A stretch of 45,465 bases of DNA from Chitinophagaceae bacterium (GTDB taxonomy: Bacteria > Bacteroidota > Bacteroidia > Chitinophagales > Chitinophagaceae). Where the stretch lies: NCBI GenBank assembly GCA_947448685.1, contig CANFOP010000006.1:1-45465 (forward strand), written 5' to 3'. Positions 1 through 45,465 of the stretch are shown here, piece by piece. The stretch's first letter is position 1, and every line of letters begins with the position of its first letter. Position numbers and translations under genes: made by a program. A model generated the notes under the pieces. It did no database searches and was not told the DNA's origin. It saw nothing but the letters and a program-made list of their open reading frames with translations.

Positions 1-1186
1 AACGATCTCTGTCGGGCGAAGAACCCCAGCAATCCGCAAATGCAATAATATTGGTTAAATTCATTTGATACCCGCCATAATTTGAACTGCCATCAAAAAA
101 ATTAAAGTTACATGCGAGATGAGCACCTGCAGATCCGCCTCCAACAAACAAATATGTAGGGTCGTATTGATAGGTTGCTCCGTTGTTCCTGATCCATTGC
201 AAACATAAGTCTGCGTCTTTTGCAGCTGCAAGATTTTGAGGCAATGTATGCCCGTTTCCTTCATTATAGTTAGGTGCAAATGCAACATAACCACATTTAG
301 CCATATAAGTACAAAATTCCACTACATATGATTCTGTTTTTGTACCTGAACTTTGAAATCCACCACCATGCAAAAACATGAAAGCCGGTCTTTTTGTGTG
401 ATTGTCTCCCACAGGTGAATAAACATCCACTAAGTGAAAACTTCCGCTGGTTGGGCCATAGGCTACATTTGATGTTACCGAAACGGTATATCTGGGCGTT
501 AAATAATCGTCTGGATTTAATTTAATGACAAGTTTGTAAACAGTCGATGCACTTCCTGTTGAATTAGATGCAGTAACAGAAAAAGAATAATTTCCATAAT
601 CCACTGAGTTACTCCAAGAAATTACACCGGTAGCGGCATTAATTGAAACGCCCGCCGGAGCACCTGAAATGGAATATGAAGAGGGTGTACCTGTTATCAT
701 CGGCGTCTGCGACATACCTGATGATCCATGATAAACACTGGCAGAATCGGGGGTATAAGTTAAATTTGATAATGAACCAGCACCACCGCCTGTTGACTGA
801 ACAATGATTGTATACGTGCAACTTGCAGACCCTATGCTGTTTGTGGCAACAACTGTCAAATGATAAGTGCCTGCTGGAACCGCATCAGTCCATGAGATAA
901 CTCCTGTAGAAGCATCTATCGATATTCCTGTTGATGAACCTGCAGAGATTGAATAAACAACAGGCTCTCCACCATTATTTACAGAAGGGGCAGAAGCACT
1001 TCCAGCTTGACCCAATTGAACAACCGATTGATATGGACTATATACAAGATTCGCGGGCGAAGTTGTTGATTGTTGTGCATTTGCCGGCAATTCCAATCTT
1101 CTGCAAGAAGTTATACCCGTTAAAAATAAAATAGACAACGTTATAAGAAAAGAAATTTTCTTACTGAAATGACAAGCAATACTCAT
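1..1186 (-). CDS. Ig-repeat lipoprotein with alpha/beta-hydrolase (esterase) domain, partial
   Basis: The frame stays open from the ATG at 1186 to the left edge (395 codons), so the C-terminus is missing. It starts with a signal peptide ending in a plausible lipobox (ITSC, Cys28), which suggests an outer-membrane-tethered lipoprotein. Residues about 45-130 and 140-222 are two putative-Ig (He_PIG-like) repeats, recognised by the paired GISIDASTGVISW and GVSINAATGVISW strands. From about 230 an alpha/beta hydrolase begins: HGGG oxyanion-hole motif at 273-276 and GGSAG nucleophile elbow with Ser352, as in HSL/BD-FAE-type carboxylesterases. The catalytic Asp and His would lie beyond the edge. Substrate is unknown; a surface esterase acting on acylated polysaccharide or other esters is an inference. 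Confidence 0.85.
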   Translation of the reverse strand, partial: MSIACHFSKKISFLITLSILFLTGITSCRRLELPANAQQSTTSPANLVYSPYQSVVQLGQAGSASAPSVNNGGEPVVYSISAGSSTGISIDASTGVISWTDAVPAGTYHLTVVATNSIGSASCTYTIIVQSTGGGAGSLSNLTYTPDSASVYHGSSGMSQTPMITGTPSSYSISGAPAGVSINAATGVISWSNSVDYGNYSFSVTASNSTGSASTVYKLVIKLNPDDYLTPRYTVSVTSNVAYGPTSGSFHLVDVYSPVGDNHTKRPAFMFLHGGGFQSSGTKTESYVVEFCTYMAKCGYVAFAPNYNEGNGHTLPQNLAAAKDADLCLQWIRNNGATYQYDPTYLFVGGGSAGAHLACNFNFFDGSSNYGGYQMNLTNIIAFADCWGSSPDRDR

Positions 1187-1241
1187 GAATTTGTTTTTAA
1201 ACTCTTTGTGTAATAGTGGATTAAAATGCGCCTGTAAATTC

Positions 1242-1263
1242 TTACTTTTTAATTAAAAAGTAA
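1242..1263. repeat. Perfect 22-bp palindrome upstream of the esterase gene
   Basis: The sequence TTACTTTTTAA followed directly by its reverse complement forms a perfect 22-bp palindrome with no spacer. It lies 56 bp upstream of the start codon of the minus-strand lipoprotein esterase. It could be an operator, or a terminator-like hairpin, although the stem is almost all A-T. No clear TAnnTTTG box was found next to it. Confidence 0.5.
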
Positions 1264-1422
1264 TCAATTACTTAATATTTAATAACGAAAACGTTTTAGT
1301 TGATGAGGTTTGTTAATTATTTACCCCTGTATGATTAGTGCTGAATAACTTAAAAACAACTAAAAAGACCTGGTGGTCATATTTTATTGGGTAGGCGATG
1401 TGATTTTGGAAGGCTGTTACGT

Positions 1423-2790
1423 TTACTTTTTAATAGCATTTGCTACAGTAACCCAACGTTTTAGTGTAGGACAATTTTTGTATTCATCATCTATCATGAT
1501 GTAATAGCCGTTTGTTTTTTCGGTAAACCATTTTTCAAGCGCAGATTCTTTTTTCTGATCAATGGCTCGTTGGGCTATTTTATTATAGTCATCTTTTAAA
1601 TTTTCTCGATGAGGTTCCGTTTTTGATTTAAGATAAATTATTCTGACTCCTTTTTTGCCTCTTTCATCTGTATATTCGATGGGTTGCGAATATTCACCCA
1701 CTTTTAAATCTTTCATTTTTATTATCAGGTCTTTATCCAATTCATCAAAAGTTAAAAAACTTCCGTCTTTTCCCTGAAGAAGACCTGCTGTGAATTTACT
1801 GGCATCATCATCGCTGTATCTTGACACAGCTGTACCGAAATCAATTGTTTGAGCTATCAACTTTGCTCTGACACTGTCCAGCTTTTCAAAACCACCCTTC
1901 ATTTCAACCTGCGTAACCTGTGGAGTCTTTAAGATATGTCTTACAACGGCATCGTCACCGGCTCTGCTAACCAACTGTATGATGTGATAGCCGAATTTTG
2001 TTTTAAACGGATTGGATATCTGTCCTTCTTTCAAGGTAAATGCCTTTGAAAGCCAAACAGGATCAAGGTCTTTTTGATTTCTGTTTACTTCGTACATACC
2101 TCCCCGATCTTTACTTCCAGGATCTTCAGAGTACAAGGACGCCAATGTGCCAAACTCTTTTTTTCCGGATTCAATTTGCGCTTTATAATCTTTTAATTGC
2201 TCAATGCAATATTCTTCGGCATCCCTGCTTGCTTTTGGATATACAAGAATCTGACCAACCTCAACTTCTGATTCATAAAATGGCAGGCTATCATTTGGAA
2301 TACTTTGGAAGTATGTTTTTACTTCATTGGGAGTGATTTTAATTCCTTCAATGATTTTATTGCGCATAGCAGCTGCGAGTTTTCTGTCTCTGAATCCTTC
2401 TTTGAAATCTTCCTTCAGTTGATAAATGGATTTTCCCGCAACCCTTTCCAGTTCGTCTTTGGAGCCGTATTGACTTATAAAATACCTGATTTGATTTTCG
2501 ATATCTGCATCCACTTCATCATCTGTAACCGGAAGAGAGTCTTTTTCTGCCTGAAGCACCAGTGCTTTTATTCCCATGGCCTGCTCCAGATTCAAACAAC
2601 GAGCATCTGAAGGAACTTCAATACCTTGTCGCTGCATATCTAAAATGCTATTATCGATATCACTTTTGAGAATAATTTTATTGCCAACCACTGCAATGAT
2701 TTTATCGGCCAGCACTTTTGAATTTTGTGCAAATGACGAATAGACGCCCGCTATCAGCAGGGCAGCAATCAATATTCTTTTACTTATCAT
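1423..2790 (-). CDS. SurA-like periplasmic peptidyl-prolyl isomerase/chaperone
   Basis: Foldase for outer-membrane proteins. The chosen start gives 455 aa beginning MISKRILIAALL with a clean signal peptide ending SSFAQ. A longer in-frame start 78 bp upstream would lie before a TACTTTTG promoter box and put 26 residues ahead of the signal peptide. A SurA-N-like helical region (about 25-150) is followed by two parvulin (PPIC) domains at roughly 175-280 and 285-390. The first ends in the typical FGYHIIQLV strand; the second is more divergent, so chaperone activity may dominate. It lies 128 bp downstream of infB on the same strand, with its own promoter. The family is clear, but several SurA paralogs are usual in Bacteroidota, so no symbol is given. 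Confidence 0.88.
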   Translation of the reverse strand: MISKRILIAALLIAGVYSSFAQNSKVLADKIIAVVGNKIILKSDIDNSILDMQRQGIEVPSDARCLNLEQAMGIKALVLQAEKDSLPVTDDEVDADIENQIRYFISQYGSKDELERVAGKSIYQLKEDFKEGFRDRKLAAAMRNKIIEGIKITPNEVKTYFQSIPNDSLPFYESEVEVGQILVYPKASRDAEEYCIEQLKDYKAQIESGKKEFGTLASLYSEDPGSKDRGGMYEVNRNQKDLDPVWLSKAFTLKEGQISNPFKTKFGYHIIQLVSRAGDDAVVRHILKTPQVTQVEMKGGFEKLDSVRAKLIAQTIDFGTAVSRYSDDDASKFTAGLLQGKDGSFLTFDELDKDLIIKMKDLKVGEYSQPIEYTDERGKKGVRIIYLKSKTEPHRENLKDDYNKIAQRAIDQKKESALEKWFTEKTNGYYIMIDDEYKNCPTLKRWVTVANAIKK

Positions 2791-2822
2791 ATTTCTAAAG
2801 ATAAAATCATTCATTTCGATGG

Positions 2823-2830
2823 CAAAAGTA
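2823..2830 (-). promoter_or_regulatory. Bacteroidota -7 box for the SurA-like gene
   Basis: On the minus strand this reads TACTTTTG, a full match to TAnnTTTG. It lies about 32 bp ahead of the chosen start codon. No clear TTTG box is seen 19-21 nt upstream. It supports the shorter start and transcription separate from infB. Confidence 0.5.
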
Positions 2831-2918
2831 GTTTTGCATCCGTATTGATTCACAGAAGCCTTTGTCATTTAACAAAAGATTGTAGTGAATAATGCCTTAT
2901 GATAGAGTCTTGTCTGTA

Positions 2919-5705
2919 TTACAATGTTCTCTTCACTTCCACTTCTTCAAACGCCTCAACAATATCGCCCACTTTAATATCATTGTAGTTTCTGATAACC
3001 AACCCACATTCCATTCCGGAAGTTACTTCTTTGGCATCATCGCGGAAACGTTTCAAACTGGCCAATTCGCCGGTAAAGATTACAATTCCGTCACGAACCA
3101 AACGTATGCGATTGTTTCGGGCAATTTTACCATCCAACACCTGACATCCTGCAACAGTTGCTTTGTCGAATCGATATGTTTCTCTGATTTCCACATTTGC
3201 CAAAATCTTTTCTTCTACTGTTGGTTCCAACATACCCTCCATCGCACTTCTGATTTCTTCAATGGCATTATAGATGATAGAATACAATTTGATTTGTATG
3301 GATTCATTTTCTGCAAGTCTTGCTGCTTGTATGGATGGACGAACGTTAAAGCCGATGATAATTGCATCAGATGCATTAGCAAGTGTAACATCGCTCTCTG
3401 TAATCGCACCTACGGCTTTGTGAATTACCTTCACCACAATTTCTTCCGTACTTAACTTTTGTAAGGAATCGCTCAATGCTTCCACAGATCCATCCACGTC
3501 ACCTTTTATGATTACATTCAATTCTTTAAAGTTTCCTAATGCCAAACGACGACCAATTTCATCAAGTGTAATGTGTTTCTTGGCGCGCATTCCCTGCTCA
3601 CGCAATATCTGACCACGCTTGTATGCTGTTTCTCTTGCATCTGCCTCATCTTCAAACACCTTGAATGTTTCACCGGCCTGTGGTGCTCCATTCAAACCGA
3701 GTATCAATACAGGGGTTGAAGGTGGTGCCACATCTACACGCTGATTACGTTCATTGTACATGGCTTTTACTTTTCCGAAATACTGTCCGGAAACTATCAT
3801 GTCGCCCTGATGCAATGTTCCATTCTGAACCAATATGGTTGCCACATAGCCGCGACCCTTGTCCAATGAAGCTTCAATAATGGTACCGTTCGCTTGTTTG
3901 TTTGGATTTGCTTTTAACTCTAGGATGTCTGTTTCCAGTAATATTTTCTCCAATAACAAATCAATGTTAACTCCTTTCTTTGCACTGATTTCCTGGCTTT
4001 GGAATTTACCGCCCCAGCTTTCCACCAAAATATTCATAGAAGCCAGTTGTTCTTTTATTTTTTCAGGGTTGGCTCCGTCTTTGTCCATTTTATTGATGGC
4101 AAAAATCATAGGAACACTTGCAGCCTGAGCATGAGAAATGGCTTCCTTTGTTTGTGGCATTACCGCATCATCCGCAGCCACTACTATCACAGCAATATCT
4201 GTTACTTTAGCACCACGGGCACGCATAGCCGTAAAGGCTTCGTGACCGGGCGTATCAAGAAAAGTGATGGCTCTGCCATCTTTCAATGTAACTTCATAAG
4301 CACCTATATGCTGTGTAATTCCACCGGCCTCCCCGGCAATGACGTTTGTATTTCTTATATAATCCAGCAAAGAAGTTTTACCATGATCTACGTGACCCAT
4401 GATGGTAACAATCGGTGCTCTTGGTAACAAATCTTCCGGATTGTCTTCATCTTCCTCCACTTCCAATTCGGCTGCATCATCTACGCCTATAAATTCTACT
4501 TCATAATTAAACTCACCTGCCACCAATTCAATAACATCTGCTTCCAAACGCTGATTGATAGAAACCATTATTCCCAGACTCATACATTTACTGATGATAT
4601 CTGCAAAACTCACGTCCATCAAACCTGCCAATTCACTCACGGAAATAAATTCAGTAACCTGTAATTTATTAGAGCCTTCCGCACCTTCACCCATTTGCTC
4701 TGCCATTTCCTCTCTCTTGGCTTTTCTGTATTTTGCTTTCAAACTCTTTCCTCGTCCACCTGACCCTGCCAGCTTGGCTTGTGTTTGTTTCAGCTTTTCC
4801 TGAATTTCCTTCGCATCAATTATTTTTTCTTCCGGTTTTTTAAACCCTCCTGCTGCTGGGCGCTGAAAGCGATTGCCTCCTCCTTGTTGCTGACCACCTC
4901 TGTTGTCGGGAATGGCTTTGTTTCCTCTTTGCGGTCCACCTAAATCCTGACCCGTCTTCTTCTGAATAGGAATACGTTTGCGCTTTTGCTTTTCTTCTGA
5001 AGATTCTTTTTTAGGCCTCGTATCGCTATCTACGGGCAATACAATTTTCCCTAATATTTTGGGGCCCGTAAGTTTCTTCGCCTGGATATTTTCAATTAGA
5101 GGAGATTGGGCTTCTTCGTCTGTGGGTAATTCAATGATAGGTGATTCAACAACTTTGATTTCGGTATCTTCTTTTACTGGCTCTGCTGAAGGAGTTTCTT
5201 TCTGCTTCTCTGCTTCCGCCTCTTTTTTCTTTCCTTTTTTAGGCCTGGTGGACGAATCTATATCGTCAAGATTTATTTTATCAAGTACCTTAGGTCCTTC
5301 TAGTTCAGGTGCATTAATTTTTGTAATGGAAGATTTCTTTTCATTTGTTTCCTTAACAGGAACTTCAGGCAATGTTTCAGCAGCAGGCAAAGGCATTTCT
5401 TCCTGCTTGGCAGGCTTGGTTTTTTCCTCTTTCTTTTTTATGGAAAGATCTTCTTCATCCTTTTTCTTTTTTGCATCTGCAGCTGCGCCTCTTGGTAAAT
5501 CTACCTGCTCCGCTTTTTGTTTTGCGGCTTTATCCTGTTGGAATTCTGCTTGCAAAACACGATACATGTCTTCTGTAAGCTTTGTTGTTGGCTTTAAATC
5601 GTCTGCACTGAAATTTTTAGACACAAGGAATTCAATCAGTGTATTTGTACCGATATTGAATTCTTTGGCCGCGGCCATTAACCTTGGGGTGTTTGCTTCT
5701 GACAT
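2919..5705 (-). CDS. infB: Translation initiation factor IF-2
   Basis: GTPase that delivers fMet-tRNA to the 30S subunit. 928 aa. The N-terminal IF2_N-like helix (residues 1-55) is followed by a long charged linker (60-340) with Gly/Gln- and Lys/Glu-rich stretches. A second IF2_N region lies near 350-400, then the G domain: G1 GHVDHGKT (437-444), G3 DTPGH (484-488), G4 NKMD (538-541). Beta-barrel and C-terminal domains follow to the end. The linker contains two related blocks ([12 protein letters not shown] near 135 and [12 protein letters not shown] near 212), each followed by a TRPKK segment. It sits 77 bp after nusA in the conserved rimP-nusA-infB order. Function is certain from the G motifs and context. 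Confidence 0.98.
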
Positions 5706-5782
5706 TCTTTTTATTATTGTTGAACCTTTTTTGAAACAACAATTTTTTTATTTGTTATTAATCTGCTTTTACAACTATACAG

Positions 5783-7033
5783 TTATTCTCTTTCAAACTC
5801 TTCTTCTAAAATTCTTCTGATATCAGCGATGGTTTCTTTTTCAAGGTCTGTTCTACGCTCAAGTTCATCGGCCGTAAGTGCCAATACAGACCTCGCCGTA
5901 TCACATCCCACACGCTTGAGTTCATCAATAATCCAAGATTCGATTTCATCACTGAATTCCTCCAAATCAATATCAAATTCTTCCTCTTCTCCTTCATTAT
6001 CTCTGAATACATCTATTTCATATCCGGTCAATTCGCATGCCAGTTTTATATTAACTCCTCTGCGGCCGATAGCAAGGGAAACCTGATCCGGCTTTAAAAA
6101 CACGCTGGCATGTTTCTTTTCGTTATCCAAATCAATGCTGGTAATTTTTGCAGGCGTCAAAGAGCGCTGAATCAACAATTGAATATTGCTGGTAAAATTT
6201 ATCACATCAATATTCTCGTTTTTCAACTCTCTAACGATACCGTGTATACGACTTCCTTTCATTCCCACACAAGCACCTACCGGGTCTATTCTGTCATCAA
6301 AACTTTCCACAGCCACTTTGGCCCTTTCTCCCGGATCTCTCACGATTTTTTTAACCACAATCAAACCATCAAAAATTTCAGGAACCTCTATTTCGAGTAG
6401 TTTTTCCAGGAATGATGGACTTGTACGAGACAAGATGATGATTGCCTGGCTGTTTTTCAATTCCACTTTTTTTACAACGGCGCGAACTGAATCTCCCTTT
6501 TTAAAATAGTCGCTTGGTATTTGCTCAGATTTAGGCAACAACATTTCATTGCCATCTTCATCCAAAATCAACACCTCTTTTTTCCAAACCTGATATACTT
6601 CGCCAGAAACAATCTCTCCAATGCGGTCTTCGTATTTTTTAATCAATACATTTTTCTTCAGGTCATTGATACGGGCCGCCAATGTTTGCTTTCCTGCAAG
6701 AATAGCACGACGACCGAATTCAGCCTGTATATCCACTTCTTCATACAACTCTTCACCTACCTGATAATCAGGCTCTATCAATATGGCATTTTTATATTCA
6801 ATTTCTGTGAGAGTATTGTACAAATCGTCATCATCTACTATGGTTCTTCTTCGGAAGATTTCAAGGTCACCTTTCTGATCGTTGACAATCACATCGAAAT
6901 TTTCATCACTGCCGTATTTTTTACGGATCAATGTTTTAAAAACATCCTCCATTACTTTCATGAGCGTAGGACGATCAATGCCTTCTGCTTCTTTGAACTC
7001 CTGAAATGATTCTATCAAGTTAATGCTTGCCAT
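5783..7033 (-). CDS. nusA: Transcription termination/antitermination factor NusA
   Basis: RNA-polymerase-associated elongation factor, 416 aa. The N-terminal polymerase-binding domain (about 1-125) is followed by an S1 domain (about 130-195, GEIVSGEVYQVWKKEVL). Two KH domains follow (about 200-345), recognisable by the GMKGSRIHGI and AIGRRGVNIKLA loops. A strongly acidic stretch EEEEFDIDLEEF leads into one short helical-hairpin module at the C-terminus rather than the paired acidic repeats of enterobacterial NusA. It lies between rimP and infB on the same strand, so it is very probably co-transcribed with them. Confidence 0.97.
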   Translation of the reverse strand: MASINLIESFQEFKEAEGIDRPTLMKVMEDVFKTLIRKKYGSDENFDVIVNDQKGDLEIFRRRTIVDDDDLYNTLTEIEYKNAILIEPDYQVGEELYEEVDIQAEFGRRAILAGKQTLAARINDLKKNVLIKKYEDRIGEIVSGEVYQVWKKEVLILDEDGNEMLLPKSEQIPSDYFKKGDSVRAVVKKVELKNSQAIIILSRTSPSFLEKLLEIEVPEIFDGLIVVKKIVRDPGERAKVAVESFDDRIDPVGACVGMKGSRIHGIVRELKNENIDVINFTSNIQLLIQRSLTPAKITSIDLDNEKKHASVFLKPDQVSLAIGRRGVNIKLACELTGYEIDVFRDNEGEEEEFDIDLEEFSDEIESWIIDELKRVGCDTARSVLALTADELERRTDLEKETIADIRRILEEEFERE

Positions 7034-7096
7034 ATTCCTCTCCGAACTTTTACCCGAAACATTCGGATCCCCGTCGGAAGGGGGTTTTTGTGTTAA

Positions 7097-7561
7097 TTAA
7101 AATTTTATTTGAACTTTAGTATGTTTTATTTCCGTAAAAGGAATAGTCAACTCTTTCGTAACAGCCTTTTTCCCTTTTCCTTCCGTAAATTCTATGGTAA
7201 TATCATCTTCGTTGACCGCGGTCAATTTTCCTTCTTTTTTATCGCCATCCAGCAACGAAACCTCCACCATTCTCCCGGCGTTTTTTATATATTGACGATG
7301 TAATTTCAATGGCTCATCTATCCCCGGGCTGGACACTTCCAATGAAAAATCACCCTCCGGATACAAAGCCATCTCCTCCATTTTCTTGTACAAAGCCCTG
7401 TTTATTTTAATACATTTTTCAATACCAAAGCCAGAATCTGCATCCAGGTAAATCTTAAAATTATTAATGGGCTTTACTTTAAGGTCAACCAAAAAAATAT
7501 CCTCCTCCAACAAAGGCAATAATAAGTTTTTAACGATATCTATACTGGTTTCTGTACTCAT
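7097..7561 (-). CDS. rimP: Ribosome maturation factor RimP
   Basis: Late 30S assembly factor, 154 aa, the usual family length. The N-terminal alpha/beta domain contains the family signature FSLEVSSPGIDEPLK (about residues 77-91), followed by a C-terminal SH3-like barrel (about 95-154). It is the first gene of the rimP-nusA-infB cluster, 63 bp ahead of nusA. A strong consensus promoter and a 5'-leader hairpin lie just upstream. The ATG at 7561 is the only start compatible with the family length. Confidence 0.95.
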   Translation of the reverse strand: MSTETSIDIVKNLLLPLLEEDIFLVDLKVKPINNFKIYLDADSGFGIEKCIKINRALYKKMEEMALYPEGDFSLEVSSPGIDEPLKLHRQYIKNAGRMVEVSLLDGDKKEGKLTAVNEDDITIEFTEGKGKKAVTKELTIPFTEIKHTKVQIKF

Positions 7562-7582
7562 GGCGACCTTTATGAAAAGAAG

Positions 7583-7604
7583 AAGGGAACGATTCCGTTC
7601 CCTT
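7583..7604 (-). promoter_or_regulatory. Hairpin in the 5' leader of rimP-nusA-infB
   Basis: AAGGGAACG and CGTTCCCTT form a perfect 9-bp stem with a 4-nt loop. It sits about 21 nt upstream of the rimP start codon and downstream of the predicted transcription start, so it would be in the mRNA leader. There is no U-tract, so it is not a normal intrinsic terminator. A role in translation control or mRNA stability is inference. Confidence 0.55.
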
Positions 7605-7626
7605 TCATTTACCTCTCATTACAACA

Positions 7627-7658
7627 CAAAAGTACGATTACTTCCGTTACAATCCAAA
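7627..7658 (-). promoter_or_regulatory. Promoter of the rimP-nusA-infB operon
   Basis: Read on the minus strand: TTTG (7658-7655), a 20-nt spacer, then TACTTTTG (7634-7627). This is an excellent match to the Bacteroidota housekeeping promoter. Transcription should start near 7620, giving a leader of about 60 nt that includes the hairpin. Confidence 0.75.
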
Positions 7659-7710
7659 TGAATGAGGAATAAAGGCCTAAAATTTAACATAAAATGTTTA
7701 CCGGGATTAA

Positions 7711-7718
7711 TAACTTTG
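7711..7718 (+). promoter_or_regulatory. -7 box of the DUF4834 gene
   Basis: TAACTTTG matches TAnnTTTG and ends only 4 nt before the ATG. The transcript would be leaderless or nearly so. No clear TTTG was seen at the expected -33 distance. Confidence 0.5.
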
Positions 7719-7722
7719 CAGC

Positions 7723-7962
7723 ATGATAAAATTTCTACTCGAGTTATTTATATTTTATATTATTTATAAATTCGTTTTTGAGTTGGTTTTGCCTGTTTAT
7801 CAAGCGACTAAACATATCAAGAAGAAAATGGACCACGCCAATCAACAAATGAACCAACAACAATCAAACGCCTATTCAAACAATGCGTCATCTGCTAGCA
7901 CTTCTTCATCCCCGAAACCTAGTGCTGATGAGGACTATATAGAATTTGAAGAGATTAAATAA
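7723..7962 (+). CDS. DUF4834-like small membrane protein
   Basis: 79 aa. One N-terminal hydrophobic segment (about residues 3-27) anchors a short, low-complexity cytoplasmic tail rich in Gln, Asn and Ser, ending in the acidic motif DEDYIEFEEIK. That layout resembles the Bacteroidota-specific DUF4834 family, whose function is unknown. It is divergent from rimP and converges on the HAD gene 16 bp away. The only supporting regulatory signal is the TAACTTTG box immediately before the start. Confidence 0.65.
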   Translation: MIKFLLELFIFYIIYKFVFELVLPVYQATKHIKKKMDHANQQMNQQQSNAYSNNASSASTSSSPKPSADEDYIEFEEIK

Positions 7963-7978
7963 TAGCCGGCCCTGATCT

Positions 7979-8593
7979 TTAAAAGGTAATCGTTTCAATT
8001 CTTTCTCCTTTAAGCAACAAATGAGTACTGAAACCCAACTGATGGGCAGTTTCAATATTGGGTGGCGTGTCATCTATAAATATGGTTTCAGCAGCCAGAA
8101 TACCAGCATCTTTTAATACATAATCAAATACTTCCCGGTGTGGCTTCCGCAAACCAACAACATGAGAATAATAGGCTTTCTCAAAAAACACATCCAAATT
8201 GCTGATGCCCAACTGTCTTTGGAGAATGTTATTAACTTCTGTTAAATGGATTGCGTTGGTATTGCTCAATAAAAAAAGGCGATGCGTTTGTTTTAGATCT
8301 GTAAGTTTTTGCATGCTTTCTGCCCTAAAATCCTGTAAAATCGCATTCCACGCGTTTTTTATATCGGTCTCTGACAGCGAGGTTTTTGATTGTTGCTGGA
8401 TAGATGCATAAAAATCTGCATCGGAGATTTTGCCGGTTTCCAAATCTTCAAATAGGCGCGATGCCGTCATTTGAGAAAATTGTTTATCAAACTCGGTAAT
8501 ACCCAGGTTTTCGAAGGCGACTTTTACTTTTTGAAAGTCAATATCAATCAATACATCTCCTAAATCAAACAGAATATTTTTAATGGCTGACAT
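7979..8593 (-). CDS. HAD-superfamily (subfamily IA) phosphatase
   Basis: 204 aa. Motif I is FDLGDV with nucleophile Asp10; the +2 residue is Gly, as in the YihX-like FDLGNV branch rather than the DxD form. Motif II is LLSNTN, followed by a Lys in GLRKPHREVFDYVLK. Motif IV is IFIDDTPPN. A helical cap lies between about residues 17 and 95. These motifs predict a small-molecule phosphatase, perhaps acting on sugar phosphates, but the substrate cannot be read from sequence. It is transcribed away from the downstream tRNA gene. Confidence 0.88.
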   Translation of the reverse strand: MSAIKNILFDLGDVLIDIDFQKVKVAFENLGITEFDKQFSQMTASRLFEDLETGKISDADFYASIQQQSKTSLSETDIKNAWNAILQDFRAESMQKLTDLKQTHRLFLLSNTNAIHLTEVNNILQRQLGISNLDVFFEKAYYSHVVGLRKPHREVFDYVLKDAGILAAETIFIDDTPPNIETAHQLGFSTHLLLKGERIETITF

Positions 8594-8612
8594 AAATTAA
8601 TTGTAAAAAATA

Positions 8613-8644
8613 TTGGTGCAAATATCTGAATTTAGTTACTTTTG
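8613..8644 (+). promoter_or_regulatory. Promoter of the tRNA gene
   Basis: TTG (8613-8615), a 21-nt spacer and TACTTTTG (8637-8644) fit the Bacteroidota promoter. The predicted start near 8651 leaves a leader of about 80 nt before the tRNA. Confidence 0.65.
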
Positions 8645-8648
8645 CGAC

Positions 8649-8733
8649 CTGTAAATATTTTTACAGAGATAATAAGCACGATGCTTACCGAACCAGCGGT
8701 AAGTTTATATAAAATCTTTCTTGCAAAAGAAAG
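8649..8733 (+). promoter_or_regulatory. tRNA leader with three consecutive hairpins
   Basis: Three stems can be drawn in the predicted transcript before the tRNA: CTGTAAA/TTTACAG (8649-8666), CTTACCG/CGGTAAG (8684-8703) and CTTTCTT/AAGAAAG (8716-8733). The last abuts the first base of the tRNA, so it may guide 5' processing by RNase P. The stems are seen in sequence; the processing role is inference. Confidence 0.4.
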
Positions 8734-8806
8734 GGCCTATAGCTCAGCTGGTTAGAGCACCTGACTCATAATCAGGGGGTCCCTGGTTCGAGCCCAGGTG
8801 GGCCCA
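8733..8806 (+). tRNA. tRNA with CAU anticodon, probably tRNA-Ile2 (lysidine type)
   Basis: A 74-nt cloverleaf folds by eye. Acceptor GGGCCTA pairs with TGGGCCC plus discriminator A. The anticodon stem CCTGA/TCAGG carries loop CTCATAA with anticodon CAT, and the T arm is CCTGG/CCAGG. No 3' CCA is encoded. CAU could be elongator Met, initiator Met or Ile2. The C4-G69 and C5-G68 acceptor pairs, known recognition elements for the lysidine synthetase TilS, favour Ile2 decoding AUA. The first acceptor pair is G-C, which argues against an initiator. Confidence 0.9.
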
Positions 8807-8810
8807 CTTC
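8779..8810 (+). repeat. tRNA 3'-end copy 1 (left direct repeat)
   Basis: This is the genuine T-arm and 3' end of the tRNA plus four downstream bases. GTCCCTGGTTC (8779-8789) and CAGGTGGGCCCACTTC (8795-8810) recur after the GIY-YIG ORF. They behave as the left repeat of a tRNA-targeting insertion. Confidence 0.75.
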
Positions 8811-8818
8811 CCCAAATC

Positions 8819-8852
8819 AACCATTTACACGTAAAAATGTAGATGGTTTTTT
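8819..8852 (+). terminator. Intrinsic terminator directly after the tRNA
   Basis: AACCATTTACA pairs with TGTAGATGGTT (11 bp with one G-T) and is followed by a T-tract. It lies between the tRNA and the GIY-YIG start, so the nuclease gene is probably not simply a read-through product of the tRNA promoter. Confidence 0.7.
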
Positions 8853-8860
8853 ATTTTAAT

Positions 8861-9151
8861 ATGGCTATTGTTTATATACTTCATAGTACGATTGCAGATA
8901 AGTTTTATATCGGTTCTACAACCCTTTCTGCCGAAGAAAGATTAAATAGACATTTAAATAACTATTATAAAAATAGTTTCACCTCTAAATATTCAGATTG
9001 GACTTTATTTATTGAAATAACTTGCCATTCGGATATTCAAGCAAGAAAAATTGAACTCCATATTAAAAAAATGAAAAGCAAAAAATACATCCAAAACCTG
9101 TTAGCCTTTCCCGAAATCTCACAAAAATTACTTGAAAAATATAGTAAATAA
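8861..9151 (+). CDS. Small stand-alone GIY-YIG nuclease (UvrC-like, URI family)
   Basis: 96 aa from the chosen start. An in-frame ATG 18 bp upstream falls inside the tRNA terminator hairpin and is less likely. GIY half-motif VYIL (4-7), YIG at 16-18 in FYIGSTT, then the ERLNRH segment with the candidate catalytic Arg27. The ARKIELHIKK helix carries the candidate metal-binding Glu65. The domain fills the whole protein, as in the small YhbQ/URI-type members. It is enclosed by two copies of the tRNA 3' end, which suggests a homing-type role rather than DNA repair. Activity is predicted from motifs only. Confidence 0.85.
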   Translation: MAIVYILHSTIADKFYIGSTTLSAEERLNRHLNNYYKNSFTSKYSDWTLFIEITCHSDIQARKIELHIKKMKSKKYIQNLLAFPEISQKLLEKYSK

Positions 9152-9155
9152 TCTT

Positions 9156-9200
9156 GTCCCTGGTTCTCCCGATAGTTATCGGGACAGGTGGGCCCACTTC
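9156..9200 (+). repeat. tRNA 3'-end copy 2, interrupted by a palindrome
   Basis: GTCCCTGGTTC (9156-9166) and CAGGTGGGCCCACTTC (9185-9200) repeat the tRNA T-arm and 3' end exactly. Between them the five tRNA bases GAGCC are replaced by the 18-bp palindrome TCCCGATAGTTATCGGGA. The copy begins 4 bp after the GIY-YIG stop codon. It cannot form a tRNA. It looks like the right repeat of an insertion of about 390 bp. Confidence 0.75.
9167..9184. repeat. Short palindrome TCCCGATAGTTATCGGGA
   Basis: An 8-bp perfect stem with a 2-nt centre, inserted in the T-loop position of the second tRNA 3'-end copy. It resembles short intergenic palindromes of the CCGATA...TATCGG type that I recall from Bacteroidota genomes. 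Only one copy was noticed in this window, so a repeat family is not shown here. Confidence 0.55.
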
Positions 9201-9201
9201 A

Positions 9202-9237
9202 AAACAAACGCCTACTGCAAGCAGTAGGCGTTTGTTT
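9202..9237 (+). terminator. Strong hairpin terminator
   Basis: AAACAAACGCCTACTGC and its exact reverse complement form a 17-bp stem with a 2-nt loop, starting 2 nt after the second tRNA 3'-end copy. The 3' arm is T-rich and two further T follow. It may be the original tRNA terminator pushed downstream by the insertion, or part of the element. Confidence 0.75.
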
Positions 9238-9241
9238 TTGG

Positions 9242-9405
9242 TTTAATAGTTCAAGGGTTAAGGTTCAATGTTATCAATATTTCCGTTGGCTTGCAGCATA
9301 ACGAACAAAAAGCGAAGCGATAGTCAAGTGGCTGCTTGCCTGCTTTTTGGAGAAGTGCTTGTAACGCTTCGCGTGTTCAATGTTTAATGATTTAATAGTT
9401 CAAGG
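9242..9405. repeat. Intergenic region with direct and inverted short repeats
   Basis: TTTAATAGTTCAAGG occurs at 9242-9256 and again at 9391-9405. GTTCAATG occurs at 9263-9270 and 9375-9382. AGCGAAGCG (from 9311) and CGCTTCGC (9365-9372) form an inverted repeat enclosing about 45 bp. No gene is visible. The stretch looks like eroded repetitive DNA, and its origin is unknown. Confidence 0.45.
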
Positions 9406-9491
9406 TTATGTATTATCCTGAAATAAGTTGACAAACTCTTGAACTTTTGATTTTTCACTTTTGAATTTCTGATGCGTGTCGACACGAACCA

Positions 9492-10301
9492 TTACGGCCT
9501 GGCAAAATATATTTGTAACATGGCGTTGTTTTCAATCAACTGCATATCCAATGCATCGGTAGCACCGTCGCCGTTGCAGTCAGTTGCGTTATACCCAAAT
9601 TGAAAATTAAAGGCGTCGTTTTCGGTATTTGACATATCAAATATGTCTAACGCTCCATCCTGATTTACATCACCTGAATAAATTGCATAAACTCCGTTTT
9701 CAATATTTTTCATCGGATTATTGATTCCATTATCATACGCTTTATTCATTCCTGTTGTAAAATTATATGCTGAACCATCCGTCACTACTATGGGTGAAGA
9801 ACTCCATGTTTCAATGCCGTTGCGATGCTTCACAGAAAGAAAATAATTATTACCTATATATACATCAGGAAATACCACTTCGGCTTGCCCATTGGTATGA
9901 AGTAAAGCATTGCTTGAAAAATCAGGTATTGAGTTACTAAGATGATTGGTAGACCATAAATCTACCTGAATAGAATCGGTTGCAGTGGGGTCGTTACTTA
10001 TTCCAAGATTGAATAACGAAGGCGCCATTGTTTCACCGCCAACATAAAAACCTTCCAAAAATGCTCTCATATTTAACACATATCTCATCCACAAATCATC
10101 CGGTTGCTGAAACCCTTGTGTAAGAGTAGTTTCAGAGCCAGACAGCGTGTTTGTCATTGTCTCACCAATTGTATAATTTACAGAAAAATCAGCACCATTG
10201 TATGAGCCTCCGCCGGCACTAATTACACTTCTGCTGATAGTCTGACTGAAAAGAATGTTAGACAGTTGTAAAAAAAATAAAATCAAAAGTGCCTTTTTCA
10301 T
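9492..10301 (-). CDS. Secreted protein with C-terminal dockerin-like calcium loops
   Basis: 269 aa with a signal peptide (MKKALLILFFLQLSNILFSQ). The N-terminal part (about 20-70) contains a GGGSYNGADFSVNYTIGET segment common in Bacteroidota surface proteins. The C-terminal 60 residues hold two EF-hand-like loops, DVNQDGALDIFD (211-222) and DCNGDGATDALD (241-252), spaced as in type I dockerins or related calcium-binding repeats. No T9SS sorting domain and no catalytic motif are visible. It may be a surface adhesion or carbohydrate-associated protein, but no partner cohesin is seen here. The next gene upstream is on the same strand, behind a terminator. Confidence 0.75.
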   Translation of the reverse strand: MKKALLILFFLQLSNILFSQTISRSVISAGGGSYNGADFSVNYTIGETMTNTLSGSETTLTQGFQQPDDLWMRYVLNMRAFLEGFYVGGETMAPSLFNLGISNDPTATDSIQVDLWSTNHLSNSIPDFSSNALLHTNGQAEVVFPDVYIGNNYFLSVKHRNGIETWSSSPIVVTDGSAYNFTTGMNKAYDNGINNPMKNIENGVYAIYSGDVNQDGALDIFDMSNTENDAFNFQFGYNATDCNGDGATDALDMQLIENNAMLQIYFARP

Positions 10302-10721
10302 CTTGCTGTAAATTATATACTCAAATATATGATTTTTATTGCACCCTTTTCGTTTTTTAATATATGAATGATCGATTATTAGTTTTACAAAGGATATTCA
10401 TAGAGATTAAACTGGTATCAAAAACAAGAACCCCCGATTGAATCGGGGGTTCTTTATGCGGCTTCAATTCTTACAATTTTTTTAAACAAACGCATAGGAC
10501 TCGGAAGCCTTGTTTTCATTAGGGTTGGATGATAGGTGTAGGATATGGATAGTTGTTTTTCTAGGATTCGGATGACAACGATCAATTGTCTGATGTAAAA
10601 GTATCTCTAATAAAATTAACGCAGAACAATTTTGAAAATCAAAAAGTAAAATCAAGTTTTTTCACTTGTTTTTATTAAGTAGTGCTACTTATCTATAGGA
10701 AAAAATGAAGAAATATTTCAA
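10302..10721. other. 420-bp intergenic stretch with one terminator
   Basis: It contains the bidirectional-looking hairpin at 10426-10454 and otherwise AT-rich sequence. No ORF with coding character, RNA gene or clear consensus promoter was recognised. Confidence 0.5.
10426..10454 (-). terminator. Intrinsic terminator
   Basis: AAGAACCCCCGAT pairs with ATCGGGGGTTCTT (13 bp, 3-nt loop). On the minus strand it is followed by GTTTTTG. It would stop transcripts of the upstream alpha/beta-hydrolase lipoprotein gene before the dockerin-like gene. Confidence 0.75.
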
Positions 10722-11714
10722 CTAATTCAGCAGTAAATATTCCCACGCTCTATCGAACGAAGCCACCACGTTACCTGCGCCATCCTTAGGAACATAAGAA
10801 TCCAAACTGGTGATGTTGTGATCTGGAAACAATAGGCTGATGGACGGGGTAGCAGCTGTTGTGAGCATATGGGTATTGGAATAGGGGGGCATATTGGAGT
10901 CAATGCTGATAGCAGGACCCTGCAATCCCATTTCTGTTAACTGCGTTTGTACATTACCGTAAGCAAATATCTGGTCTCTTATTCCATTGAATGAATAGAA
11001 CTTTGAAACAGGCGAAGCGCCAGTTTGACTGACCCAGGTAGCACTCGCTCCCAAATTACTGTTCCAGTCAATAGAGGAAAAGCTAATAGTCTTGTCCACC
11101 GACACTTGTTTAGCAATAAAAAAAGCATGACCTCCTCCCTGCGAGTGGCCAGCAATTACGCATTTACTCCAGTTGACATCATTGTTCAAAATATACTGTC
11201 CCCAATTTTGATTGGGATAATGCAACTGCAAATAATTTAATAAACGAATTAGTCTGTTTTTAATGCAGTTGTCGCTGTTTACACTAACCCCTGTTGTTTG
11301 GTCTGTTCCGTCAAAAATCTCCTGTCTGCACCTGGCAAACTCTCCCAAATCACTGCTTGCTGCTGCCGATGTGTACAAATCGCTGTTGTTGGGATACATT
11401 AAGCCTATGGCATGATACCCAAGAGAAGCCGCTTTCTTTACAATAAGTTTATAGTATGAAGGTGAGCCGGTGGTGCCCGGTAGAAACACAAATAGTTTAT
11501 TTAATAAGGTTGCTCTGTTATCATAACAAACTTCATGTTCGTTGTTAAATGTAATGATATCCGGATTAGTAGCAGAAGGAAGAATTTTGTACTCGTATAA
11601 CTTTATAGTGTCTGCATTATTGTTATTGGGGTTGTTGATAATAATGGTCTCCTTTTTTTTGCAACTAAAAAAAGAAAATGCCAATACACAGATAATTTTT
11701 AATATTCTGTTCAT
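10722..11714 (-). CDS. Lipoprotein alpha/beta hydrolase
   Basis: 330 aa. A short hydrophobic leader ends in Cys18 followed by three Lys, consistent with a lipoprotein, although the lipobox (SFFSC) is imperfect. An Asn-rich linker (27-33) precedes a hydrolase fold. FVFLPGTTG near 76-84 is the probable oxyanion region, and GHSQGGGHA (189-197) is the nucleophile elbow with Ser191. A C-terminal FPDHN segment may supply the catalytic His. It resembles chlorophyllase/dienelactone-hydrolase-like secreted hydrolases of unknown substrate. It is divergent from the phenylacetate operon, but no functional link is evident. Confidence 0.78.
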   Translation of the reverse strand: MNRILKIICVLAFSFFSCKKKETIIINNPNNNNADTIKLYEYKILPSATNPDIITFNNEHEVCYDNRATLLNKLFVFLPGTTGSPSYYKLIVKKAASLGYHAIGLMYPNNSDLYTSAAASSDLGEFARCRQEIFDGTDQTTGVSVNSDNCIKNRLIRLLNYLQLHYPNQNWGQYILNNDVNWSKCVIAGHSQGGGHAFFIAKQVSVDKTISFSSIDWNSNLGASATWVSQTGASPVSKFYSFNGIRDQIFAYGNVQTQLTEMGLQGPAISIDSNMPPYSNTHMLTTAATPSISLLFPDHNITSLDSYVPKDGAGNVVASFDRAWEYLLLN

Positions 11715-11807
11715 AATTAACTCGATTTGCAGTTATCAAATCTATACTTTTTTAATTTAATTATGGGGACAAACTAAATGCAATAGCAAAATATTTTTAC
11801 GAATTTT

Positions 11808-11849
11808 AACTAACAGTTGTTAGTTTTTTAATAAATAATATTATATTTG
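11808..11849 (+). promoter_or_regulatory. paa operon promoter overlapped by an inverted-repeat operator
   Basis: AACTAACAGTTGTTAGTT (11808-11825) is an inverted repeat with 7-bp arms. Its TTG (11817-11819) is 22 nt ahead of TATATTTG (11842-11849), a full TAnnTTTG match. A protein bound to the repeat would cover the -33 box and repress the operon. The size and form fit a TetR-family operator, such as a PaaR-type repressor released by phenylacetyl-CoA. That identity is inference, and no such gene lies in the window. Confidence 0.65.
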
Positions 11850-11872
11850 ATGTAAAATAAAATTCTGTTACT

Positions 11873-12820
11873 ATGAGTATTCATGAACTTGAAAAGATAT
11901 TTCAGGATAAAATAGACAAGGAAATAAAAATTGAACCCAAGGATTGGATGCCGGAAGCATATCGCAAAACAAACATTCGCCAAATCAGCCAGCATGCTCA
12001 CAGCGAAATTGTAGGAATGTTGCCGGAAGGCAATTGGATAAGTCGCGCACCCTCTTTAAAAAGAAAAGCGATTTTAATTGCAAAAGTTCAGGATGAAGCC
12101 GGACATGGTTTGTATTTATATTCTGCAGCTGAAACCCTGGGTTCCAGCCGAGAACAAATGATAGATGATTTGCACAGCGGCAAAGCGAAATACTCCTCTA
12201 TTTTCAATTATCCCACATTAACATGGGCTGATATGGGTGCTGTAGGATGGTTGGTGGATGGTGCGGCCATTTTAAATCAAGTGATGCTTTGCAGAACGTC
12301 TTACGGTCCGTATGCAAGGGCAATGGTACGCATTTGCAAAGAAGAAAGTTTTCACCAGCGCCAGGGTTTTGAATCTCTTTTGGTATTAAGCAAAGGAACC
12401 AAAGAACAACGAGATATGTGCCAGGATGCCATCAATCGTTGGTGGTGGCCAAGTTTGATGATGTTTGGTCCCAAAGACAGTGAAAGTACCAATAGCGATC
12501 AAAGTATCAAGTGGAAAATAAAAAGAAAAACGAATGATGAACTTCGTCAGCAGTTTGTAGATATGATTGCTGAACAGGTAAAATTGTTAGGTATGACTCT
12601 TCCGGATCCGCATTTGAAATGGAATGAATCAAGAAAACATTATGATTTCGGAGAAATCAACTGGGAGGAATTTTGGAATGTTGTAAAAGGAAACGGACCA
12701 TGCAACAAACAACGCTTGGAGGCTAGAATCAAAGCCCATGAAGAAGGTGCGTGGGTAAGAGAAGCCGCACTGGCATATTCTTCAAAGAAACAATCCAGAA
12801 GCAACGCAAAAGTTGCATAG
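11873..12820 (+). CDS. paaA: Phenylacetyl-CoA epoxidase subunit A (catalytic)
   Basis: 315 aa. It is the diiron oxygenase subunit that epoxidises the aromatic ring of phenylacetyl-CoA. Carboxylate and His ligands are visible in the four-helix bundle: Glu45 (HSEIVG), KVQDEAGHG with Glu75 and His78, and KEESFHQ with a Glu at 157-158 and His161. First gene of the operon, 24 bp after the predicted -7 box and 27 bp before paaB. The reductase partner PaaE, needed to deliver electrons, is absent from this cluster and must be encoded elsewhere if the pathway works. Confidence 0.97.
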
Positions 12821-12847
12821 TCAAATTAATTGAAAAACTGAATCCAA

Positions 12848-13213
12848 ATGAATATACAAATCAGAAAGTTTTACTACGGAGATATCCCCGAAGAAACAGG
12901 TGGTAATTCAACATCAATCAAAACAACCCAAGAATCCGGATGGCCTTTATGGGAAATATTTATTCGCAGCAAACAAGGTTTAGACCACAAACATGCAGGA
13001 AGTTTACATGCTGCAGATGCACAAATGGCGATTGAAAATGCAAGAGATGTATATACAAGAAGACAGGAAGGTGTAAGTATTTGGGTGGTGGAAAGCAAAT
13101 ACATACATGCAACCAATCCGGATGATGCAGAGATGTTTTACGAACCAGCAGCAGATAAAGTATACAGGCATCCGACTTTTTATGATTTACCCGATGAAGT
13201 GAAACACATGTAA
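12848..13213 (+). CDS. paaB: Phenylacetyl-CoA epoxidase subunit B
   Basis: 121 aa, compared with about 95 in E. coli; the extra length is at both ends. The core matches the family: WPLWEIFIRSKQGLDHKHAGSLHAADAQMA, named here only by its start WPLWEIFIRSK and end HAADAQMA (about residues 33-60). PaaB is a small structural subunit that joins PaaAC heterodimers. It sits between paaA and paaC in the standard order, with a 92-bp gap after it. Confidence 0.95.
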   Translation: MNIQIRKFYYGDIPEETGGNSTSIKTTQESGWPLWEIFIRSKQGLDHKHAGSLHAADAQMAIENARDVYTRRQEGVSIWVVESKYIHATNPDDAEMFYEPAADKVYRHPTFYDLPDEVKHM

Positions 13214-13305
13214 TCCATTTTCTGTCAATATAGAAATGAATTCGAAAATCAATTTAAATTAGTTCGATGCTGTAAATACATCGACATTGAAAATAGCCGA
13301 TAAAC

Positions 13306-14043
13306 ATGAGCCCAATTATCAACCAAACTCTACAACTTGCAGACACTTGTCTGATACTCGGACAAAGAAACAGCGAGTGGTGTGCGCATGGTCCCATACT
13401 GGAGCAGGATATAGCCATTACTAACATCACGTTAGATTTAATTGGACAGGCAAGACATTTTTATCAGTATGCGGCTGAATTGATTTCAAAAAGCGAAAAC
13501 AAAACTATTACCGAAGATGCTTTGGCCTATTTAAGAACTGAAAGAGCGTTTAAAAATTGGTTGATTTGTGAACTTCCCAATGAAGACTGGGCCCATACTG
13601 TTCTTCGTCAGTTTTTTTTCAGCAGTTTTCAGTTGCTTTTATTTGAAGAGTTAGAAAAAAATTCAGATTCGCAACTTTCAGCCATTGCCACAAAATCCAT
13701 CAAAGAAATTAAATATCATATCAAATGGAGCAGCGAATGGGTAATCAGACTTGGCGATGGAACAGAGGAGAGTAACAACAGAATCAACAAAGCCTTACAA
13801 ATACTTTGGCCATATACCGGAGAATTTTTTATGCCTGCCGACTATGAAATCATTTCTGTTGGCCCTCTGCAAGAAAAATGGCTTCTATCAATCAAAGAGA
13901 TTTTTGACGAAGCAGGATTGACTATGCCGGAAAACATTTTTATGCAAAGCGGAGGAAAATCGGGTATTCACACTGAACATCTGGGATTCATTTTATCCGA
14001 ACTTCAATATTTGCAAAGAGCCTATCCCGGCGCCGAATGGTAA
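13306..14043 (+). CDS. paaC: Phenylacetyl-CoA epoxidase subunit C (structural)
   Basis: 245 aa. Ferritin-like paralog of PaaA that stabilises the epoxidase but does not carry a working diiron centre in characterised systems. Family features include GQRNSEWCAHGPILEQDIA near the N-terminus, NITLDLIGQARHFYQYAAEL, and EIKYHIKWSSEWVIRLGDGTEES in the middle helices. The stop codon overlaps the paaD start by 7 bp, which suggests translational coupling. Confidence 0.95.
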   Translation: MSPIINQTLQLADTCLILGQRNSEWCAHGPILEQDIAITNITLDLIGQARHFYQYAAELISKSENKTITEDALAYLRTERAFKNWLICELPNEDWAHTVLRQFFFSSFQLLLFEELEKNSDSQLSAIATKSIKEIKYHIKWSSEWVIRLGDGTEESNNRINKALQILWPYTGEFFMPADYEIISVGPLQEKWLLSIKEIFDEAGLTMPENIFMQSGGKSGIHTEHLGFILSELQYLQRAYPGAEW

Positions 14044-14558
14044 ACCACACTTCATTGAATCAGAAAGAAAAGATACTATCCCTGCTTGAACAAGTTGCAG
14101 ACCCAGAGATTCCCGTACTGACCATACTTGACCTTGGTATGGTGAGAGATATAATTTGCAAAGATGAAGAAACGGAGATTGTTATCACACCCACTTATTC
14201 AGGATGTCCCGCAACCGACACCATCGCCTTTGATATTAAACTAAAGTTGCTGGAAAACGGCTATACAAATGTGAAAGTAAGCTATACTTTAACGCCGGCT
14301 TGGACAACCGATTGGATGACCGATAAAGGAAAGGAAAAATTGAAAGAGTATGGAATAGCCCCACCCAAAAACAAATCAGTTAATGACAATAGCATGCGCA
14401 TTCAAAAAATGTTGTTTGATCAAGAAGACTGTATTGAATGCCCAAGATGCCAATCAACAAACACAGTGCTGTTGAGCCAGTTTGGCTCCACCGCTTGTAA
14501 AGCGCTTCATCAGTGCAATGACTGTAAAGAGCCGTTTGACTACTTCAAGTGTCATTAA
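14037..14558 (+). CDS. paaD: Phenylacetate pathway Fe-S assembly-type protein PaaD
   Basis: 173 aa. The N-terminal DUF59/MIP18 domain (about 8-100) carries the PTYSGCPA motif with Cys57. The C-terminal tail has a zinc-ribbon-like Cys pattern: CPRC (135-138) and CNDC (160-163). PaaD is thought to help mature metal centres of the epoxidase or its reductase. The ATG lies inside the last codons of paaC. Length and motif order match characterised PaaD. Confidence 0.94.
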   Translation: MVNHTSLNQKEKILSLLEQVADPEIPVLTILDLGMVRDIICKDEETEIVITPTYSGCPATDTIAFDIKLKLLENGYTNVKVSYTLTPAWTTDWMTDKGKEKLKEYGIAPPKNKSVNDNSMRIQKMLFDQEDCIECPRCQSTNTVLLSQFGSTACKALHQCNDCKEPFDYFKCH

Positions 14559-14593
14559 TAGTTGTAACTTTATTTTCAGCAAAAAATAACAGC

Positions 14594-15238
14594 ATGAACA
14601 TATCGGTATACTTAGAAGAGGCCGCACAAGTATCGGTAGCTTTTTTAATTGGATCCATTCTTGGACTTGAAAGAGAATTCAGAAGTAAGCCGGCAGGATT
14701 CAGAACTATGATTTTGATATCAGTTGGATCTTGCTTATACACGATTTTATCTCAGGAATTGGGCGGCATTTCTAGCAGCGACCGAATAGCCAGCAATATT
14801 GTTACAGGTATTGGGTTTATTGGAGCAGGCGTTATTTTCAAAGAGGGGATTTCTGTGAATGGACTCACCACAGCAGCATTGATCTGGGTTACGGCCGCAC
14901 TGGGTATGGCTATAGGTTATAAGAATTATCCTTTAGCCATTGTAGTTACATTGATTGTCGTGGTTGCATTGTTTGTATTGGAGCCTGTTCAAAGAGTGAT
15001 CAACAAATTCCACCGGGTGAAAGATTATAAAATCCGAACCATTGAAATTGGAAATAATTTTAAAAAAGATCTCGAATTGTTTTTCACCGACAATGGACTT
15101 ACATTTCGCTGTATGAAAGTTATTAAAGACAACCACGATGCCGTATATCTTTACAGAATCAGTTCACCTGACAGAAACTACGATTTAGTAAATCATTTTT
15201 TGCTGGAGCATTTAGAGGTGAAAAGTTTTGATGTTTAA
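14594..15238 (+). CDS. MgtC/SapB-family membrane protein
   Basis: 214 aa from the ATG at 14594; an upstream in-frame start would overlap paaD and add residues before the first membrane helix. Hydrophobic segments cover about residues 10-30, 38-58, 65-85 and 92-125. The signature GLEREFRSKPAGFRT and the following IVTGIGFIGAGVIFK belong to the MgtC/SapB family. A C-terminal cytoplasmic domain (about 140-214) resembles an ACT-like fold. Members are linked to Mg2+ stress and membrane potential. Its place between paaD and paaG, 35 and 15 bp from them, is unusual. Confidence 0.88.
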   Translation: MNISVYLEEAAQVSVAFLIGSILGLEREFRSKPAGFRTMILISVGSCLYTILSQELGGISSSDRIASNIVTGIGFIGAGVIFKEGISVNGLTTAALIWVTAALGMAIGYKNYPLAIVVTLIVVVALFVLEPVQRVINKFHRVKDYKIRTIEIGNNFKKDLELFFTDNGLTFRCMKVIKDNHDAVYLYRISSPDRNYDLVNHFLLEHLEVKSFDV

Positions 15239-15253
15239 CTTAAAAAATAAACC

Positions 15254-16030
15254 ATGTCTAGTATATTATTGGAAATTAAAGACAGTGTGGGCTTTATAAC
15301 ACTGAACAGGCCGGAAAAATTCAATGCATTCAACAGGGAAATGGCATTGTTGTTACAGGAGAAACTGGATGAGTGTGCCGCTGATAATGAAGTACGATGT
15401 ATCTATATAACGGGAACGGGTAAAGCCTTTTGTGCCGGACAAGATCTGGGAGAAGTAACCGGGGAAAACCCTGCTACCTTTGATAAAATATTGCTGGAGC
15501 ATTATAATCCAATTATCAAAAGAATTCGTTCCATCTCAAAACCAATTGTTTGTGCTGTAAATGGCGTTGCTGCAGGCGCTGGTGCCAATATTGCCATCTG
15601 TTGCGATATAGTGGTTGCTAATGAAACAGCGTCTTTCGTACAGGCTTTTTCAAAAATCGGATTGATACCCGATTGTGGAGGCACCTATTTTTTACCAAGG
15701 CTCATTGGACTACAAAAAGCCACGGCATTGATGATGCTGGGAGACAAAGTATCTGCTGAAGAGGCAGAGAGAATTGGAATGATTTATAAATATTTTCCGG
15801 GTGATAAATTTGCAGAAGAGTCAACTTCCATAGCCAAAACACTTGCCATGATGCCCACTCAGGCCTTTGCTTTGACAAAACAGGCGCTGAATGAATTCAT
15901 GCAAAACAGTTTGGATCAACAACTGGAACTGGAAGATAAACTTCAATACAAGGCTGCCCATACTAAAGACTATAACGAGGGGGTTGATGCGTTTATGAAA
16001 AAAAGAAACCCAATTTTTAAAGGAGAATAA
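15254..16030 (+). CDS. paaG: Ring-1,2-epoxyphenylacetyl-CoA isomerase (crotonase family)
   Basis: 258 aa enoyl-CoA hydratase/isomerase fold. CoA-oxyanion elements AFCAGQDL (59-65) and NGVAAGAGANIAICCDIV (about 103-120) are present, and the catalytic Asp140 lies in the IPDCGGTYFLP segment, matching the Asp of E. coli PaaG. That Asp and the operon context favour PaaG (epoxide to oxepin-CoA isomerisation) over the hydratase PaaF, which uses Glu residues. It is 15 bp after the MgtC-family gene and 8 bp before paaI. Confidence 0.9.
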   Translation: MSSILLEIKDSVGFITLNRPEKFNAFNREMALLLQEKLDECAADNEVRCIYITGTGKAFCAGQDLGEVTGENPATFDKILLEHYNPIIKRIRSISKPIVCAVNGVAAGAGANIAICCDIVVANETASFVQAFSKIGLIPDCGGTYFLPRLIGLQKATALMMLGDKVSAEEAERIGMIYKYFPGDKFAEESTSIAKTLAMMPTQAFALTKQALNEFMQNSLDQQLELEDKLQYKAAHTKDYNEGVDAFMKKRNPIFKGE

Positions 16031-16038
16031 TCTCAAAT

Positions 16039-16458
16039 ATGGAACAAGACATTACAGCAAGAAAAGTGGTGGATTATATGATGCAGCATGATCAATTCAG
16101 CCAGTGGTTAGGTATTGAAGTATTGGAAATCAAAGAAGGCTATAGTAAAATTCAAATGGTTGTAAGACAGGAAATGATAAACGGTTTAGGTATTGTTCAT
16201 GGAGGAATTGCATTTTCTTTAGCAGACAGCGCTTTTGCTTTTGCCTGTAACAATAGGAATAATCTATCCGTAGCGTTGGACACTTCGATTAATTTTTTAA
16301 AGCCGGTTCATGTTAATGATGTTTTGATGGCACAAGCAAAAGAAATTCACAATGGGAAATCTACGGGCCTATATCATATCGTCATTACTAATCAATATCA
16401 GCACGATGTGGCTGTTTTTAAAGGCACTTGTTTCAGAACACATAAAAATCTTATTTAG
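16039..16458 (+). CDS. paaI: Hotdog-fold phenylacetyl-CoA thioesterase
   Basis: 139 aa, the normal length for PaaI. The signature NGLGIVHGGIAFSLADSAF spans residues 48-66, with His54 in the HGG turn and the expected catalytic Asp63. In characterised systems PaaI hydrolyses stalled or dead-end CoA thioesters to protect the CoA pool. It lies 8 bp after paaG and 6 bp before paaY, in the same operon. Confidence 0.92.
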   Translation: MEQDITARKVVDYMMQHDQFSQWLGIEVLEIKEGYSKIQMVVRQEMINGLGIVHGGIAFSLADSAFAFACNNRNNLSVALDTSINFLKPVHVNDVLMAQAKEIHNGKSTGLYHIVITNQYQHDVAVFKGTCFRTHKNLI

Positions 16459-16464
16459 CGGTAT

Positions 16465-17058
16465 ATGATTTATGAATTTAAAAACATCACTCCGGTTGTA
16501 GATCCAAGTTCATTTGTTCATCCCCAGGCTTGTGTTACGGGGAATGTGATTATTGGAAAAAATGTGTATGTAGGTCCGGGGGCAGCCATCAGAGGCGATT
16601 GGGGTCAAATCATCATAGAGGACGGATGCAATGTGCAGGAAAACTGTACCATACACATGTTCCCCGGAGCAACTGTTGTACTAAAAGAGAATGCTCATAT
16701 TGGACATGGCGCGATTATTCATGGTGCAACTATTGGAAGAAACTGCTTGATAGGGATGAATGCAGTAATCATGGACAATGTTCAACTCGGAAACGAGTGC
16801 ATTGTAGGCGCACTGACTTTTATAAAAGCGGATGAAATTTTTGAGGCGCGCAGTTTGATAGTTGGGAATCCTGGAAAAAAAATAAAAGAAGTGTCAGACG
16901 AAATGATACAATGGAAATCCGCGGGAACTTCTTTATATCAGGAGTTGCCTAATGAGATGAGAGCGAATTGTAAAGCCTGCGAACCATTAAGATCCATACC
17001 ATCAGACAGAAAAGTACATTACCCTGAATATAAAACCTGGAATGAGTCAAAGAAGTAA
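16465..17058 (+). CDS. paaY: PaaY, gamma-carbonic-anhydrase-like thioesterase
   Basis: 197 aa left-handed beta-helix protein built from hexapeptide repeats (about residues 10-135), such as VIIGKN, AHIGHG and ATIGRN. The three metal-binding His of gamma-class enzymes are at 64, 81 and 86. The C-terminal helix and tail (about 145-197) are typical of PaaY rather than free-standing carbonic anhydrases. PaaY is proposed to hydrolyse inhibitory ring-hydroxylated CoA by-products. Last gene of the operon; obg begins 51 bp later with its own -7 box. Confidence 0.92.
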   Translation: MIYEFKNITPVVDPSSFVHPQACVTGNVIIGKNVYVGPGAAIRGDWGQIIIEDGCNVQENCTIHMFPGATVVLKENAHIGHGAIIHGATIGRNCLIGMNAVIMDNVQLGNECIVGALTFIKADEIFEARSLIVGNPGKKIKEVSDEMIQWKSAGTSLYQELPNEMRANCKACEPLRSIPSDRKVHYPEYKTWNESKK

Positions 17059-17095
17059 TCTGCTTCTTTTATCAATAATTCAGCCTAATCAACCC

Positions 17096-17103
17096 TACCT
17101 TTG
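17096..17103 (+). promoter_or_regulatory. -7 box of obg
   Basis: TACCTTTG matches TAnnTTTG and ends 6 nt before the ATG at 17110, so the obg transcript would have almost no leader. It suggests obg is transcribed separately from the paa operon. It also argues against the in-frame TTG at 17101 as a start. Confidence 0.5.
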
Positions 17104-17109
17104 TGCCTC

Positions 17110-18111
17110 ATGGAAAAATCAAATTTTGTAGATCAGATAAAAATATTTTGTAGAAGCGGTCATGGTGGTGCCGGCAGTAAACATTTTCTAAGAAACAAAC
17201 TAACTGCAATGGGTGGCCCTGATGGTGGTGATGGAGGACGTGGTGCGCATATTATTCTAAAAGGCAATTCGCAGTTGTGGACATTGTTGCATTTACGTTA
17301 TTTTAAAAATGTACTGGCAGAGGACGGAGATAACGGTGCAGGCAATAACTCCACAGGGAAAAATGGAAAGGATATTATTATTGAAGTTCCTTTGGGAACC
17401 ATTGCCAGAGATGAAGAAACCAACGAATTAGAGGCAGAAATATTAGAGCACGGACAAGAAATAATATTGATGAAGGGCGGCAGAGGTGGTTTGGGAAACA
17501 GTAATTTTAAAACTGCTACCAACCAGGCACCTGAATATGCTCAACCAGGAGAAGAAGGACAGGAAGGAATTAAAATACTTGAACTGAAAGTATTGGCAGA
17601 CGTTGGTTTGGTGGGTTTTCCCAACGCAGGCAAATCAACCTTACTGTCAAGCATAACCGCAGCAAAACCAAAAATTGCCGACTATGCATTTACTACTCTT
17701 GTTCCACAATTAGGCATGGTAGAATACAGGGATTCGAGAAGCTTCTGTATGGCAGATTTGCCGGGAATTATTGAAGGTGCCGCAGAAGGAAAAGGTCTGG
17801 GACACCGTTTCTTAAGGCATATTGAAAGAAACGCAGTGCTACTTTTTCTTATTCCTGCAGACAGCAAAGACCATCGCAAAGAATTTGAAATACTTAAAAT
17901 GGAACTGGAAAAATACAATCCTGAAATGCTCCAAAAAGATTTCGTGATTGCCATCAGCAAATCAGACATGCTAGATGAAGAACTCAAAGAAGCCATTGCA
18001 AAAGAACTCCCCAAAAACATCCCTCACGTTTTTATATCTTCTGTAACAGGATATCAATTGCAGCAATTAAAGGATTTACTCTGGAACACACTTAATACAA
18101 TAAGAATTTAA
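17110..18111 (+). CDS. obgE: Obg-family GTPase
   Basis: 333 aa from the ATG; an upstream TTG in frame would add three residues and overlaps the promoter box. The Gly-rich Obg fold covers about residues 1-158 ([20 protein letters not shown]). The G domain follows: G1 GFPNAGKS (169-176), then the G3 motif DLPGI and G4-like SKSD. There is no C-terminal OCT domain, in line with many Bacteroidota Obg proteins. Obg acts in 50S ribosome maturation and stress control. The lipid-kinase gene starts 15 bp downstream. Confidence 0.96.
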
Positions 18112-18126
18112 AAGCCCTTAGCGGAA

Positions 18127-19032
18127 ATGTCGTCAAGAAAACTCATCTATTTTATTAACCCGATTTCCGGAACAAAAGGAAAAAAGCGCTTGATTGAATG
18201 GATAACTTTTCGCACAAAAAAAGAAAACATTCCTTTTGAAATCATTTTTACAAACAAAGAAGGTGATTACTCTTTTCTCAAAAACAAAATTTCTGAAGAA
18301 AAAATTACTGACATAATTATTTGTGGTGGCGATGGCACCATCAATAAAATCACTTCATTTCTTTTAAATGTTGCTGTCAATGTTGGAGTGATACCAATGG
18401 GTTCGGGCAACGGCCTTGCTTTTGCAGCAGGCATCAGCAGAAATCCCCATAAGGCTTTAGATATAATTTTTACAGAGCAGGCTAAACCGGTAGATGGATT
18501 TTTTTTAAACAAACATTTTAGTTGCATGTTGTCCGGCCTGGGTTTTGATGCACAGGTAGCACACGACTTTTCTCATCAAAAAAAAAGAGGCCTGTTGACT
18601 TATATTGTTCTGTCATTAAAAAACTTCTTTGCATCAAAAAACTATTCTTTTACAATAGAAGTAAATGAAACAACAATCCAAACAAAAGCATTGTTCATAA
18701 GCATAGCCAACAGTAATCAATTTGGAAACAATGTAACCATTGCTCCTCAGGCGAGCCTGAGTGATGGACTTTTAGATTTAGTCGTTGTAACAAAAATGAA
18801 CAGATTGTTTACCTTGCTTGTATTGCTCAAACACTTGGTGCAGGGAAAGATTGAAGAGCATTCAGATTTAATGGCAGGAAAAAAAGGCGTATTGTACATA
18901 CAGGCAAAAAAAATCAACATTCAAAATCCCGAATTGGCGCCACTTCATATTGATGGAGAACCTGTAAACACAGAATTAAATATAGAAATCAATGTGGTGG
19001 AAAACGCTTTTACATTGATTCAACCATCCTAG
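18127..19032 (+). CDS. Diacylglycerol kinase-family lipid kinase
   Basis: 301 aa. The DAGK catalytic domain shows NPISGTKG (11-18), the ATP-binding GGDGT (67-71) and GSGNGLAF (92-99). A C-terminal beta-sandwich contains the LHIDGEPV strand, which holds conserved residues of the YegS/DgkB/LCB5 group. It phosphorylates a lipid alcohol at the membrane; which one cannot be told. Probably co-transcribed with obg. Its 3' end overlaps the convergent heme A synthase gene by 23 bp. Confidence 0.9.
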   Translation: MSSRKLIYFINPISGTKGKKRLIEWITFRTKKENIPFEIIFTNKEGDYSFLKNKISEEKITDIIICGGDGTINKITSFLLNVAVNVGVIPMGSGNGLAFAAGISRNPHKALDIIFTEQAKPVDGFFLNKHFSCMLSGLGFDAQVAHDFSHQKKRGLLTYIVLSLKNFFASKNYSFTIEVNETTIQTKALFISIANSNQFGNNVTIAPQASLSDGLLDLVVVTKMNRLFTLLVLLKHLVQGKIEEHSDLMAGKKGVLYIQAKKINIQNPELAPLHIDGEPVNTELNIEINVVENAFTLIQPS

Positions 19033-20083
19033 AATCGCTCTTTTTCGCAAGAAATAATAATACCATTAAAGACATTACCACTAGCATGGCTACAAATTGA
19101 TGCGCCACTCCAACAAATACAAAAGTGGATGGTGTGGTAGATGTCATTAAAGCCGCTATACCCAATAAAATTTGTACGATTACCAAACTGAAAAAAAGCC
19201 CACTTGTTTTTTTAAACAAATCAGCATATTGCAAACTTCTGCTTTTGATAAAAAACAAAAATGACAATATGAAAATCAAATATCCTGTTCCGCGATGAAC
19301 AAAATGAATCATTAGTTTATTATTAATCAGATTGTTAATCCAGGGAGACATCTCATTCATTTGTGATGGCATAAAGGAACCGTTTATGAATGGCCAGGTG
19401 GGTGCGGAGGAAGCGGCTTTCAGACCGGCCATAAACCCTCCGAAAATCAATTGAAAAAATACCGCAATCAAAACAAATACGAGCCATTTTTTTTGGCTTG
19501 AAATAATTTTATTTCCTACGCTTGGATTAAAATGACTCATTGCAAACCAAAGTGTATATGAAAGAAGTATAAGCGCGGCAATAAAATGAGTGGTAAGTTC
19601 AACATGCCCTACAAAATATTTCTCAGGGACCAAACCGCTTTTTACCATAATCCAGCCAATCGCTCCCTGAATGCCCCCTAGCAAAAACAAGATAATCATT
19701 GGCACAACGGTAGATTTGCTGAATTTCTTTTTTACCAAAAAGTAGGTAAACCCTATGAGAAAAACCATTCCCATTAACCTTGCCCAAAGACGATGAAACC
19801 ACTCCCAGAAAAAGATAAACTTAAAATCACTGATAGAAAAAGACTGATGTACGTATTTAAACTGGTCTGTATGTCTGTATTTTTCAAATTCTGCTTGCCA
19901 TACCATATCGTTCATCGGGGGAAGTGCTCCTGTGATAGGCTTCCACTCTGTAATTGAAAGGCCTGATTCGGTTAAACGGGTAATGCCTCCCAATAACACT
20001 TGTATTACAATCATTCCAACTCCGATTAATAACCAAATGCCAATTTGACGATTGTTTTTTAATTGCATTTCCTGTTGATTCAT
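19010..20083 (-). CDS. ctaA: Heme A synthase (COX15/CtaA)
   Basis: 357 aa polytopic membrane protein with about eight transmembrane helices. It oxidises the C8 methyl of heme O to give heme A for aa3-type cytochrome oxidase. The first loop has the family signature GGITRLTESGLSITEWKP. Conserved His occur in EWFHRLWARLMG (about 95-105), in GHVELTTHFIAAL and in the second half (HFVHRGTGYL, VAHQFVAML). Its length of about 357 aa fits the COX15-like class. It is transcribed divergently from rnhB and overlaps the lipid-kinase gene at the 3' end. Confidence 0.93.
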   Translation of the reverse strand: MNQQEMQLKNNRQIGIWLLIGVGMIVIQVLLGGITRLTESGLSITEWKPITGALPPMNDMVWQAEFEKYRHTDQFKYVHQSFSISDFKFIFFWEWFHRLWARLMGMVFLIGFTYFLVKKKFSKSTVVPMIILFLLGGIQGAIGWIMVKSGLVPEKYFVGHVELTTHFIAALILLSYTLWFAMSHFNPSVGNKIISSQKKWLVFVLIAVFFQLIFGGFMAGLKAASSAPTWPFINGSFMPSQMNEMSPWINNLINNKLMIHFVHRGTGYLIFILSFLFFIKSRSLQYADLFKKTSGLFFSLVIVQILLGIAALMTSTTPSTFVFVGVAHQFVAMLVVMSLMVLLFLAKKSDSRMVESM

Positions 20084-20164
20084 GTGTTAAATGGTTTATT
20101 TTAAATCGGTCACATGGTTCATCACATCTGCAAACCTATCATTTCCGGTGAATAGATTCAGATT

Positions 20165-20172
20165 TATATTTG
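20165..20172 (+). promoter_or_regulatory. -7 box upstream of rnhB
   Basis: TATATTTG is a full TAnnTTTG match 79 bp before the rnhB start, in the gap divergent from ctaA. A -33 TTTG is not clear at the usual distance. Confidence 0.45.
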
Positions 20173-20251
20173 TAAAGGTAAGACTCAATACTATGTTAGC
20201 AAGAAAATGAAATAACAATCAATTAATTTTACCGATAACTCTTAAACAAAA

Positions 20252-20848
20252 ATGCTGGAAAAATATTTTGATATCAATAAATCAGAAGCGGGAGTGGATG
20301 AGGCGGGAAGGGGGTGTTATGCAGGTCCCGTATTTGCAGCGGCAGTTATTTTACCAAAAGACTTTTATCATCCTTTGTTAAACGACAGTAAAAAACTTTC
20401 AGAAAAACAAAGAGAAATATTAAGACCGATTATTGAAAAAGAAAGTATTTCATTTGGGGTGGCTATGGTTGACAATATTGAAATAGATCAAATCAATATT
20501 TTGCAGGCATCTTTTAAAGCCATGCATTTATCCATCAACCAGCTTACCAAGAAACCTCAACTTTTACTGATTGATGGAAACAGGTTTAAGCCTTACAAAA
20601 AAGTAATGCATAAGTGCATAGTAAAAGGAGATGGAAAATATGCAAGCATTGCAGCAGCAAGTATATTGGCTAAGACATACAGGGATGATTACATGCTTTG
20701 CATTCATGCCAAATATGATGTTTATGGCTGGGATAAAAACAAAGGATATGGCACTGCAATACATAGAAAAGCAATAGAGCAATTTGGACTTTGCGAGTAT
20801 CACAGAAAATCATTTAATATCCTGCCGTCGCAAACCAAACTTTTTTAG
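20252..20848 (+). CDS. rnhB: Ribonuclease HII
   Basis: 198 aa. It removes ribonucleotides from DNA and RNA primers. The acidic active site is complete: Asp16 and Glu17 in the GVDEAGRG motif, Asp108 in LLIDGN, and Asp145 in KTYRDDYM. The type 2 RNase H signature [15 protein letters not shown] is also present. It begins at the only sensible ATG and ends 2 bp from the convergent EEP-family gene. Confidence 0.96.
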
Positions 20849-20850
20849 TA

Positions 20851-21978
20851 TTACTTTTTAAATACAAGATCTGTAGCAACAGGAAAATGATCGCTTAATT
20901 TTTTCTTGAAACGGCCGAATTGAAGGACTTCGAATCTATTGTCTGCAAAAATATTGTCTATTCTCAATGTAGGAGAAATACCATCATAGGTATTGCCAAT
21001 ACCAAATCCTTTTTCAGCAAATGCATTTTTCAGGTTTTTTCCAATGTTAGTGTACGCGTAACTGTTAGGAACATCGTTAAAATCCCCGCATATAACTACA
21101 GGATAAGGACTTTGATTTAGCAGTGTTTTAATATGGTCGCTTTGACGTCGTCTGTTCTGTATGCCGACTTTTAATTTCCACAGTATGTTTTTTGACTCTT
21201 CAATTCCCTTTTCATCACTAAAATGAGGATTATCCAGATAACGCTTGTTGTTTGTGGATAGCCTGAAGGTTTGCAAATGGATGTTGAATATTCTAAAAGT
21301 ATCACTTCCTTTCACAATGTCCACATACTGAAACGTGGAATTATAATCAAATGGTTTGAAAACAAGTGTTTCTTTTTTTATGATGGGGTATTTGCTAAAA
21401 ACAATGATTCCGTAATGATGCATTTTATCAAAGTCGAATACAGGGTTGAATGAATAGAAATATTCCGACATTCCTATTTTTTTCTGAAACTCATTGATAA
21501 AATTAATTCTGTGTTGTGCGCTGTCACCGATCACCATTTCCTGAAAACAGGCAATGTCCGGATTAATATCATTGATCAGGCCGAACATTTCTTTTTTCTT
21601 TTCCGGATGCGACTTGTATTCCAAAATGTTAAACAATTCAACATTCCAGCTCATCACCCGAATGGCTGCTGCTTGTTTATTAAAAGTAAATGTATCGGAT
21701 GTGTTGAGCGGAAAAACTTGCTTTAGTGGTTTCCAGCAAATCAAGATAACCCCTACACTGATTAGTGTGAATAACGGCTTTATAAAAAGCCAAAATAAAA
21801 AGAAAATAATTTCAGCCAATAATAGATAAATAGTTGCAAAAGAAAATAAGCCGGTTATCCAAAATTTTCCTGCAAATATGTTACCGCCATAGCACCCCAC
21901 TATCAGAGAAAGGGACAGCAATATGTTTAGCGTTAACAAAACATACTTGACTGTTTTTCGCAGAATTTGTCTTGCCAT
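20851..21978 (-). CDS. Membrane-anchored endonuclease/exonuclease/phosphatase-family protein
   Basis: 375 aa. Two to three N-terminal hydrophobic segments (about 10-30, 38-65 and 68-85) are followed by an EEP hydrolase domain (about 105-372). Diagnostic elements are VMSWNVELF, CFQEM with the metal-binding Glu, NIHLQTF, CGDFNDVPNS and the C-terminal SDHFP. The whole set is present, so a metal-dependent phosphodiesterase or phosphatase is expected. The membrane anchor points to a substrate at or outside the membrane. The name by itself does not fix the substrate. Confidence 0.88.
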   Translation of the reverse strand: MARQILRKTVKYVLLTLNILLSLSLIVGCYGGNIFAGKFWITGLFSFATIYLLLAEIIFFLFWLFIKPLFTLISVGVILICWKPLKQVFPLNTSDTFTFNKQAAAIRVMSWNVELFNILEYKSHPEKKKEMFGLINDINPDIACFQEMVIGDSAQHRINFINEFQKKIGMSEYFYSFNPVFDFDKMHHYGIIVFSKYPIIKKETLVFKPFDYNSTFQYVDIVKGSDTFRIFNIHLQTFRLSTNNKRYLDNPHFSDEKGIEESKNILWKLKVGIQNRRRQSDHIKTLLNQSPYPVVICGDFNDVPNSYAYTNIGKNLKNAFAEKGFGIGNTYDGISPTLRIDNIFADNRFEVLQFGRFKKKLSDHFPVATDLVFKK

Positions 21979-22031
21979 AAGTAAAGTTAGGCATCATTTT
22001 AATGCCTGTGAAATTGATTAGAAAAAAATTA

Positions 22032-22967
22032 CTACAGATTTTCGTCTTTGGATGCCCTTTGAAGAAATTCTTTTTCTTCATCTGTTAGACATTGAAAACC
22101 CCTTGCATTTATTTTGTCTAAAATCTCATCTATTCGCTCTTGCGTTGTTTTGGATGTTTTGATAAAAGGGGCTCTGTTACCTGCATCGTAAAATAATTTT
22201 TGTTTCCCTGTATTCTTTTTTGTCGGAAAACTTGGGGTGAAAAGGTTCATGCAATTATCATACAAAGAATTCATCCAACGGCTTCCGTCAATTCCATAAC
22301 GAAGCAACAATGAGAATGCCGCACCAGCGATTACGCCTATTACATGTGAAAATAAAAAAACCCATTCTTTATGTTGAATGCCAATAAAGTCAATTGCCAA
22401 GTAAATTGCAAACAATACCCATAATGGAATTCCCTTTCTGATATGAGTGAGCACCCGATGCGAGGGCAATATCGTTGTTGCGGCAGCGGCTAATGAAAGA
22501 ATGGATGCATTGGCGCCAATTAATGTAAAGTCAGTTATAGGAGAAAAGAAATTATAGGCAAGAAAAAAAAATCCGCTCATTAATCCACCATATATGTAAA
22601 TCGGAACAACTTTTTCATTTCCGGCAATTTCCCGGAGAATATATCCAAAAGTCCAAAGCCAAAACATATTACTCAACAATCTCCACAAGCCGGCACTGGT
22701 TTCGCTAAACATAAAAGTAAACAAGGTCCATGGCCTTCTGAAAAAAATATGAATATCGGAAGGTAATTCAAACCACTTAACTACTGATTGATTGTAAGAA
22801 TCAGCAGATTGATTGTAAAAAAAATAAACAACCTGAAGCAATAAAAGCAAAAGAAAAAAAATTGCATTGAGAGAAACCAACGCCATTAATGAATTGTTTT
22901 GGCTCCCTAAATAAAACTTTTTTTTACCGAGATGTTTATACTCCAGAAACCTGTCAGATTCTCCCAT
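22032..22967 (-). CDS. Rhomboid-fold membrane protein lacking the catalytic serine
   Basis: 311 aa from the ATG at 22967. A start 117 bp upstream would run through the neighbouring rhomboid and is rejected. Six or so membrane helices lie between about residues 27 and 225, with a soluble C-terminal tail ending in an acidic helix (TDEEKEFLQRA). The GxSG position reads GANAS (151-155), with Asn153 where the nucleophile Ser should be. The oxyanion-loop HxxxN reads RLLSN (96-100). Only the His in FSHVIG (208) remains. It is therefore likely a pseudoprotease, or uses a shifted Ser155. It lies 37 bp downstream of an intact rhomboid. Confidence 0.82.
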   Translation of the reverse strand: MGESDRFLEYKHLGKKKFYLGSQNNSLMALVSLNAIFFLLLLLLQVVYFFYNQSADSYNQSVVKWFELPSDIHIFFRRPWTLFTFMFSETSAGLWRLLSNMFWLWTFGYILREIAGNEKVVPIYIYGGLMSGFFFLAYNFFSPITDFTLIGANASILSLAAAATTILPSHRVLTHIRKGIPLWVLFAIYLAIDFIGIQHKEWVFLFSHVIGVIAGAAFSLLLRYGIDGSRWMNSLYDNCMNLFTPSFPTKKNTGKQKLFYDAGNRAPFIKTSKTTQERIDEILDKINARGFQCLTDEEKEFLQRASKDENL

Positions 22968-23004
22968 AAAAAAACTATTATAATGATATTTTTCAAAACT
23001 GAAT

Positions 23005-23694
23005 TTAAAAAAAATGCTGTTTGTCTGTTTTATTCCAAATAAGCACAATGACAAATCCAACCAGTGCTCCACCAATATGTGCAAAGTGGGCGATATTGTC
23101 TCCTACTGAATTTGATATTCCACCCAAAATATCCATGACTATGATTCCTATAATTGCCCATTTGGCTTTTATCGGAAATGGAATAGGAAAAATAAATAGT
23201 TGTGTATTCGGAAAGGTATAACCATAGGCGGCCAAAACACCCATAATTGCTCCGGAAGCACCAACTGTTGCGTTTCTTTTCATAACTTCCACATACATAT
23301 TGTATTCGCCTGAAGTGATGGCCATATGGTCAATCATCCAATAATCATGAACATAACTTCCTAATTGTGCAAATCCTGCAGCGAGACCGCAAATAATAAA
23401 AAATGTCAAAAATCTTTTTGGTCCCCATACCCTTTCCATCATACTTCCAAACATCCAAAGCCCAAACATATTAAATAGCAGGTGAAAAAAACTTCCATGC
23501 ATAAACATGTGAGTCACCAATTGATAAGGTCTGAAATCGGGAGATTTATAATGATGTAATGCAAAGAGATCATTTACTTTACTGAACTCATTCATTCCCC
23601 CAAATAGGTTTTGAGCAAAAAATACAAGCGTATTGATGATGATGAGATTCAATACGATTTGAGGAGTACTTCTGAAACTGTTTCTAAATTCCAT
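23005..23694 (-). CDS. Rhomboid intramembrane serine protease (GlpG-like)
   Basis: 229 aa with six transmembrane helices. All catalytic elements are present: HLLFN (His71, Asn75), nucleophile Ser147 in VGASGAIMG, and His206 in FAHIGGALVG. The MFGLWMFG helix matches the family. It cleaves membrane proteins within their transmembrane segments; the substrate is unknown. It is followed by a second, degenerate rhomboid and preceded by rlmD 18 bp upstream on the same strand, so the three may form one transcript. Confidence 0.93.
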   Translation of the reverse strand: MEFRNSFRSTPQIVLNLIIINTLVFFAQNLFGGMNEFSKVNDLFALHHYKSPDFRPYQLVTHMFMHGSFFHLLFNMFGLWMFGSMMERVWGPKRFLTFFIICGLAAGFAQLGSYVHDYWMIDHMAITSGEYNMYVEVMKRNATVGASGAIMGVLAAYGYTFPNTQLFIFPIPFPIKAKWAIIGIIVMDILGGISNSVGDNIAHFAHIGGALVGFVIVLIWNKTDKQHFF

Positions 23695-23712
23695 AATTTA
23701 TAAAGGTAGGGA

Positions 23713-25128
23713 TTATACATCCGTTTTTAATGATAATAAAACTACGCTTTCAATGTGGTGAGTATGTGGAAACATATCAACCGGTTGCATTTTTACCACA
23801 GCATATTTTTCTGAAAGCAAAGCAATGTCTCTTGCCTGAGTGGCTGTGTTACAACTTACATATACTATTTTAGGTGCTTGCATTTCCAAAAGTTTCACAA
23901 TTAACTTTTCGTGCATACCGGCTCTTGGCGGATCAGTTATAATAACATCAGGTCGGCCATGGGTATTAAAAAATACATCATTGCAAATTTTAATTACATC
24001 TCCTGCAAAAAAATAAGCGTGATTAATATTGTTTAGTCGTGCATTTTTCTTGGCGTCTTCTATGGCATCTTCTATAACTTCTACTCCGATGATTTTTTTG
24101 GCGAGATCACTTAAAAAGATTCCAATACTGCCTGTTCCGCAATATAAATCATATACAATTTCATTGCCTGTAAGTCCTGCGAATTCCTTGGCAACTTCAT
24201 ACAATCTCTCCGCTTGTTGGGTGTTAGTTTGAAAAAAAGATTTAGGACTAATGATAAATTCCAGGTTTTTTAATTTCTCTGTAACATATCCCTTTCCCGA
24301 ATAAACTTGCGGAGTTAAATCATAAATACTGTCATTCCACTTTGGATTGATGGTATAAAGCAACGTAGTTATTGAGGGTACTTGTAATAACAAGTGATTC
24401 AATAAATCAACCCTTTCTGATTCAGCCTCGTGATTAAAACAAATGTTTACCATCAGCTCTCCTATGCTGGTTAAACGGATAATAATATTTCTCAACCAGC
24501 CGGTATGATTTTTTATATCGTAAAACTCAAATGATTTTTCTGCGGCATACGCACGAATGGTGTTTCTGATTTTGTTATTGATATCATCTAGCAAGTGGCA
24601 TTCTTGAATGTCAATGACTTTATCAAATACCCTGGGAGCATGATAACCTAATGCATTTTGTTGTACAACAGCAGCATCGGTATTAATTTCCTCGCTGGTT
24701 AAAAATCGCTTATTGCTGAAAGTAAATTCAAGCTTATTGCGGTATTGTGTTGTCTTTTCTGATCCGATAATGGGTAATAAATCAGGAATGTCAACTTTTC
24801 CTATTCGTTTCAGGTTTTGATACGCTTCTTGCTGTTTGTATTCAAGTTGCTTGGAATAAGGAAGCATTTGCCATTTGCATCCACCGCAAGTACCAAAATG
24901 TTTACAAAAAGGAGTCAAACGATCCGGAGCAGGACTTACAATTTTGATGGCACGACCTTCCGCCCAATCTTTTTTATTCTTTCCCAGTTGAATATCTGCA
25001 GTATCTCCGGGAATCGCCCCCGAAACAAATATAACTTTTCCTTCATGTCGAACCATCGATTTTCCCTCTGCAGCATAATCCGTAATAAGGATGTTCTCCA
25101 GAACAATGTTTTTATGTTTTTTTCGCAC
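23713..25128 (-). CDS. rlmD: 23S rRNA (uracil-5-)-methyltransferase, RlmD/RumA family
   Basis: 471 aa starting with GTG. An N-terminal TRAM domain (about 8-65) is followed by an iron-sulfur site: Cys75, Cys81 and Cys84 in FCKHFGTCGGC, with a fourth Cys in IQECHLL. The SAM-binding Rossmann fold shows YDLYCGTGSIG and ITDPPRAG. The catalytic Cys is in VYVSCNT near the C-terminus. Bacteroidota often keep one RlmD-like enzyme that may modify U747 and/or U1939, so the exact target is uncertain. Confidence 0.92.
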   Translation of the reverse strand: MRKKHKNIVLENILITDYAAEGKSMVRHEGKVIFVSGAIPGDTADIQLGKNKKDWAEGRAIKIVSPAPDRLTPFCKHFGTCGGCKWQMLPYSKQLEYKQQEAYQNLKRIGKVDIPDLLPIIGSEKTTQYRNKLEFTFSNKRFLTSEEINTDAAVVQQNALGYHAPRVFDKVIDIQECHLLDDINNKIRNTIRAYAAEKSFEFYDIKNHTGWLRNIIIRLTSIGELMVNICFNHEAESERVDLLNHLLLQVPSITTLLYTINPKWNDSIYDLTPQVYSGKGYVTEKLKNLEFIISPKSFFQTNTQQAERLYEVAKEFAGLTGNEIVYDLYCGTGSIGIFLSDLAKKIIGVEVIEDAIEDAKKNARLNNINHAYFFAGDVIKICNDVFFNTHGRPDVIITDPPRAGMHEKLIVKLLEMQAPKIVYVSCNTATQARDIALLSEKYAVVKMQPVDMFPHTHHIESVVLLSLKTDV

Positions 25129-25256
25129 AGAACAAAATTAACCCTAATCAGTGCAAAAAAAATTGTTAATGAAATGTAATTTTGACACCTAGATATCATA
25201 CGCCTATTGAATAACTCTTTAATTTGAATACATTTGTCAACAAAATAAGTTTTACG

Positions 25257-26678
25257 ATGAAAAAGCTACTATTTTCCTTATCATTATTTGCCAGTTCATT
25301 TTCTTTTGCTCAAAGTTTTACTGTTACCTTAAAAACACCGTCCTACAAAGAAGGAATCGCGTTTCTATGTTATCACATGGGAAAAAACCTGAATATAGAA
25401 GACTCTACTGCGGTAAACAATATGGGCGTAGCAGTTTTTACAGGTAAAAGAACATTGCCGGGAGGTATTTATTCTATAGTTTTTCCCGGAAAGCGCCTTA
25501 CTGCTGACTTTTTTATAGATAAAGAGCAAAATATTGAAATAGAGGCAGATAGCGCAGATTTGTCAAACATGAAAGTGAAGGGATCAAAAGAAAATCTTTT
25601 GTTTCAGGAATACCAGAAAACTGTTGTTGCAATAGGCACCAGAATGCAAACGGAAAGAATGGCTTACACCTATTCGCAGACCAAAAAAGACTCTCTGCTT
25701 CATGAAGAAAATTATACCAGAATCAATAAAGAACTGAATCAGTACAGAGACAGTATCATTAATAATTTACCTCAATCTTTAATGGCAGTGTTTTTGAATG
25801 CCATGAAAGATCCTGAGGTTTTATATAAAAATCCGAAAAACCTTAAAGATTCAATAGACAACTACAATTATTACAAGGCGCACTATTGGGATGGCATAAC
25901 TTTTATGGATGACAGAATCATCAGGACTCCATTCTTTTTGCCAAAATTAGAAAGATATTACAGAGAAATTATGCCACAAGCGCCGGACAGCATCATCAAG
26001 GACCTTGATTATAAACTTTTGCTTGCGCGCACTTCTCCCGAAATGTATAAATTTTTATTGAACTGGTTTACAGATGAATATATCAATCCAAGATACATGG
26101 GGCAAGATGCCGTATTCGTTCATTTGTTTGAAAAATACCACAGTAAAGGCGTCAGCTCCTGGTTGAATGAAAAACAAATGGAAACAATATCTAGAAGAGC
26201 TTATATGCAAATGAGCAATTTAATTGGCGTGAAAGCCGCTAATATGGAAATGGTTGACTCTACCGGGAAAATGAAAGCCCTGTACGATCAGCCTGCAGAT
26301 TATATGTTATTGGTTTTTTGGGATCCCACCTGCGGACATTGTAAGGAAGAATTACCTAAACTAGATTCTATTTACAGAGCGTCGTGGAAAAAACATGGGG
26401 TAAAAATATATGCTGTATTGTCTGAAAATGACAAGAAAAAAGAATGGGTAAATTATATTAAAGATCACAATATCGGCGAGTGGATTCATGTCTATGAAAC
26501 AAAAGAGATGGAAAATGCTGTTGCTGAAGCGAAAAAGGCCAGTTTCAAACAATTGTTTGACGTAATTCAAACACCTACCTTATTGCTGCTGGACAATGAA
26601 AAAAGAATCATCGGAAAAAAACTAGGTTGGCAACAATTAAATGAATTATTGGAGACTAAATGGTCAAATAAAAAATAA
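25257..26678 (+). CDS. TlpA-like thioredoxin-fold lipoprotein/periplasmic protein
   Basis: 473 aa beginning MKKLLFSLSLFASSFSFAQ, a clear signal peptide; an earlier in-frame ATG 33 bp upstream is less likely. The N-terminal beta-domain (about 20-115) resembles DUF4369. A helical middle region (DUF5106-like) follows. The C-terminal thioredoxin fold has the redox pair Cys359-Gly-His-Cys362 in the DPTCGHCKEELP motif. It probably acts in disulfide exchange in the periplasm. It is followed 21 bp later by a secreted parvulin, so the pair may serve envelope protein folding. Confidence 0.87.
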   Translation: MKKLLFSLSLFASSFSFAQSFTVTLKTPSYKEGIAFLCYHMGKNLNIEDSTAVNNMGVAVFTGKRTLPGGIYSIVFPGKRLTADFFIDKEQNIEIEADSADLSNMKVKGSKENLLFQEYQKTVVAIGTRMQTERMAYTYSQTKKDSLLHEENYTRINKELNQYRDSIINNLPQSLMAVFLNAMKDPEVLYKNPKNLKDSIDNYNYYKAHYWDGITFMDDRIIRTPFFLPKLERYYREIMPQAPDSIIKDLDYKLLLARTSPEMYKFLLNWFTDEYINPRYMGQDAVFVHLFEKYHSKGVSSWLNEKQMETISRRAYMQMSNLIGVKAANMEMVDSTGKMKALYDQPADYMLLVFWDPTCGHCKEELPKLDSIYRASWKKHGVKIYAVLSENDKKKEWVNYIKDHNIGEWIHVYETKEMENAVAEAKKASFKQLFDVIQTPTLLLLDNEKRIIGKKLGWQQLNELLETKWSNKK

Positions 26679-26699
26679 AACCGTTCAAATAAATGATTC

Positions 26700-28613
26700 A
26701 TGAAGAAGATTGTGCTATTTCTTCCATTGTTTTTATTTACACCAAAAACAAAATCTCAAACCGTTATCACATATGGAAACAACTCAGTTTCAAAAGACGA
26801 GTTTTTAAGGGCCTATAATAAAAACAAATCCATAGAAGATAATACAGAAAAGGCCATTCGGGAATATGCTGCTTTATATAGCGACTTCAAACTGAAGGTT
26901 CAGGCAGCAAAAGACCTGCAACTGGACACACTTCTTCAAATAAAAAACGACCTCGACAATTTCAGGCATCAGGTAGAAGCGGGATATTTGAATGATGAGA
27001 CTTCCTTTGAATCTCTCATGAATGAAGCAATTCAGCGAAGTCAATATGATTTGCATTTGTTACATTATTCCATCAAAATAGATACCGGTAATGTTGCTGA
27101 TTCTTTAAATGCAGCTAAAGCCATTCGTGTGTTGTACGAAAAACTCACATCGCCAAATGGAGAAGTTGAAACATCCGAAAAAATAAAATACTCAGACCTG
27201 GGTTTTATTACCGTTTTTTCTCTTCCCTATCAATATGAAAATATAGTTTACCATTTGAAACCCGGAGAGGTCTCCATGCCTTATCAATCCAAAAAAGTAT
27301 GGCATATATTCAAATTGGTGGAACAAAGAAAGAGTGCGGGCAAATGGAAAATTGCACAGATACTACTCACATTCCCACCCAACCCTGACAATCAAATTAA
27401 AATAAAAGTCAGAAGCATTTCCGACTCGGTATATAAACTTTTAAAAGGCGGCGCAGATTTCGGAAAAATGGCGCGTGAAATAAGCGAAGACAAACTCACC
27501 TATCTGAACAATGGAGAAATTCCTGAATTTGGAACAGGAAAATTTGATGGGTCTTTTGAAAGAGAAGTAGTGAAACTTTTGAAAGATGGAGATATTTCAG
27601 AACCCTTTGAAACAAAATTCGGAATCCACATCATAAAGCGAATAAGCCACACTTCAACACCGGAATCTCCGGATGATGAGGCTTTAAAGTTTGAAATAAA
27701 AAACAAACTGATGCAAGATGATAGAGTTGAAATCGCTAAAGAAAAGTTTGCACAACAGATAAAATTAAAAGTTGGATATAAACTTTTGAATTCAGTTAAA
27801 GAGGCGGATCTTTTTAAATTGGCGGACTCAATGGTAAATAATCCGCAAAAGGAATTGGTTTCGAGTTCGCTTATCAACAATAAGCCCATTATTAGTTTTA
27901 CAAAATCATCCCTGAAAGTAAAAGATTGGCTCAACTATGTAAAGGAGATTAAAATCAATAACGACCTATATGGCGGCGAAACAAATGCTCAGTTATGGGA
28001 AAGGTATAAAAAGTTTGCAATATTGGATTACTACAAAAATCATTTGGAAGAATTCAATCCAAACTTTGCCTATCAAATGCAAGAATTCAAAGAAGGAAAC
28101 ATGCTGTTTGAAATAATGGAGAGAGAAGTTTGGTCCAAAACCGGCAGAGATACCGCGGGTCTGTTGAATTACTATAATGCCAACAAGGAAAAATATAAGT
28201 GGGCGAAGAGTGCGGATGTTTTAATAATGAATTGTGCTTCTGAAGATCTTGCTTTACAAACCATTCATGATTTACAATCCGGAGCATCCTGGAAAGATTT
28301 AGTGGAACTAAGAGAAGGAGAGTTGCAGGGTGATAGCGGAAGGATAGAACTTTTTCAAATGAACGCTTCTCCTGATGCTAAACCGGGCTCTTACTCGTCT
28401 GTAACAAAAAATGCAGACGGTACTGCAAGTTTTATTATATATTACCGATTGTATGATGCTGGGCTGCAAAGAAGTTTTGAAGAATCAAAAAGTTTGTTAA
28501 TTAATGATTATCAACCAATTGTAGAAAAAAAATGGTTGGCTGACTTACATAAAAAATATCCGGTTAAAATAGATGACAAAGTGCTTAGTAAGATTATTGA
28601 GGAAAATAAATAA
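26700..28613 (+). CDS. Periplasmic parvulin-type peptidyl-prolyl isomerase
   Basis: 637 aa with a short signal peptide (MKKIVLFLPLFLFTPKTKSQ). An N-terminal helical region is followed by PPIC-type domains, one at about 120-215 and a better one at about 218-320 that ends FGIHIIKRIS. A third, weak parvulin-like segment lies near the C-terminus (about 515-600). The overall design is like SurA/PpiD foldases expanded in Bacteroidota. Co-oriented with the thioredoxin-like gene 21 bp upstream, suggesting one envelope-folding operon. Confidence 0.87.
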   Translation: MKKIVLFLPLFLFTPKTKSQTVITYGNNSVSKDEFLRAYNKNKSIEDNTEKAIREYAALYSDFKLKVQAAKDLQLDTLLQIKNDLDNFRHQVEAGYLNDETSFESLMNEAIQRSQYDLHLLHYSIKIDTGNVADSLNAAKAIRVLYEKLTSPNGEVETSEKIKYSDLGFITVFSLPYQYENIVYHLKPGEVSMPYQSKKVWHIFKLVEQRKSAGKWKIAQILLTFPPNPDNQIKIKVRSISDSVYKLLKGGADFGKMAREISEDKLTYLNNGEIPEFGTGKFDGSFEREVVKLLKDGDISEPFETKFGIHIIKRISHTSTPESPDDEALKFEIKNKLMQDDRVEIAKEKFAQQIKLKVGYKLLNSVKEADLFKLADSMVNNPQKELVSSSLINNKPIISFTKSSLKVKDWLNYVKEIKINNDLYGGETNAQLWERYKKFAILDYYKNHLEEFNPNFAYQMQEFKEGNMLFEIMEREVWSKTGRDTAGLLNYYNANKEKYKWAKSADVLIMNCASEDLALQTIHDLQSGASWKDLVELREGELQGDSGRIELFQMNASPDAKPGSYSSVTKNADGTASFIIYYRLYDAGLQRSFEESKSLLINDYQPIVEKKWLADLHKKYPVKIDDKVLSKIIEENK

Positions 28614-28656
28614 ACCCAGTCAAAATAGTAAATTCAACAATCAGATTTTAGTGTTA

Positions 28657-28691
28657 TGTGGTAAACCCCTAAAAAGATGTTTTATACCACA
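28657..28691 (+). promoter_or_regulatory. Inverted repeat between the parvulin gene and recA
   Basis: TGTGGTA (28657-28663) and TACCACA (28685-28691) are exact inverted arms around 21 nt. There is no T-tract after it, so it may be a weak terminator for the upstream gene or a protein-binding site about 68 bp ahead of the recA -7 box. Confidence 0.35.
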
Positions 28692-28758
28692 CAAAATAAA
28701 GTATAAAAAACTTAGCAAATAAATGCTAAATTAATTAGTTTATTTAAAATACACTTCC

Positions 28759-28766
28759 TATATTTG
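28759..28766 (+). promoter_or_regulatory. -7 box of recA
   Basis: TATATTTG is a full TAnnTTTG match 49 bp before the recA start. No good -33 TTTG was found at 19-21 nt, so an activator or a weak basal promoter is possible. No LexA box of the E. coli or B. subtilis type was recognised. Confidence 0.5.
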
Positions 28767-28815
28767 TACTCCGAAAGGGAAAACACTCAGATACATCAAT
28801 TAAAACAAGAAAATT

Positions 28816-29817
28816 ATGAGCAACACAGAAAAATTAAAAGCGTTAAAGCTTACCATGGAAAAAATTGACAAGGACTTTGGTAAAGGTTCTGTCATGATGA
28901 TGAACGAAAAAACTCAAACAGAACAAGAGGTGATCTCTACCGGTTCAATTGGATTAGATGTTGCTCTGGGAATAGGCGGTCTGCCTAAAGGACGTATTGT
29001 TGAAATATACGGTCCGGAATCTTCCGGTAAAACAACTTTAGCCACACATGTAATTGCAGAAGCTCAAAAAAAAGGTGGTATGTGTGCATTTATAGATGCT
29101 GAACATGCATTTGATAGTACATATGCGCAAAAGTTAGGTGTAGATATAGATAGTTTATTGATTTCTCAGCCTGACTACGGTGAACAGGCTTTGGAAATTG
29201 CAGACAGATTGATTCTTTCTGGAGCGTTGGATGTAGTAGTCATTGATTCAGTGGCAGCGTTGGTACCCAAAGGAGAGTTGGAAGGTGAAATGGGCGATAG
29301 CAAAATGGGACTACATGCAAGATTGATGAGCCAGGCATTGAGAAAATTGACTGCCACTATTTCAAAAACAAATAGCTGCTGCATTTTTATCAATCAGTTA
29401 AGGGAAAAAATAGGTGTAATGTTTGGCAATCCAGAAACAACAACCGGAGGTAACGCATTGAAGTTTTATGCTTCAGTTCGATTAGATATTCGCAGAATGA
29501 CACAAATTAAAGACGGAGACGAAATTATTGGAAATCACATTAAAGTAAAAGTCGTTAAAAATAAAGTGGCGCCACCATTCCGTCAGGCCGAATTCGATAT
29601 TATTTATGGGGAAGGTATTTCAAAGGTTGGAGAAATTATTGACATGGGTGTAGAGTTGGGAATTGTACAAAAAAGCGGTAGTTGGTTCAGTTACAATAGC
29701 GATAAAATGGGACAAGGAAGAGAATCGGTAAAACAACTCTTAATTGATAACCCTGAAATGGCAAATGAGATAGAAGCAAAAATCAGAGAAAAAATTAAAG
29801 AAATGCAAGCACAATAA
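28816..29817 (+). CDS. recA: Recombinase A
   Basis: 333 aa ATP-dependent strand-exchange protein. Walker A GPESSGKT at 66-73, Walker B in [10 protein letters not shown], loop L1/L2 regions including [22 protein letters not shown] (named by its ends EGEMGD and SQALRK) and [28 protein letters not shown] (FINQLR to NALKFY). The C-terminal acidic tail is short ([12 protein letters not shown]), as in other Bacteroidota. Monocistronic by position, with a terminator about 180 bp downstream. Confidence 0.99.
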
Positions 29818-29997
29818 ACAGACAATTGTGCCTGAGGTAATATTAAAAGACTGGATTGGATTTTTTTATATTTAAAAAATTAGAACGTTGCAATAATAAT
29901 ACCACCGTTTGAAGAAGATGTTATTAATGGTATTTTCTTCTCTCAATAAAATAATTCGATTATTTCTATAATTGAAATTTGGGTTAGTAAGTAATCA

Positions 29998-30027
29998 AAA
30001 CCGTCTTTTAAAAAGGACGGTTTTTTT
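29998..30027 (+). terminator. Intrinsic terminator downstream of recA
   Basis: AAACCGTCTTTT pairs with AAAGGACGGTTT (12 bp with one T-G, 2-nt loop) followed by TTTT. It is the first strong terminator after recA. Confidence 0.75.
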
Positions 30028-30036
30028 ATAAAAAAA

Positions 30037-30062
30037 AGTCGCTTCGTAGAAACGAAGCGGCT
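30037..30062 (-). terminator. Intrinsic terminator facing the minus strand
   Basis: AGTCGCTTCGT pairs with ACGAAGCGGCT (11 bp with one G-T, 4-nt loop). Read on the minus strand it is followed by a run of seven T. No minus-strand gene lies upstream of it for several kb, so it may block antisense transcription or mark a lost gene. Confidence 0.6.
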
Positions 30063-30303
30063 TAACGATTGCTTGCTTTAAAACTATTACAGAGTTTGTA
30101 TAATATTAATATACTATTAAATTTATTTTTTCTGATAACGAGTTAAATGATTGACTTAATTTTATGTTGTCAATGATTTCTTACACAAAATTGCTTTTAA
30201 ATAATTGTTGTGTCAAGTCAATTTTGTAAAGAATTTATGATGCCGAAAGGATAATAAAAACCTTAAAAAGCAATACAGCAAAGGTTTTTGCTTTTATAAT
30301 ATA

Positions 30304-31851
30304 ATGATGCCCAACCAATCAACAGATATTTTATTTCAATTAATCCGGTCATTGAAAAAATCGGAAAAAAGGAATTTTAAATTATATATACAGCGTAATA
30401 CCGGAAGTAAAGACCTAAAAATAATAGAGCTATTTAATGCAATAGACAAACTTGGACATTATGATGAGTCGATGTTACTTAATAAACTTACGTCCATTGG
30501 TAAGCCCCAATTGTCTAATGTAAAATCACACTTATACAAACAAATATTAGCCAGTTTGAGAATTTTAACGAATTCAGAAGGAATTGAATTTCAAATGAAT
30601 GAACAATTGGATCATGCTAGAATTTTATACAATAAAGGGCTATATCATCAATCTTTGAAAATACTTGAAAAACTAAAGGAAACGGCATTGGAATTCGAGC
30701 AATACAGTTTTTTAATTCAAGTTGTTTCTTTCGAAAAAAAAATAGAGTCCCTATATATTACCAGAAGTTTTCAAAACAGGGCTGAAACGTTGTCTGCAGA
30801 AGCAGAAAAAGTAAACAGCAAAAGAGTTGCCATTGCTGGTTTATCGAATTTATCACTGCAGATGTATAGTTGGTATATTCAAAAGGGGCACGCAAGAAAC
30901 AAAGAAGACGAGTTGGAAGTAATAGAGTTTTTTAAAAAGAAACTCCCAGTAAATGATCATTTGTATACTGGATTTTATGAAAGGCTATATATATATCAAT
31001 CATATTGTTGGTTCGCTTACATTAGACAAGACTTTTTGATGTACTACAGATATACGCAGAAGTGGGTTGACCTCTTTAATGAAAGTAAAAAAATGATAGG
31101 CGTGGAGACTATGCATTTTGTGAAAGGAATGCACAACTTGATGAATGCTCTTTTTGACACCAGAAGCCATAAAAATTTTTCCTCCACACTTGATGCCTTT
31201 ATTTTATTTTCTGAAAGTTCGGAAGCGCAAATTCATGAGAATATAAGAATACAAACGTTTATTTATTTGAACAGCGCAAGGCTGAACTATCACATCATAT
31301 CGGGAACTTTTTCGGAAGGCTTACATTTAATTCCTGAGATTGAACAAAAATTATCTGCATACTCATTATATATTGATAAGCATCGAATTCTTGTAATGAA
31401 CTATAAAATTGCAATGATTAATTTCGGCGCAGGAGACTACAGTAAAAGCATCGACTACCTGCAAAAAATAATTAATGAACAAACAGATTTGCGGGTCGAC
31501 CTGCAATGCTATTCAAGACTTCTTCATCTAATCGCTCAATATGAAATAGGAAATGTGGAATTGGTGGAATACCTCACTAAATCTGTTTACAGATTTATGG
31601 CAAAAATGAAAAGATTTACCATAATTGAAGAAGAAATATTTAAATTTTTGAGAAGCTCCTTTCACTCTGATAAAAAAATACTAAGAAATCAGTTCGAGCA
31701 ACTACTTAATAAACTTCGGGTTTATGAAAAGAAACAATTTGAAACAAGAACTTTTGCTTATTTGGATGTTATATCCTGGCTTGAAAGCAAAGTGCTACAA
31801 AAACCAATGTCTTATATTATCAAAGAGAAATACAACAAAAACAAAAGATAA
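30304..31851 (+). CDS. Helical-repeat (TPR-like) protein of unknown function
   Basis: 515 aa, no signal peptide or membrane segment, so cytoplasmic. The first 90 residues (LIRSLKKSEKRNFKLYIQR onward) form a compact helical unit that I recognise as a recurrent N-terminus in Bacteroidota hypothetical proteins. The rest is a chain of amphipathic helices with TPR-like spacing, for example YNKGLYHQSLKILEKLKE and AGDYSKSIDYLQKIINE. No catalytic motif is evident. A scaffold or regulatory role is plausible but unproven. It starts after a 486-bp gap and is probably monocistronic. Confidence 0.75.
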   Translation: MMPNQSTDILFQLIRSLKKSEKRNFKLYIQRNTGSKDLKIIELFNAIDKLGHYDESMLLNKLTSIGKPQLSNVKSHLYKQILASLRILTNSEGIEFQMNEQLDHARILYNKGLYHQSLKILEKLKETALEFEQYSFLIQVVSFEKKIESLYITRSFQNRAETLSAEAEKVNSKRVAIAGLSNLSLQMYSWYIQKGHARNKEDELEVIEFFKKKLPVNDHLYTGFYERLYIYQSYCWFAYIRQDFLMYYRYTQKWVDLFNESKKMIGVETMHFVKGMHNLMNALFDTRSHKNFSSTLDAFILFSESSEAQIHENIRIQTFIYLNSARLNYHIISGTFSEGLHLIPEIEQKLSAYSLYIDKHRILVMNYKIAMINFGAGDYSKSIDYLQKIINEQTDLRVDLQCYSRLLHLIAQYEIGNVELVEYLTKSVYRFMAKMKRFTIIEEEIFKFLRSSFHSDKKILRNQFEQLLNKLRVYEKKQFETRTFAYLDVISWLESKVLQKPMSYIIKEKYNKNKR

Positions 31852-32067
31852 AATATTTTATTTATGATAAAATTCTTTTTACTTTTTATCTAGTCGATTT
31901 AATCATTACAATCAATGATAAAAAATAGCCTTTATTTTACTTCTTTGCATAAAATTACCTTAAATTGGCATCCGTTGCGGCATTTTGAAACTTCTTAATT
32001 AATCGAATTTGTAATCAAGAAACGCTATCATTTGATGATTCAAAGCTAACCACATAAAAATAATTAT

Positions 32068-33999
32068 ATGAAAAAGTTCTTTATTACCTTTTCTGTTATT
32101 TTAATAAGCTGTCTTGGAAAAGCACAATGGAATCCCAATACATTCTTGAATCTTGACTATTCTGATGTGAATGTGTCGGATTTACAGGCGATAAATACAA
32201 GTGACGGTAAAACGTGGATTGCATTTTACAGCAATGTCGGAGGAAATTACAATATGCGGGCTCAGCTTTTGGATGTTGATGGAACCAAACTATTAGGACT
32301 CCACGGAGTTGCCGTTTCAAATCAGCCATCAGGAAGTGCCACTTTTGTTTTTAATATCTGTGTTGACGCACAAAATAATTTAATTATTGGTTATCAATAC
32401 GAAGTAGCTGGCGTTCTTTCTGCAGTTGTTTCAAAAGTAAATACTGATGGTACTTTACCATGGGGAAATGGCGTAGTATTAGGAGCCGGACTTTCACCTT
32501 ATCCTGCGATGTCACCCACCAACAATGTATATGTGGCATGGAATAACAACAGTCCATCTACTTTATATCTACAAAAAATAAGCAGTGCGGGAACTATCAT
32601 GTGGACGAATGCTGTTGCTGTTCAAGTAGGGTCAAGTAATACCACAAGAGGACAGCTCGTATCTCATCCCAACGGAGATTTTACCCTCATTTTTCAAAAA
32701 AGAGGAGTTGGCATCAATACCACACCATATGCTCAACGATACTCAATGAACGGCGTACCTTTATGGCTGGCTCCGGTACAATTGTCTAATCTTGCTACTT
32801 CTGGTGCAAGATATTATTCTGTGTTGGCCATTGACAACATAGGATACTTTGGATATTACGCAAGTGCTGGATTTCGTTTTGCAGCCTATTTACAAAAAAT
32901 TAATCAAGATGGCACATTGCCCTGGGGAATTAATGGAAGCCCCGTTTCAACGTATTCAACAGGCTCTGATCCTTTGCAGCAGACAACGAATATTGCTCAT
33001 GCATCAAACTCTCCATACATTTGGTCTGTAAGCACTTACTGTGATATAAACCAAACTCAATATGGAGTTTTTGTTCAAAAATTTGACACTTCATCCGGTA
33101 TTGTAAGATTAAATCCCATTGGCAAAGAAATATATCCCATCAGCACAAACTTTGATACACAAGCCGGAAAACTTGCGTTAATAAACGATGGCCCCTTTTT
33201 TATCAGTTATGATAAAGATTATAAAATATATGCAACAAGATTAAATAGCAATGGTGATTTTGTTTGGACGGGTAACAGATGTGAAGTAAGTTCCACTTCT
33301 GCAACCCTTGCAAACCCAAAAGGCAGATTCGCTTTTACAGATGCCATCAACAACCAGGCAGTAGCCATTTGGTCTGAAAACAGAGGTGTGGAAGAAAGGG
33401 GTTATGCACAGAACATTCCTGCTACAGGTATCCTTCCCGTTAAGCTTGGAGATTTAAAAGGCACTATCATAAAAGACAACGCTCATTTGATATGGAAAAC
33501 CTTTTCTGAAATTAATTGCAATGGATTTGAAATTGAAAAAAGTTCAAATGGAAAAGAATTTGAAAAAATAGGCTTTGTCAAAAGTCTATCTTCTTCCAAT
33601 TCAAACTTATCTGGTATTGATTACACATTTTCAGATGTAAGCCCTTTTACTAACAACTACTATCGCTTGAAACAATTGGATAATGATGGAAAATATTCTT
33701 ACAGCAATATTGTTTTTTTAAGATTAAATAAAACAGAAAACGCCCTTTCAGTAGATAGGATATTTCCAATTCCTGCAAAAAATAAAATAAATCTGACCAT
33801 TACTGTTTATGCTGATGTAAAAACAGATATTCAAATATTGAATGAACTGGGGAAAACTGTAAAAAAAGAATCCGCTCTTTTACATGTTGGTCAAAATAAA
33901 ATAAGCAGCGATATAGGGTTTCTTTCTAAAGGAATTTATTATATAAAATTAACTGCCGAAAACGGGCAAACGATTACTAAAAAATGGATGAAAAATTAA
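32068..33999 (+). CDS. T9SS-secreted surface protein
   Basis: 643 aa with signal peptide MKKFFITFSVILISCLGKAQ. The central part (about 30-470) is built of beta-rich repeats resembling a propeller, with recurring segments such as QKINQDGTLPWG and KVNTDGTLPWG. The C-terminal 80 residues form a type A sorting domain (FPIPAKNKINL, then GIYYIKLTAENGQTITKKW), which directs export and cell-surface attachment by the Bacteroidota type IX system. No catalytic residues are evident; binding or adhesion is a guess. Confidence 0.87.
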   Translation: MKKFFITFSVILISCLGKAQWNPNTFLNLDYSDVNVSDLQAINTSDGKTWIAFYSNVGGNYNMRAQLLDVDGTKLLGLHGVAVSNQPSGSATFVFNICVDAQNNLIIGYQYEVAGVLSAVVSKVNTDGTLPWGNGVVLGAGLSPYPAMSPTNNVYVAWNNNSPSTLYLQKISSAGTIMWTNAVAVQVGSSNTTRGQLVSHPNGDFTLIFQKRGVGINTTPYAQRYSMNGVPLWLAPVQLSNLATSGARYYSVLAIDNIGYFGYYASAGFRFAAYLQKINQDGTLPWGINGSPVSTYSTGSDPLQQTTNIAHASNSPYIWSVSTYCDINQTQYGVFVQKFDTSSGIVRLNPIGKEIYPISTNFDTQAGKLALINDGPFFISYDKDYKIYATRLNSNGDFVWTGNRCEVSSTSATLANPKGRFAFTDAINNQAVAIWSENRGVEERGYAQNIPATGILPVKLGDLKGTIIKDNAHLIWKTFSEINCNGFEIEKSSNGKEFEKIGFVKSLSSSNSNLSGIDYTFSDVSPFTNNYYRLKQLDNDGKYSYSNIVFLRLNKTENALSVDRIFPIPAKNKINLTITVYADVKTDIQILNELGKTVKKESALLHVGQNKISSDIGFLSKGIYYIKLTAENGQTITKKWMKN

Positions 34000-34027
34000 A
34001 TGATTGAAAGCATATCTGCTAATGTGG

Positions 34028-34411
34028 TTATTGCGCCGAATCTACTATTTCTTTATTATCTATCGCTCTTTCAATATCTACAATTACCTTGTTTCCAGCA
34101 AGTCCAATCATTCTTTTTCCATTGTACAGATCACCTTTTGCATAGTACTTTCCTCCCTTTTTATATACATCTTCCACATGAACGGTTAAATTTTTCCAAT
34201 TTGCAGGAAGTGAAGATTTAGCGGTTGAGGCAGAGCCGATATATACAAATGCAAAAGCCGAATCTTCCTTTGTTCCGCGGGTTAACGTTATATTGCTACC
34301 ATTAAAAAATTTGCTTTGAGAATATTGTATTATACCATTTTCCAAAACAGGCCTTTGAGCAAAAGAACAAAAGCTACAAAATAGCAAAGAAATAATTAAT
34401 GTTGTTCGCAT
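34028..34411 (-). CDS. Small secreted/periplasmic protein of unknown function
   Basis: 127 aa with signal peptide MRTTLIISLLFCSFCSFAQ. The mature part (about 108 residues) is predicted mainly beta and contains a repeated GKYYAKGDLYNGKRMIGLAGN segment. It ends with a charged tail. I recognise no family. It converges with the T9SS-protein gene 28 bp away and lies downstream of the membrane protein gene on the same strand. Confidence 0.7.
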   Translation of the reverse strand: MRTTLIISLLFCSFCSFAQRPVLENGIIQYSQSKFFNGSNITLTRGTKEDSAFAFVYIGSASTAKSSLPANWKNLTVHVEDVYKKGGKYYAKGDLYNGKRMIGLAGNKVIVDIERAIDNKEIVDSAQ

Positions 34412-34451
34412 TGTTTTTTATTATAAAATTACACAAATTAAAATACTATTC

Positions 34452-36017
34452 CTACTTTGAGGGGAACTCAAACTTATAACCATATGCCTTTATCATTGGT
34501 TTTATTGAATCCAAATTCCTTCTCTCGGTTATTCCATATCCCTCATATTGATATGGCTTATAGGTATAATAAGGATATAGGGATTCAATAAGTATTCCGT
34601 CTGATTTTAAATAAAATTGTAGATTTTTATCTATGGAGTGATAAAAGTTGTGATAGCAACAATTTACCAATTCTACACAATAGAACGATTGATATTTTTT
34701 TTCTGAAGGAGATATGCTATTGGTTTTTTTTATTTGTGAAGGTATTTGAGATACGCCACCATTGTATTCACAAATATTGTGAACTGCATTTTTTCCATAA
34801 ATATTTACATACTTCCACCCTATATCTCTTGGATAAGAATACGTTTTATACTGAGTGAAATTACAATAAAAGGAAAACACAAATAAAATCGAAATACACA
34901 TCACAGTCGTGTTTTTATAGTTTTGCTGAATCTTATTTAAATTAATCAGACTAACACAAACTATACAGATAAAAGGATAGTACATATGCAGCAATCTGCC
35001 ATAAAAAACAAAACGGTGAAAAAAGAACCCTATTGAAGCATAAACGATATATGACATTATAAGCAATGCAGATATAAATGCAAGTTTATTAGTACGCACT
35101 CTTTGGGAATGCCTTATGAAATTAATAATATAGCAAGTCAACCCGATAATAATTATTTTTCCTCCCAACCCTTCTACACTCCATAAATATTTATAAAGAA
35201 AAGTAAAACACTCCTCGAATGAACCCTGAATAATTGTTCCCGAAAGGCTCTTTAAAGCAAATATAAATGACGTATTTCCGATTTTTGAAAACATCTCAAA
35301 TAGTACAACCATCGATGTAAAACCACCCAAATACAGTAACCCTCCAATATAATGAATAGCTGATTTATTGATTGTAGGCTGACTAAATAAACTTGTTGCT
35401 CCTATTAAAAAAACAAAGGGAAAATAACCAGGGTAAACTGAATAACCTACAAATGAAAATAAGCCCAGTAAAAAATATTTTTTATTGGTCAGACTGTCAG
35501 ACAGACCTAATTGTATTAGTTTATAAAATGTAAAATATAAAATCAATAAACTTGTATCATAGGGCAAGGCATGCCTTAGATACAAGTAAGAGTTGGTAAG
35601 GCAGCTATATATAACAACACTTAACAAGGATAATAATTCATCTTTCAAAAACAGTTTTGAAAAATTATAATGCACTAAAAGTATTAAACAGTAGATGATG
35701 TAATTGAAAATAAATAAAGGGTATGAATTTCGAGGTTCATAAATGTTCAGGTGAAAAGTTTGGGCTGTATATAGTTGTACTGCCTGAGGGATGCATTTGA
35801 TAATAGTTTCTCCTGGCCTTCCTTTAGTTGAAAAAATATTGTAAAAAAAGCCTCTGACATCTCCCTTTGATAAATTTTGTATTGCTAAACCTGACTTTTC
35901 ATACCTTCTTTCATCCTGCATTGAAAGAAAGCCAGCGCCTATTAGAGATATTTTTATAAGTGTTATCGCTACAATACTAAGAACAAGAATGTAGCGAATA
36001 AAATTGGTGCTTTTCAA
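34452..36017 (-). CDS. Polytopic membrane protein, possible GT-C-type glycosyltransferase
   Basis: 521 aa with about ten to eleven hydrophobic helices up to residue 395, then a soluble C-terminal domain rich in Tyr. The first extracytoplasmic loop carries DE (residues 35-36) in the MQDERRYEKSG segment, placed as the catalytic acidic pair is in PMT/ArnT-like GT-C enzymes. The rest of the sequence does not match a family I recognise with confidence. If it is a GT-C enzyme it would transfer sugar from a polyprenyl-phosphate donor. Low GC and no operon partner are consistent with an accessory gene. Confidence 0.6.
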   Translation of the reverse strand: MKSTNFIRYILVLSIVAITLIKISLIGAGFLSMQDERRYEKSGLAIQNLSKGDVRGFFYNIFSTKGRPGETIIKCIPQAVQLYTAQTFHLNIYEPRNSYPLFIFNYIIYCLILLVHYNFSKLFLKDELLSLLSVVIYSCLTNSYLYLRHALPYDTSLLILYFTFYKLIQLGLSDSLTNKKYFLLGLFSFVGYSVYPGYFPFVFLIGATSLFSQPTINKSAIHYIGGLLYLGGFTSMVVLFEMFSKIGNTSFIFALKSLSGTIIQGSFEECFTFLYKYLWSVEGLGGKIIIIGLTCYIINFIRHSQRVRTNKLAFISALLIMSYIVYASIGFFFHRFVFYGRLLHMYYPFICIVCVSLINLNKIQQNYKNTTVMCISILFVFSFYCNFTQYKTYSYPRDIGWKYVNIYGKNAVHNICEYNGGVSQIPSQIKKTNSISPSEKKYQSFYCVELVNCCYHNFYHSIDKNLQFYLKSDGILIESLYPYYTYKPYQYEGYGITERRNLDSIKPMIKAYGYKFEFPSK

Positions 36018-36197
36018 GATAAATAATGAGTTAAAAACGCTTCAAATTTTATTCTTAAAATTAATGATAAATATCATTAACTAATTTCCCCTTTGTTTAT
36101 TTTTATTTTTTAGTTTGAAATACTACTTAAAAATATATAGATTTTATACATTGCCTGAGTTTTACAATATTGTTGTTATAAATTTAATAAAACAAAA

Positions 36198-36911
36198 ATG
36201 ATCAGAGATAGTAAAAATGAAATTATTAAGGATTTAATATCAAAGGCATCCGAAAGCAGAAAAGAAAGCAGCATGCGTTTTTTTAAAACAGGCAAAGGCG
36301 AATATGGAGAAGGGGATCAATTTCGTGGAGTGTCCGTACCCGATCAACGCAAAGTAGCCAAGATGTATCATATACAATCAAATCGAGATACCATTTCTGC
36401 CTTGCTTGATTCAAAGTACCATGAGGACAGGCTTACAGCAATTTTTATTTTAACTCACAAATTCAATGAGGACTTTAAAAAAGGAAAAGGACAAGAATGG
36501 GTGGATTTATATTTTGAAAAAATAGCCCGCATCAATAACTGGGACCTTGTAGATTCATCCGCTTACATTATTTTGGGTAAATGGCTAGAAGACAAAGACA
36601 GAAGTGTTTTATATGAGCTTGCAGCAGCCCCATCACTTTGGAAAAACAGAATTGCTATTGTAACCACTAAGCATTTTATTAAATTGAAAGATTTTAAAGA
36701 TGTTCTTTTGTTGAGTAAAGAATTGCTTCATCACAAACACGATCTTATTCACAAGGCCACCGGCTGGATGCTTCGGGAAGCATGGCAAGTAAACCCTAAG
36801 CCAATAAATGATTTCCTGACAAAACATGCGTCATCTATGCCTCGAACCATGTTGAGATATACCATTGAAAAAATGAGTGAAAACGAAAGAAAAAAGTACA
36901 TGGAAAAATAA
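36198..36911 (+). CDS. AlkD-like DNA alkylation repair protein
   Basis: 237 aa HEAT-like helical-repeat DNA glycosylase family. It shows FRGVSVPDQRKVAK near residue 43, EDRLTAIFIL, the NNWDLVDSSAYIILG segment (about 113-127) and the KNRIAIVTTKHFI helix with basic residues that face DNA in AlkD. AlkD excises bulky or cationic alkylated bases such as N3- and N7-alkyl purines. It stands first in an accessory region, and a palindrome that could terminate its transcript lies 71 bp downstream. Confidence 0.85.
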   Translation: MIRDSKNEIIKDLISKASESRKESSMRFFKTGKGEYGEGDQFRGVSVPDQRKVAKMYHIQSNRDTISALLDSKYHEDRLTAIFILTHKFNEDFKKGKGQEWVDLYFEKIARINNWDLVDSSAYIILGKWLEDKDRSVLYELAAAPSLWKNRIAIVTTKHFIKLKDFKDVLLLSKELLHHKHDLIHKATGWMLREAWQVNPKPINDFLTKHASSMPRTMLRYTIEKMSENERKKYMEK

Positions 36912-36982
36912 ACAATTCAATGTGCAGCAGTAAATCATGACTCAAAATTGATTGAAGTATTATCCATAAATCTTTTGTATGT

Positions 36983-37017
36983 CCTCCAATAAATGGAGGT
37001 TTTATTATTTATTTTTA
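36983..37017 (+). promoter_or_regulatory. Palindrome-promoter 1 (ahead of the 75-aa ORF and the WYL gene)
   Basis: CCTCCAATAAATGGAGG (36983-36999) is followed after exactly 10 nt by TATTTTTA (37010-37017), close to TAnnTTTG. The start codon follows 13 nt later. The same arrangement precedes 39003 and 42097. For this copy alone, a U-rich 3' side means it might also act as a terminator for the AlkD-like gene. Confidence 0.6.
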
Positions 37018-37030
37018 TAAAAACTTTTTT

Positions 37031-37258
37031 ATGTATTGCAATATTGAAGAAAAAAAAGAAAATGAATTAATGAAATTATCCTTTTATCAAAACACATGCG
37101 AAAGGGCCCTGAATGAGCTTGCGCTCAATCACCCAAATCAATTGACTGAATTCGAAAAAGAGAAAATATACTTGATGTTAAAACGTCTCTTCAACAGTGA
37201 GGTGGATTACCTAATATCATCTCCGGAAAATTATTTTGCCCTTTATGAAGATGAATAG
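37031..37258 (+). CDS. Small protein of unknown function
   Basis: 75 aa, charged and mostly helical by eye, ending in an acidic tail (YLISSPENYFALYEDE). No membrane segment, no Cys cluster and no family I recognise. An alternative start at 37070 would give 62 aa; the upstream start fits the promoter position better. It is 60 bp ahead of the WYL regulator and may be co-transcribed with it. Its size and pairing would fit an antitoxin or a small modulator, but nothing in the sequence proves that. Confidence 0.55.
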   Translation: MYCNIEEKKENELMKLSFYQNTCERALNELALNHPNQLTEFEKEKIYLMLKRLFNSEVDYLISSPENYFALYEDE

Positions 37259-37318
37259 ATTCGCTGTGACAGGTTTAAATTTATATTCATATTTGTTGCT
37301 TTTCAATAATTTTACGCT

Positions 37319-38323
37319 ATGCCTAAAATAAAATCTGCTATAACCCGATATCAAATCATTGATACTTGTTTGACCAATAAGCTGAAGCCCTTTCCATCAC
37401 TGGAAGATTTAGCAAGGGAATGCAGTTCAAGGGTCAGAGAAGGCATTTCAACTTCAACCATTGAAAAGGACATTCGTTATATGAAACAGAGCCATCCGAA
37501 TGGATATGATGCGCCCATTGAATACAGCAAAATAAATAAAGGTTACTTCTACGCAGAACAAGGATTTTCAATTGCCACACTGAGATTAAGTGATGAAGAA
37601 TGGGATGCATTGCGATACGCTGCAAATCTATTGCACCAATATTCACATGTATCTATCTTTAAGGACTTCAAACAAGCCATTGATAAAATAAATACCCGGT
37701 TTAATTTATTAATTGATTTGGAGGAAGAGAATTTTGAAAAATACATTCAGTTTGAGTTTGGCACAGCAACAACGGGTTACGACTGGATAGGTTTAATTTT
37801 ACCCGCATTGCAGAACAGATGGATATTGAAATTATCTTATGATAACATTTACAAAAAAGAAATTAAGGAATACACAATTTATCCTGCGCTGTTAAAAGAA
37901 CATAGAAATCGATGGTATTTAATCGGATGGGTAGAGGACAGAAGCGATTACCTGACTTTTTCATTAGACAGAATTCAATCCATCGAAACTATTCAAAAAA
38001 CCCAAAAACACCGTTTTGATTTCAATGCAGAACAATTTTTACAATATTCTGTTGGGATAATGGAAGAAAATAAAAAGCCTGAAAAAATCGTATTGAAAAT
38101 TCAAGAACCTTATAGCAAGTTAGTTCAACTTGAACCATTACATCATAGTCAAAAAACGATTAAGCAAACAAACAAGGATATCCAGATAGAAATATTATTA
38201 CAAATTAATCCCGAATTATGTAACAGAATATTATCCATGGGGCCATACTGCACTGTCATACAGCCCTCAACATTAAAGAAACAAATCAAAAACTTGTTGT
38301 TGACAACTTTAAATAATTATTAA
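37319..38323 (+). CDS. WYL-domain transcriptional regulator
   Basis: 334 aa. An N-terminal winged-helix DNA-binding part covers about residues 8-80 (YQIIDTCLTNK, STSTIEKDIRYMKQS). A WYL domain lies at about 155-225, with the NRWYLIGWVEDR segment near 197-208 and the following LDRIQSIE strand. A C-terminal WCX-like part follows (about 260-334). WYL proteins sense nucleic-acid or nucleotide ligands and often control phage-defence or DNA-damage genes (for example CapW, BrxR, PafBC). It lies 320 bp from one copy of a palindrome that recurs before two nearby operons, so it is the obvious candidate to bind it. Confidence 0.9.
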   Translation: MPKIKSAITRYQIIDTCLTNKLKPFPSLEDLARECSSRVREGISTSTIEKDIRYMKQSHPNGYDAPIEYSKINKGYFYAEQGFSIATLRLSDEEWDALRYAANLLHQYSHVSIFKDFKQAIDKINTRFNLLIDLEEENFEKYIQFEFGTATTGYDWIGLILPALQNRWILKLSYDNIYKKEIKEYTIYPALLKEHRNRWYLIGWVEDRSDYLTFSLDRIQSIETIQKTQKHRFDFNAEQFLQYSVGIMEENKKPEKIVLKIQEPYSKLVQLEPLHHSQKTIKQTNKDIQIEILLQINPELCNRILSMGPYCTVIQPSTLKKQIKNLLLTTLNNY

Positions 38324-38399
38324 AGAGGTAATTGGTTGTTAATAGAATATTACAAGCAGAATTTTAATTGTGTGTATCAGTGCAACATAGAATCACCAC

Positions 38400-38738
38400 T
38401 TAATACATCAGACTTTTTTTAGATGATTTTCTCCATCCCGCTTGACTTTCATAATCTACAAAGTATATTTTAAAATCCGCCTGATTTGCATAATCCACAA
38501 AAAATATTTTCTTTTTTGCCTGGTTTGCATATTCAGTAAAAAACCATTTACCGGCGTTGTCTGTTGCTTGATGTTGGTATTTTACCTTGAATACTTTTAA
38601 GTCTGCCTGACTCTCGTATTGAACAACATATACTTTAACATCGGCCTGATTTGCATAATCAACAGAAAATACTTTTTGAGCACGAAGACTTTGAATAGTT
38701 GTCACCAAAAATATAATGAGTACAAATTCGCGTTTCAT
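38400..38738 (-). CDS. Secreted beta-repeat protein (DUF6150-like)
   Basis: 112 aa with signal peptide MKREFVLIIFLVTTIQSLRAQ. The mature part is almost wholly a run of six short units of the pattern (Y or F)-x-V-x-Y-x-x-Q-A-x-x-K, with YANQADVK, YESQADLK, YQHQATDN, YANQAKKK and YANQADFK as cores. Such regularity suggests a small beta-sheet stack or solenoid. I recall a Bacteroidota family of this form (DUF6150), with no known function. It is divergent from the unit beginning at 39003. Confidence 0.72.
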   Translation of the reverse strand: MKREFVLIIFLVTTIQSLRAQKVFSVDYANQADVKVYVVQYESQADLKVFKVKYQHQATDNAGKWFFTEYANQAKKKIFFVDYANQADFKIYFVDYESQAGWRKSSKKSLMY

Positions 38739-38945
38739 AAATGAAGTTTACTTTTTGAAATTTATTCTTTGAAGGTATTCATTTTCTTGATCAATACTAT
38801 CCTCTCTGTCAATTTTTTAAAGCGGCGCCGATTGCCCCCAAAAATACAATCCTTTCTTCTTTATCAAAGCCAGGTATGGATATTATGCAAGATTATAATT
38901 CTTCCATAAGCACTGTACTTGCTTGTCAAATTTAATATTATTACT

Positions 38946-38980
38946 CCTCCAATAGTTGGAGGTTTGTATCGGCACTTTTG
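38946..38980 (+). promoter_or_regulatory. Palindrome-promoter 2 (ahead of the LamG-like/HEPN unit)
   Basis: CCTCCAATAGTTGGAGG (38946-38962; 7-bp arms, 3-nt centre) is followed after exactly 10 nt by CACTTTTG (38973-38980), one mismatch from TAnnTTTG. The chosen ATG is 22 nt further on. There is no TTTG at the -33 position, which is occupied by the palindrome. Confidence 0.65.
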
Positions 38981-39002
38981 TATCAGCATCAAACTTTACA
39001 AA

Positions 39003-39668
39003 ATGCAAATAATCACAGATTTATTTGAAATAGAATGCTGTCAAGCGATAATCACCGAAAACTTTTCAAACAATAAACAAAAATGGGAGGAGGTGGCCAA
39101 TGATTCAGAGCAGGCGAAAATCAAAGACGGTTATTATTGGATGAGCAACACCTCTGATACAAGATGGAATTACTACAAAATAAAAGCGCCATTTAAACAA
39201 AATCATGGTTTTATAATTGAAACATTTATTGAACTTGAAAACAGACAAGATGCTTTTGGTCACTTTGGATTGGTTTGGGGATTTGATAGTGAAAGAAAAC
39301 ACCTAAACCGATTTACTTTATCAGCAGACGGAAAACGTGCACTGATTTTGCATTTTGAAAGAAATCACTATTTAATGTTTCATCGGTTTCAAAATAGAAA
39401 ACTCCCACAATTTGACATGAAAAAGCCTATTCGTTTTTCAATAATCAAATTAGATGATTATTTCCATTTTTTAATTAATAAGCAAAAGGTATATATGGCA
39501 CATGAATCCGTTTTTTGCTCCGATGGCGCTTTTGTCGGGTATTATATTGAACCGCATTTATCGATGAAAAGTAATTTTTTTGAAATTAAAAAAATTAAAG
39601 CGCATAAAAAAGATGTTGTCACAGGTTTGGAACAATTAATGAATGTAACGACTCATGAAAAATTATAG
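39003..39668 (+). CDS. Beta-sandwich (LamG/DUF1080-like) protein of unknown function
   Basis: 221 aa from the ATG at 39003, chosen because it lies just after the palindrome-promoter; an in-frame start 84 bp upstream lies before it. No signal peptide. Segments such as ENFSNNKQKWEE, WNYYKIKAPFKQ, FIIETFIELEN, GHFGLVWGFD and KKPIRFSIIKLDDYFHFLINKQKV have the strand pattern of LamG-like domains that bind sugar or protein ligands. No catalytic motif was seen. It heads a three-gene unit with the 126-aa and HEPN genes. Confidence 0.65.
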   Translation: MQIITDLFEIECCQAIITENFSNNKQKWEEVANDSEQAKIKDGYYWMSNTSDTRWNYYKIKAPFKQNHGFIIETFIELENRQDAFGHFGLVWGFDSERKHLNRFTLSADGKRALILHFERNHYLMFHRFQNRKLPQFDMKKPIRFSIIKLDDYFHFLINKQKVYMAHESVFCSDGAFVGYYIEPHLSMKSNFFEIKKIKAHKKDVVTGLEQLMNVTTHEKL

Positions 39669-39754
39669 GAGTTTCATAACGATACTGTTACACCCTAATC
39701 AGTCAAGGATTTGTTAGAATAGTACATAAAAAAACATGATCAATCAGTAATAGA

Positions 39755-40135
39755 ATGTTTAGAAAAACTACCCGCTCATTAAGTCTTAGTAAAGATTCGC
39801 CCAAAATTATACTTACAACTGATACGGGTTTTTTAAAAATAAACATGCTGCAAGTAATTGGTAATAAAATAAACAAATTCGGTCGGCCTTTGGGAATTCG
39901 GTGGACGCTGCTTTGTGAGAACAATCAGTATGACTGCTTCTGTTGGCAATTTCCCAATCAGTTTGAATTTAACTGTTTTGAATTAATACATGTATTTGGA
40001 TTTATGGAAACCGAATTTACTAAAAACGCCAGCATAAGCCAATCAAGTGAATTGCATATAAAAATAGAAACTGAAGCGGTTGAAAAAAATCTGATCATTG
40101 ATATTAAACTGGAGGTTGATGAAAAGGTAATATAA
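39755..40135 (+). CDS. Protein of unknown function, 126 aa
   Basis: Soluble, with a basic N-terminus (MFRKTTRSLSLSKDS) and mostly alternating hydrophobic strands after that. It includes a Cys/Trp/aromatic-rich segment (NNQYDCFCWQFPNQFEFNCF, about 56-75). No family is recognised. It lies 86 bp after the LamG-like gene and 53 bp before the HEPN gene on the same strand. An overlapping minus-strand ORF in this place has no support. Confidence 0.55.
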   Translation: MFRKTTRSLSLSKDSPKIILTTDTGFLKINMLQVIGNKINKFGRPLGIRWTLLCENNQYDCFCWQFPNQFEFNCFELIHVFGFMETEFTKNASISQSSELHIKIETEAVEKNLIIDIKLEVDEKVI

Positions 40136-40188
40136 TAGAGAGTTGCTTATTTTTAATTAAATTACATTTTTTATATAACGATTCTCAT

Positions 40189-40830
40189 ATGTCATCTTCC
40201 GATTTAAAAAGAAAACTCAAATTATATAAAGATATTCCCGAATCATTAGCTGTTCGTTTACACCGCGCTATCAGTTGGTTGAAGTGCGCAGAAGAAAACA
40301 GCAACAACCATGATATTCGATTTTTGTCATTATGGATTTCGTATAACGCTTGTTATGCCATTGATGAAAAATCAGAAAGTGATTTGACAGAGAGAAAACA
40401 ATTCAACGATTTTATTGCTAAACTGGTATGTCATGACCATGAGAAGCGTTTTTTTAACCTATTGTGGAACAAATTTTCAGGGCCCGTTCGACTTATCATA
40501 GAAAACCAATATATTTTTAAGCCCTTCTGGGATGCTCAACGAGGAGAAAACACCCATTGGAAAAAATTGTTTGAGCAATCAAATAAAGATGCGAATCGTT
40601 ACCTCTCTAAAAATGAAGTTGCCAAATTAATAGAGGTCGTTTTGGATAGGCTGTATATGTTGCGGAACCAGCTTATGCATGGTGGCGCTACCTACAAAAG
40701 CAAGGTTAATCGTATACAGGTAAAAGATGCCTGCAATATTCTTACGCTTTTTATCCCAATCATTATTGATATTATGATGGAAAACAGAAAGGAAGAGTGG
40801 GGCGATATTTACTATCCGGTAGTATTATAG
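40189..40830 (+). CDS. HEPN-domain protein (Apea-like), possible RNase
   Basis: 213 aa, all-helical. The HEPN signature R-N-x3-H is at 159-164 (RNQLMHGG) in the helix LDRLYMLRNQLMHGG, and an upstream LSLWISYNACYAIDE helix (about 46-60) is typical of Apea/HEPN proteins. An intact RxxxxH centre is the hallmark of HEPN RNases used in toxin, abortive-infection and CRISPR effectors. It is the third gene of a unit behind palindrome-promoter 2, and faces the convergent SHOCT-protein unit. RNase activity and a defence role are predictions. Confidence 0.75.
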   Translation: MSSSDLKRKLKLYKDIPESLAVRLHRAISWLKCAEENSNNHDIRFLSLWISYNACYAIDEKSESDLTERKQFNDFIAKLVCHDHEKRFFNLLWNKFSGPVRLIIENQYIFKPFWDAQRGENTHWKKLFEQSNKDANRYLSKNEVAKLIEVVLDRLYMLRNQLMHGGATYKSKVNRIQVKDACNILTLFIPIIIDIMMENRKEEWGDIYYPVVL

Positions 40831-40831
40831 A

Positions 40832-41260
40832 TTATTCTTTGCCAATGATCTCATTCAAGTTGTCTAAAAACAATTTCATTTCTGCTAATTTTTTATCTTC
40901 ATCCGATTGATTTTTTTCGGGACCATAACATTCAGAAATATCAAAATAAAATGTTTCAACACCTCTTATCATTTGACCATTTTCATTAGAAATGATTTTC
41001 ACATCTATTTTATCAAAAGTTTTGCCATTTTGAAATAATAGTTGTTGTTTTAAAATATCGCATGAATGGTAGCACCTTCCTAATGCAATATATCTCAATA
41101 CATGATATTCAATAGAAACATAATCATTGATTGGGTTTGTCCGTTCAATGATTATAGCATTTTCCATTGAGTTTCCCATGCCCCCGCGGATAGGAAGATT
41201 GTCTCCAAAAACATCTTGAATGATATCTTTAACAGATGTAAAGGTGAATTTGTTTTTCAT
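40832..41260 (-). CDS. Protein of unknown function, 142 aa
   Basis: Soluble, acidic C-terminus (EKNQSDEDKKLAEMKLFLDNLNEIIGKE, named by its ends). Includes two close Cys in GRCYHSCDILKQQL near residues 63-67 and a further Cys in the ISECYGPEK segment. No family recognised. It is 12 bp after the SHOCT-containing gene, so the two are almost certainly one operon. Its stop codon is 1 bp from that of the convergent HEPN gene. Confidence 0.55.
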   Translation of the reverse strand: MKNKFTFTSVKDIIQDVFGDNLPIRGGMGNSMENAIIIERTNPINDYVSIEYHVLRYIALGRCYHSCDILKQQLLFQNGKTFDKIDVKIISNENGQMIRGVETFYFDISECYGPEKNQSDEDKKLAEMKLFLDNLNEIIGKE

Positions 41261-41272
41261 GAGTTTTAATTT

Positions 41273-42097
41273 TTAAACAGCTTGTAATATTTCGTTTTTC
41301 TTTACCTGAAATTCCTTTTTTGAAATCAGTTTCTTTTCAAACATTTCAGCCAATGTAGCCAATCTGTTGATTAACGATTTGTCGGATTGTTGATATTTTG
41401 TTTTATACACTTCTTTATCTTGCTCTGACAACAATTCAATTTCAAAAATGATATAATCATCGTAGTGTACCCTGCAACAAACAATCTTTCCGTCTAAAGA
41501 AATATCCCATCCAATGCAGGCGCCCCAATTCATCACTTCATTTGCCACCCAGCCAACCTTTCCATGTCTTGGTTTATAGGGCATGTCTTTATACATCCCT
41601 CGTTTTATCTCTTTTAAATGAACACCATGATTGATTTCAAGATCACCCGTAAATAAATAATTTAGCGTTGGCATTTGTATGACCAGTTTTTCTGTAAGTA
41701 CATTTAATGCCTCTTCTCTTTTACTTTTTTCGTTTTCTTTCGCAGTTCTTTTTTCAATAAAATTATTTATCTCTTCTCTGTTAAGTTGCTCAATTGTATA
41801 AAAATAAAATTCGTTAATGCTTTTGAAGTACATAATTTCGGAACCGTCATTTTTTACATCCCAATAAGGATGATTTTGAAATTCTACCATTCCGATATTA
41901 TAGGTTATATTTTCGTCGCTAAGCCATTCGGCTTTATCGTTTCGATAGTGCCAACCCTTTAGTTGGTTGGGGTCTTCTATTGGAATAATTCGAATTCCAT
42001 GGTTAATCCCAAGTTCTTCGTCATCCAGCATGGGTGTTCCATAGGATTGCTTGATAAAAATGTTGAATAATTTTTCAACCAAGGGGTTTGATTCCAT
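41273..42097 (-). CDS. SHOCT-tailed protein with an internal duplication, unknown function
   Basis: 274 aa, soluble. The C-terminal 33 residues (SLINRLATLAEMFEKKLIS, then KKEFQVKKNEIL) are a SHOCT helical hairpin, a short oligomerisation-type tail found on many envelope and accessory proteins. The two halves look related: INHGIRIIPIEDPNQLKG (near 31-48) and INHGVHLKEIKRGMYKD (near 154-170), each followed by a Trp-bearing strand. A coiled Lys/Glu-rich helix (about 105-135) separates them. It starts 13 nt after palindrome-promoter 3. No known function. Confidence 0.6.
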   Translation of the reverse strand: MESNPLVEKLFNIFIKQSYGTPMLDDEELGINHGIRIIPIEDPNQLKGWHYRNDKAEWLSDENITYNIGMVEFQNHPYWDVKNDGSEIMYFKSINEFYFYTIEQLNREEINNFIEKRTAKENEKSKREEALNVLTEKLVIQMPTLNYLFTGDLEINHGVHLKEIKRGMYKDMPYKPRHGKVGWVANEVMNWGACIGWDISLDGKIVCCRVHYDDYIIFEIELLSEQDKEVYKTKYQQSDKSLINRLATLAEMFEKKLISKKEFQVKKNEILQAV

Positions 42098-42109
42098 GCG
42101 TTTTTTAGT

Positions 42110-42144
42110 TAAAGGTATTAGACAAGACCTCCAACTATTGGAGG
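42110..42144 (-). promoter_or_regulatory. Palindrome-promoter 3 (ahead of the SHOCT-protein operon)
   Basis: On the minus strand CCTCCAATAGTTGGAGG (42144-42128), identical to copy 2, is followed after exactly 10 nt by TACCTTTA (42117-42110). The ATG is 12 nt further on. Copies 1 to 3 are 2.0 and 3.2 kb apart and are on both strands. Confidence 0.65.
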
Positions 42145-42431
42145 AGATGTTTTTTGAAAAAAATATTCAAAATGTTTTTTGATACCGAGACGATAATACC
42201 ATTTCACTTATTTGTTGCTTTAATCAATATTAATTATTGGGACCCCATAAACGCCTGAAATTATATTGTACGGTTCAGCATCAACCATGATTGAAATTTA
42301 TCTATAGCCTTAATCAGTTTTTTATCGAACAAGAATCATTAAGCAGCAAAATCTTTAGAAAATAAAATCTATTAGTTTTATCTACGCAGCAATATTGCAG
42401 ACAATAAGTTATTCAATAAAATTAAACTGGT
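42145..42431. other. AT-rich gap before the desaturase remnant
   Basis: With the promoter to its left this makes a gene-free stretch of about 334 bp. It is AT-rich and should contain the old desaturase promoter, but no full TAnnTTTG box could be identified. No ORF or RNA gene is seen. Confidence 0.4.
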
Positions 42432-43023
42432 ATGCAAAAAGTAACATTTGACCATGCTTCTGAAAATAAATTTTCTAAAACAGTTGCCTATAGAATAGCC
42501 GACTATTTTACAGAAAAAAATATTTCAAGAAAAGCGAATTGGATTTTTGGTTTAAAAGTCATTTTATTCTTTTTCTTCACGGTTGGTTTGTATGTGGCAA
42601 TTATGACTTCCGAACATTATAATATACCATTGGCATTACTGTTTATTTTATTTGGATTATTCATTACAATGCTTGTTTTTTCTGTAGCACAAGATGCCTC
42701 CCACCATGCCATTTCAGACATAAAATGGGTGAATTAATTACTGCAATATGTTTGGGACATGGCTGGCATTTCCTCTTATTGTTGGAAATTGAAACACAAT
42801 CTATCACATCATAGTTTTACAAACATTCCAGGGAAAGATGGCGATATCGACCAAAGTAAACTGGTTATTCTACATCCTCACTCTCCAAAAATGTGGTTTC
42901 ATCGATACCAGCACCTTTATGAGAGGAAGTACTGGTGTTAGTTTTAAATTATTTTCATTGATATTTTTTTTTGCGACTTTTTTTATTTATTATTTGATTG
43001 ACTCAACACCGGTGCGGTCATAA
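42432..43023 (+). pseudogene. Decayed fatty-acid desaturase
   Basis: The N-terminal two-fifths of a membrane fatty-acid desaturase of the DesA/linoleoyl-CoA type. Residues 1-101 end at a TAA (42735-42737). The same frame continues as LLQYVWDMAGISSYCWKLK and HNLSHHSFTN, the second histidine box, to a stop at 42939-42941, so the first stop is an in-frame nonsense change. The first histidine box reads QDASHH where family members have HDASHH. A +1 shift near 42920 restores family-like residues (VLVLVLNYFH) before further stops. The third histidine box and C-terminus are missing. The right boundary is approximate. Confidence 0.82.
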
Positions 43024-43073
43024 TCCTAGCCAAAATCTTAATGCTTAAAAAAATTAAAGTCATAAAGACTAAT

Positions 43074-43078
43074 GGAGG
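43074..43078 (+). promoter_or_regulatory. Strong Shine-Dalgarno site
   Basis: GGAGG lies 4 nt before the ATG at 43083. Such sites are rare in this genome's other genes. It decides the start of the polymerase-like gene, which otherwise could begin 42 bp upstream. Confidence 0.6.
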
Positions 43079-43082
43079 AAGT

Positions 43083-44798
43083 ATGTCTAAAATAAATCAA
43101 AGTATGAAAATTATTGTACCGGTAGCTGTGGATGTAAATGAAATCTTAGCACCTCTAAATCTCACTAAAGCCAAGCATAAAAACCTGAAGAATAAAATCT
43201 ATTACTTTCTATCAAGAATTGTGACGCACAACGAAAATTATCATTTGTATCTATTAACCAATGGGTATATTAAAATCAGTTCAATTCAGATGAAATCTAT
43301 TTTGGGTAACAAATATTATTATCAGATAATTGATTTGTTGTCCAACCCTGGTGACCCAGTAATAGAAAGTGATGACTCATGGTACAACCCGCAATCAAAG
43401 GATTTGAAAGGGTATTGTAAGGGGTATCGACTAGCATCAAAATATAACACCGGAGAGGTCGTATTCAAAACCATATCAGAAGGATTTGATAAAAAAATCA
43501 AAAATAATAACAGCGGTAGAAATACTGAGCCAACCAAATTGGAAGGGTCACTTCATGGAACAGTAGATAAATGTGAAATCGAGAAACGATATGATTTTCT
43601 ATACAAACAATTTGAGCAGCACCAAATATCAATTGACTCAAGAGTTTATGATTACATCAGAAAATTTGGAAATCAATTACTGAACCGGGTAAAAGACAAC
43701 AACCCTTTTCAAACAAAAATAATCTTAAACACAATTGGTCGATGGTTATATCAAATAGATAAAATCAACACTGGTCAATTATGGTGTCAAGTGTCTGCAG
43801 ATAATCATAGATTAAACACTAATATCACTGGACTCAGAAAGGTACTAAGACCGTTTATAAAATGTGATGGTAAACCAATGGTTGAAGTTGATATAACTTC
43901 TTCACAACCATATATCCTTTCAACTTTAATGAATTATAAATTCTTTAATGAAACTACTAATGGTTATAATCTGCATACTATATATCCTGAATTGTATTAT
44001 GAAATGAATAGTAGTAAATCAAATTCAACAAATAATATTGATTCATTCAATTACTATTCATCAATATCAGGTAATACTAATTATTACTTTTCATCAGTAA
44101 GTGGTAGTGGTTCATTTATGTGGTGTGATTTTTTAACTAATGATGAATACGATAGTATTAGACGATACCAACAATCTTCTTTCAACACAGACTTTTATAA
44201 AGAAACCATAAAAATGTACTGCACCAAATTGAGTAAGCCTGTACCATTAGATTTGTCAATAGTAAGAGACGAGTTAAAGAAATCAATGATGTTCGTATTG
44301 TTCGATAATAACATGAACCATCGTTATAACAACTCAAATATTCGATTATTCAAAAGTACTTATCCTGGAGTAGATAAATGGATTTGTGAGATGCACAACA
44401 CAATCGGTAAAGAAAGATTTGCTTACCTACTTCAACGAACCGAGAGTTACTTGTTGCTAAATTCTGTGTGTCGTGATTTCATTAAGAAATTTCCATTGGC
44501 GCCAGTGTTCACCATTCATGATTCGATACTAACCTACCCTGAATATTCACCAGACCTCACCAGTTTGGTTTTAAAGAGAATGGAAGAAATAACAGGGGTA
44601 AGTGTAGGTGTAAAAAACAAACTTCACCAGATTGACCCGGAACCAACCATAAAGGATATCGACGATGAGTGGAGTAAAATTGAAAAAATTAATAATCAAA
44701 AAAAGTATCAAAAAAAATCCGGTGGTGTATTCAGTTCGAATATTGAAAGGGGTTCTGAATTTTTGAATTTTCTGCCAAAAATTTTAAAACACGCATAA
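43083..44798 (+). CDS. Mobile-element protein with family A polymerase-like motifs
   Basis: 571 aa from the SD-preceded ATG. The N-terminal 150 residues look like a winged-helix region (NGYIKISSIQMKSILGN). From about 235 the pattern recalls family A DNA polymerases: a primer-grip-like HRLNTNITGLRKVLRPFI, motif A VEVDITSSQPYIL with Asp270, and a motif B-like helix RDELKKSMMFVLF (395-407). Motif C-like FTIHDSIL has His479 and Asp480. About 45 residues rich in Asn, Ser and Tyr are inserted between A and B (about 302-346). No 3'-5' exonuclease was seen. It precedes a serine recombinase, so element replication or repair is inferred. Homology is distant and unproven. Confidence 0.5.
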   Translation: MSKINQSMKIIVPVAVDVNEILAPLNLTKAKHKNLKNKIYYFLSRIVTHNENYHLYLLTNGYIKISSIQMKSILGNKYYYQIIDLLSNPGDPVIESDDSWYNPQSKDLKGYCKGYRLASKYNTGEVVFKTISEGFDKKIKNNNSGRNTEPTKLEGSLHGTVDKCEIEKRYDFLYKQFEQHQISIDSRVYDYIRKFGNQLLNRVKDNNPFQTKIILNTIGRWLYQIDKINTGQLWCQVSADNHRLNTNITGLRKVLRPFIKCDGKPMVEVDITSSQPYILSTLMNYKFFNETTNGYNLHTIYPELYYEMNSSKSNSTNNIDSFNYYSSISGNTNYYFSSVSGSGSFMWCDFLTNDEYDSIRRYQQSSFNTDFYKETIKMYCTKLSKPVPLDLSIVRDELKKSMMFVLFDNNMNHRYNNSNIRLFKSTYPGVDKWICEMHNTIGKERFAYLLQRTESYLLLNSVCRDFIKKFPLAPVFTIHDSILTYPEYSPDLTSLVLKRMEEITGVSVGVKNKLHQIDPEPTIKDIDDEWSKIEKINNQKKYQKKSGGVFSSNIERGSEFLNFLPKILKHA

Positions 44799-45056
44799 CC
44801 CAAAAAGTCATCTTTCAGTACTTTTTTGCCAAAAATTTCTTGAACAACTCTGTTCTACTTAGTCATTTTTTATAGTATACCGGAGGCAAGGCGGGAGCCG
44901 GGGGAGTGATATGAACACCAATCCCATAATCAAGGGGGTGAATGGGGCAGGATATACATCAAAAAATCAAGTCGAAAAAATTAGTTAATGATTTGGTAGC
45001 ACACAAGATTTCGTATTGAGAATTTCAAAGTGTATATTTTTTAAAAATTATTTTTT
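44799..45056. other. Element gap with a G-rich stretch and a possible 25-aa ORF
   Basis: 44880-44960 is strikingly G-rich (GGAGG, GGCGGGAG, GGGGGAG, AAGGGGG, TGGGGC) against an AT-rich background. Within it an ORF of 25 codons (44911-44988, MNTNPIIKGVNGAGYTSK...) begins 4 nt after GGGGGAG. Coding is unproven. The stretch could equally be a structured RNA, a recombinase site or a regulatory leader. Confidence 0.35.
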
Positions 45057-45200
45057 ATGATTAACGAAACAGAAAGTATGAGTGTTCTAAACTCCGATGG
45101 TACAATTTTCAAAAAAGATGAAATGAAGCTTATCAGAGACCTTTTGGTTACTTTAGCCACGATTGAATATGAATCTAAACAACAATTTAATAACCAATAA
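45057..45200 (+). CDS. Small element-encoded protein, 47 aa
   Basis: Starts MINETESMSVLNSDGTIF and continues as one amphipathic helix (KKDEMKLIRDLLVTLATIEYESK) named here by its ends, then an Asn/Gln tail. No Shine-Dalgarno. It ends 11 bp before the serine recombinase start, so translation coupling is likely. It could be a recombination directionality factor or small regulator by position, but sequence gives no support for either. Too short for confident gene calling. Confidence 0.45.
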   Translation: MINETESMSVLNSDGTIFKKDEMKLIRDLLVTLATIEYESKQQFNNQ

Positions 45201-45211
45201 ATAAAAAAACA

Positions 45212-45465
45212 ATGAATGTTATAATTTACAAGCGCGTCTCGACAGACGACCAAGCAGACAGAGGATTTAGTCTTCAACACCAAGAAGACATGATGAGAAA
45301 ATGGTGTGAATTTAACAAACATACCATAGTCGGAATTTATACCGAAGACTACTCAGGTAAAACCTTTGACAGACCAGAGTGGAAGAAATTGATGGACTTC
45401 ATCAAGAAAAATAAGAAGTCCGTTGACCTTATACTATGTAATAGGTGGGACAGGTTCAGCAGAAA
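45212..45465 (+). CDS. Serine recombinase, N-terminal part (cut by the window edge)
   Basis: 84 codons visible, open to the right edge. The resolvase-type catalytic domain starts MNVIIYKRVSTDDQADRG, with catalytic Ser10 in YKRVSTDDQ and Arg8 before it. The later YTEDYSGKTFDRPEW and LILCNRWDRFSR segments match the conserved core, including the Arg pair in DRFSR. The large-serine-recombinase layout cannot be confirmed because the DNA-binding and zinc regions lie outside. It identifies the right end of the window as part of a site-specific mobile element. Confidence 0.9.
   Translation, partial: MNVIIYKRVSTDDQADRGFSLQHQEDMMRKWCEFNKHTIVGIYTEDYSGKTFDRPEWKKLMDFIKKNKKSVDLILCNRWDRFSR

Follow-up and report, generated by a model that had tools for sequence, protein, structure and literature searches.

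Genes and promoter elements at the locus

The window, which is the whole analysed stretch of 45,465 nucleotides, belongs to a Chitinophagaceae genome assembly of 2.09 Mb in 181 contigs, 82% complete. The following features were located in its right-hand part.

36983..36999, plus strand: putative operator 1, CCTCCAATAAATGGAGG, preceding the 75-aa ORF and WYL genes
37010..37017, plus strand: -7-like box TATTTTTA, 10 nt past operator 1
37031..37258, plus strand: 75-aa ORF, family F4, present in 9 of 28 loci, in 7 of these with a site directly ahead
37319..38323, plus strand: WYL regulator with winged HTH, helical linker, WYL (PF13280), and WCX (PF25583)
38946..38962, plus strand: putative operator 2, CCTCCAATAGTTGGAGG, preceding the 221-aa jelly-roll gene
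38973..38980, plus strand: -7-like box CACTTTTG, 10 nt past operator 2
39003..39668, plus strand: 221-aa jelly-roll protein (galectin/concanavalin-like fold), family F2, present in 12 of 28 loci
39755..40135, plus strand: 126-aa protein, family F20 (2 loci)
40189..40830, plus strand: 213-aa HEPN-like protein with the motif RNQLMH
40832..41260, minus strand: 142-aa protein, family F22
41273..42097, minus strand: 274-aa protein, family F7 (5 of 28 loci), with a C-terminal SHOCT match below cut-off
42110..42117, minus strand: -7-like box TACCTTTA, 10 nt past operator 3
42128..42144, minus strand: putative operator 3, CCTCCAATAGTTGGAGG, preceding the 274-aa gene

The sequence-only reading had placed three palindromes here, each exactly 10 nt ahead of a -7-like box, with an ATG 12-22 nt after the box. 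All positions and the 10-nt spacing were confirmed in the window sequence, and the box-to-ATG gaps were read as 13, 22, and 12 nt (ATGs at 37031, 39003, and 42097). The true start of the 75-aa ORF may be a later ATG. The spacing and strand of the 126-aa gene suggested that it is probably on the same transcript as the 221-aa gene. The same probably applies to the 213-aa gene, a homolog of which comes after the jelly-roll gene in locus L095 as well. Since the 142-aa gene comes after the 274-aa gene in L094 too, these two probably form one operon. The units had been said to include a WYL regulator and a HEPN protein. The former was supported by the PF13280 match, but the HEPN label came from the RNxxxH motif in the translation only, and Pfam gave no HEPN match for the 213-aa protein. 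In PADLOC, WYL and Cas3c models matched the WYL protein, and a weak MTase_II match fell on protein P0003. NCBIfam and PHROGs gave nothing informative for the local proteins, the PHROGs matches being families of unknown function.

The frequency of the palindrome was compared with that in control sequences. With up to two mismatches on both strands, six matches were found in the window against a mean of 0.19 after shuffling, and none of 100 shuffles reached six. In the genome of the window, copies with at most one mismatch occurred at the three window places only, all within 5.2 kb. Allowing two mismatches added 12 places, none of them on the contig of the window, and the reversed control gave 2. 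A scan of 248 genomes from the order found the exact palindrome in four others, one copy each. Two copies lay inside ORFs (L012 and L014), one formed a terminator-like hairpin where two genes converge (L011), and one fell in none of the listed ORFs and showed no other similarity (L013). The reversed pattern gave no match in 26 collected loci. Chance was rejected on the basis of the shuffles, these copy counts, and the reversed pattern, in line with the earlier argument from spacing. Many random copies with variable spacing, as would have spoken against a regulon, were not seen.

Chance, or hairpins of the intrinsic-terminator or REP-like kind, were considered very improbable explanations of the palindromes. 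Operator 1 alone has terminator-like surroundings; it lies 71 nt past the stop of an alkylation-repair gene, and T-rich DNA comes next. Operators 2 and 3, however, sit between genes that diverge, a position that requires no terminator. The conserved half points at the gene and is spaced from the promoter box, and in many loci the right half breaks the symmetry. These results agreed with the sequence-only reading, which had argued against a plain terminator. REP or MITE repeats were rejected because three copies in the genome do not make a repeat family.

Promoter geometry in related WYL loci

We collected 28 WYL loci from related MAGs with the WYL protein as bait, which means that local co-occurrence of site and WYL gene is partly built in. 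Candidate palindromes of at least 12 bits numbered 63, and five were removed by eye as chance (L089 280, L094 8885, L095 657, L105 20586, and L112 8296). The remaining 58 curated sites, which include near-copies from close MAGs, were distributed over 23 of the 28 loci with 1-5 sites per locus; 56 could be oriented, and 50 were left once identical sequences were removed. Five retained sites scored 12-17 bits, and three of them (12.4-14.0) fell inside the reversed-sequence background, which reached 14.1.

The element was a pseudo-palindrome in which the upstream half was better conserved than the downstream half; a GGA triplet was present in 25 of 50 sites. When the strand was assigned from the half-site alone, 49 of 56 sites were followed by a TAnnTTTG-like box at a distance of 10 or 11 nt. 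Counting boxes with at least 5 of 6 matches, 37 sites had one at +10 and 12 had one at +11, and every other offset from 0 to 44 accounted for at most 5. On the opposite side, the box was at +10 or +11 in 10 of 56. With none of the 63 candidates removed, the downstream box was at 10-11 nt in 50 of the 60 orientable sites. An ORF start was found 20-60 nt downstream in 44 of 50 sites, compared to 13 of 50 on the opposite side, and an ORF of 45 codons was missing downstream in 3 of 58. The conserved spacing and the position before accessory genes, as expected for the predicted regulon, were seen in the related loci as well.

The individual window sites also had counterparts at the same place. Operator 1 had one before the homologous 75-aa ORF in L090, L091, L092, L094, L095, and L096, operator 2 before the ortholog in L089, and operator 3 before a homolog in L094 (20264, minus strand). 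All 12 members of the jelly-roll family had a site ahead.

The sequence-only reading had also proposed that the palindrome takes the place of the -33 TTTG. A TTG 17-23 nt before the box was missing in 47 of 50 sites, consistent with this proposal. BrxR and CapW act as repressors, and a WYL protein of this type over the -33 region could block RNA polymerase until a signal releases it; we judged this unlikely. In its favour, the site overlaps the region that the polymerase would occupy, the WYL operon itself is preceded by a site in the window and several other loci, and one cargo gene is HEPN-like by motif. BrxR and CapW are also described as regulating defence operons next to them (PMC9122589, PMC9122588). 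Against it, repression presupposes a promoter that is active without the protein, and most sites lack the -33 TTG. Bacteroidota promoters can work without a clear -33, and the missing TTG is therefore weak evidence against repression.

Link between the sites and the WYL clade

Pattern searches of genomes (six ortholog carriers, family, and phylum) were the only evidence on the sites that was independent of the bait. Of 294 family genomes, six encode a close WYL ortholog. The site-plus-box pattern was found in four of these six, in which the ortholog is at least 44% identical. It was found in none of the 288 without a close ortholog, so that no loss of the WYL gene with retention of the sites was seen there; the reversed control gave 0. 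The association was significant (Fisher 4.9e-8), and this value is partly circular because the pattern was derived from the same loci. Across 395 genomes of the phylum, the pattern was found in the genome of the window only. Each of the six carriers had at least one site with zero mismatches to ACTCCTCCAATAG-N3-GNGG. When three mismatches were allowed, the five other carriers gave 79 matches (forward and reverse columns) against 121 for the reversed control, and the genome of the window gave 13 against 3. Since the total across the six was not above the control, only low-mismatch sites are meaningful. Locally, 48 of 58 sites lay within 2 kb of the WYL gene, a zone that made up 32% of the collected DNA. 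The claim that the sites track the WYL gene held for the four pattern-positive family genomes, which all carry the ortholog. As a partial counter-observation, the WYL genes of L097, L099, L100, and L111, although inside the clade, had no local site.

These four genes, together with the use of WYL as bait, would suit a different regulator that reads the palindrome, with the WYL gene merely a frequent neighbour. We considered this improbable. The absence of the pattern from family genomes lacking a close ortholog and the clustering of sites near WYL argue against it. In addition, another WYL clade had a different palindrome with the same geometry, placed 9-10 nt ahead of the box. When 25 loci (L020-L044, including L037 from the first clade) were scanned strictly, this second palindrome turned up in two, and of the three window sites the strict scan recovered two. 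When 19 loci (L026-L044) were searched specifically for it, six promoters carried it, and two further weak matches were judged to be chance. All six promoters precede one gene family, and ordinary promoter conservation could therefore explain the second palindrome. In the WYL upstream regions of a clade at 41% identity, read by eye, no site could be called.

A LexA-like SOS operator was rejected as well. The Bacteroidetes LexA-like motifs are described as CTAA-N5-TTAG and GGA-N5-TCC (PMC8565304), and the site columns disagreed with both, which also argues against another reader. The core of the second palindrome, GTAA-N5-TTAC, resembles the former. A LexA domain search matched in 2 of 6 genomes, 1 above cut-off, and the control was positive in 10 of 14.

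Mobile carriers were also considered. A WYL scan of viral contigs found no relative, and the two pattern matches in viral contigs were both within coding frames of unrelated contigs, so a phage-borne element was rejected. Plasmid spread was rejected too; 14 plasmid records had a WYL homolog, and the best among the matches listed (10 of 14) was 33% identical.

Architecture of the WYL protein

Pfam matched the WYL domain (PF13280) above cut-off with an E-value of 4.1e-13, and WCX (PF25583) scored 22.6 bits against a cut-off of 23.9. The protein showed the wHTH, WYL, and WCX architecture of ssDNA-sensing WYL activators, the wHTH being taken from the structural model. The model was of moderate quality (pTM 0.47), with parts of residues 87-151 below pLDDT 50. 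Its best PDB match was DriD (8tp8, E 4e-13, TM 0.53), and DriD, DriD-RNAP complexes, and PafBC (9fnd) ranked ahead of CapW and BrxR. The sequence profile reached PafBC and DriD through WYL and WCX, and BrxR/CapW over the WYL domain only. These matches place activators first and argue against the repressor.

The R-x-x-R pair is reported to be required for ssDNA sensing in PafBC and SiwR. In columns aligned to PafB and DriD, all 24 aligned proteins kept R218 and had A, G, or S at position 215, so that half of the pair was missing. As one of the two sensing arginines is missing, the protein was regarded as DriD-like in working and was not classed as an ssDNA-sensing member.

Proposed mechanism and related systems

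The element was observed at a constant spacing and direction, before genes, and in link with the WYL clade. In view of the palindrome at a fixed promoter distance, and of its recurrence beside the same regulator gene in related genomes, the locus probably represents a small, apparently undescribed regulon, likely run by the WYL regulator. We propose, with moderate confidence, that the WYL protein is an activator that substitutes for the -33 contact at housekeeping promoters, and that these promoters, among them the one of its own operon, make up a small island regulon. The palindrome would serve as operator for the WYL gene product (37319-38323), and this protein is very likely its reader. A homodimer would bind the pseudo-palindrome of about 17 bp, with the upstream half ACTCCTC(C/A)AATA and the downstream half ending in GnGG. 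The TAnnTTTG box was mapped to -12 to -5 in F. psychrophilum (PMC9723704). With this numbering, the window sites would span about -39 to -23, overlapping the -33 region at a fixed distance from -7 where the -33 consensus is missing, and the GGA would lie at about -27 to -25. The bound protein would substitute for the missing -33 element and anchor the housekeeping RNA polymerase, whose own contact would be the TAnnTTTG box. Besides its own operon, it would control nearby accessory genes that vary from locus to locus. Activation as by DriD and PafBC, not repression, is likely. The signal is possibly DNA damage or other nucleic-acid stress.

DriD of Caulobacter crescentus, a homodimeric WYL activator, shares the wHTH, helical linker, WYL, and WCX. 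Its pseudo-palindromic sites are described as overlapping the -35 at a constant distance from the -10, in promoters with a poor -35, including a divergent promoter (PMC12340889). However, the DriD consensus given there, ATACGAC-N7-GTCGTAT, is unlike the operator here. The promoters here have the Bacteroidota -7 box, the first sensing arginine is A, G, or S, and the targets, largely of unknown function, mostly adjoin the regulator gene. PafBC, a mycobacterial WYL activator acting by sigma adaptation, is described as reading a -26 motif and sitting between sigma domain 4 and DNA (PMC11804915). Substitution for the -35 contact and a motif near -26 are the points in common, and the sequence profile matched it. 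PafBC, however, is heterodimeric and controls many DNA-damage genes, and here there is usually one WYL gene with 1-5 sites per locus. SiwR, another mycobacterial activator, is described as requiring the -26 region, which has a conserved GGA and lies in a 19-bp imperfect palindrome between -10 and -35, and it controls adjacent genes (PMC10693628). It differs in cargo (DinB-like), phylum, and palindrome, and is reported to depend on both R204 and R207, the first of which is missing here. BrxR and CapW resemble the present protein as WYL regulators next to local accessory or defence operons, and differ by the lower structural match and by a profile alignment confined to the WYL domain.

Significance

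WYL proteins are abundant, and to our knowledge few have a known operator. Among the matches listed in a search of open-licence papers, there was no experimental WYL regulon in Bacteroidota; a literal search of papers for the palindrome gave, among the matches listed, none on bacterial regulation by title. The present result supplies an operator, a promoter geometry, and a target gene list, which makes the prediction directly testable. It opens a way into the regulation of at least five families that lack a clear Pfam assignment (75-aa, 118-aa, 136-aa, jelly-roll, and SHOCT-ended) and of an endonuclease-like pair (PF10107). It also suggests that replacement of the -33/-35 contact is a common habit of WYL activators across distant phyla. 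We tentatively suggest that Chitinophagaceae, perhaps Bacteroidota, might have a family of WYL activators that substitute for the -33 contact in TAnnTTTG promoters. Every clade would have a palindrome of its own at one fixed distance, and the family would drive islands of undescribed proteins and respond to a ligand other than plain ssDNA. If true, this would provide a readable operator code for WYL regulators of Bacteroidota.

Geometry of the site

The sequence-only reading had placed three palindromes in the window, each with a box and a gene start, and these coordinates were recovered exactly.

36983-36999, + strand: operator 1, 17-bp palindrome
37319-38323, + strand: WYL protein, candidate reader of the palindrome
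38946-38962, + strand: operator 2, 17-bp palindrome
42128-42144, - strand: operator 3, 17-bp palindrome

A WYL alignment was scanned against 84,980 genomes and gave 26 loci. A weight matrix (at least 12 bits) found 63 candidates across 28 loci, namely these 26, the window and L047; 58 of the candidates, spread over 23 loci, were retained. The strand was assigned from the upstream half alone, by which 56 of the 58 sites could be oriented, and this orientation matched that of box and gene in 53 of the 56. The box (at least five of six matches to TAnnTTTG) stood 10 nt downstream of the palindrome in 37 of the 56 sites and 11 nt downstream in a disjoint set of 12. Between 0 and 44, every other offset had 5 sites or fewer, and on the opposite side the offsets of 10 and 11 nt together gave 10 boxes. 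Identical copies were removed for the ORF, TTG and base counts, leaving 50 sites; the genomes were mostly MAGs made up of short contigs, and the counts are inflated by close MAGs. An ORF of at least 45 codons began 20-60 nt downstream of 44 of the 50 sites, compared with 13 on the upstream side. TTG lay 17-23 nt ahead of the box in three of the 50. Positions 1-4 (CCTC) and position 16 (G) were invariant (50/50), which is partly due to how the sites were found. Based on the box offset, the downstream ORFs and the rare TTG, the sequences indicate that the site is a directional promoter element occupying the -33 place.

Distribution of the site

With up to one mismatch, the palindrome was absent from its own genome outside the three window places, although more sites could be missing from this assembly (2.09 Mb, 181 contigs, 82% complete). 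A search of 248 genomes from the order recovered a single exact copy in each of four others, in contexts that look unrelated.

WYL homologs at E 1e-30 or better were found in 94 of 294 family genomes, and homologs of at least 44% identity in six: the own genome (G000), G213, G446, G343, G278 and G345. Loci L089, L103, L108 and L109 are G213, G446, G343 and G278, respectively, and each was counted once. All six genomes carried at least one site ACTCCTCCAATAG-NNN-GNGG with zero mismatches. One window site fits this form exactly and the other two with 1 and 3 mismatches. Only close matches count, because with 3 mismatches allowed the matches in the five other ortholog genomes fell below the reversed control. 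In G213, which belongs to the same genus as the own genome, a site was upstream of the gene orthologous to window gene 39003. A site in G345, where a contig end truncates the WYL ortholog, preceded a gene followed by WYL. G446 had another exact site on a separate contig, with no long ORF directly after it.

The combined pattern (site, then 9-11 nt, then TAnnTTT) matched four of the 294 family genomes, all among the six with a close ortholog. These matches are partly circular because the pattern was derived from these loci; the absences are not. The boxes of the two missed genomes depart from TAnnTTT. No match was found in the 288 family genomes lacking a close ortholog, and the control also gave none. 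Across the phylum (395 genomes, overlapping the family set) only the own genome matched, and two matches on viral contigs both lay within unrelated coding frames.

Genes associated with the sites

The genes downstream of the sites grouped into recurring families, plus singletons.

Families downstream of the sites
F2, jelly-roll: 12 loci, site in each
F3, 136-158 aa: 10 loci
F4, 75 aa: 9 loci, site in 7
F5, 118 aa: 8 loci
F7, SHOCT-ended: 5 loci
Endonuclease-like pair: 3 loci, PF10107 match

The F2 predicted structure (pLDDT 84) was a galectin or concanavalin-like jelly roll. The remaining families gave almost nothing from Pfam, NCBIfam, PADLOC and PHROGs. The window holds F4 with WYL, F2 with two followers, and F7 with F22; one F2 follower is HEPN-like by its RNxxxH motif. 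The jelly-roll gene, a small gene and the HEPN-like gene may form a three-gene unit (window 39003-40830; L095 13451-15146).

Other features were observed around the island.

Window 28816-29817: recA, about 8 kb upstream of operator 1
Window 36198-36911: enzyme for repair of alkylated DNA (PF08713), immediately ahead of operator 1
Window 42432-42941: apparent remnants of a disrupted fatty-acid desaturase gene in two short frames, the second matching PF00487 weakly
Window 45212-45463: serine recombinase (PF00239), N-terminal portion, where the contig ends
L095 3287-5883, L104 6671-8899, L112 4520-7135: small gene group near the WYL island with a protein that is von Willebrand A-like by eye
L090 1205-9454, L092 1145-9445, L094 1203-9452 (three MAGs): giant gene (about 2750 codons) immediately preceding the WYL operon

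No site was found ahead of the window recA or alkylation repair gene. With the recombinase at the contig end, the window island may border a mobile element.

The WYL regulator

The WYL protein model, of moderate quality, showed a winged HTH, a helical linker, WYL and WCX. Foldseek ranked DriD and PafBC above CapW and BrxR, and the sequence profile agreed. In the tree, the 22 site-bearing WYL rows fell inside one supported clade of 26, which also includes four without a local site (L097, L099, L100, L111). The last three have a different common neighbourhood, in which recA adjoins WYL in the two contigs reaching far enough.

These paralogs (L099 1680-2687, L100 1283-2290, L111 4808-5394) are 66-69% identical to the window WYL, have no operator nearby and are divergent from an apparent substrate-binding-protein/permease pair. 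In L099 and L100, the paralog lies 154 nt ahead of recA; the same MAGs additionally hold a site-bearing WYL (L091 and L090, respectively).

In PafBC and SiwR, two arginines are required for ssDNA sensing. Only the second was retained in the aligned WYL proteins: position 215 was A, G or S and R218 was present in 24 of 24.

L020-L044 were scanned strictly for any palindrome with perfect arms lying 9-12 nt ahead of a box; this yielded two, each of them TACGTAA-N5-TTACGTA. When L026-L044 were searched for this element specifically, it turned up in six promoters (L031, L032, L034, L036, L041, L043), in the slightly varying form TACGTAA-N5-TTACG(T/C)A and with an AAnnTTTG-like box 9-10 nt downstream. 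These promoters adjoin WYL genes of another clade. A different palindrome at the same distance beside a different WYL clade is as predicted if WYL is the reader. This support is only moderate because all six precede a single family of about 195 aa neighbouring WYL.

Proposed promoter mechanism

The TAnnTTTG box of Flavobacterium psychrophilum promoters extends from -12 to -5 (PMC9723704). Numbered in this way, the window palindromes cover -39 to -23 and their GGA -27 to -25; GGA occupied the corresponding columns in 25 of 50 sites. The geometry is similar to that of known WYL activators. PafBC reads a -26 motif and is placed between sigma domain 4 and DNA. SiwR requires the -26 region, within a 19-bp imperfect palindrome. 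The promoters bound by DriD have a poor -35, which the protein covers, and its distance to -10 is constant. The likeness of the palindrome-plus-box sites to these promoters is known here from sequence, and the WYL protein may instead act as a repressor, which is less likely. Since the site geometry resembles that of PafBC, SiwR and DriD, we favour the reading in which the palindrome would be bound by the WYL protein as an activator standing in for the -33 contact.
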